Shown one piece after another: positions 1-34,119 of a DNA stretch of 34,119 nucleotides; the stretch's first letter is position 1; each line of letters starts with the position of its first letter. The notes below the pieces were generated by a model. That model saw only the letters and a program-made list of their open reading frames with translations. It was not told where the DNA came from and did no database searches. Both the position numbers and the translations under genes were made by a program. The DNA is from Gemmatimonadales bacterium (lineage in GTDB: Bacteria; Gemmatimonadota; Glassbacteria; GWA2-58-10), in assembly GCA_024278175.1 (NCBI GenBank), contig JAJRTS010000013.1:1-34119 (forward strand). The letters are read 5' to 3'.

Positions 1-80
1 CGTTTCTTTTGCCGGTCCTGTTACCTATGCTATATCAGGCAGTTGCATCGCTCACGCCATTTTGGGCTGTAATAGCGGAA

Positions 81-132
81 AACGGCCCTTGACAACCTTA
101 TTCCCATACTTTTGAATTTTTCAACACGCTTC
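81..132. repeat. Dispersed repeat R1, copy 1
   Basis: About 52 bp closely matching 30061-30113. Shared blocks are AACGGCCCTTGACAACC, CCCATACTT, TTTTTCAACA and GCTTC, with divergent bases between them. It lies just past the 3' end of the NagA-like gene. A shortened, inverted relative may lie at 32550-32580. The rest of 1-183 shows no gene. Confidence 0.6.
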
Positions 133-183
133 TAAAGAATCCCATAAACCAAGGTAGTTCTGTTTAATTTACGATTAAGCTTG

Positions 184-1527
184 TCACCCTGCAAACTTTT
201 TCCCCGCAACGTACACCTGCTTCGGTGTAAAAGTCGCGTCATCGCCGCCGGTTACCTCGGCCACCACCAGGTCGGCCTCGAACCCCTCCGCCACCGCGCC
301 CACCCGGCGGCCCCATGAGCCATCGTACATGCCGCTCACCCTGGCGGGCACGGTTGAGCACATAACCGACGCCAGCCCCACGGCCTCGTCCAGCGGGTGG
401 GCCGGGTGGCTGCGGACCCAGTTGCCTTCCAGTTCCACGCTGAGGATTTTTACCAGGTTCCCGAACACGTCGTTCATGTTGACTATCGCTCCGAACAGCA
501 CCGAGGCGTCGCAGGTTTTAACCTCCGGCTCCGGTATCTCTCGCACGTTGCCCTCGCTGTCGCGGCGGCCGGTGACGCAAATATAGTGGTGCTCGTGGTC
601 CACCCGGCCCAGTACGCCGTTGATCTCGAACTCGTCCTCCGGCGCATCGGTGGGGAACATGCTGTCGCTGACCGCGATCACCCGCTCCGCTCCCTTGCGC
701 GAGATCACATCGCGCACCACCCGGCCGTCCACATGCACCAGGTCCACGATCAGCTCCACCGAGATACGGTCGTCGCGAAGAGCGGCCTGGAGCGTGCCCC
801 CGTTGTCGAACGACTTGGTGCTGCTGCCGGTGGGTCCGTTGAGCAGATGCACGAAATAGCTCGTGCCGCGCTCGACAGCCCTGGTCAGCTGGTCGGCGGT
901 GGGCTTGCAGTGCCCGGCGGCGGCCACCAGCCCTTTGGAGACAATGTACTCGATCAGCTCCAGGCTCTCCTCACCGAACTCCGGGGCCACGTTGACAAAA
1001 CGCACCACGCCGCTGGAGAGCAGGCGGTCCAGGATCTTCCGGTCCGGGCGGAACATGTACGCCGGGTTCTGCGCGCCGCAGTTGGCGGGGTTCATAAACG
1101 TGCCCTCCACCAGCGCGCCGCACAGCTCGGTCCCCATCGGCCCGGCCTGCCAGCGGCGGCGGAACTCGGCCATGCCCGCCAGGTAGTCTTCAATCTCATC
1201 GAGCGGCGCGGCCAGCGTGGCCGGAAAAATCCCGGTCACTCCCAGCTTTACCAGGCTGCGGGAGACTTGCTCCAGGCGGTCTGCATGGGCTGCGGGCGAG
1301 GAGATTTTCCGTAGCAGGGCCACCCCGTCGTTGATATGCATGTCGATCAGGCCGGGCATGATGTAGGCCCCGGCCACGTCCACCACTTCCGCGCCGCCTC
1401 CAGCCTGCGGTCCGAATCGCCCGGCGCGGATTATTCTGCCATCCGCGATCTCCACCGATCCCTGTATCACACCTGCCGGGGTGACGACCCTGCCCCCGGT
1501 TAACACCAGTTTTTTTGCTTTCGTCAT
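184..1527 (-). CDS. nagA: NagA-like N-acetylglucosamine-6-phosphate deacetylase (amidohydrolase)
   Basis: The 447-residue protein is a metal-dependent amidohydrolase most like NagA, which removes the acetyl group from N-acetylglucosamine-6-phosphate in the cytoplasm. The N-terminal strand is followed by PGLIDMHIND (about 58-67), where E. coli NagA has Q-x-N; here the pair is H64 and N66. Further ligand or catalytic positions are E141 in VEGTFMNP, H206 in AAGHCKPT, H227 in FVHLLNG, H265 in LVHVD and D288 in VSDSM, each matching a NagA motif. The length is somewhat above the usual 380-400. It is the last gene of the minus-strand run, 37 bp after yqeY. The start ATG has GGGAG about 11 bases upstream. 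A related acetyl-sugar deacetylase with another substrate is possible; no nagB or transporter is adjacent. Confidence 0.8.
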   Translation of the reverse strand: MTKAKKLVLTGGRVVTPAGVIQGSVEIADGRIIRAGRFGPQAGGGAEVVDVAGAYIMPGLIDMHINDGVALLRKISSPAAHADRLEQVSRSLVKLGVTGIFPATLAAPLDEIEDYLAGMAEFRRRWQAGPMGTELCGALVEGTFMNPANCGAQNPAYMFRPDRKILDRLLSSGVVRFVNVAPEFGEESLELIEYIVSKGLVAAAGHCKPTADQLTRAVERGTSYFVHLLNGPTGSSTKSFDNGGTLQAALRDDRISVELIVDLVHVDGRVVRDVISRKGAERVIAVSDSMFPTDAPEDEFEINGVLGRVDHEHHYICVTGRRDSEGNVREIPEPEVKTCDASVLFGAIVNMNDVFGNLVKILSVELEGNWVRSHPAHPLDEAVGLASVMCSTVPARVSGMYDGSWGRRVGAVAEGFEADLVVAEVTGGDDATFTPKQVYVAGKKFAG

Positions 1528-1564
1528 TTTCGCTTTCGCTCCCGTAACTATTCTTTAACCATTC

Positions 1565-2020
1565 TCAACCCCGGGCCAGTCTTTCGCGCACCATGGCGCT
1601 CACCAGCTTGCCGTCCACGCGGCCCTGCAAACCGGCCATCACGGCGCCGATCACCCGGCCCATCTGCTGCGGACCGGCGGCGTCCAGGCTTTCCATCGCC
1701 TGCTCGATCGCCTGGCGGATCTCCTCCTCGCCGGCCTGCTCGGGGAGGTAGCGTTCCACTATCTCGATCTCCCTGGCGTGCTGCTCGGCCAGCTCGGCCC
1801 GTCCGCCCTTTTCGAACAGTTCCCTGGCTTCCCGGAGCTTCTTGGCGTAGGTGGTGAACACCTTAAGCACCAGCTCGTCGTCAAGCTCCTTCCGGCCGCC
1901 TTTTTTGGTTTTTTCGTTCATCAACTGGCTCTTGAGCATTCTCAGCACGCCGGTGGTCAACTGGTCCCTGGCTTTCATCGCCTGCTTCAGATCATCGAGC
2001 AACTGCTGTTCCACTGACAT
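1565..2020 (-). CDS. yqeY: GatB/YqeY domain protein
   Basis: A 151-residue stand-alone YqeY protein. It has the family's helical layout: an N-terminal part beginning SVEQQLLDDLKQAMKARD, a charged central helix (KKLREARELFEKGGRAELAE) and the C-terminal segment with AGPQQMGRVIGAVMAGL and VDGKLVSAMV. The same fold is the tail domain of GatB, where it contacts tRNA; the role of the free protein is unsettled. The ATG at 2020 is preferred over the in-frame GTG one codon upstream because GGGGGTGA sits directly before it. It lies between the folate cyclo-ligase (114 bp upstream) and the NagA-like gene (37 bp downstream). Confidence 0.88.
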   Translation of the reverse strand: MSVEQQLLDDLKQAMKARDQLTTGVLRMLKSQLMNEKTKKGGRKELDDELVLKVFTTYAKKLREARELFEKGGRAELAEQHAREIEIVERYLPEQAGEEEIRQAIEQAMESLDAAGPQQMGRVIGAVMAGLQGRVDGKLVSAMVRERLARG

Positions 2021-2134
2021 CACTCACCCCCTGATTGCAAAAAAAGCCGACAGAAAAATTTGATTCCTGCCGATAGTTACCGGGTGAATAGTATATGACG
2101 GAAAACAGCTTGTAAAGTGCTCTGGAATGAGAAT

Positions 2135-2722
2135 TCAACCGGCGGGGATAATTTCGTTCTCGGTGACAATCAGATCGACAGGCGTGTCGTGGGGCAGGAC
2201 CGGTACACGGTCGAGGACCTGGAAGCCGAACGCGAGCGCGATCCGAAAAGTGCGTCGCGCGGGCAGAAGGCGGTCGTAGTAGCCTCGGCCGAACCCGAGC
2301 CGACTACCATCGCGTCCGAACGCCAGACCCGGCACCAGGGCCAGGTCCCAGTCCGGCTCGTCCGGGGAAAGACGGGGGGCGCCGGCCGGTTCCAGGATCC
2401 CGAAATGACCCGGAGCCAGGGTGCCGGGATCGGTTAACGGCGCCAGCGTCAACTCAAGCGAGTGCGGATCGACAACCGGTACGCAGATTTTTTTACCATC
2501 GTCCAGGGCGGCGACAATAATCCCCAGCGTGTCCACCTCGCCGGGCTTGCTGCCGACGAACGTGCACAGGTGCGAACAGGTTTTCCATTGCGGCAGCGTG
2601 TGAAGGCTGCGTTCTATGGCCGCGCTCATTCGTTTCCGGCGCCGGGGATCAAGTGAGAGGCGGAGATTTTTCATCCGCTGGCGGAGAGTTTTCTTTTGCC
2701 GCATAACTTGCTTATCGTCCAT
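2135..2722 (-). CDS. 5-formyltetrahydrofolate cyclo-ligase
   Basis: This 195-residue enzyme makes 5,10-methenyl-THF from 5-formyl-THF with ATP, returning stored folate to the one-carbon pool. It has the basic N-terminal helix (RQKKTLRQRMKNLRLSLD), FVGSKPGEVDT near 55, LALVPGLAFGRDG near 128, and the hallmark GFGRGYYDRLL at about 143-153. The start is uncertain: ATG at 2722 overlaps the end of glgA by 11 bp, while ATG at 2704 leaves a 7-bp gap; neither has a strong ribosome site. The open frame extends further upstream only inside glgA and lacks family similarity there. Product identity is secure. A formyl-THF source fits the fmt gene elsewhere in the window. Confidence 0.9.
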   Translation of the reverse strand: MDDKQVMRQKKTLRQRMKNLRLSLDPRRRKRMSAAIERSLHTLPQWKTCSHLCTFVGSKPGEVDTLGIIVAALDDGKKICVPVVDPHSLELTLAPLTDPGTLAPGHFGILEPAGAPRLSPDEPDWDLALVPGLAFGRDGSRLGFGRGYYDRLLPARRTFRIALAFGFQVLDRVPVLPHDTPVDLIVTENEIIPAG

Positions 2723-4214
2723 TGCCGCCGCCGTTTTCGCCTTTACCGCCGGCGCTATTTTGCTTGTGCGTTCTGGCCCAACGGAAGACTTCCAGGTGAG
2801 CGCGCGCGGAGACTCCCCAACTGAAATCGGCCTGGAAGGCGTTGTCCACAAGCTTGCGCCAGCGTCCCTGGTCGTTGCGGAAGAGCGAGAGCGCCCTGCT
2901 GAGCCGGTTGGCCATTGCCTTCGAGTCAAACTCGGCGAACTTGAACCCGTTGCCGCGTGCGGGGTCCACGTCCGCGTCGATAACCGTATCATCCAGCCCG
3001 CCGGTGGCGCGCACAACCGGCACGGCGCCGTAGCGAAGGCTGTAGAGCTGGTTAAGGCCGCAGGGCTCGTAGCGGCTCGGCATCAGGAAAATGTCGCTGC
3101 CGGCCTCGATCAGGTGGCTCAGGCGCTCGTTGAAACCGATCACCGTGGAGAATTTTCCGGGCCAGCGCTGAGCGAACTCCAGCAGCCGGCTATGGTAGCG
3201 CTCGGCTCCCAGGCCCAGTACGGCGAACTGCACGTCCTGTTCCATGATCCGCTCTATCGACTCGGCCAGCAGCTCCAGGCCCTTCTGCTCCACCAGCCTG
3301 GTAACCATCCCCACCAGCGGGATACCGGGGTTTTCGTCGAGCTTCATCTCGCGCTGCAGCGCGCTCTTGCACCTGGCCTTGCCCCGCAGGCTGGTCCTGT
3401 CGAAATTGGCCGGCAGGTTCGGGTCAGTCCGCGGGTCCCAGCGGCTGTAATTGGCCCCGTTCATGATGCCGAATAATTTGTTCGAATGTGTGCGGATTAT
3501 CCCTTCCAGCCCGAACCCGAACTCATCTGTCTGGATTTCCTCGGCGTACTTGCGGCTGACCGCTATCACCGCATCGCTGAACACGATCCCGCCCTTGAGG
3601 AAATTCATCTGGCCCCAGAATTCCAGGGCGTTCTGGTTGAACAGCTCGGGGCCCAGTCCGGCGGTGACCATCTCCGGCCGGGGAAATATTCCCTGGTAGC
3701 CCAGGTTGTGGATCGTAAGCACCGCGGCGGTGGAGCGAAGGCTGTTAACCGTATCCGGATCGCGGGCCATGTACACCGGCCCCAAGGCTGTGTGCCAGTC
3801 GTGGAAGTGGACCACGTCTGGCCGGGGTCTCATGGCGGCGGCAAGCTGGAGAACCGCGCGGGTAAAGAAGACAAACCGCTCGGCGTTGTCCGGGTAATCG
3901 CTGTCGGCGGTGCCGTAAATATTGTCCCGGTCGAAAAAGGTGGGTTGATCGACAAAGAGCACCTCGACTCCCTCGTGGGTTTTGCGCAGTACACTGAAAC
4001 GCTTGTTGAGCCCACCCACCGGCACCGAGCGTCCGTTGCAGCCATAAGGCTTGAGACCATGTTCCAGAGGGTCGATAAACCCATAGCGGGGCAGCGCGAC
4101 CGAAACCCTTGCGCCCAGTGCGGCCAGCGCAGGCGGCAGCGCGCCCAGCACATCGCCCATGCCGCCCGTGCTGGCGAACGGCTCCATTTCGGTGGCTGCG
4201 AGTAGTATTCTCAT
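2712..4214 (-). CDS. glgA: Glycogen synthase (ADP-glucose type, GT5)
   Basis: This 500-residue GT-B glycosyltransferase extends alpha-1,4-glucan from a nucleotide sugar. Visible family motifs are the N-terminal TGGMGDVLGALP, HFHDWHT (136-142), TIHNLGYQG (168-175), R306 and K311 in MVTRLVEQKG, RYEPCGLNQLYSLRYG (from 381, with E383) and ATGGLDDTV. The position equivalent to E. coli Lys15 (KTGGL), which contacts ADP-glucose, is Ser15 here (STGGM). The C-terminal tail is Gly/Lys rich and extends beyond the usual end of about 477. The ATG has GAGGG five bases upstream. It sits in the minus-strand run, with no other glycogen gene beside it. Confidence 0.92.
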   Translation of the reverse strand: MRILLAATEMEPFASTGGMGDVLGALPPALAALGARVSVALPRYGFIDPLEHGLKPYGCNGRSVPVGGLNKRFSVLRKTHEGVEVLFVDQPTFFDRDNIYGTADSDYPDNAERFVFFTRAVLQLAAAMRPRPDVVHFHDWHTALGPVYMARDPDTVNSLRSTAAVLTIHNLGYQGIFPRPEMVTAGLGPELFNQNALEFWGQMNFLKGGIVFSDAVIAVSRKYAEEIQTDEFGFGLEGIIRTHSNKLFGIMNGANYSRWDPRTDPNLPANFDRTSLRGKARCKSALQREMKLDENPGIPLVGMVTRLVEQKGLELLAESIERIMEQDVQFAVLGLGAERYHSRLLEFAQRWPGKFSTVIGFNERLSHLIEAGSDIFLMPSRYEPCGLNQLYSLRYGAVPVVRATGGLDDTVIDADVDPARGNGFKFAEFDSKAMANRLSRALSLFRNDQGRWRKLVDNAFQADFSWGVSARAHLEVFRWARTHKQNSAGGKGENGGGNGR

Positions 4215-4322
4215 CGAACCCTCGTGTTTGCAGCGGGGGTAATCTTCAGCGGTCCATTGCCGGTATCACGCCCAAATGATGGGCACGGCAGCCGGCCGGT
4301 ACGTCAGGGGCCGCTCTTCTCA

Positions 4323-4976
4323 TCAGAGAAAGATTCCGTTGATTCCGTGCCAGCCGAAGTATACGGCGAAAAATACGAGAATCACCGCGCAAACCCGGAT
4401 CATCCCGCGATAAAGACCATCGGAGAGCCAGCGTTTGCCGCCGGTTGTCAGAGTGCTGATTACGGTGTACCAGGCCAGGTCGGCAAAAATGTGGCCCGCC
4501 AGGAACGTTGTCAGGCCGGCCGCGCCAAGCTTGCGGGCTATCGCCATGTAACCCAGCCCGATAGTGGCCCACCAGAGAATCCAGTAAGGATTCGACACGC
4601 TGGTGACGATTCCGGCCCAGAACGGGTGAACATCAACCAGGCCGTTCCCTTGCTGGCAGTCAGCGGAATCACCAAAGAGAGACAGCTTGCCGGCGCCGCG
4701 CAGCATCCCGACACCCATCCAGAGTAACATCGCACCGCCGGCCACTGCGAAAAAAGCGAGTACCGTGGCGTTCTGCAGAAATTCCGCCAGGCCCAGGATC
4801 ACCGCCGCCACCAGCGCGCTCTCCAGCACGGCGTGGCCCAGCACCGCGACCGGCCCGGTAAGCGCGCCGCGCCTGGGGCTCTGGCCCACTACCGCCACCA
4901 GCATCGGACCCGGCATCATCGCTCCCGAAAGCCCGAGTACGAACGAGCCGACAAATATCCCGACCAGCGTATCCAT
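4323..4976 (-). CDS. LysE-family membrane exporter
   Basis: A 217-residue inner-membrane protein with about six hydrophobic segments. The family signature is near the N-terminus: GAMMPGPMLVAVVGQSPRRG followed by GHAVLES. Later segments include NPYWILWWATIGLGYM, typical of the LysE/RhtB superfamily, which exports amino acids such as lysine, threonine or homoserine lactones. Substrate cannot be read from sequence. The start lies 7 bp after the NRAMP-like stop, which suggests translational coupling; the ribosome site (GGGATAA) is weak. The following 108 bp before glgA holds no gene I can support. Confidence 0.85.
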   Translation of the reverse strand: MDTLVGIFVGSFVLGLSGAMMPGPMLVAVVGQSPRRGALTGPVAVLGHAVLESALVAAVILGLAEFLQNATVLAFFAVAGGAMLLWMGVGMLRGAGKLSLFGDSADCQQGNGLVDVHPFWAGIVTSVSNPYWILWWATIGLGYMAIARKLGAAGLTTFLAGHIFADLAWYTVISTLTTGGKRWLSDGLYRGMIRVCAVILVFFAVYFGWHGINGIFL

Positions 4977-4983
4977 CCTGCAG

Positions 4984-6207
4984 TTATCCCGTAAGCCTGC
5001 CGTAAAGGTTGATAACCGTGTTGACCGCCAGCAGGCAGACCGCCAGCACGCCCAGCGCGCCGATCACGTTTACCCACCACGCGGGCCGTGCATCGCCCAT
5101 CAGGTCGCGCTTGTTCGACAGCCAGAGGATCATGAACGAGATGAGCGGGACCATGATAACGGTGGCCGCCTGGGCCACTATGATCGAGTTGACCGGCGAG
5201 AACCTGCTGCTGGCAGCCGCGGCGGCGGTTCCCGCGAGCAGAATCAGCGCCGCGAAGCGTTTGCTCCACGGGCTGGCCACTCTGCCGCCGATATTGAGCG
5301 CATCGGAGAGGATCGTTCCGCCCAGCACGGCGTTACCCAGGAACGAGCTGAAACTGGCCCCCCACAGGCCCAGGCAGAACAGGTACATCGCCGAGCGGCC
5401 CAGCAACGGCTCAAGCTGAACCGCCATGTCCGCGGCGCTGCGCACGGTTATCCCGCGGCTGCCCAGCACCGTGCTGGCGGTAATCATCAGCACCAGCCCG
5501 ATCAGGGGGAGCGCCACGATCCCCACCGCGCTGTCGCGCAGGACCTTGCCCAGCTCGGCGGGGCCCCATTTTTTTTCCTGCACCAGGTAAATCTGGAAAA
5601 GCGCGGCCGCCACCGAAAAGGTGGTCGCCACCACCGCCGCGATCAGCGGGATGCTGCCGGGGTCGATAGCCGAGGGGATGAACCCGCGCGCCACCTCGCC
5701 CAGATCGGGCCGGGCCACGACGAGGTTGGTAAAAAAGGCGACTATCATGATCCCCACCAGCGCCATCATCAGTTTTTCAATCGCCTGGTAGAGGCTGGAA
5801 AAGAGGAACATGAAGCAGATGGCGATCAGGGTGAATACCAGCGCCCAGAGCCAGACCGGCCCGCCGAACACCGCGTTCATCGCCATGCCCACGCCCAGGT
5901 TGTTGCCCACCTGGAACCCGGCACAGACCAGAAAAGTGAATACGCCGATAACCACCGCCAGCCAGCGCCCGTAGCGCTCGGCTACGATGGTCATGAAGGA
6001 TTTCTCGTTAACCGCGCCGAACCGGGCGGCCAGTATGGTGAATGTCATCATGAACGCGCCGCTGACCAGTGCGATCCAGAGGATTTTGGTGCGCAGGATG
6101 CTGCCGATGGCGGACATGCTGGTGATCGATCCCGGACCCAGCACCACCGCGGCCACGATCAGGCCGGGCCCTAAGCTGCGCAGGATTTTTTTGATTGTGT
6201 TGAGCAA
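4984..6207 (-). CDS. NRAMP-related membrane transporter with altered metal site
   Basis: A 407-residue protein with about 11 membrane segments and the NRAMP layout. The first segment reads GPGLIVAAVVLGPGSITS. Canonical NRAMP proteins have DPGN here, with Asp and Asn binding Mn/Fe; this one has GPGS (24-27). The sixth-helix Met motif (MPHN type) also appears missing, that stretch reading TTFSVAAALFQIYLVQ. It is therefore a divergent NRAMP clade, and its ion is unknown. The start is taken as TTG at 6207, because GAAGGA lies about 8 bases upstream and the protein then begins just before the first conserved segment; the longer ATG frame from 6300 would overlap the DUF3467 gene. It is 49 bp downstream of that gene. 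Confidence 0.82.
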   Translation of the reverse strand: MLNTIKKILRSLGPGLIVAAVVLGPGSITSMSAIGSILRTKILWIALVSGAFMMTFTILAARFGAVNEKSFMTIVAERYGRWLAVVIGVFTFLVCAGFQVGNNLGVGMAMNAVFGGPVWLWALVFTLIAICFMFLFSSLYQAIEKLMMALVGIMIVAFFTNLVVARPDLGEVARGFIPSAIDPGSIPLIAAVVATTFSVAAALFQIYLVQEKKWGPAELGKVLRDSAVGIVALPLIGLVLMITASTVLGSRGITVRSAADMAVQLEPLLGRSAMYLFCLGLWGASFSSFLGNAVLGGTILSDALNIGGRVASPWSKRFAALILLAGTAAAAASSRFSPVNSIIVAQAATVIMVPLISFMILWLSNKRDLMGDARPAWWVNVIGALGVLAVCLLAVNTVINLYGRLTG

Positions 6208-6256
6208 GCTGATGGTCCTTCTTCCAGAGGGGGGGCGATGGCTTGACCGCCCGTGA

Positions 6257-6589
6257 TCAGTGCACTTTGTTCTCGTCCTCGCCTGCCGGCGGCCCGTCAA
6301 CGCTGATCTGCGGCAGATGTCCGCCGGATTCGATCTGGCCGTGCTGGAGCTCGAACTTGGCGATATTATCGGCTATCGCCCGCTGGAGGTTCTTGAAGTT
6401 CTGGGGAGTCATCACGATCCGCGCCTGAATCCGGGCCTTGTTAACCCCGGGCATGATCCGGGCGAAATCGAGAATGAACTCGCTGCTTGAGTGGGTAATC
6501 ACCGCCAGGTTGGCGTAGACCCCCTCCGCCTCCTGCTCGCGGAGCTCCAGATTGATCGTTCGTTCCTGGGACGGCTGTTGCTTACTCAT
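6257..6589 (-). CDS. DUF3467 family protein
   Basis: A 110-residue soluble protein of the DUF3467 family, whose function is not established. Family features are EGVYANLAVITHSSSEFILDF near 24-44, the following DFARIMPGVNKARIQARIVM, and TPQNFKNLQRAIADNIAKFE. The acidic tail (GPPAGEDENK) is low complexity. The start ATG at 6589 is chosen over an upstream in-frame ATG because CCGGAGG precedes it by three bases and similarity begins there. It is the first gene of the minus-strand run; a TTGACA-containing promoter lies at 6636-6664. Confidence 0.85.
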   Translation of the reverse strand: MSKQQPSQERTINLELREQEAEGVYANLAVITHSSSEFILDFARIMPGVNKARIQARIVMTPQNFKNLQRAIADNIAKFELQHGQIESGGHLPQISVDGPPAGEDENKVH

Positions 6590-6635
6590 CGTACCTCCGG
6601 TTATTGTCAGCAGATTTTGGTTGTGCTTTCGCATC

Positions 6636-6664
6636 AAAATGGGAGGCGTCCGGGAGAATGTCAA
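6636..6664 (-). promoter_or_regulatory. Probable sigma70-type promoter for the DUF3467 operon
   Basis: Read on the minus strand, a perfect TTGACA (6659-6664) is separated by 17 bases from CATTTT (6636-6641), a weak -10. Transcription would begin around 6630, about 40 bases before the DUF3467 start. It is close to, but does not overlap, the divergent promoter at 6679-6707. Confidence 0.5.
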
Positions 6665-6678
6665 GAGGCGCAAGCGGG

Positions 6679-6707
6679 TTGAAACGCGGGCCGCCGGGCT
6701 GTAAATT
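6679..6707 (+). promoter_or_regulatory. Probable promoter for the secreted protein/matrixin pair
   Basis: TTGAAA (6679-6684), a 17-base GC-rich spacer and TAAATT (6702-6707). The start would be near 6714, giving an untranslated leader of about 80 bases before the ATG at 6793. Confidence 0.5.
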
Positions 6708-6792
6708 GAATGATTCTTGCAGCGGCCGGAAGGTGGAAGTATGCGGGGCGATTTCCGGCTATGATTGAAAACCGGTCTGGGAGGGAATTTTT

Positions 6793-7365
6793 ATGTGCGC
6801 GGCAAGTCAACTCTGGAAACAAATCCGGCCCGCGTTAGCGCTGACACTGCTGCTGGCGCTGCCGGCGGCGGCTACGATTGTGCGCTACCTTCCGCTGGAG
6901 GAGCAGGCCCACACCGCCGCGGTGGTGGTGGTGGCCGTGGCCGGGGAGCAGAACTGTGCCTGGGGAAGTAACAGTGCGTTGATCTATACCGATACCCGGT
7001 TCAGGGTGGAGCAGTGGGTCAAGGGCCGGGGCGCGGCGGAAACCCTGGTTGCCCGTCAGCTCGGCGGCGTAATCGGCGATATGGGCCAAAGCGTGGCCGG
7101 AACGCCGGTTTTCCGCACCGGTGGCCGCTACGTGCTGTTCCTGGCCGAGCGCGGCGATGGCCGCTACCGGGTGGTGGGGTTTAGCCAGGGGGCCTACCCG
7201 GTGGTGCGTTCGGTGGGGGGCAAGCAGAAAGTAATGCCCAGCCTGGCCTCCGCCGGGGGAGTCGAATTGGTGGGAGGTGTCGGTAAGGGCGGCAACGGCG
7301 ACGGCAAAAAACTGCCGCTGGGTGAGTTCCTCTCCCGGATCAGAAGCATTCTGGGACAGGAGTAG
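6793..7365 (+). CDS. Small secreted protein upstream of the matrixin
   Basis: I do not recognise a named family. The 190-residue product begins with a Sec-type signal: a basic start, the hydrophobic core LALTLLLALPAAA and a likely cut after an Ala near residue 28. The mature part includes TDTRFRVEQWVKGRG, a pattern seen in secreted proteins of unknown role that carry a beta-rich domain, then FRTGGRYVLFLAERGDGRYRVVGFSQGAYPVV. A Gly/Lys-rich linker (GGVGKGGNGDGKK) precedes a short C-terminal helix. GGGAGGG sits seven bases before the ATG. Its stop is five bases from the metalloprotease start, so the two are almost certainly co-transcribed; an inhibitor, chaperone or partner of the protease is possible but only inferred. 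Confidence 0.75.
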   Translation: MCAASQLWKQIRPALALTLLLALPAAATIVRYLPLEEQAHTAAVVVVAVAGEQNCAWGSNSALIYTDTRFRVEQWVKGRGAAETLVARQLGGVIGDMGQSVAGTPVFRTGGRYVLFLAERGDGRYRVVGFSQGAYPVVRSVGGKQKVMPSLASAGGVELVGGVGKGGNGDGKKLPLGEFLSRIRSILGQE

Positions 7366-7370
7366 AGGTG

Positions 7371-10232
7371 ATGCGAAGAAGCCTGAAGATGACAAGCAGG
7401 ATTAACGGTAAAATAAGCGGATTGCTGATGCTCGCCGCGGCCCTGGCCGCGGTGCTTCCGCGTCCGGCATGGGCCTACGTGTATTCCTTTACGCCGGAAA
7501 GCGGTATCCGTCAGCACTGGAACACCGGGGATTTTGGGGATTTCCCGATTTCGTACTGGGTCCACGACGCCGGCATTATCGACGGGACCAGCATGAACCT
7601 GATAGAAAAAGCGCTGGACGACAGCTTTAAGGCCTGGGAGAATATTTCCAGTGCCGATGTCTCTTTTACCGACAAGGGGCTCACTAATCTGACCGAGATC
7701 AGCAAAAGCAGTGACGACGGGGTGAACCTGATTATTTTCGATACGCAGACCACCAATTTCACGGTTTCCACCGACGTCGGGCCATCGGTGGTGGGGATCA
7801 CGATCAACAAGTTCACCACCACCGGTCACCTGGTGGATTCGGATATCATTTTCAACGACCGGGAATACAGGTTCAGCACCACCCAGGCCACCGATCTGGC
7901 CAGCAAGCGGATCAACCTTCAGGACGTGGCCACCCACGAGATCGGCCACCTGCTGGGCCTGAGCCATAGCTGGATCGAGCAAGCCACCATGTACCCCTAT
8001 ACCCGCGACGGCCAGCGCACGGTGGCCGCTGACGACAAGGCGGGGATCAGCAACCTCTACCCGGTCCCCGCGTTCGACACCTCTTTCGACTCGCTGACAG
8101 GCTATATCGAAAATGTTGACGGCGCAAAGGTGAGCGGTATTTATGTCTCGGCCATCGACGATTCCACAGGGCTCGAGGCCGTGGCCGCCCTGAGTGGTAC
8201 GGATGGTTTCTACAATATCCGCGGCCTGCGACCGGGCAAAAAATATTACCTTCGCGCCCGCACGGTGGAGCTCAAACACGTGGGCAAGTATATCAACGAC
8301 AACGCGGACGGCACGGTTTACATCCCGCAATACTACTCCGGGGCCAGCTCGATTTTCGCCGCCGAACCGATTATTACCGGCGGCTACCAGCCGGACTACG
8401 ATTTCACGCTGACCACCGCCACGCTGCTGGCGCGCTACGACATGAACAGCGCACCTACCACACTGCTTAATTTTGGCAGCAGCACAACTTCAAATTATTA
8501 CATGGCTGTTCGTTTTCCGGTCTCCAGTTTGCCGCCAGCGTTCAAGGTCCACGGGATGACTTTTTTCAACAACGACCTCAACATGGCCTGGCCGCGTATC
8601 ATGCTCACCGGCGGCAGCGATACCGCCCCGGAAATCGGCAGTCCGATCCGCCAGGTGAAGAATTATATCGGCGCGGAGCAGAGTATGACCAACGTGGAGT
8701 GGGAAGCGGTCCAGCTTACAAGCGCCCGCACGCTGTGGGTGGTATTCCAGTTCCCCGACAAAAAGTTTCAGGCTGTGGGCGATGGCCCTGCCCTGGGAGC
8801 CGACAGTACGAAGAATGACAATTTTAACGATTCTTTTATTTCAAAGGATGGAGGAGCCGGCTTTACCCCTTATCCCAATAGCAGCTATGACCTGAAAGTT
8901 TACCTGACAGTGGAGGTCACCGATGCCGCAATCGTGCCGTCGCTGGTGCTGGACCTGGACAAAATCGATTTCGGCAGGGTCAAGGCGGGCTGGCCCACCG
9001 TGCTGAGCTACCCGCTGGGCAATACGGGCCAGGCCGCGCTGGAGTTGTTCAGCATGGAATTCTCCGCATACAAGTATACAGCTACGGTCGGGGGTGCCGC
9101 CCCGCCAGTCACGGTTGAACCGGGACAGACAGACTCGCTGCTGATTACGTTCGAGCCTACCCGGGCCGCCACTTACAGTGGCACTTTCACTATCATGACC
9201 AACGACCCGGCCCGGGAGGAAATCCAGATCCCGGTCACCGGCACGGGTGTTTTTCCCGTGGCGCTGCTTTCCACCGCCGCCGTGGCGTTCGACACGGTGG
9301 AGGCCGGCTCCGCCGACACGCTTGTCTTCAGTATTGCCAGCATGGGCGAGATGCCCCTGCTGGTCTGGGGCTGGAGTATCAACGGCGAGGGGTTCTCCGT
9401 GCTGGCCGCCGATACGCTGGAAATTCCGCCCGCCGACAGCGCCGATGTCCCGGTGCGTTTCGCCCCCTTAAGCGGCGGGGCGTACTCGGTAACGCTCTCG
9501 TTCACTACCGATGACGCCGTTCCGCCCACGGTCCATCAGGTTGTCCTCTCCGGCAGCGGCAGCGGTGACGCGGTGGCGCGGCGCTGCGACATGACCGGCG
9601 ATGGCCGGGCGGACATTGTCGATCTGCTCTACTTCCTGCTGCTCTCGCGCCGCAGCCCCGACGACCCTCGCCTGGACTGGGACGGCGGCGGCGGTTTTAC
9701 AGTGGCCGACGTGCTGGCCCTGCTGTTGGATATTCGCAACGGCGCCTGCCCGGACGTGCAGTCGGGGGCCGTACTGGCCGGAGTGGAGGCCCGCTCCGGT
9801 GACGCGTGGCTGGAATCGCTGAGCGCGGAGGAAATAACCTGGCTTCGGGAGCAAGTTGTGAAACTGGGCCTCTCCGGCACAGACCTCGCTGACGCCATGG
9901 CCGTGCTCGACAGGGCCGGCGGCGGCGGCGGTCCTGTGCTGCCCGCGGTGTTCAGCCTGGCCCAGAACCGGCCCAACCCGTTCAACCCGTCCACGGCCAT
10001 CTCCTACAGCGTTCCACAGAGCGCGGGCGCGGCAACAGTGAGCCTCAAGGTTTACAACATCAGCGGGCGGCTGGTGCGGGTGCTGGCCCAGGGGCCGGCA
10101 ATTCCCGGCGAACATACTGTCTACTGGGACGGCGCCGACCGGCGGGGGCGCGAGGTGTCCAGCGGGGTTTATATCTACCGGCTTCAGGCGGGGGGCAAGG
10201 CGCTTACCCGCAAGATGGTACTGCTGAAATAA
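7371..10232 (+). CDS. Secreted multidomain matrixin-type metalloprotease with FlgD/type IX-like sorting tail
   Basis: The 953-residue product starts with a basic region and signal peptide (core LLMLAAALAAVL, cut near PAWA). A zinc protease domain follows: HEIGHLLGLSH at about 189-199 and a Met-turn in ATMYPYTRDG, then the matrixin-like DDKAGISNLYP. Next come a carboxypeptidase-regulatory-like beta domain (about 240-300), a middle beta region, two HYDIN/choice-of-anchor-D-type Ig repeats (LDKIDFGRVKAG and TAAVAFDTVEAG starts), a dockerin-like segment (DMTGDGRADIVD), a helical linker and a last ~85 residues beginning LAQNRPNPFNPSTAISYSVP and ending SGVYIYRLQAGG..KMVLLK. That ending resembles FlgD-like/type IX secretion sorting domains. 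ATG at 7371 is preferred over the GTG one codon earlier, with GGAG eight bases upstream. Substrate unknown. Confidence 0.87.
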   Translation: MRRSLKMTSRINGKISGLLMLAAALAAVLPRPAWAYVYSFTPESGIRQHWNTGDFGDFPISYWVHDAGIIDGTSMNLIEKALDDSFKAWENISSADVSFTDKGLTNLTEISKSSDDGVNLIIFDTQTTNFTVSTDVGPSVVGITINKFTTTGHLVDSDIIFNDREYRFSTTQATDLASKRINLQDVATHEIGHLLGLSHSWIEQATMYPYTRDGQRTVAADDKAGISNLYPVPAFDTSFDSLTGYIENVDGAKVSGIYVSAIDDSTGLEAVAALSGTDGFYNIRGLRPGKKYYLRARTVELKHVGKYINDNADGTVYIPQYYSGASSIFAAEPIITGGYQPDYDFTLTTATLLARYDMNSAPTTLLNFGSSTTSNYYMAVRFPVSSLPPAFKVHGMTFFNNDLNMAWPRIMLTGGSDTAPEIGSPIRQVKNYIGAEQSMTNVEWEAVQLTSARTLWVVFQFPDKKFQAVGDGPALGADSTKNDNFNDSFISKDGGAGFTPYPNSSYDLKVYLTVEVTDAAIVPSLVLDLDKIDFGRVKAGWPTVLSYPLGNTGQAALELFSMEFSAYKYTATVGGAAPPVTVEPGQTDSLLITFEPTRAATYSGTFTIMTNDPAREEIQIPVTGTGVFPVALLSTAAVAFDTVEAGSADTLVFSIASMGEMPLLVWGWSINGEGFSVLAADTLEIPPADSADVPVRFAPLSGGAYSVTLSFTTDDAVPPTVHQVVLSGSGSGDAVARRCDMTGDGRADIVDLLYFLLLSRRSPDDPRLDWDGGGGFTVADVLALLLDIRNGACPDVQSGAVLAGVEARSGDAWLESLSAEEITWLREQVVKLGLSGTDLADAMAVLDRAGGGGGPVLPAVFSLAQNRPNPFNPSTAISYSVPQSAGAATVSLKVYNISGRLVRVLAQGPAIPGEHTVYWDGADRRGREVSSGVYIYRLQAGGKALTRKMVLLK

Positions 10233-10286
10233 GCTTGAGTAGGTGCGACGCAAGCGTTGCACGCCAGGCTGCCGGCAATAAATGCC

Positions 10287-10311
10287 GTAGGGGCGGACCC
10301 ACGTGTCCGCC
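10287..10311 (+). repeat. TAGGGGCG palindromic repeat, copy A
   Basis: Constant start GTAGGGGCG, with the inverted arms GGCGGAC/GTCCGCC around the loop CCACGT. It lies 55 bp after the metalloprotease stop. Related copies are at 11739, 12463, 18340 and 27549. Confidence 0.8.
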
Positions 10312-10316
10312 TTTTT
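10292..10316 (+). terminator. Possible intrinsic terminator formed by repeat copy A
   Basis: The 7-bp GC-rich stem of repeat copy A is followed directly by TTTTT, which gives the form of a rho-independent terminator for the metalloprotease transcript. The stem is short, so efficiency is uncertain. Confidence 0.5.
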
Positions 10317-10360
10317 CTCAGGGCACTACTGATAAACGTGGGATAGATTTATTGATAAAA

Positions 10361-10518
10361 TTGATGGTCCGGTAAAATGTCCACTTTGTCGATGGCAAAG
10401 CAAAAAGCTTCATATCCGAGGCGCGTGGATTTTGAGGATTGAGGCGTACTTATGGTACGCCGCAGTGACGAGATAATCTGACGCAACGAAGTAGATGGAC
10501 TTTTTACGAAGCCATCAA
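10361..10518. mobile_element. MITE-like element M1 with imperfect terminal inverted repeats
   Basis: The left end begins TTGATGGTCCGGTAAAATG; the right end read in reverse begins TTGATGGCTTCGTAAAAAG. The match continues with GTCCA on both sides. Inside is a 7-bp hairpin, GGCGTAC/GTACGCC, at 10443-10461. No open frame of its own is present. Similar TTGATGGCTTCGTAAAAAG ends are, from memory, common in intergenic repeats of deltaproteobacteria and candidate phyla, so this is probably a non-autonomous element. No target duplication was confirmed. Confidence 0.55.
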
Positions 10519-10651
10519 AATGGGAAAATTTACTATTGTAGGGGAACAGCCTGCCGTAACCTGTTATATTAATGGTAGAACCGGACCTCGCGTGTTCACC
10601 CTGTTTGTCTTTGCCGGTTATTCCTGTCAAACTTACCCGGAGCTCCATACG

Positions 10652-11713
10652 ATGAGACATCTACGACTGCTGGCGGCGGTATTGTTTACCCTGGTTTTGG
10701 CGCACGGCCTGTTGGCGGCCGAAAAGCTGATCGAACCGGCCCATGTAGACAGCGGTCTGGCCTGGTACGATGTTTCGACTATCGGCGTGGAGGGCAGGGG
10801 CTGGCTTGATACCAAAGCCTACTACGACCGTCTGCCCGCCCGCGCCGAGGGCGTGGTCCGCGAACCGGTGTGGGACCTCAGCCGCAACTCCGCCGGGCTG
10901 TGCGTGCGGTTCGCCACCGACGCGCCCTCGATAGCTGTCTCCTGGGACGGCGGCGGAGGCTTGCAGCACATGCCCGCCACCGGTCGCAGCGGCGTGGACC
11001 TGTTTGTAATGCGTGACGGCCAGTGGCGCTTTACCCGCGTGGGCCGCCCGGAGGAGGGGTGGACTGTCAAGGAGCTGTTCAGCGGCCGCTCGCAGGAGAA
11101 ACGCGAATACCTGATGTACCTTCCGCTTTACAACACGGTGAGCAAGGTGGAGATCGGCGTGCCGGAGAGCTCCAAACTCTGGCGGCTGCCCCGACCCGCT
11201 GGCAAGCCGATAGTGTTCTACGGGACCTCGATCACCCAGGGTGGCTGCGCCTCAAGGCCCGGCAACGTGCACACGGCCATATTGGGCCGACAGCTTGAGC
11301 GCGAGGTGATCAACCTGGGTTTTTCCGGCAACGGGCTGATGGAGCCGGAGATGGCGGAGTTTATCTCCGAGCTGGACCCGGCCGTGCTGCTGATCGACTG
11401 TATCCCCAACGTGGGCGAGAAGGTCGGCGGGCTGACGGGGCCGTTCATGGAGATTTACCGCAAAAAACGCCCCGATACGCCGGTGCTGCTGGTGGAAAAC
11501 GTTAAGCCCAGTGCCGCCAAAGCCAACGCCCTGCTGCGCGAGGCCTGGCAAAAGCTGGTGGCCGATGGCGATGATAAGGTTTTCCTGCTGGAGAACACGC
11601 TGGACGTATGGCTCGGCGGCGACGCCACCGTGGACGGCACGCACCCCACCGACCTGGGGTTCTGGCTGATGGCCAAATGGATGCGGGGTCCGATCGGGGT
11701 GTTGTTGAAGTGA
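10652..11713 (+). CDS. Secreted SGNH/GDSL hydrolase with GxDLY N-terminal domain
   Basis: A 353-residue exported esterase-fold protein. The signal peptide is residues 1-22 (LLAAVLFTLVLAHGLLA). The N-terminal beta domain carries SGVDLFV (113-119), matching the GxDLY motif of SGNH-associated domains. The SGNH domain has the nucleophile S193 in FYGTSITQGG, the block-II Gly in INLGFSGNGL, and D328/H331 in VDGTHPTD. Such enzymes often remove acetyl groups from polysaccharides; the true substrate is unknown. ATG at 10652 is chosen because the signal peptide begins there and CGGAG lies upstream; the open frame running back to 10520 has no signal and borders the repeat. It is followed after 160 bp by a YhcH-like gene, which hints at sugar use. 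Confidence 0.87.
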   Translation: MRHLRLLAAVLFTLVLAHGLLAAEKLIEPAHVDSGLAWYDVSTIGVEGRGWLDTKAYYDRLPARAEGVVREPVWDLSRNSAGLCVRFATDAPSIAVSWDGGGGLQHMPATGRSGVDLFVMRDGQWRFTRVGRPEEGWTVKELFSGRSQEKREYLMYLPLYNTVSKVEIGVPESSKLWRLPRPAGKPIVFYGTSITQGGCASRPGNVHTAILGRQLEREVINLGFSGNGLMEPEMAEFISELDPAVLLIDCIPNVGEKVGGLTGPFMEIYRKKRPDTPVLLVENVKPSAAKANALLREAWQKLVADGDDKVFLLENTLDVWLGGDATVDGTHPTDLGFWLMAKWMRGPIGVLLK

Positions 11714-11738
11714 ACACAGGGGATGCCCATGCATTGTT

Positions 11739-11766
11739 GTAGGGGCGAATCTTGTATTCGCCCGCC
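11739..11766 (+). repeat. TAGGGGCG palindromic repeat, copy B
   Basis: GTAGGGGCG start with the arms GGGCGAAT/ATTCGCCC (11743-11750 and 11756-11763) around CTTGT. The arm sequence differs from copies A and C, but pairing is perfect. It sits between the SGNH gene and the YhcH-like gene. Confidence 0.8.
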
Positions 11767-11873
11767 TTGCGGATTTCTCGCTTGAGTTGATCAAACTTTT
11801 ACCGGCAAGCGTCAAATTTCCATATTTACTTCCGGGACACACTACTGGCAACTTATCTGAAGGAGTCGTCCCC

Positions 11874-12347
11874 ATGATCACAGCCCAGCTATCGACCCAT
11901 CATCGCTACGAGGGTATCGCCCCCGGCCTGGCCGAGGCGTTCGCCTGGCTGCGCAGTGTAAAAGAGAACCCGCCCAAGCCCGGTCGCTACGAGATCGACG
12001 GCGAGCGGGTGTTCGCAATCGTGGCCGCCTACACCACCGCCCCGCGCGTGGAGAAAATCCTCGAGGGCCACTATAACTATCTGGACGTGCAGTACCTTGC
12101 CTCCGGCGGCCCCGAGGCGATATACTACACCCCCTCGGAAACCGCGCCCGTGGTGGAAGACTACGACCCGGAGCGCGATTTTATCAAGTACGAGCCCGAT
12201 TCCGCCGACAGCATGATCGTGCTGCGCCGGGGCGATTTCGCGATCTTTTTCCCCGAGGACGCCCACATGCCCGGGGCCGCGTTCAGCGAGCCGGCCGAAG
12301 TGACCAAGATCGTGGTCAAGGTGAAGTTGCCGGGAGCAGGGGCCTGA
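11874..12347 (+). CDS. YhcH/YjgK/YiaL family protein (NanQ-like sugar anomerase)
   Basis: A 157-residue cupin-like protein of the YhcH/YjgK/YiaL family. Family landmarks are YEIDGERVFAIVAAYTT, LEGHYNYLDVQYLASGGPE with the metal-binding H and D/Q, the middle DYDPERDFIKYEPD, and GDFAIFFPEDAHMPG near the C-terminus. E. coli YhcH (NanQ) is an N-acetylneuraminate anomerase; other members act on different sugars, so the substrate is left open. The ATG at 11874 has GAAGGAG about eight bases upstream; the frame continues to 11787 but without similarity. Its neighbour is a secreted SGNH hydrolase, so the pair may deal with acetylated sugars or sialic acid. Confidence 0.85.
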   Translation: MITAQLSTHHRYEGIAPGLAEAFAWLRSVKENPPKPGRYEIDGERVFAIVAAYTTAPRVEKILEGHYNYLDVQYLASGGPEAIYYTPSETAPVVEDYDPERDFIKYEPDSADSMIVLRRGDFAIFFPEDAHMPGAAFSEPAEVTKIVVKVKLPGAGA

Positions 12348-12462
12348 GCGACTATGATTGTCGGCGGGTTTTCGGGCCGTGCGGTTTTTCCGCCGCTGCG
12401 GCAGGAAGCCCGCCCCGGTGACCGTGATGAAGAACTGAAGGCGACTGACAGCAACGAGGGCT

Positions 12463-12490
12463 GTAGGGGCGGACCCACGCGTCCGCCCGC
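12463..12490 (+). repeat. TAGGGGCG palindromic repeat, copy C
   Basis: Almost identical to copy A: GTAGGGGCGGACCCACG, then CGTCCGCCCGC. The stem is GGGCGGAC/GTCCGCCC. It lies 115 bp after the YhcH-like gene, with no T-run. Confidence 0.8.
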
Positions 12491-12560
12491 AAGCCTGATT
12501 AGCTGCTTACCCCTTGTCAAGAAGCACCTTTCGGGTTTATTATATCAGCCCCGATCCGCT

Positions 12561-12587
12561 CAGGGACACGGCAACGCCGTGTCCCTG
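12561..12587. repeat. Palindrome CAGGGACACGGC-AAC-GCCGTGTCCCTG
   Basis: A perfect 12-bp inverted repeat with a 3-base loop (12561-12572 and 12576-12587). Its form resembles the TAGGGGCG family with a different arm, so it may be a variant of it. No T-run follows. Confidence 0.7.
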
Positions 12588-12654
12588 CATTGTTTGGCCG
12601 GAATTTTGATCAAAAAGAATTCCTCGGAGTTCTGTTTCGCCGGTTACAGCATTT

Positions 12655-12836
12655 AGGGAACCTCTATTAATCATCCTTCGGCTGTGCCGGTGCTACACAA
12701 CTGCCCGGCTGCGTTTTTGCTTAAAAACCGTCCTCAACATAGCGCTGCTATGCTTCCGGCGGTTTCTGGCCTCAGGCCTTGCCGGTGCAGCTTTTCGCTC
12801 GGGCTCGCTTCAAAATCTAATTGATAGAGGTCCCCT
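12655..12836. mobile_element. MITE-like element M2 with terminal inverted repeats
   Basis: The left end AGGGAACCTCTATTAAT (12655-12671) and the right end read in reverse AGGGGACCTCTATCAAT (12820-12836) match at 15 of 17 bases. The 182-bp interior has hairpin-forming stretches (CATAGCGCTGCTATG) and no credible gene. Short inverted-repeat ends with a non-coding interior are typical of a non-autonomous element. No cognate transposase is in the window. Confidence 0.6.
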
Positions 12837-12954
12837 TTAGTTTTTGTAGTTCGAAATTCCGGTGGCGCACAGTGCCATTTAATTGGCGTAATACCTCGCG
12901 GCTCTGCCGCAGGGATAACCAATAGTAAGGAATTCTTTATTCCGGAGTCCAGTT

Positions 12955-13980
12955 CTGCTTACCAGCGATTTCGACTATGATCTTCCCCCGGAGCTGATCG
13001 CCCAGCATCCGGCGGCCCGGCGAAGCGACAGCCGCCTGCTGGTGCTCCATCGCTCCGCAGGCACGCTGGAACACCGCCGTTTCACCGACCTGCCGGCATA
13101 CCTGGCTCCCGGCGACATGCTGGCGCTCAATGACACCAGGGTGCTCCCGGCGCGTTTTACCGGCAACCTGGAGGGCGGGGCGGAGTGCGAGGTCCTGCTG
13201 GTGCGCCCCCTGGAGGATGGTCGCTGGCTGGCCCTGGTACGGCCCGGCAGAAGGATGAAAGCCGGGCGGCGGCTGGAGTTCGGCCGGGGCGAGCTGGTTA
13301 TCACGGTGGAGGATTTCGGCCCGGGAAAGGGGGAGCGGATCGTCAGGCTGGAAGCCGCCGAAGGGTGTGAGCCGGGCGATCTTATCGAGCGCTGGGGCCA
13401 TATCCCGTTGCCGCCCTATATCCTGCGGGCGGATACGCCGGAGGACCGCAGGCGCTACCAGACTGTCTACGCGGTCAACCGGGGAGCGGTGGCCGCTCCC
13501 ACCGCCGGGCTGCATTTTACCGATGAGTTGCTGGCAGCGCTTGCTTCCGATGGGGTGGACCGGGTGAACCTGACGTTGCATGTGGGTCCCGGCACCTTCC
13601 GGCCGGTGAGCGTGGAAAATCTGGCCGGGCACACGATGGACCGCGAGTTTTACCGGATCGAACAAGCCGCTTGGGACCGGATTATCGCCGCGAGGCAAGC
13701 GGAGAAAAGACTGCTGGCTGTTGGCACAACCAGCGTGCGCACCCTGGAGAGCGCTGCGCAAACCGGTAAGCTTGAGGGTTTTACCGGGCTGTTTATTACA
13801 CCGGGGTTCGAGTTCCGGGTGGTGGACCGGCTGTTGACCAATTTTCACCTCCCGCGCTCCACGCTGCTGATGCTGGTCTCGGCGTTCGCGGGCAGGGAAC
13901 TGGTGCTGGAGGCTTACCGCGAGGCCGTGGGGCAAAAATACCGCTTCTACAGCTACGGTGATGCGATGCTGATTCTGTGA
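12955..13980 (+). CDS. queA: tRNA preQ1(34) S-adenosylmethionine ribosyltransferase-isomerase
   Basis: QueA transfers the ribosyl part of S-adenosylmethionine to preQ1 at tRNA position 34, giving epoxyqueuosine. Conserved segments are SDFDYDLPPELIAQHPA at the start, SRLLVL, DMLALNDTRVLPARF, LPPYILR, VNRGAVAAPTAGLHFT and NFHLPRSTLLMLVSAF. The frame opens after a stop at 12916-12918, and no ATG, GTG or TTG occurs before the conserved N-terminus. CTG at 12955, seven bases after GGAG (12944-12947), gives a 341-residue protein of normal family length. The first standard start, GTG at 13042, would delete 29 conserved residues. I therefore place the start at CTG. tgt follows after 119 bp, the usual partner. 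Confidence 0.9.
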   Translation: MLTSDFDYDLPPELIAQHPAARRSDSRLLVLHRSAGTLEHRRFTDLPAYLAPGDMLALNDTRVLPARFTGNLEGGAECEVLLVRPLEDGRWLALVRPGRRMKAGRRLEFGRGELVITVEDFGPGKGERIVRLEAAEGCEPGDLIERWGHIPLPPYILRADTPEDRRRYQTVYAVNRGAVAAPTAGLHFTDELLAALASDGVDRVNLTLHVGPGTFRPVSVENLAGHTMDREFYRIEQAAWDRIIAARQAEKRLLAVGTTSVRTLESAAQTGKLEGFTGLFITPGFEFRVVDRLLTNFHLPRSTLLMLVSAFAGRELVLEAYREAVGQKYRFYSYGDAMLIL

Positions 13981-13988
13981 AAAGTAAA

Positions 13989-14035
13989 TCCCCTCTATCA
14001 AGAAGGGTGCCCGCTCCAGCGGGCGGAGTGTGTTA
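13989..14035. repeat. Dispersed hairpin repeat between queA and tgt
   Basis: ATCCCCTCTATCAAGAAGGG is followed by the hairpin GCCCGC-TCCA-GCGGGC (14010-14025) and GGAGTGTGTT. The reverse complement of 23008-23060 has the same order of elements, so it is one repeat family in opposite orientations. No T-run follows. Confidence 0.5.
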
Positions 14036-14078
14036 TTCATTAAACTCCGGGCAACGCAACTGTTTGTCGCAAGACTAA

Positions 14079-15263
<1,185 letters not shown>

Positions 15264-15502
15264 GTTTGCGGTCGTGCCGGTATTGTTCCCGCCGCAGGGC
15301 GCCCGGTTGACAGTAACCGCTTGTTTTCTCAATAGCGTGTTTTAAAAACGGTCGCCATGCGAATTGAACTCTCAAGGGCCAGCCCAAGAGGTGATTTACC
15401 TGCCACGGACAGCTGGTAAAAAGTAAATTTGATTTCAGGGTCGTTGCATGTTTTTTTGGCGGCCCTCCTGAACCGTGAAATCTTTTCAGCGAGGAGCAAG
15501 CG

Positions 15503-15835
15503 ATGGGAGCGGACGTTCTGTATGCGATGGCTGGTGGCGGTGGTGGCGGGCAAGCCGCGCCCCAGGCCGGTTTCGACGGTACTTTCTTTTTTATGATTAT
15601 CGCTACGTTCGGGATTATCTATTTCCTGATCATGCGTCCGCAGCAGAAGCAGCAGAAGAAGCAACAGCATATGATCAAGACTCTGCAGAGGGGCGACGAG
15701 GTGGTTACGGCCGGTGGTATCTACGGTAAGATTATCGAAATCGAGGAAAATACGGTGGAGCTGAAAGTGGCCGAGGGAACCAAGATCAAGATCGAACGCT
15801 CCCGGATCGGCCGGGTAGTTACCAAGGGAAGCTAA
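15503..15835 (+). CDS. yajC: Preprotein translocase accessory subunit YajC
   Basis: A 110-residue single-pass inner-membrane protein. A Gly-rich N-terminus (AGGGGGGQAAPQ) precedes the membrane segment FFFMIIATFGIIYFLIM, then RPQQKQQKKQQHM and the conserved RGDEVVTAGGIYGKI, with EGTKIKIERSRIGRVV at the end. YajC associates with SecDF in the Sec translocase. GAGGAG lies six bases before the ATG. It is 240 bp after tgt; secD and secF, which usually follow, are absent here and def-fmt occupy that place, 14 bp downstream. The tgt-yajC gap shows no gene. Confidence 0.93.
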   Translation: MGADVLYAMAGGGGGGQAAPQAGFDGTFFFMIIATFGIIYFLIMRPQQKQQKKQQHMIKTLQRGDEVVTAGGIYGKIIEIEENTVELKVAEGTKIKIERSRIGRVVTKGS

Positions 15836-15849
15836 AAGGGAGGACGGCG

Positions 15850-16380
15850 ATGCCCGTTCTGCAACTTAGATACATGGGCGATCCAATCCTGCGCAAGAAA
15901 GCGGCAAAGGTCGAACCGGAAGAAATTGACGATAAGTTCAGGCAGTTTATCGCCGATATGCTTGAGACCATGTACACCAACGAGGGTGTGGGTCTGGCCG
16001 CTCCGCAGGTGGGTGAGAGCAAGCGCCTGATTGTCTACGATAACATGGAGGCAGGCTACCGGCTCGATCCGCAGGCATTGATCAACCCGGAAATTGTCGA
16101 GCGTGAAGGCTCCTGCCGCGGCGAGGAGGGCTGCCTTTCTATCCCGGAGATCAAGGACATGGTCGAGCGTGCCGAGAGGATTGTGGTCCGGGGCCTGGAC
16201 CGTGATGGAAACGAGATGGAAATCGAGGCCGAGGGTATGCAGGCTCGCGTTATCCAGCACGAGATCGACCACCTGGAGGGCATCCTGTTTGTCGACCGGC
16301 TCGGTGGGGTCAAGAAACGGCTGGCGGTCTCGCGTTGGAAAAAGCTCCGCAAAGAGTTGGAGGCGCGGCAGAGCGCATGA
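15850..16380 (+). CDS. def: Peptide deformylase
   Basis: This 176-residue metalloenzyme removes the formyl group from the N-terminal Met of new proteins. All three motifs are present: GVGLAAPQVG (46-55), EEGCLSIP (92-99, metal ligand C95) and QHEIDHLEG (136-144, ligands H137 and H141, catalytic E138). GGGAGG lies six bases before ATG. Its stop overlaps the fmt start as ATGA, so deformylase and formyltransferase are translated together, the common arrangement. The basic C-terminal helix (KKRLAVSRWKKLRKELEARQ) may contact the ribosome, as proposed for E. coli deformylase. Confidence 0.97.
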   Translation: MPVLQLRYMGDPILRKKAAKVEPEEIDDKFRQFIADMLETMYTNEGVGLAAPQVGESKRLIVYDNMEAGYRLDPQALINPEIVEREGSCRGEEGCLSIPEIKDMVERAERIVVRGLDRDGNEMEIEAEGMQARVIQHEIDHLEGILFVDRLGGVKKRLAVSRWKKLRKELEARQSA

Positions 16381-17300
16381 GGGTAATCTTCTGGGGCAGC
16401 CCGCGGATCGCGGTAGCGCCTCTCGAAACGATATGCGGCTCCTCCCACCGGGTGGCCGCCGTGGTCTGCCAGCCTGACCGCCCGAAAGGGCGCGGGCGCA
16501 AACTCAGCGCCCCGCCGGTTAAAGTGGCCGCCGGGCGCGTGGGGATCCCTGTTCTTCAGCCCGAGCTGCCCCGCGGCGAGGAGTTTCTGTCCCGGCTGCG
16601 CTCGTTCGAACCCGAGATCTCGGTGGTTGTCGCCTACGGCCATATTCTCAGGCCGGAGGTACTGGAACTTCCCCCCCACGGCTCAATCAACCTTCACGCA
16701 TCCATCCTGCCCGCCTGGCGCGGCGCGGCCCCGATTCAGCGCGCAATCGCCGCCGGTGACACCCAGGGTGGCCTGAGTGTGATCCAGATGGACGAGGGCA
16801 TGGACAGCGGTGATATTCTGGCCGTGCACCGGATGTCTATCGGTGAAACGGAAACAGCCGGTGAGCTTGCCGCGCGGATGAGCGAGGCGGGCGGAGCGCT
16901 GCTGGTGGAAACCCTGAACCGGATCGAGCGGGGCGAGATCGAGCCGGTGGCCCAGGATCACTCCCTTGCCACGTTCGCACCGAAGATAAACCGCGAGGAG
17001 GGCCGCGTGGACTGGAGCGCCCCCTGCAAAACAGTCGCCGCTAAAATCCGTGGGTTCGACCCCGCGCCGGGAGCCTGGACCACGCGCAATGGCGAACCGC
17101 TCAAACTGTTTCGTCCCCGGGTTGTTGATAGCAGTGGTGCGCCGGGTGCGGTCTCGCAGGGACCGGACGGCAGCCTGGTGGTCTGTTGTGGCGATGGAGC
17201 CGTGGCGCTGGGCGAACTCCAGGCCCGGGGCAAACGAAGGATGCCCGCCGGGGATTACCTGAGAGGCGCACCCATTACTGATGGTGAAAAGCTGGAGTGA
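16377..17300 (+). CDS. fmt: Methionyl-tRNA formyltransferase
   Basis: This 307-residue enzyme formylates initiator Met-tRNA using 10-formyl-THF. Features are MRVIFWGSPRIAVAPL at the start, QPDRPKGRGRKLSAPPVK, the catalytic N105 and H107 in SINLHASILPAWRGAAPIQ, and D143 in MDEGMDSGDIL. The C-terminal domain has INREEGRVDW and RGFDPAPGAWT. The ATG overlaps the def stop, and the stop overlaps the next gene's GTG as GTGA, so it is part of a tightly coupled run. An in-frame start upstream at 16335 lies inside def and adds no conserved residues. Confidence 0.97.
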   Translation: MRVIFWGSPRIAVAPLETICGSSHRVAAVVCQPDRPKGRGRKLSAPPVKVAAGRVGIPVLQPELPRGEEFLSRLRSFEPEISVVVAYGHILRPEVLELPPHGSINLHASILPAWRGAAPIQRAIAAGDTQGGLSVIQMDEGMDSGDILAVHRMSIGETETAGELAARMSEAGGALLVETLNRIERGEIEPVAQDHSLATFAPKINREEGRVDWSAPCKTVAAKIRGFDPAPGAWTTRNGEPLKLFRPRVVDSSGAPGAVSQGPDGSLVVCCGDGAVALGELQARGKRRMPAGDYLRGAPITDGEKLE

Positions 17301-18040
17301 ATCCTACCGTTACGTCTGGCCGCCGACAGAACACCCCGAACCCAGACCTGAATATGGACGCCGTTAGTCACGACAGCAAAAAAAACTGGCAAAAATTCCC
17401 GGTCCACGCCGTTACCAGCGGTAGCCTGGTAACCTCCCCCGGTTTTTTCGAGAAGGCCGCCGCTGTGGCCTCCAGCGGACTGGCAGCGATCAACCTCAGG
17501 GCCCATGGCCTGGGCGGACGGCAATTGTTTGAGATTGCGCTGAAGCTGCGGGAGATTACCGCCGCCGCCGGGACGCCGCTGATTGTCGCCGGAAGGATCG
17601 ATATCGCAATCGCCGCCGGAGCCGACTCTGTCCAGTTGGGAGCGCATGGAGTACCACTGGAGGCCGCTGTGGAACTCTGCGGCAAGCACGGTAAAAATTT
17701 TGGTTACTCCTGCCATAGTGTTCAGGAAGCTGCCCAGGCCCGGGAAGCCGGGGCCTCTTACGTCTATCTTGGCACGGTATTCTCATCGGTCAGCAAGCCC
17801 GGCGTGTCCCCCTGCGGAGCCGGCCTTCTTGCGAAAACGTGTGAATCTGTCGATATTCCGGTAGTGGCGATCGGCGGAATCGATCCCTCCAACGCGGGTC
17901 GGGTGGCCGGGGCCGGAGCCTCGGGCGCGGCGGCGATAAGCTCGATCTGGAACGCCCCGGACTCCAGGGCGGCGGTACTTGAACTGGCGGAGTTTTTTAA
18001 AGGTTTAACTATAGCGGACAAGTGGAGAGGCAGGCGATGA
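17297..18040 (+). CDS. ThiE/TenI-family protein, probably thiazole tautomerase-like
   Basis: A 247-residue TIM-barrel protein of the thiamine-phosphate synthase/TenI family. The family core is visible in AGADSVQLGAHGVPL, FGYSCHSVQEAAQAREAGASYVYLGTVF and VVAIGGIDPSNAGRVAGAGASG. Two ThiE hallmarks are changed: the INDR-type motif reads VAGR, and the pyrophosphate motif PTxTKP reads SSVSKP. This makes TenI-like thiazole tautomerase at least as likely as thiamine-phosphate synthase. The start is GTG at 17297 overlapping the fmt stop; ATG at 17354 is an alternative, since the first 35 residues are not conserved. The stop overlaps thiS as ATGA, which ties it to thiazole synthesis. I leave the symbol empty. 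Confidence 0.82.
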   Translation: MNPTVTSGRRQNTPNPDLNMDAVSHDSKKNWQKFPVHAVTSGSLVTSPGFFEKAAAVASSGLAAINLRAHGLGGRQLFEIALKLREITAAAGTPLIVAGRIDIAIAAGADSVQLGAHGVPLEAAVELCGKHGKNFGYSCHSVQEAAQAREAGASYVYLGTVFSSVSKPGVSPCGAGLLAKTCESVDIPVVAIGGIDPSNAGRVAGAGASGAAAISSIWNAPDSRAAVLELAEFFKGLTIADKWRGRR

Positions 18041-18240
18041 TCACCATTACGGTCAACGGAGAGTTGCGCCAGGTGCAGAGCGGCGCTACGGTTGCCGACC
18101 TGTTGCGGGAACTGGGTATCGGAGAGCGGCGGGTGGCGGTTGAGTGCAACAGAGAGATTGTCAAAAAAGAACGCTACGGGCAGGCCGGGCTCGGTGACGG
18201 CGACGTGCTGGAGATAATCGAGTTTGTCGGCGGCGGCTGA
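18037..18240 (+). CDS. thiS: Sulfur carrier protein ThiS
   Basis: A 67-residue ubiquitin-fold protein: MITITVNGELRQVQSGATV, ADLLRELGI, RVAVECNREIV, and the C-terminal GDGDVLEIIEFVGGG. The terminal Gly-Gly is adenylated and thiocarboxylated and gives sulfur to the thiazole made by ThiG. The ATG overlaps the preceding gene's stop; a GTG five codons upstream is in frame but less likely. It is separated from thiG by 192 bp that hold a repeat and a likely promoter, so thiG may also be transcribed separately. Confidence 0.93.
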   Translation: MITITVNGELRQVQSGATVADLLRELGIGERRVAVECNREIVKKERYGQAGLGDGDVLEIIEFVGGG

Positions 18241-18339
18241 CAGTGTTGTGTCCCGGAAGTTTGTAAATCAAACTTGTGTCTGCGGGATATCGGATAGCTG
18301 GTTTGATATTGATCATGAAACGTCCGTCCGATAAGAGTT

Positions 18340-18391
18340 GTAGGGGCGGACCCATGTGTCCGCCCGCGGGCGAATACAAGATTCGCCCCTG
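18340..18391 (+). repeat. TAGGGGCG palindromic repeat, double copy D
   Basis: Two hairpins are joined. GGGCGGAC/GTCCGCCC, as in copies A and C, runs directly into GGGCGAAT-ACAAG-ATTCGCCC, which is the reverse complement of the copy B hairpin. It begins GTAGGGGCG and ends CGCCCCTG, so the outer ends are also mirror images. It lies between thiS and thiG. Confidence 0.82.
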
Positions 18392-18398
18392 CTATAAT
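18390..18398 (+). promoter_or_regulatory. Extended -10 promoter before thiG
   Basis: TGCTATAAT fits an extended -10 (TGnTATAAT) and starts at the last bases of repeat copy D, which therefore fills the -35 region. No good -35 hexamer is visible. The start of transcription would be near 18405, and the thiG ATG is at 18433. Confidence 0.45.
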
Positions 18399-18432
18399 TT
18401 CGTAAATCGTATTATTGAGGAAGGGCCTAAAG

Positions 18433-19212
18433 ATGGTGGACGATAAAAAACTTGAAATCGCCGGTCGCAAGTTCCGCAGCCGGCTGCTGGTGGGTACGGG
18501 CAAGTACAAGGACAACCAGGCGATGGTGGCGGCTCACGAGGCCAGCGGAGCCGAGGTGGTTACAGTGGCCGTGCGGCGGGTGGACCTGAGCCGCGGCACG
18601 GAAGAAGCCATGCTCAACTTTATCGACACGGACAAGTATTTCATCCTGCCCAACACCGCCGGCTGCTACTGCGTGGACGATGCCGTGCGCACGGCCCGCC
18701 TTGGCCGCGAGGCAGGGATGAGCGAGTGGGTCAAGCTGGAGGTTATCGGCGATGAGAAAACCCTGCTGCCGGACGTGGTGGGCCTGCTGGAGGCCACCAG
18801 GATTCTGGTGGCCGAGGGGTTCAAGGTGATGCCCTACACCAGCGACGACCTGATTGTCGCCCGCATGCTGGAGGACGCCGGGGCCGTGGCCGTGATGCCG
18901 CTGGCCAGCCCGATCGGCAGCGGGATGGGGATCCTCAACCCGATCAACATCCGTTTTATCAAGGAAGCCGTCAGCGTGCCGGTGATTGTCGATGCCGGGG
19001 TGGGCACGGCCAGTGATGCGGCCGTTGCAATGGAGCTGGGTGTGGACGGCCTGCTGATGAACACCGGGATTGCCGCGGCTGGTGACCCGGTGGCGATGGC
19101 CCGGGCGATGAAGCTGGCGGTGGAAAGCGGTCGGCTGGCGTATCTGGCGGGCCGGATGGAACTCAAGCAGTACGCCTCGGCCAGCAGCCCCACCAGCGGG
19201 ATGATTGAGTAG
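18433..19212 (+). CDS. thiG: Thiazole synthase
   Basis: ThiG forms the thiazole phosphate of thiamine from deoxyxylulose phosphate, dehydroglycine and ThiS thiocarboxylate. The 259-residue protein has [50 protein letters not shown], the catalytic K101 in [52 protein letters not shown] and GLLMNTGIA. The ATG at 18433 is chosen over a TTG six codons upstream, with GGAAGG eight bases before it. The stop is 28 bp before the GH28-like gene, so the two glycosidases may be read from the same message. Confidence 0.96.
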
Positions 19213-19240
19213 CTCTTTCCACGCTCTCAAGGAGCAAGTG

Positions 19241-20872
19241 ATGAGGCAGGTTCTGTCCGGTATCATCCTGGTTCTGTTTTATGGTTGCCTGGTGCCATTC
19301 CCGGCTTGCGGAAATCCCCGAACCGAAGTTTTCAACATCGGCGACTACGGGGCGACCGGGAGCGGGAAACAACTCGATACGCAGGCAATCCAACGAGCCG
19401 TGGATGAAGCCGGCCGCAGGGGTGGTGGAGTGGTATATTTCCCGCCGGGAACGTATTTGAGCGGCACAATTTTCTTGAAAGATAATGTTACTCTGCATCT
19501 CGAATCCGGCGCAACGCTGCTGGCAAGTACACGGCGAGACGATTACCCCGAACTCGCTCCGGATTTTCGATCATTCACCGACCAGACTTTGCAGATCAGT
19601 CTGATTTATGGCGAAAACCTGCGGAATGTCAGTATTACCGGCGGGGGAGTGATCGATGGGCAGGGAGCCGCATACCCGGAAGAAAGATACGAGGAACGCC
19701 CTTATCTGCTGAAGTTCGTCTCCTGCCGCAACGTGCTTGTTTCCGGCCTTACGTTGCGGAATGCTCCCACATGGGTCCAGCATTATCTGGCGTGTGATTT
19801 CCTCACCATCCGCGGCCTGCGTGTTATCAGCCAGGTAAACTGGAACAACGATATGATGGATATTGATGGTTGCAGCAATGTCCATATCTCTGATTGCTAC
19901 GGGGATACCGGGGATGATGCGATCACTCTTAAAAGCACGTCAGGGCGGATTTGTGAGAATGTGACAATCACCAATTGCATTTTGTACTGCAGCAGCCACG
20001 CAATCAAGTTCGGTACGGAATCAAACGGCGGATTCAAAAATATAACTGTCTCGAATATCGTAATAAGCTCGGCGCGGGAGAAGGAAGATTTTCACGGCAG
20101 GAAGCGTGGTAAGTCCGGGATATCACTGCTGATGGTCGATGGCGGCACTCTGGAGAATGTCGTGATATCCAACATCACCATCAGCGGTGTAATGGTGCCC
20201 CTGTTTCTGCGGCTGGGCAACCGGGCGCGTCCCTACATGGAAGGGGTGCCGAAGCCGGGTATGGGTGCGTTCCGCAATGTGACAATCAGCAATATAATCG
20301 CCACCGATGTACTTGGGTACGGCTGCGCTATTACAGGAATTCCCTCGTATCCGATTGAAAATGTTACGCTGAGCAATCTCAATTTTACGTTTCCCGGTGG
20401 TGGGACTGAGGAGAATGCGCGCGCGGAAGTCCCCGAGCTGGAAGGGGACTACCCGGTGGCAATGATGTTCGGCAACCTGCCAGCCTGGGGTTTTTACAGC
20501 AGGCATGTGGATGGCTTGAGATTTACAAACGTGGTCCTGTCGGTGGCTGGCGCGGACTTGCGCCCGGCAATGCTGTTCGACGATGTCCGCGGTCTTGACC
20601 TGGATGGGATAATCGAGAACAGGGCCGAACCGTCCGACACGCCGATGCTGGTGTTGAAAGACGTCCGGAATGCGTTTATCCGTGGATGCCGTCCGGATCG
20701 GGAAACAGGTAAATTCATGCGGATTGATGGTTCCTCCGGCAGTATTGCTGCATCCGGAAATGATCTGAGATGGGTCAAGGATAAATTCGTTTTTGGCGAG
20801 GGAGTCGATCATTCGGTGCTTATTCGAGCAGCTAACGTCGAAAATCCTCTTTCATCTCCAGAGGGATTATGA
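19241..20872 (+). CDS. GH28-like right-handed beta-helix glycoside hydrolase
   Basis: A 543-residue exported protein with a signal peptide (LSGIILVLFYGCLVPFPACG). After FNIGDYGATGSGKQLDTQAIQ and GGGVVYFPPGTYLSGTIFLK, typical for GH28/pectinase-fold enzymes, come many helix turns of the NVTITNC kind. The active-site region has NNDMMDIDGC (202-211) and GDTGDDAITLKS (D225, D226). The usual GHG is reduced to SHA (H253), and the RIK motif is not evident, so activity may differ from polygalacturonase. AAGGAG lies six bases before the ATG. Its stop overlaps the GH20 start as ATGA. By eye the gene is richer in A/T and in AAT/ATT codons than thiG, which hints at transfer; no composition was computed. 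Confidence 0.82.
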   Translation: MRQVLSGIILVLFYGCLVPFPACGNPRTEVFNIGDYGATGSGKQLDTQAIQRAVDEAGRRGGGVVYFPPGTYLSGTIFLKDNVTLHLESGATLLASTRRDDYPELAPDFRSFTDQTLQISLIYGENLRNVSITGGGVIDGQGAAYPEERYEERPYLLKFVSCRNVLVSGLTLRNAPTWVQHYLACDFLTIRGLRVISQVNWNNDMMDIDGCSNVHISDCYGDTGDDAITLKSTSGRICENVTITNCILYCSSHAIKFGTESNGGFKNITVSNIVISSAREKEDFHGRKRGKSGISLLMVDGGTLENVVISNITISGVMVPLFLRLGNRARPYMEGVPKPGMGAFRNVTISNIIATDVLGYGCAITGIPSYPIENVTLSNLNFTFPGGGTEENARAEVPELEGDYPVAMMFGNLPAWGFYSRHVDGLRFTNVVLSVAGADLRPAMLFDDVRGLDLDGIIENRAEPSDTPMLVLKDVRNAFIRGCRPDRETGKFMRIDGSSGSIAASGNDLRWVKDKFVFGEGVDHSVLIRAANVENPLSSPEGL

Positions 20873-22983
20873 GAAAAATAATACTTGGAATCGGAGCAAT
20901 TGCGCTTGTGCTGGCTGCTAACGCCAGAGCCGAAAAATCAGCCCTGTGGGAGCAGGGTATTTCGCTGATCCCGTACCCGCGGAGCGTGGAAGTTTCCGCC
21001 GACAGCCTGGAGCTGGGCCGCAGGCTGAGCGTGGTGCTCAAGGGTGCCGCCACCGCGGCGGACAGGTTCGCGGCCGCTGACCTGGTGAGCCGTCTGGTGA
21101 GCGAGTACGGTATCCGCACTCAACTGGGGGACAACGAACGCCCCGGCGCTATCGTGCTTGAACGGCTCGAGGGCGGAAAAGCGGAGGATCAGGCCTATGA
21201 GCTTACTGTAGACGCGAGCGGTGTAAGTATCCGCTCCAGCGGCGGGGCGGGGCTGTTCTACGGCACCCGCACCCTGCTGCAATTGCTCAAGCACCACGGC
21301 GATAAGCTGTATCTCAACCATCTTAAAATATCCGACAAACCGGATATTCCCCAACGCGCCGCCCATTACGATACCAAGCATCACCAGGACAAATACGAGT
21401 ACGTGCAGAGTTTTATCCGCGATCTGGCCGACTACAAAATCAACGTTCTGCTCTGGGAGTGGGATGACAAGTTCGAGTATCCCAGCCACCCGGAGATCGG
21501 TGCGCCGGGCGCGTTCACGAAAAAAGAGATGCAGGCGCTCACGGCCTACGCCCGCAAGTACCACGTGCAGATCGTACCGCTGGTGCAGGGATTGGGGCAC
21601 GTGAGTTTCATTCTCAAGTGGCCCCAGTTCGCCCATTTGCGCGAGATTCCTGCATCCAACTGGGAGTTCTGCCCGCTCAAGGACGGTAGCTACGAACTGC
21701 TGTTCGACCTGTGGAAAGACGCGGCGGAGGCCACTCCCGGCTCGAAATATCTCCATATCGGCTGCGATGAAACCTACGAGCTGGGCCTGTGCGAGCAGTG
21801 CCGGGCCGCGATGGACAAGCTGGGCAAGGACGGCCTGTTCCAGAAATTTATCGACCGTTGCAGCGAATACGTGCTGAAAATGGGCCGCACCCCGATCAGT
21901 TGGGCCGGTGGATACAGGCCAGAGCTCGGTTTGCAGCCGCCAAAGGGGCATCTGGTCGGCGGGCGCACTATCGAGAGAGATCGGGCGGCTGTGGCGGCGG
22001 GTTACGACGTCTACGTCTACGATCCGAACCCGGGGATCGAGCATCTGTTTCTGCCCTATTTTTACAGCGAAAGCCCCTACTACAAGGGCGGTTCACTGGC
22101 GCGGTCCTATAAACCGGTGTCCGCGGCCGCCAGGTCAGGTATTTACACAATGATGATCAATACCTCGTGGGACGACAGCGGGCTGCACAACCAGGTCTGG
22201 ATGATGAGCTGGATCAACAGCGCCGAGTGGTCGTGGAGTGGGGCGGAGCCGGGCCTGGAAGAGTTTATCGACAAGTTTTTTGTCAGCTATTACGGTACCG
22301 GAGCCGGGGATATGCGCCGGTTGTGGATGTTCCTGACAAAGGGCTCTTATTACTATATGGACACGTTTGAGCGCAAGGTGTGGCACTGGGGCGATATCGG
22401 CAAGACTCACCTGCCAGATCTGCCCCGCGGCGATGCTATCGAGTACGACCCGTTCTGGACGCGTGAATACGCTGATATTACCGCACGCTCACGCCACGAG
22501 TACGGCCAGATGCAGAAAGCGATCGCGACCTGCAAGGCCAACCTGGTGCAGGCCAATGTGCGCCACGCCGACGATTTCGAGGTGTTCCTCTCGATCGCCG
22601 AGCTGATCGCCCATACCGCAAAAGTGTATATCGACCTGGCGTCGCTGGAGGGCGCAATCACCGGGGCGCACCGGGCGCGCTTTGTCAGCCACGAACAGGC
22701 GTATGTCGGGCTGGAGAAGGCTCAGCGGATAGTAGAGCGCAGCCTGGCCGGGCGCGAACGGGTGTATAACGACCTGGTGGCTGTCTGGGAGAAAACCCGC
22801 CTGCCCAAGGGGATGGACACGCCGGAGAAGAAATTTTTCTTCCGGCAGGACCGGGCGCGCCACTATGCGTTCCGCACGGCCGACATGAGCTACTTGATCT
22901 GCGACGAGCAGATGCTGGGCCTGGAGCAGTATCTTGCCAGGCTGAAAGAGTATACCGACTGGTACAGGGAAACGTATTTGTAG
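20869..22983 (+). CDS. Secreted GH20-family beta-N-acetylhexosaminidase-like protein
   Basis: A 704-residue product with a signal peptide (1-22). Residues 30-140 form the GH20 N-terminal domain (ISLIPYPRSVEV, FYGTRTLLQLL). The catalytic barrel holds DLADYKINVLLWEWDDKFEYP, VPLVQGLGHVSFILKWP and the acid pair D300-E301 in YLHIGCDETYELG, equivalent to the HxGGDE motif. A long alpha-helical C-terminal region of about 200 residues follows. GH20 enzymes release terminal GlcNAc or GalNAc from glycans by substrate-assisted catalysis. The start overlaps the GH28-like gene by ATGA. Released GlcNAc could feed the NagA-like enzyme, although that gene lies about 19 kb away. Confidence 0.88.
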   Translation: MRKIILGIGAIALVLAANARAEKSALWEQGISLIPYPRSVEVSADSLELGRRLSVVLKGAATAADRFAAADLVSRLVSEYGIRTQLGDNERPGAIVLERLEGGKAEDQAYELTVDASGVSIRSSGGAGLFYGTRTLLQLLKHHGDKLYLNHLKISDKPDIPQRAAHYDTKHHQDKYEYVQSFIRDLADYKINVLLWEWDDKFEYPSHPEIGAPGAFTKKEMQALTAYARKYHVQIVPLVQGLGHVSFILKWPQFAHLREIPASNWEFCPLKDGSYELLFDLWKDAAEATPGSKYLHIGCDETYELGLCEQCRAAMDKLGKDGLFQKFIDRCSEYVLKMGRTPISWAGGYRPELGLQPPKGHLVGGRTIERDRAAVAAGYDVYVYDPNPGIEHLFLPYFYSESPYYKGGSLARSYKPVSAAARSGIYTMMINTSWDDSGLHNQVWMMSWINSAEWSWSGAEPGLEEFIDKFFVSYYGTGAGDMRRLWMFLTKGSYYYMDTFERKVWHWGDIGKTHLPDLPRGDAIEYDPFWTREYADITARSRHEYGQMQKAIATCKANLVQANVRHADDFEVFLSIAELIAHTAKVYIDLASLEGAITGAHRARFVSHEQAYVGLEKAQRIVERSLAGRERVYNDLVAVWEKTRLPKGMDTPEKKFFFRQDRARHYAFRTADMSYLICDEQMLGLEQYLARLKEYTDWYRETYL

Positions 22984-23294
22984 AGCGGTTTCATAACCTT
23001 AAGACAAGACAACCCCCGCCTGCTGCGCAGGCACCCCCTTTGCTAAGGGGGAATTGTCCGTTCTCAGGTTTTTTCGCACGGTGGATGGGGTTATGCGGTT
23101 TAAGTCGCTTAGAAAAGCAACTATGTTGCTTAGTGGGGAGAAAAAAAGAAGCCTCACTGTTGGTCAAGGTTAACGGTAGTTAAGTTTGAAGCTGCCAAAG
23201 ACCTTTAACCAGCAGGGGGAGACAGGGGGTTGTGTTTTAAAGGGTTACCCGACAAAGGGTAAAAGTAAAGACAATCTCCAGTTATGAAACAGCT
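22984..23294. mobile_element. MITE-like element M3 after the GH20 gene
   Basis: The left end AGCGGTTTCATAACC (22984-22998) and the right end read in reverse AGCTGTTTCATAACT (23280-23294) match at 13 of 15 bases. A second, inner inverted pair is ACAACCCCC (about 23009-23017) against GGGGGTTGT (about 23225-23233). The hairpin CCCCCTT-TGCT-AAGGGGG (from 23034) lies inside. No gene is visible. It starts right at the GH20 stop codon. Confidence 0.55.
23008..23060 (-). repeat. Dispersed hairpin repeat, second copy
   Basis: Read on the minus strand it has ATTCCCCCTTAGCAAAGGGG, then GTGCCTGCGCAGCAGGCGGG and GTTGT, the same order of elements as 13989-14035. It lies inside element M3. Confidence 0.5.
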
Positions 23295-23324
23295 TCCAGT
23301 TTTTCCGTAACCCAGTGTCAGAAC

Positions 23325-23371
23325 AATGGGCCCCGTTCCAACCCGGTGTTGGTACGAGGCCCGTTTTTTAT
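23325..23371 (+). terminator. Intrinsic terminator downstream of the GH20 gene
   Basis: A long hairpin: GGGCC/GGCCC, CGT/ACG and CCAAC/GTTGG pair in register, with single mismatches between them and the loop CCGGT. GTTTTTTATT follows. It stands about 340 bp after the GH20 stop, beyond element M3. Confidence 0.7.
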
Positions 23372-23419
23372 TCCCGGAGATGGGTGTTCAAACCCGCCCG
23401 TGCATTGTTTGCAAAAAAC

Positions 23420-24799
23420 TCAGTTCTCCAGAGCCGGCAGCTTGATATCGGCCCGCCGCTCACGAATAAAGCGCAGCCGCATATCTCCCAGCCACTGGTT
23501 GGGGAAAGTGGCGTTCAGGTCCAGGTCGGTCCAGATCACGCTTGGCTCTTCCGTGGCCTCGGCCAGCAGTTCGCCCCAGTGGCCGTAGATCGCGGTGGGC
23601 AGGTCGCTGTAGGCCGAGGTGACCAGGAAAGTCTGGTTCTCGATCGCCCGGGCCTTGGCCAGCGTGGCGTTGCCGCCCCAGATCGGGCAGAAGATAATTT
23701 CGGCCCCCTGCACGGCCAGCGCGCGGGCGGGGTCCACATACTGCATGTCCCAGCAGATCATCATCCCGATCCGGCCGAAATCCGTGTCGAACACCGGGTA
23801 GGCGTTGCCGGGCGTAACGCCGGCCTCGATCTCCTCGCGCGGCAGATGGACCTTGCGGTACTTGCCCGTCACCCGTCCCTCGCGGTCGATCAGCACGGCG
23901 GTGTTGTAGATCGCCGGGCCATCCAATTCGCCCAGCGCCCCGATAATATACATCCCGTACTTTCTGGCCACCTCGCCCAGCATCGCAGTGGCGGGACCGG
24001 GGATCGGCTCGGCCACCTGGCTGTAGCTTCTGCCTTCGCTCACACCGGCCATGTTGATCCCCTCGCCGATACAGACAATGTCGGCTCCGTTACGGCCGGC
24101 CTGCTCCAGATAGGGGATGTAGGCGGCCACGCTGGCCCGGCTGTCACCCACGCTGTGCGGCTGGAAGTTGACAGTGGCCACTCTCACCTTGCGCTCAGCG
24201 GGCGGCGGCACCTCGGAAAGTGATATCTTGTCCCACCAGACAGCGCCCTGCGGAGCAAAGCTCAGGTAAAGTTCCAGCTCCACCGCCGCAGCGTTATCCG
24301 GAGCGCGGAAAACGCCGGAGTTGCAGTTCCAGCCGCCTTCGCTGATTGTTTCCGGTACGTACTCCGGTTGCCCCGCCCGTCCGCCGTCGCCGCGAACCCA
24401 GTCCAGGCGGCTGAACACCTGCTGGCGGGGGAAGGGGACCGCGCGCGCCGTGTACCAGGCCTCGAACCGGTAGTATTTGCCCGGCTCTATGCCCTCGACC
24501 ACGCGCACCCAGCAGCCGTGGGCGGAGCTGTTGCTCGCCCCGCCGATTCTCAGGCTGCCGCCGTCGCCGATGCTGGGCAGCTCGGCGGTGGTAAACTCCG
24601 GCCTGGTTTGCTCTCGCTGGCTCCAGGCCGACCAGCCGTCCACTTGCTCCGGCGTCTGGCCCGGCTCGAAACTGCTTGCTGAAAACAGCAGCCTGGCCTG
24701 CGCTTGATCCTGCGCCCGGGCGGAGCCGCGCTCAACAGTCGCGATTGCCAGTAATATCAGCGCAGCCAGCAGGGCGAGACGCCAACCCGGATTCCGCAT
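23420..24799 (-). CDS. Secreted carbon-nitrogen hydrolase (nitrilase fold) with N-terminal beta domain
   Basis: A 459-residue protein with a signal peptide (LALLAALILLAIA, cut near residue 29). Residues about 36-198 form a jelly-roll-like domain (EPGKYYRFEAWYTAR, AAVELELYLSFAPQGAVWWDKISL) of the kind that binds carbohydrate. Residues about 205-455 are a nitrilase-superfamily domain with the full triad: E246 in CIGEGIN, K316 in YRKVHLP and C349 in MMICWDMQ. Such enzymes hydrolyse amides or nitriles, or condense amides; export is unusual because most members are cytoplasmic. GGAGG lies a few bases before the ATG at 24799. The substrate is unknown; an N-acylated or amidated glycan is only a guess from the first domain. 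Confidence 0.88.
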   Translation of the reverse strand: MRNPGWRLALLAALILLAIATVERGSARAQDQAQARLLFSASSFEPGQTPEQVDGWSAWSQREQTRPEFTTAELPSIGDGGSLRIGGASNSSAHGCWVRVVEGIEPGKYYRFEAWYTARAVPFPRQQVFSRLDWVRGDGGRAGQPEYVPETISEGGWNCNSGVFRAPDNAAAVELELYLSFAPQGAVWWDKISLSEVPPPAERKVRVATVNFQPHSVGDSRASVAAYIPYLEQAGRNGADIVCIGEGINMAGVSEGRSYSQVAEPIPGPATAMLGEVARKYGMYIIGALGELDGPAIYNTAVLIDREGRVTGKYRKVHLPREEIEAGVTPGNAYPVFDTDFGRIGMMICWDMQYVDPARALAVQGAEIIFCPIWGGNATLAKARAIENQTFLVTSAYSDLPTAIYGHWGELLAEATEEPSVIWTDLDLNATFPNQWLGDMRLRFIRERRADIKLPALEN

Positions 24800-24844
24800 T
24801 TTATTCCTCCATCCTGTGCTCAGGGATAGCTATCAGAGAGTGTT

Positions 24845-24870
24845 GAAAAATGCCTTTCGCGGCATTTTTC
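24845..24870. other. Hairpin in the divergent intergenic region
   Basis: GAAAAATGCC and GGCATTTTTC pair perfectly over 10 bp around TTTCGC. It lies between the nitrilase-fold gene (minus) and the HD-GYP gene (plus), upstream of both, so termination of a neighbouring gene is not an obvious role. Nothing else but the HD-GYP promoter was seen in 24800-25098. Confidence 0.5.
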
Positions 24871-25048
24871 GCTGGCGGTTGTTTTTAACTTGCTGCTAAA
24901 GCAATGCTACCGCCAAAATATAGCTCCTTTTGGAGGCTAAGGTCAAGCGAACGGGAATTGCCAAGATCATTGCGGATGATTCCTCTGGAATTCAGCAAGA
25001 CGGCCTGTGCTCCCTGGCGGTATCTCACAGGGCTGAAAATGTTTTCCT

Positions 25049-25077
25049 TTGAAAATACGGATTGCTCTCATTATAAT
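25049..25077 (+). promoter_or_regulatory. Strong sigma70-type promoter for the HD-GYP gene
   Basis: TTGAAA (25049-25054), a 17-base spacer and a perfect TATAAT (25072-25077). Transcription would begin near 25084, leaving a leader of about 15 bases to the first ATG at 25099 or about 40 to the ATG at 25123/25126. Confidence 0.7.
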
Positions 25078-25098
25078 GTATTCACATAACCGGAGTGG

Positions 25099-26388
25099 AT
25101 GACTCAGTGTTATCGGGGGGCAATGATGGCTGCGGAATATTTTCCTGTACCGTTGAAAAAAATCGTGGTGGACTCGGTTCCCAATTTCGACCTGTTCATC
25201 CGTCAGAAGGACCGCTACGTCCTTTACCGCAAAGCTAAAATCAGGTTCGAGCACCAGGCGCTCAATAACCTGATGGACAACCGGATCGACTCACTTTACG
25301 TCTCCAAGCGGGACCTGGAACTCTACGAGCGCTACCGCGAAGAGGTTCGTCAGGGGCAGGAAGAAATCTACGGCAAGCAGGGTTTCGACGGCCGTTTTGT
25401 CGACCCGGTGGAGGTGGAGCGGTACCACGATATCCTGGATAATTACCATGTGGTGGACCACGCGATGTTCAAGCCGGGCGTGGAAGTGGACTTCAAGGTT
25501 TTCTACCATGAGGAAACTGACGTGCTGCCGGCCGAGGATTTCGAGAGCAAACTCCGTGGGCCCTGGGAGCTTACCGTCCCGTTTGCCCCCACCAGGGAAA
25601 TCATGATCCGCAACGAAGACAAGACCGCTTACCGCGATTTTGTAAAAGGCGTGCTGGACGAGGCCATGGGCGGCCCGCCCAAGCAACAGGCGGCCGCGTT
25701 GCGCGAGATGAGCAAGATCGTGATCAAGGACGTGCTGGCAGACCCCCGTAGCGGCGAGGGAATCAAGCAGACGGACGAAGCAGTGGGTTCACTGGTGGAA
25801 TTTATCCTCGACAACGAGACCTCGTTCTACTCGCTGATGAAAATCCAGGGCCACGATTATTATACCTACGTTCACTCGATGAACGTCTGCACGTTCAGTG
25901 TGGCGCTGGGCACTGCGATGGGATTGCCAAAGAAACCGGACCTGGAGTGGCTTGGGCTGGGCGCGATGTTGCACGATGTGGGCAAGAGCATGGTCGATTC
26001 CAGGCTGATCAACAAGCCGGGCCGGCTGACCGAGGAAGAGTTCAAGATGATGAAGGATCACGTTCAAATGGGCTACAACACGTTGAAGGAGCATCATAAT
26101 CTGCCGGAAAAAGTACTGGAGCCGGTGGCCCAGCACCACGAGAAACTGACAGGTATCGGTTATCCGCACGGGCTTAAGGACAGTGATATCGGGCTGTTTG
26201 GCCGGATCAGCTCGATTGTGGACATCTACGACGCGCTTACCACCGAGCGCAGTTACAAGAAAGCCTTTTCCCCGTTCGAGGCGCTGAGCTTCCTGTCAAA
26301 AACTCGTGACGACTATGACAAGGATATTTTAAACCAGTTTATCGTGATGTTGGGCAAACAGATGGAAAAAGAAACCGCGGCAAAATAG
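25099..26388 (+). CDS. HD-GYP domain protein (putative cyclic-di-GMP phosphodiesterase)
   Basis: A 429-residue cytoplasmic protein. Residues about 16-85 form an N-terminal domain common in HD-GYP proteins (VPLKKIVVDSVPNFDLFI, YRKAKIRF, LYVSKRDLELY). Residues about 100-190 are acidic and unassigned. The HD-GYP domain follows: H259, the HD pair in MLHDVGKS (292-293), KDHVQMG with H321, QHHEKLTGIGYP (H346, H347, GYP 354-356), and ISSIVDIYDALTTERSYK. The ligand residues are intact, so hydrolysis of cyclic-di-GMP is likely. There is no receiver domain or membrane segment. The start is uncertain: ATG at 25099 has GGAG three bases upstream; ATG at 25123 or 25126 follows GGGGGG. Confidence 0.9.
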   Translation: MTQCYRGAMMAAEYFPVPLKKIVVDSVPNFDLFIRQKDRYVLYRKAKIRFEHQALNNLMDNRIDSLYVSKRDLELYERYREEVRQGQEEIYGKQGFDGRFVDPVEVERYHDILDNYHVVDHAMFKPGVEVDFKVFYHEETDVLPAEDFESKLRGPWELTVPFAPTREIMIRNEDKTAYRDFVKGVLDEAMGGPPKQQAAALREMSKIVIKDVLADPRSGEGIKQTDEAVGSLVEFILDNETSFYSLMKIQGHDYYTYVHSMNVCTFSVALGTAMGLPKKPDLEWLGLGAMLHDVGKSMVDSRLINKPGRLTEEEFKMMKDHVQMGYNTLKEHHNLPEKVLEPVAQHHEKLTGIGYPHGLKDSDIGLFGRISSIVDIYDALTTERSYKKAFSPFEALSFLSKTRDDYDKDILNQFIVMLGKQMEKETAAK

Positions 26389-26453
26389 AGATTTTTCGAT
26401 ATTGTCCGGCTGCTATGGATGACGGCGGGCGGTGCGTCATTATCGTAACTGAC

Positions 26454-26486
26454 AAAAGGGGCGGCCCGGATGGGGCCGCCCCTTTT
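26454..26486. terminator. Bidirectional terminator between convergent genes
   Basis: AAAAGGGGCGGCCC and GGGCCGCCCCTTTT form a perfect 14-bp stem around GGATG. A-run and T-run on either side serve both the HD-GYP gene (plus) and the rhodanese gene (minus). Confidence 0.85.
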
Positions 26487-26530
26487 GCAATATGCATCGA
26501 AGATTTGGGAAACGTGGGGCTGGCGGCGGT

Positions 26531-27454
26531 TCACCCGCCGGTTTCGATCGGATTGTTTTCCACGCCCTGCCACTGGCTGAACGAGCCGTCGTAGAGCCGC
26601 ACGTCGTATCCCAGGTACTTGAGCGTAAAGTAGTTCAACGAGGCGGTCCTGCCCGTGCGGCAGTAAGTGACCACCGGCCTGTCCTTGCCGGCTCCGACCT
26701 GCCCGTAAAGTTCCCGCAGCTTGGCGGCGCTCAGCAGCAGCGGTTTCTCCGGGCTGACAATCGGCGCCAGGGCCGACAGATTGCGTGCGCCGGGGATATG
26801 CCCCGCGCCAAACCGGTCCGGGGGACGGCAATCCAGCAGGGTCGGCTCCGGCCCGTTGCCGCCGACCACCGCCAGCAACTCGCTCATCCTGATCAGTACC
26901 TGCTCGTTGACCACGGGTTCGAAAGTCGAGCGTACCGCCGGGGGCGTCTGTGTACTGAGCGGACGGCCCTCAGCTTTCCAGAGCGCGAGCTGGCCATCCA
27001 GCAGCGACGAGTTATCGCCCAGGCCCAGATAGTCGAGCGTGAAATACGCCCGCGCCGCCACGATTCCGTTCCCCTCGTCATAAATCACAACCCGTTTGCC
27101 GCGCTCGATACCGAAGCCGCGCACCAGTTCGGTCAAATCTTCCAGCGTGGGCAGTTCGTTGGACACGCCCTCAACTGTCCTGACCAGCCGCTTCCAGCCC
27201 AGGTAATGCGCGCCGGGGATGTGACCGGCCTCGTAGCCCTTCGGGTTGGCTGCCACGTGGAGCACGATCACGTTTTCATCCTCGAGCCTGCCGGCCAGCC
27301 AGTCGGCCGAGACCAGCATCGACTCCCGCACCGAGGCCGTGGGAGTTTCCGCCGCCGGGGCGGCCTGCTCCTGCGGCGGAGCCTGCCGGGGCGTGCCGCA
27401 GGAGCAGGCCGCGGTGATGAGTAGCAACAGCAGGGTTCTTCTGGTTTTCAGCAT
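26531..27454 (-). CDS. Two-domain rhodanese-like lipoprotein (sulfurtransferase)
   Basis: A 307-residue exported protein. The signal (RRTLLLLLITAAC, lipidation Cys probably C17) is followed by a Pro/Ala/Gln linker. The first rhodanese domain (about 45-165) has GYEAGHIPGAHYLGW, but its active loop reads YDEGNG, with Asp where a catalytic Cys would stand, so it is probably inactive. The second (about 185-300) has FGAGHIPGARN and the intact loop YCRTGRTAS with C265. This is the normal pattern of thiosulfate/mercaptopyruvate sulfurtransferases. ATG at 27454 has GGAG six bases upstream and is preferred over a TTG four codons earlier. A perfect 17-bp inverted repeat lies in the coding sequence at 27360-27412. 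Confidence 0.88.
   Translation of the reverse strand: MLKTRRTLLLLLITAACSCGTPRQAPPQEQAAPAAETPTASVRESMLVSADWLAGRLEDENVIVLHVAANPKGYEAGHIPGAHYLGWKRLVRTVEGVSNELPTLEDLTELVRGFGIERGKRVVIYDEGNGIVAARAYFTLDYLGLGDNSSLLDGQLALWKAEGRPLSTQTPPAVRSTFEPVVNEQVLIRMSELLAVVGGNGPEPTLLDCRPPDRFGAGHIPGARNLSALAPIVSPEKPLLLSAAKLRELYGQVGAGKDRPVVTYCRTGRTASLNYFTLKYLGYDVRLYDGSFSQWQGVENNPIETGG
27360..27412. repeat. 17-bp perfect inverted repeat within the rhodanese gene
   Basis: GCGGCCTGCTCCTGCGG (27360-27376) and its exact reverse complement (27396-27412), separated by 19 bases. It lies in codons about 15-32, encoding the lipobox region and the Pro/Gln/Ala linker, and would form a very stable hairpin in the mRNA. Confidence 0.85.
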
Positions 27455-27548
27455 CCGAGTCTCCAACTATGTAGTCCGGTGGTTAATTAAAATGCAACCA
27501 CGCGCTGACGGGCGTGGTTCTGCATTCAGGGTTGGTGGTGTTGCCGCT

Positions 27549-27573
27549 GTTAGGGGCGGCACGTTGTGCCGGC
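27549..27573 (+). repeat. TAGGGGCG palindromic repeat, copy E
   Basis: GTTAGGGGCGGCAC-GTT-GTGCCGGC: the same constant start as copies A-D, with a third type of inner arm (GGCAC/GTGCC). It touches the terminator at 27575. Confidence 0.6.
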
Positions 27574-27574
27574 A

Positions 27575-27608
27575 GCAAAAAGGCCGTCCGGTTGGACGGC
27601 CTTTTTGC
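27575..27608. terminator. Bidirectional-type terminator after the FKBP gene
   Basis: GCAAAAAGGCCGTCC and GGACGGCCTTTTTGC form a perfect 15-bp stem around GGTT. On the minus strand it lies 20 bases beyond the FKBP stop, the natural place for that gene's terminator. Confidence 0.85.
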
Positions 27609-27628
27609 GTTTAGCGTACGCGCAATTT

Positions 27629-28162
27629 TCAGTTGATGCCCACGACCTTGATTTCGAACGTGAGGTTCTCGCCTGCCAGGGGATGGTTGTTATCCAGTGT
27701 CAGGGCCACGCTGTCTTCGGTTACTTCGGTGACCGTTCCGGGGAAAGGCTGTCCCTGATTGTTCTGGAGTTGGATAGTCGAACCGGCCTCCAGGGTCATG
27801 TCCTCGGGAAAGAACGAGCGCGGCACCGTCTGGTGTATAGGTTCGTTACGAGGTCCATAGGCCAGCGTGTCGGGAATGGTGAAAGTTTTGCTCTCGTTGA
27901 GCGCCATGCCCAGCACGGCCTTGTCGAATCCGGGGATCACTTGTCCGGCGCCCGCCACGAACTTGAATGAGTTCCCCGTCGTGGTGGAATCGAACACCGA
28001 GCCGTCATCGAGCGTGCCCTTGTACGTCAGGCTGACTGTGTCTCCGGCGGCGATAACTTTTCCGCCTTCGCCTTCTGACCCGCCGCATCCGGAAATGACG
28101 GCCAGGGTAAAGATAACGATCACAGTGGCGGCCAGGCTGAACAACTTGGTTTCGAACCTCAT
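27629..28162 (-). CDS. FKBP-type (SlyD-like) peptidyl-prolyl isomerase lipoprotein
   Basis: A 177-residue protein with a clear lipoprotein signal: LAVISGCGG with the lipid Cys at residue 26. The FKBP domain has VSLTYKGTLDDGSVFDSTTTG, FVAGAGQVIPGFDKAVLGM and NESKTFTIPDTLAYG, then an inserted flap (HQTVPRSFFPEDMTLEAGSTI, VTEVTEDSVALTLDNNHPLAG) and LTFEIKVVGI, which is the SlyD type. The protein would be membrane-anchored and help folding outside the cytoplasm; SlyD itself is cytoplasmic, so export is a notable difference. The His/Cys-rich metal tail of E. coli SlyD is absent. ATG at 28162 has GGAG eight bases upstream. Confidence 0.92.
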   Translation of the reverse strand: MRFETKLFSLAATVIVIFTLAVISGCGGSEGEGGKVIAAGDTVSLTYKGTLDDGSVFDSTTTGNSFKFVAGAGQVIPGFDKAVLGMALNESKTFTIPDTLAYGPRNEPIHQTVPRSFFPEDMTLEAGSTIQLQNNQGQPFPGTVTEVTEDSVALTLDNNHPLAGENLTFEIKVVGIN

Positions 28163-28364
28163 CAACTACTCTCCGTTCCGGGCTGATGGCGCCCCTGTTT
28201 AGTGTGCCTGCTCCGGATAATCCGACGGCGGCTGGATGGTGAAACAGCCAATATTATCAAAACTGCGGATAAAGATAAAACGGTCGGCTTCAGTTTGCCA
28301 GTAGTTAGCCAAAAACTGATTTTCGGGATTTTTTTGAGTTCCAATCGCCCCACGAGACAGGGTA

Positions 28365-28394
28365 TTGCCCCGGTGGGGCGCAATCTGTTATAAT
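28365..28394 (+). promoter_or_regulatory. Promoter for the ABM-domain gene
   Basis: TTGCCC (28365-28370), 18 bases, then TATAAT (28389-28394), preceded by TG one base earlier as an extended -10. The spacer holds the small hairpin TTGCCCC/GGGGCGCAA. The leader to the ATG at 28445 is about 45 bases. Confidence 0.5.
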
Positions 28395-28444
28395 TGCCGG
28401 TCGCAAAAAAAGCGCTGTTTTCAACCATAGACGAGGAGAGAACG

Positions 28445-28744
28445 ATGGCGGCGGAAAAAGTGACAGTGCTGGCGCTGATAGTGGCCAAACCGGGCCTTGA
28501 GGAGCGGGTGAGCGATGAACTCGAAGCGTTGCTGGCGCCGACCAGGCAGGAAGAAGGCTGCATAAACTACAACTTTCATCGCAGCGGCGAGGACCCCGCC
28601 CGGTTTATGTTCTACGAGAACTGGCGCAGCCAGCAGGACCTTGACGCGCACCTGGCCAGGCCTCACCTGGTACGTTTTCTGGGTCTGGCCGGGGAACTGT
28701 TGGCCGAGCCCGTGCAAATATCGCTCTGGCAGGAGGTTGGCTGA
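28445..28744 (+). CDS. ABM-domain protein (putative quinol/antibiotic biosynthesis monooxygenase)
   Basis: A 99-residue ferredoxin-fold protein of the antibiotic-biosynthesis-monooxygenase family. It shows VTVLALIVAKPGLEERVSDELEALL, then TRQEEGCINYNFHRSGEDPARFMFYENWRSQQDLDAHLARPHL, with the conserved E-x-G-C-x-x-Y, ENW and the H of the LARPH segment. Relatives include YgiN-type quinol monooxygenases; others have no proven reaction. GAGGAG lies eight bases before ATG. It is divergent from the FKBP gene and stands alone. Confidence 0.88.
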   Translation: MAAEKVTVLALIVAKPGLEERVSDELEALLAPTRQEEGCINYNFHRSGEDPARFMFYENWRSQQDLDAHLARPHLVRFLGLAGELLAEPVQISLWQEVG

Positions 28745-29163
28745 CAAAGGGACAAAGTCCCCCCGCCGTGAGCAGTATCCGCGATACCGGCGGCAGGATT
28801 GGCTTCTGCCGGCTGATGAAAAAAATGGGGAATAAAAAATGACCCAGCGTAGCTGGAAGTCGAAGACCTTGTCACGGGTGAGGAAGCGGTCGTGCTTTCG
28901 AAGTCCCCGATGAAATGCCAGGGCGTGACGTCCACACGGCCAGCGCTTTCCCTGATTCGATTTTGTCTTCGTCCAGTGCGTTGGGTCATAAGAGAACCGC
29001 AAACGATTTTCCGCCTGCCTTCCCGGCGGGCGTTCGTTTATGTGTATTTGCAATCAGCGTGCCAGGATTACCCGGGATGCGGCTGTTCAATGGGTACGCT
29101 GGTAAGATCAATGTTATTGGTGAGTTACCTCGGTATCTTTTTGTTTGCACAGGGTGGAGCGAT
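28745..29163. other. Intergenic stretch without a supported gene
   Basis: About 420 bp between the ABM gene and the nitroreductase terminator. Short frames occur on both strands, the longest being 96-126 codons on plus and part of a 210-codon frame on minus, but none has a family motif, a good ribosome site and codon use like the neighbours. A weak hairpin (CGGCAG/CTGCCG) near 28790-28810 may end the ABM transcript. A decayed gene is possible. Confidence 0.4.
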
Positions 29164-29207
29164 AAAAAAACCCGGCAAATAGTGCTTGAAACAGCACCAC
29201 TGCCGGG
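29164..29207 (-). terminator. Intrinsic terminator of the nitroreductase gene
   Basis: CCCGGCA/TGCCGGG (29171-29177 and 29201-29207) with the inner GTGC/GCAC pair. On the minus strand the stem is followed by a run of T (the A-run at 29164-29170 on plus). It lies about 30 bases past the nitroreductase stop. Confidence 0.75.
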
Positions 29208-29237
29208 TCGCTTTGCGCGGTTTCGCCCAGCGTCGCT

Positions 29238-29840
29238 TCAGAACCGGTCGATTTTGACGGCTTCCTCACGCGGGATAAAGCCTCCGCGCGGATAAGCCTC
29301 CTTGGTACCCTTGCCCACCACCACGAACATGGCCACCAGATGGTCCTGGGGCAGTCCGATAATCTCTCCCACCTTATCGTAATCAAACCCGTCCATGGGG
29401 CAGGTGTCATAGCCCAGCGACCGGGCCGCCAGCATCAGGGTCTGGGCCGCGATCGCGCACGAGCGCAAAGCCTCGTCGCGCTGTACCCACTCCCGGCCGC
29501 CGTAGTACTGGCCGATCATCTGTACCAGTTGTCCACGCATCGGCTCCGGAGCGGTTTCCCAGTAGCGCGCCGGATTTTTTTCCCATGCCTTGATGTCAGC
29601 GCAGAAGACGAACAACGCGCTGGCGTCAGTCACCTGTGCCTGGTCCCAGGCGGCCTCGCGCAGCTTTTGGCGCTGAGCGGGGTCTTTTACCAGCACGATT
29701 CTCGTATTCTGGATATTGAACGCGGTCGGGGAGAGCCGCAGAGCATCCAGCAGCTTGTTTGTCTCCTCGTCGCTCATTGCGTAATCTGGGTCGTAATGCT
29801 TCACCGCCCGCCGTTTTTCGATAGCCTCGAAAACCTCCAC
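29238..29840 (-). CDS. Nitroreductase-family flavoprotein
   Basis: A 200-residue FMN-binding protein of the nitroreductase superfamily, which uses NAD(P)H to reduce nitro compounds, quinones or enones. The N-terminal EAIEKRRAVKHYDPD, LRLSPTAFNIQNTRIVLVKD (FMN-binding S and N), CAIAAQTLMLAARSLGYDTCPMDGFD, and LPQDHLVAMFVVVGKG, then PRGGFIPREEAVKIDRF, match the family throughout. The start is GTG at 29840 with AAGGAG six bases upstream; an ATG five bases before it is out of frame. It is a single-gene unit with its own terminator. Confidence 0.93.
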   Translation of the reverse strand: MEVFEAIEKRRAVKHYDPDYAMSDEETNKLLDALRLSPTAFNIQNTRIVLVKDPAQRQKLREAAWDQAQVTDASALFVFCADIKAWEKNPARYWETAPEPMRGQLVQMIGQYYGGREWVQRDEALRSCAIAAQTLMLAARSLGYDTCPMDGFDYDKVGEIIGLPQDHLVAMFVVVGKGTKEAYPRGGFIPREEAVKIDRF

Positions 29841-30195
29841 ACCATTCTCCTTGTGAATATGGATAACCAGCGCGTGAGCGCATAACCATGTATGGTACTA
29901 GAGGGCGTTGAAATAAAGACATTCAACGCCCTGGGATGAAATATTTCGCTCGGTTGGTTGTCAAGGGCAAGACAAGCCGTTCCTTTTAACCATTCTGCTA
30001 TTTGTGTTATTCAAAGTAAGTTACAATGTTCGGCGCCTGCTTTCGGCCGGGATAACGGGGAACGGCCCTTGACAACCCGATGCCCATACTTTCGCTATTT
30101 TTCAACATGCTTCCAGACTACAACGGCAATCCCTTTGGCCTCCGGCGCAAATGTTTTGCTGTTACAAACTGACTGAGATACCCGCATCTTGTGGT
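29841..30195. other. Intergenic region holding a hairpin and a repeat
   Basis: No gene is supported. The region has an 11-bp perfect hairpin, AGGGCGTTGAA/TTCAACGCCCT (29902-29912 and 29922-29932), without a T-run, and repeat R1 copy 2. The nitroreductase promoter should lie here on the minus strand, but I cannot place it. Confidence 0.5.
30061..30113. repeat. Dispersed repeat R1, copy 2
   Basis: The counterpart of 81-132, in the same orientation, about 40 of 53 bases alike by eye, with a one-base length difference. It lies about 80 bp past the 3' end of the CBM9-like gene, just as copy 1 lies past the NagA-like gene. Confidence 0.6.
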
Positions 30196-30969
30196 TCAGG
30201 GCACCAGTTCCGTACTGAAAATCAACTGGCCGAACCGCCCCGGATCGTGGAACGTGCTTGCGCTCACCGGGCTCCACGCCTGTCCCTCGCCCGTTGAGCC
30301 AGCGCCGTCGGGCATGTCGATCCGGTAAAAATTGATCAGCCACTTGTCCCCGTCGCGGGGGGGGGTGTGGGGGGCGGACACGATGTCGGCCAGTGGTACG
30401 GCCATCTCGGCGCTCCAGCCCTGATCGGTATCCGTGGAATCGTTGAGTGTGCCACGGGGCCAGGCGGCCCAGCGGATGTCCTTGCTGTTCCAGGCCAGGA
30501 TGCCGGTGAGTTTTACATGGCCTTCATCGTTCAGGCCGCGGTTGAGGATGAACCCGTCCCACAGCGTGCCCAGCGGATTGACCTCCAGTTCCACGTAGCC
30601 GAACCTGTCACTGTCGGCATCGATAAACACCTCCACCACTTCCTCGTTGTAGAGCGGAAGGTCGCGCGCGGTCATGGTGGACCAGATGTGGCTGTCCACG
30701 CAATCCCAACTGAAATAGAGGTAGTAATCGTCCCAGAGCACCCGCACAACCGTAGCCTGCCGCGGCTCGCCCCCGTTCTTGAGCGAGAGCTCGACAGCCT
30801 GGGCCCGCTCCCACACCCGCTCGTCCAGCTTGCCGTCCACGTGGATCGCCTCGGTGGTTTTACGGGCCGTGTAGCGCTGGCCGTCGGAGCCCGCCACGGC
30901 GGTTGTGGAAACCAGCAGGCAGAGAGTAACCAGGGCCATGACGGTACAGGCTGTTATGGACTTGCTCAT
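30196..30969 (-). CDS. Secreted CBM9/DOMON-like carbohydrate-binding protein
   Basis: A 256-residue protein with a signal peptide (CTVMALVTLCLLVSTTAVAG). The mature part is one family-9 carbohydrate-binding-like domain: IHVDGKLDERVWERAQAVEL, VRVLWDDYYLYFSWDCVDSHI, EEVVEVFIDADSDRFGYVELEVNPLG, GWSAEMAVPLADI and DKWLINFYRID. No catalytic domain is attached. GGAGG precedes the ATG at 30969; the frame runs upstream without similarity. A run of nine G on the plus strand at 30357-30365 lies in the gene, and the frame is intact across it. A stand-alone binding protein, or one interacting with cell-surface glycans, is the likely role. Confidence 0.83.
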   Translation of the reverse strand: MSKSITACTVMALVTLCLLVSTTAVAGSDGQRYTARKTTEAIHVDGKLDERVWERAQAVELSLKNGGEPRQATVVRVLWDDYYLYFSWDCVDSHIWSTMTARDLPLYNEEVVEVFIDADSDRFGYVELEVNPLGTLWDGFILNRGLNDEGHVKLTGILAWNSKDIRWAAWPRGTLNDSTDTDQGWSAEMAVPLADIVSAPHTPPRDGDKWLINFYRIDMPDGAGSTGEGQAWSPVSASTFHDPGRFGQLIFSTELVP

Positions 30970-31197
30970 CGGATTTCCTCCATCAGGGATGGCGTTTGTG
31001 TGCGGCGTATGGTTTGAGAGTCCAAGGGGCCGCCAAAAAACATTCAACGGCCCTGATTTTTACTTTTTGGCCGTCAGGGGCAGGTGAATCACCTTTTGGG
31101 CTGACCCTTGAAAATTGAATTTCCAACGGCGGCTGTTTCTTTTACGCGCTTCTAATTTGCATCCCGAGCCGGAAAAACTCAAGGGAGAGGGAGAATC

Positions 31198-32472
31198 TCA
31201 GTGGCCGTCGCCACGCAGCCAGTGGGCCACGCCGTTGGCCAGGGCCTGGTGGCCGGCGGCGTCCGGGTGACCGTTTTCGGTAACCATGTAGGGTTGCACC
31301 CCGTCTTTGAACGCTCCGCGAAGCCAGGGCAGGCCATCGAGCCAGGCAACTCCCGCGCTGTCCAGCCTGGTTTTGACTGTATTCCAGATTTCCCGTTCAT
31401 CGTCGAGCAGCCGATAATACACCTCGCGTGCCTCGTCGTTTTCCGTATTAGATGTATCGGCCAGATGGGCATAGACCAGTTCCTTGGTGGGAATCAGCAG
31501 CACCAGAAAATCGGTGTTCTGCTCGCGTAGCAGGGCCGCCATCCTCTCGATCGCTGCGATTGCAAGCTGAACGCCCTCGCGCACCCGTGGATCGTCCAGG
31601 TCCGTGGCGACACCCCGGTAGCTGGGGGTGAATATGGTGCGGTATTCCCCGGAATCGAAAATCAGATAGTATTCTGGATAAAGCCTGGCGGCGGCGCGGC
31701 TGTCGGCCCATTTTTTTTCGGTGAGCATGTCAACTGATTTCACGGGCGCCTCGGAGCCTTTTTGTCTGCTTGCAGGATTGTCACCGCTGGATAACGAGGC
31801 CAGCAGCCTGCTTTTGCTCAGGCTCAGCAGCTTGTAACTGTAGAGGTGGGCGTAGAGCCAGTTCTTGAGGCGGTAGACTCCGCTCTCGCGCTTTTCGGTG
31901 TTACGGATACTGTGGGCGTGCCCCACGCGGCTGGAAAAACTCTCGACGTTTTCAGCCGAGTCCACCGCGGCGGCAAGCAGGGGATCGCCGGTTTTGAGCG
32001 AGTCGAGTTTCAGCCGGTAGTAGGCGGCGACGAAGCAGTCGAAAAAATCGTTGCCCGCGTAGAGCGCCTCGATCACCAGCCGGGGTTTCAGGCGCAGCCC
32101 CTCCTCGAGCAGAAACATGCTTTCCACCGGTCCCCAGCCGCCGATCGACATATTATATACGCTCAGCCCGGTTTGTTCCTGCAGCTTGCTCGGCCAGTTT
32201 TCCCGCTGTTCAACCCCGGAGCCGTAACTCTGCGAGTCGCCCAGCACCACCACGTCCGCGCGCGAGTATACACTGTCGTTGCGGAATCCGTTCAGATCGT
32301 GGCCACCGGCTCCAGGCCTGAAACGATGGCCGAGCAGCGGGTCGGGCATGCTGATCCCCACCGGCGGCGCCAACGGGTTGGCCGGCAGCACCAGGGCCGA
32401 GAGGCGCAACATCAGTTCCACCGCCACAAAAGAGAACACCAGGGTCGCCGCCAGTAAAACCATCTTCTTCAA
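31198..32472 (-). CDS. Membrane-anchored SGNH-fold protein
   Basis: A 424-residue protein with an N-terminal membrane segment (MVLLAATLVFSFVAVELMLRL), then an SGNH fold: nucleophile Ser in VVVLGDSQSYGSG, block-II Gly in MSIGGWGPVES, Asn in YAGNDFFD, and a C-terminal TENGHPDAAGHQALA with H. The long insert (about 200-320) is variable. It resembles SGNH proteins linked to polysaccharide O-acetylation (AlgX/AlgJ-like), but no acyltransferase partner is beside it, so the role is open. TTG at 32472, seven bases after GGAGAG, is preferred over ATG at 32463; the upstream frame to 32586 is not conserved. Confidence 0.78.
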   Translation of the reverse strand: MKKMVLLAATLVFSFVAVELMLRLSALVLPANPLAPPVGISMPDPLLGHRFRPGAGGHDLNGFRNDSVYSRADVVVLGDSQSYGSGVEQRENWPSKLQEQTGLSVYNMSIGGWGPVESMFLLEEGLRLKPRLVIEALYAGNDFFDCFVAAYYRLKLDSLKTGDPLLAAAVDSAENVESFSSRVGHAHSIRNTEKRESGVYRLKNWLYAHLYSYKLLSLSKSRLLASLSSGDNPASRQKGSEAPVKSVDMLTEKKWADSRAAARLYPEYYLIFDSGEYRTIFTPSYRGVATDLDDPRVREGVQLAIAAIERMAALLREQNTDFLVLLIPTKELVYAHLADTSNTENDEAREVYYRLLDDEREIWNTVKTRLDSAGVAWLDGLPWLRGAFKDGVQPYMVTENGHPDAAGHQALANGVAHWLRGDGH

Positions 32473-32525
32473 CGTGACTCTCCGAGTAAATTGCGCCGAG
32501 CTTTGATTGGGTCTGGTTCCACTAA

Positions 32526-32553
32526 ATATTATCCGGCTGGACGAGCAGGGCAA
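32526..32553 (-). promoter_or_regulatory. Possible promoter for the SGNH protein gene
   Basis: On the minus strand, TTGCCC (32548-32553), 16 bases, then TAATAT (32526-32531). The leader to the TTG start would be about 47 bases. Confidence 0.35.
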
Positions 32554-32580
32554 GTATGACGATAAAGGGCCGTTATCCAC
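32550..32580 (-). repeat. Possible decayed, inverted copy of repeat R1
   Basis: Compared with the reverse complement of 81-132 it keeps AAGTATG, ATAA and AGGGCCGTT-TCC, with the middle shortened. The similarity is weak and may be chance. The rest of 32473-32814 shows only promoters. Confidence 0.3.
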
Positions 32581-32679
32581 TATCAAATGGTCTGAGTCGG
32601 AGTTTTATTATCAAAATGGAGGGAGCGGCTGTTTATTTCCCCCTGTGGATTGTCCTGTACCAAACCCCGCGCGAAGAGC

Positions 32680-32708
32680 TTGAGTTTGGCACGAGGTTAC
32701 TGTAAAAT
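32680..32708 (+). promoter_or_regulatory. Promoter for the DoxX-fusion gene
   Basis: TTGAGT (32680-32685), 17 bases, then TAAAAT (32703-32708). The transcript would begin near 32715 and have a leader of about 100 bases. Confidence 0.55.
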
Positions 32709-32814
32709 GAATTATTACGACCTGTTATTTCTTTCGAAAACGAGCATAAATACATAAAAGTGGCGGGGTGAATCCATCCGCCCACTTCAATCGTTTTTCC
32801 GAAAGGCAAACGCG

Positions 32815-34119
32815 ATGGCGGAGACAAAGCAGCGCGGCAACGGCGAAAAGCAATATTCGACAGTGCAGAGCGTGGGGCTGATGCTACTGCGGCTGGCGGT
32901 CGGCTGGCATTTCCTTTACGAGGGCCTGGTGAAGCTTACCACCGACGGGTGGTCGTCGGCCAGCTACCTTGCCCAGTCGCGCTGGCTGCTGGGAGGACTG
33001 TTCGATTGGATCGTGGCCCATCCGGCGGCGCTGACTGTTGTGGACCAGCTCAATATCTGGGGGCTGCTGCTGATCGGGTTGGGGCTGCTGCTGGGCGTGT
33101 TCACGCGCGCGGCGGCGGTTGGCGGGATAGTGCTGCTGGCGTTGTACTGGATGGCAAATCCGCCGCTGGTGGGGCTGGACTACGAGATGTTTACCGAGGG
33201 TAACTATCTGGTGGTGGACAAGAACATGGTGGAGATGCTGGCCCTGCTGGTGCTGGCCGCGTTCCCCACGGGTTCGTTTTTCGGGCTTGACAGGCTGATT
33301 GACTCGTTTCGTTCCAGGCTGGCCCGGAGCCGCGCCGTGCCGCCGGGGCCGGTGGACGAGCAGCCGGGCGGCTGGCTGCTGGAGCGCCGGGAGCTGCTTA
33401 AATCATTGATATCCCTGCCCATGCTGGGTGGGTTTGCCTATGCGGTGATGAAAAAGCGTGGTTATGAGAGCTGGGAGGAAAAACACCTGCTGTCCCTGGC
33501 CGGCGGGGATACCGAGGCGATTACCAGCGCCACCGCACGCACGTTTCATTTTTCCAGCCTCAAGGATCTCAAGGGCACTCTGCCCAAGGCGAAAATAGGG
33601 GACATGGAACTGAGCCGGATGATCCTGGGCGGCAACCTGATCGGTGGCTGGGCCCACGCCCGCGACCTGATCTACGTGAGCAAGCTGGTCAAGGCCTACC
33701 ATCACGACCGCAAGGTGTTCGAGACTTTCAGCCTGGCTGAGCAGTGCGGAGTCAACACGATCCTGACCAACCCCGTCCTGAGCCGGGTGATCAACGAGTA
33801 CTGGCGTAAAACCGGCGGTAAAATTCAGTTTATCAGCGACTGTGCTTTTAACAATGACATCCTCGAGGGCGTCCGGGTCTCGGTGGACGGCGGGGCGCAT
33901 GCCTGCTACGTGCAGGGGGGAATCACCGACCGCCTGGTACCCGAGGGCAAGCTGGACGAGATCGCCGGGGCGCTGGAGTTGATCCGCGGCAACGGGGTCC
34001 CGGCCGGGATCGGCGCCCACGATCTCAACTCGGTTATCGCCTGCGTGGACGCGGGCCTGACGCCGGATTTCTGGGTCAAGACCCTGCATCACACCGACTA
34101 CTGGTCGGCGATCCCCGAG
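32815..34119 (+). CDS. DoxX-family membrane protein fused to a TIM-barrel-like domain (3' end beyond window)
   Basis: The frame is open from ATG at 32815 to the window end (435 codons, no stop). Residues about 18-160 are a DoxX-like membrane module: MLLRLAVGWHFLYEGLVKL, LNIWGLLLIGLGLLLGVFTRAAAVGGIVLLALYWM and MVEMLALLVLAAFPTGSFFGLD. A Pro-rich linker leads to ERRELLKSLISLPMLGGFAY (190-209), which resembles a twin-arginine signal (RR-x-L-L-K plus hydrophobic stretch). From about 260 a soluble domain begins, SRMILGGNLIGGWAHARD, ILTNPVLSRVINEYW, IQFISDCAFN, GGAHACYVQGG, GIGAHDLNSV and TPDFWVKTLHH, the style of aldo/keto-reductase or similar TIM barrels. The ribosome site is GAAAGGC. Function is not known to me. 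Confidence 0.82.
   Translation, partial: MAETKQRGNGEKQYSTVQSVGLMLLRLAVGWHFLYEGLVKLTTDGWSSASYLAQSRWLLGGLFDWIVAHPAALTVVDQLNIWGLLLIGLGLLLGVFTRAAAVGGIVLLALYWMANPPLVGLDYEMFTEGNYLVVDKNMVEMLALLVLAAFPTGSFFGLDRLIDSFRSRLARSRAVPPGPVDEQPGGWLLERRELLKSLISLPMLGGFAYAVMKKRGYESWEEKHLLSLAGGDTEAITSATARTFHFSSLKDLKGTLPKAKIGDMELSRMILGGNLIGGWAHARDLIYVSKLVKAYHHDRKVFETFSLAEQCGVNTILTNPVLSRVINEYWRKTGGKIQFISDCAFNNDILEGVRVSVDGGAHACYVQGGITDRLVPEGKLDEIAGALELIRGNGVPAGIGAHDLNSVIACVDAGLTPDFWVKTLHHTDYWSAIPE

Follow-up and report, generated by a model that had tools for sequence, protein, structure and literature searches.

DoxX modules joined to a TIM barrel by a predicted Tat-inserted helix and a linker with a putative ApbE-type flavinylation motif

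The families that reach the membrane through both Sec and Tat include, in the text of Tooke et al. 2017 (PMC5449189), the actinobacterial Rieske protein Sco2149, the Mo-cofactor protein Sco3746, a polyferredoxin and polytopic YkuE; DoxX is not named in that text. The motif recognized by ApbE is D-x-x-[ST]-G-A-[ST]; modification is reduced, though not abolished, when A stands in for G or S for T, and a change of D to A has a minor effect (PMC12052999). A survey of flavinylated systems distinguished five classes of membrane partner, DoxX not being one of them (PMC8238504). The open-access literature that we searched returned no paper containing both DoxX and ApbE, and only one, on copper resistance, containing both DoxX and "twin-arginine". 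Provisionally, a link between DoxX and ApbE and dual Sec–Tat targeting of DoxX are therefore both new to that literature.

Layout and distribution of the fusion

The gene described here occupies the last part of the window, by which we mean the whole stretch of DNA analysed: 34,119 nucleotides, the entire contig G000:C113 in a draft genome of 4.18 Mb. Its features are:

32815..34119, + strand: whole open reading frame, DoxX–Tat helix–linker–TIM barrel fusion; ATG start, 435 aa, no stop
32854..33312, + strand: DoxX domain, residues 14–166, with four predicted membrane helices (from Pfam, conservation and the model)
33289..33384, + strand: basic cytoplasmic linker, residues 159–190, mean net charge +1.5
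33385..33390, + strand: twin arginine R191–R192, kept in 82/82 homologues
33391..33453, + strand: fifth hydrophobic segment, residues 193–213, with invariant P202, a predicted Tat-inserted helix
33451..33459, + strand: KKR cluster just past helix 5; at least two K/R in residues 211–218 in 79/82 (compare PMC5449189)
33514..33534, + strand: predicted ApbE-type flavinylation motif EAITSAT, residues 234–240, with predicted acceptor T240 at 33532–33534
33562..34119, + strand: incomplete (beta/alpha)8 TIM-barrel domain, matched by no Pfam family and closest among solved folds to aldo-keto reductase

The 3' end of the gene is missing because the contig ends at 34119. The rest of it was located in a full-length version of the fusion gene from the same genus (L008; 524 aa, 83% identical) and in a near-identical 3' part at the end of contig G000:C93 (L002, 1231–2007, minus strand; 96% identity in protein, 93.7% in DNA), which could be a strain-level variant or an additional copy. 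Within the window protein, ERRELLK corresponds to residues 190–196 and is followed by SLISLPMLGGFAYAVM and KKRG, the hydrophobic stretch ending at about residue 212–213. Pfam DoxX (PF07681) matched residues 21–111 (E 1.9e-7; 32 bits against a gathering threshold of 23.6), and no other Pfam domain was found in this protein. R26, G30-W31, E36-G37, K40, W46 and E140 are invariant in the aligned DoxX domains. A relative of DoxX in Planctomycetota (L148, probably also L149–L164) has an insert of more than 200 residues in its first periplasmic loop, in a frame of about 380–510 aa.

A genome scan recovered 80 further loci encoding the same DoxX–barrel fusion, which is thus no chance event. They belong to more than 10 phyla in all, the groups being Glassbacteria, KSB1, Acidobacteriota, Planctomycetota, Bacteroidota, Sumerlaeota, Hydrogenedentota, Latescibacterota, Calditrichota, Verrucomicrobiota, Kiritimatiellota and Lentisphaerota. 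The alignment of fused homologues had 82 rows, 81 of them distinct (one identical pair), with two loci left out; the patterns used to search for these homologues did not contain RR. No conserved neighbourhood was found around the fused gene, the commonest neighbouring families, Gfo/Idh/MocA and sulfatase, occurring in at most 9 loci. Fused and split forms are interleaved in the DoxX tree, which calls for two fused/split changes, though the fusion may have arisen only once. The two parts do not always go together: the fusion is widespread, but unfused DoxX and stand-alone barrels also exist.

The barrel domain and its predicted location

AlphaFold2 modelled the barrel confidently, with eight strands (domain-only pLDDT 93, pTM 0.92), and the best Foldseek matches were aldo-keto reductases, namely PA4992 (4exa/4exb) and L-galactose dehydrogenase (E about 4e-8, TM about 0.6–0.7); identity to the nearest aldo-keto reductase folds was about 16%. 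The preliminary description, made from the letters alone, had proposed a DoxX-like region followed by ERRELLK, a hydrophobic stretch and a TIM-barrel-like domain, and this architecture is upheld by the Pfam match, the sequence positions and the eight-stranded model, with aldo-keto reductase folds nearest to the barrel. Neither Pfam nor NCBIfam supplied a family name for the barrel, distant cytosolic relatives included, and the Pfam aldo-keto domain matched none of five diverse members. A profile search of the PDB with the barrel gave nothing significant; its best hit (E 0.03) was to a 27-residue stretch of IMPDH-like proteins. We rejected the assignment as a true aldo-keto reductase, because the Asp-Tyr-Lys-His tetrad appears to be missing from where it would be expected: the ends of strands 2, 3 and 4, located from strand positions and not by superposition, read TNP, SDC and QGG.

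Residues common to the fused, the stand-alone and the distant cytosolic barrels include two His, two Asp, one Arg and one Lys. The distant barrels (L006, L007, L018, L026 and relatives) carry no Tat signal, are likely cytosolic and have no Pfam family; their invariant R, H, H, D and K suggest an undescribed enzyme family.

Four DoxX helices and segment 5 are seen both in the AlphaFold2 model and in the sequence, so that an even number of helices precedes the RR pair. In the fused homologues, mean net charge was +1.0 to +1.5 for cytosolic loops and 0 to –1.1 for periplasmic loops. The RR pair and P202 were each present in 82/82 rows, whereas overall 0.36% of dipeptide sites are RR, and neither RK nor KK replaced RR in any of them; the pair on which the idea of a twin-arginine-like segment had rested was thus missing from no aligned homologue. 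By mean Kyte-Doolittle hydropathy, helix 5 (1.49) is less hydrophobic than TM2 (2.08) and TM4 (1.86) and does not lie below TM1 or TM3. The same genomes also encode stand-alone barrel paralogues that begin with ordinary Tat signals, and the signals of these paralogues and of the split partners are near-identical (RRxFLKAxxxxPxLGAF). Of 50 genomes searched for TatC, 47 encode it, that of the window among them; the three negatives may reflect draft gaps. Since charge bias, helix parity, Tat-exported paralogues and the distribution of TatC all fit, the sequence evidence gives good support to a protein handled first by Sec and then by Tat, its barrel lying on the outer side. The earlier suggestion of an outside barrel had been open to a prediction of the opposite side; loop charges, together with a TM5 that follows an N-in/C-in four-helix module, instead point outward.

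The linker motif and apbE beside unfused DoxX genes

Between the Tat helix and the barrel, the family shares the consensus D-[AG]-x-[ST]-[SG]-A-[TS]. The acceptor is T or S in 82/82 rows, the fourth residue S or T in 81/82, D or E occurs in 79/82 and A in 77/82. The pattern [DE]..[ST][GS]A[TS] matched 71/82 linkers, compared with 0.14% after shuffling, and of its 72 matches in fused proteins all but one lay in the linker; the strict form D..[ST]GA[ST] was present in 32/82. EAITSAT in the window departs from the strict motif twice, with E in place of D and S in place of G. AlphaFold2 models this linker as disordered (residues 230–243 of L008, pLDDT <50), and the motif should therefore be accessible. 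No FMN_bind, DUF2271 or DUF3570 domain matched the fused protein. That the exported domain might bear a cofactor had been a guess, and it gains support from this conserved, predicted ApbE-type motif just past the Tat helix.

The window's genome has two ApbE genes, and ApbE is encoded in 49/50 genomes with a fused gene, a sample that left out three loci with apbE as the next gene; ApbE being common, co-occurrence at the level of genomes is weak evidence. In those three loci (L099, L069, L046), apbE lies directly downstream on the same strand. Such adjacency is rare (3/82 fused genes); the chance estimate, from about 1.7 ApbE per genome, is 0.3 over all flanks.

We also surveyed the genes close to this DoxX subfamily irrespective of fusion, with about 5 kb fetched per side. 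At 38 unfused loci, mostly from Acidobacteriota, DoxX adjoins a Gfo/Idh/MocA enzyme with a Tat signal, and the parts of the fusion thus also occur as separate genes; at 25 of these 38, apbE is adjacent or one gene off. Gfo is usually 3' of DoxX, the order being reversed in some unfused loci. Compact apbE–doxX–Tat Gfo/Idh/MocA operons, often with overlapping genes, were seen in L173–L189 and L191–L194 (Acidobacteriota) and in L201 (G049).

The Gfo partners are of several types. Among the scorable ones, 25/43 have the motif close to the C-terminus (for example DAVTSAT, EAITSAT or DGMSSAT; one DAVASAT); in the remainder, which comprise 14 of the 25 apbE-linked partners, it is degenerate or absent, and regional motif searches of apbE-linked operons with a motif-less Gfo turned up no other convincing site for the flavin. 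In six unfused loci from Bacteroidota, DoxX is always paired with Gfo (motif in 5/6, DAVASAT in the sixth); apbE is near none of the six, and is likewise absent beside the split DoxX genes of the window's family. In the window's genome, the motif is present in both Gfo proteins beside DoxX and in none of about 14 others with a Tat signal; elsewhere, it is missing from 9/9 Gfo proteins near fused genes. The partners' best NCBIfam models, glycoside 3-dehydrogenase and inositol dehydrogenase, were matched below their equivalog cut-offs, and sugar oxidation would therefore be a reasonable first guess. Our literature search found no paper naming a redox partner for BT2158.

In a second DoxX system of the window's genome (L195; G000:C6:44609-55091, 4941–9011), DoxX is followed by two Tat-signal Gfo/Idh/MocA genes, both encoding E-A-x-T-x-A-T near the C-terminus, and a lone TAG parts DoxX from the first Gfo in one frame. 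In L004, an in-frame TAG separates DoxX and Gfo; we rejected recoding as its explanation, since in relatives the two are ordinary genes, separate or overlapping. In L245, the gene downstream of DoxX–Gfo (7301–9676, + strand) encodes an exported-looking protein of 792 residues with PVDAYTGAT, an ApbE-like site, directly past its predicted signal peptide.

A possible electron route and its relation to known systems

We think it fairly probable that the fusion is a dual-targeted inner-membrane oxidoreductase in which a tethered FMN links the barrel to a quinone-reactive DoxX module. Sec would insert the four DoxX helices, N-in and C-in, and the moderately hydrophobic segment 5, with RR before it and K/R after it, would be left to Tat. 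Tat would move the folded barrel into the periplasm, helix 5 remaining as its anchor. On the periplasmic side, T240 of the flexible linker would be the residue to which ApbE attaches FMN; thus tethered, the flavin could shuttle electrons between the barrel active site and the DoxX module, which would exchange them with the quinone pool. DoxD is a thiosulfate:quinone oxidoreductase, and a remote analogy with TQO/DoxD suggests that DoxX, too, may react with quinone. The fusion would be a one-chain version of the modular system of DoxX and a Tat-exported Gfo/Idh/MocA dehydrogenase, often with apbE, and DoxX is probably the membrane, quinone-facing subunit for covalently flavinylated, Tat-exported enzymes.

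Other readings fit part of the evidence. The protein might be targeted by both Sec and Tat with DoxX as an anchor or assembly partner only, [ST][SG]A[TS] being a structural or substrate element that carries no flavin. We consider this unlikely: S is indeed as frequent as G at motif position 5 of the fused family, and many apbE-linked Gfo partners lack the motif, but an acceptor T/S in every one of the 82 rows stands out from an otherwise variable, gapped linker, the motif is common to two unrelated DoxX-paired enzymes and missing from their unlinked paralogues, and apbE accompanies DoxX at 25/38 unfused loci. Slightly less likely still, the tethered FMN could be the barrel's own active-site cofactor, with DoxX relaying electrons or acting as a scaffold, or electrons from quinol could run outward to a periplasmic substrate. 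The motif does sit only about 10–20 residues ahead of the barrel, where H, H, D and K are conserved at strand ends and a phosphate-loop-like stretch, GADFxCxG, is weakly IMPDH-like. Yet the motif had 0 matches in about 14 stand-alone barrel paralogues, so the chemistry of the barrel does not need a tethered flavin.

It is very improbable, finally, that RR is a mere positive-inside flank, that helix 5 is not inserted by Tat and that the barrel is cytoplasmic. The similar hydrophobicity of helix 5 and helices 1 and 3 would agree with it; the exact RR with no RK/KK variants in 82 rows, the invariant P202, the K/R on the far side of helix 5, the helix parity and the shared Tat signal of stand-alone paralogues and split partners all argue against it.

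The reading as a flavin-tethered oxidoreductase predicts a simple set: one threonine, one flavin and one membrane partner. If it is true, a widespread family joins the few proteins known to be built by Sec and Tat together, DoxX, a common family of poorly known function, acquires a concrete role, and it could be explained how enzymes that depend on a cofactor and leave the cytoplasm folded, through Tat, are re-oxidized outside it. The relatives of the fusion suggest an undescribed route by which electrons pass from outside-facing enzymes into the membrane. Possibly, though here we are slightly more doubtful than confident, the DoxX proteins of this subfamily form one more class of membrane partners in electron transfer to or from ApbE-flavinylated, Tat-exported enzymes. 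Periplasmic sugar-type dehydrogenases (Gfo/Idh/MocA, the fused TIM barrel) would use them to exchange electrons with quinone by way of a flavin bound covalently to a flexible arm, and the arrangement would come in two forms, an apbE–doxX–tat-enzyme operon and a single Sec–Tat protein.

Compared with the DoxX/DoxD family (TQO DoxD, MauE, HvfX), most fused members pass the Pfam DoxX cut-off and similarity to DoxD is weak: the scores were 16.2 bits against the NCBIfam equivalog cut-off of 300 for TQO DoxD and 21 against 80 for HvfX, and, as a further difference, DoxX is here fused to a domain predicted to be exported by Tat. The barrel shares its TIM-barrel fold with the aldo-keto reductases PA4992 and L-galactose dehydrogenase, and differs from them in its low identity, in having no Pfam match and in the unseen tetrad. 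The periplasmic Gfo/Idh/MocA enzymes (NCBIfam BT_2158 glycoside 3-dehydrogenase; the split-DoxX partners, which score below the BT_2158 equivalog cut-off) go with the same DoxX subfamily, have a Tat signal and in many cases the same motif, but have a Rossmann fold unrelated to the TIM barrel and are encoded by a separate gene. Like ApbE-flavinylated extracytosolic systems, the fusion and its relatives would combine a motif of the type D-x-x-[ST]-[GS]-A-[TS] outside the membrane with an apbE that is nearby at some loci and a membrane electron-transfer partner (Méheust et al. 2021, PMC8238504; PMC12052999), although that partner would be DoxX and not of the NapH, MsrQ, PepSY, DsbD or RNF/NQR type (PMC8238504). 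As in Sco2149 and its kin, as described in PMC5449189, the helices would be inserted by Sec, a conserved RR directly precedes the last helix and a cofactor-type domain would lie outside; RR also comes after an even number of helices, like that of the 5-TM families. In those proteins the last helix is modestly hydrophobic with K/R past it; here, K/R follow helix 5 in nearly all rows, and its hydropathy is below that of TM2 and TM4 only. What sets the fusion apart from Sco2149 and the other Sec–Tat families is its DoxX module, its predicted ApbE-attached FMN and its cargo, which, as the preliminary description had held, is not that of the Rieske precedent but a TIM barrel.
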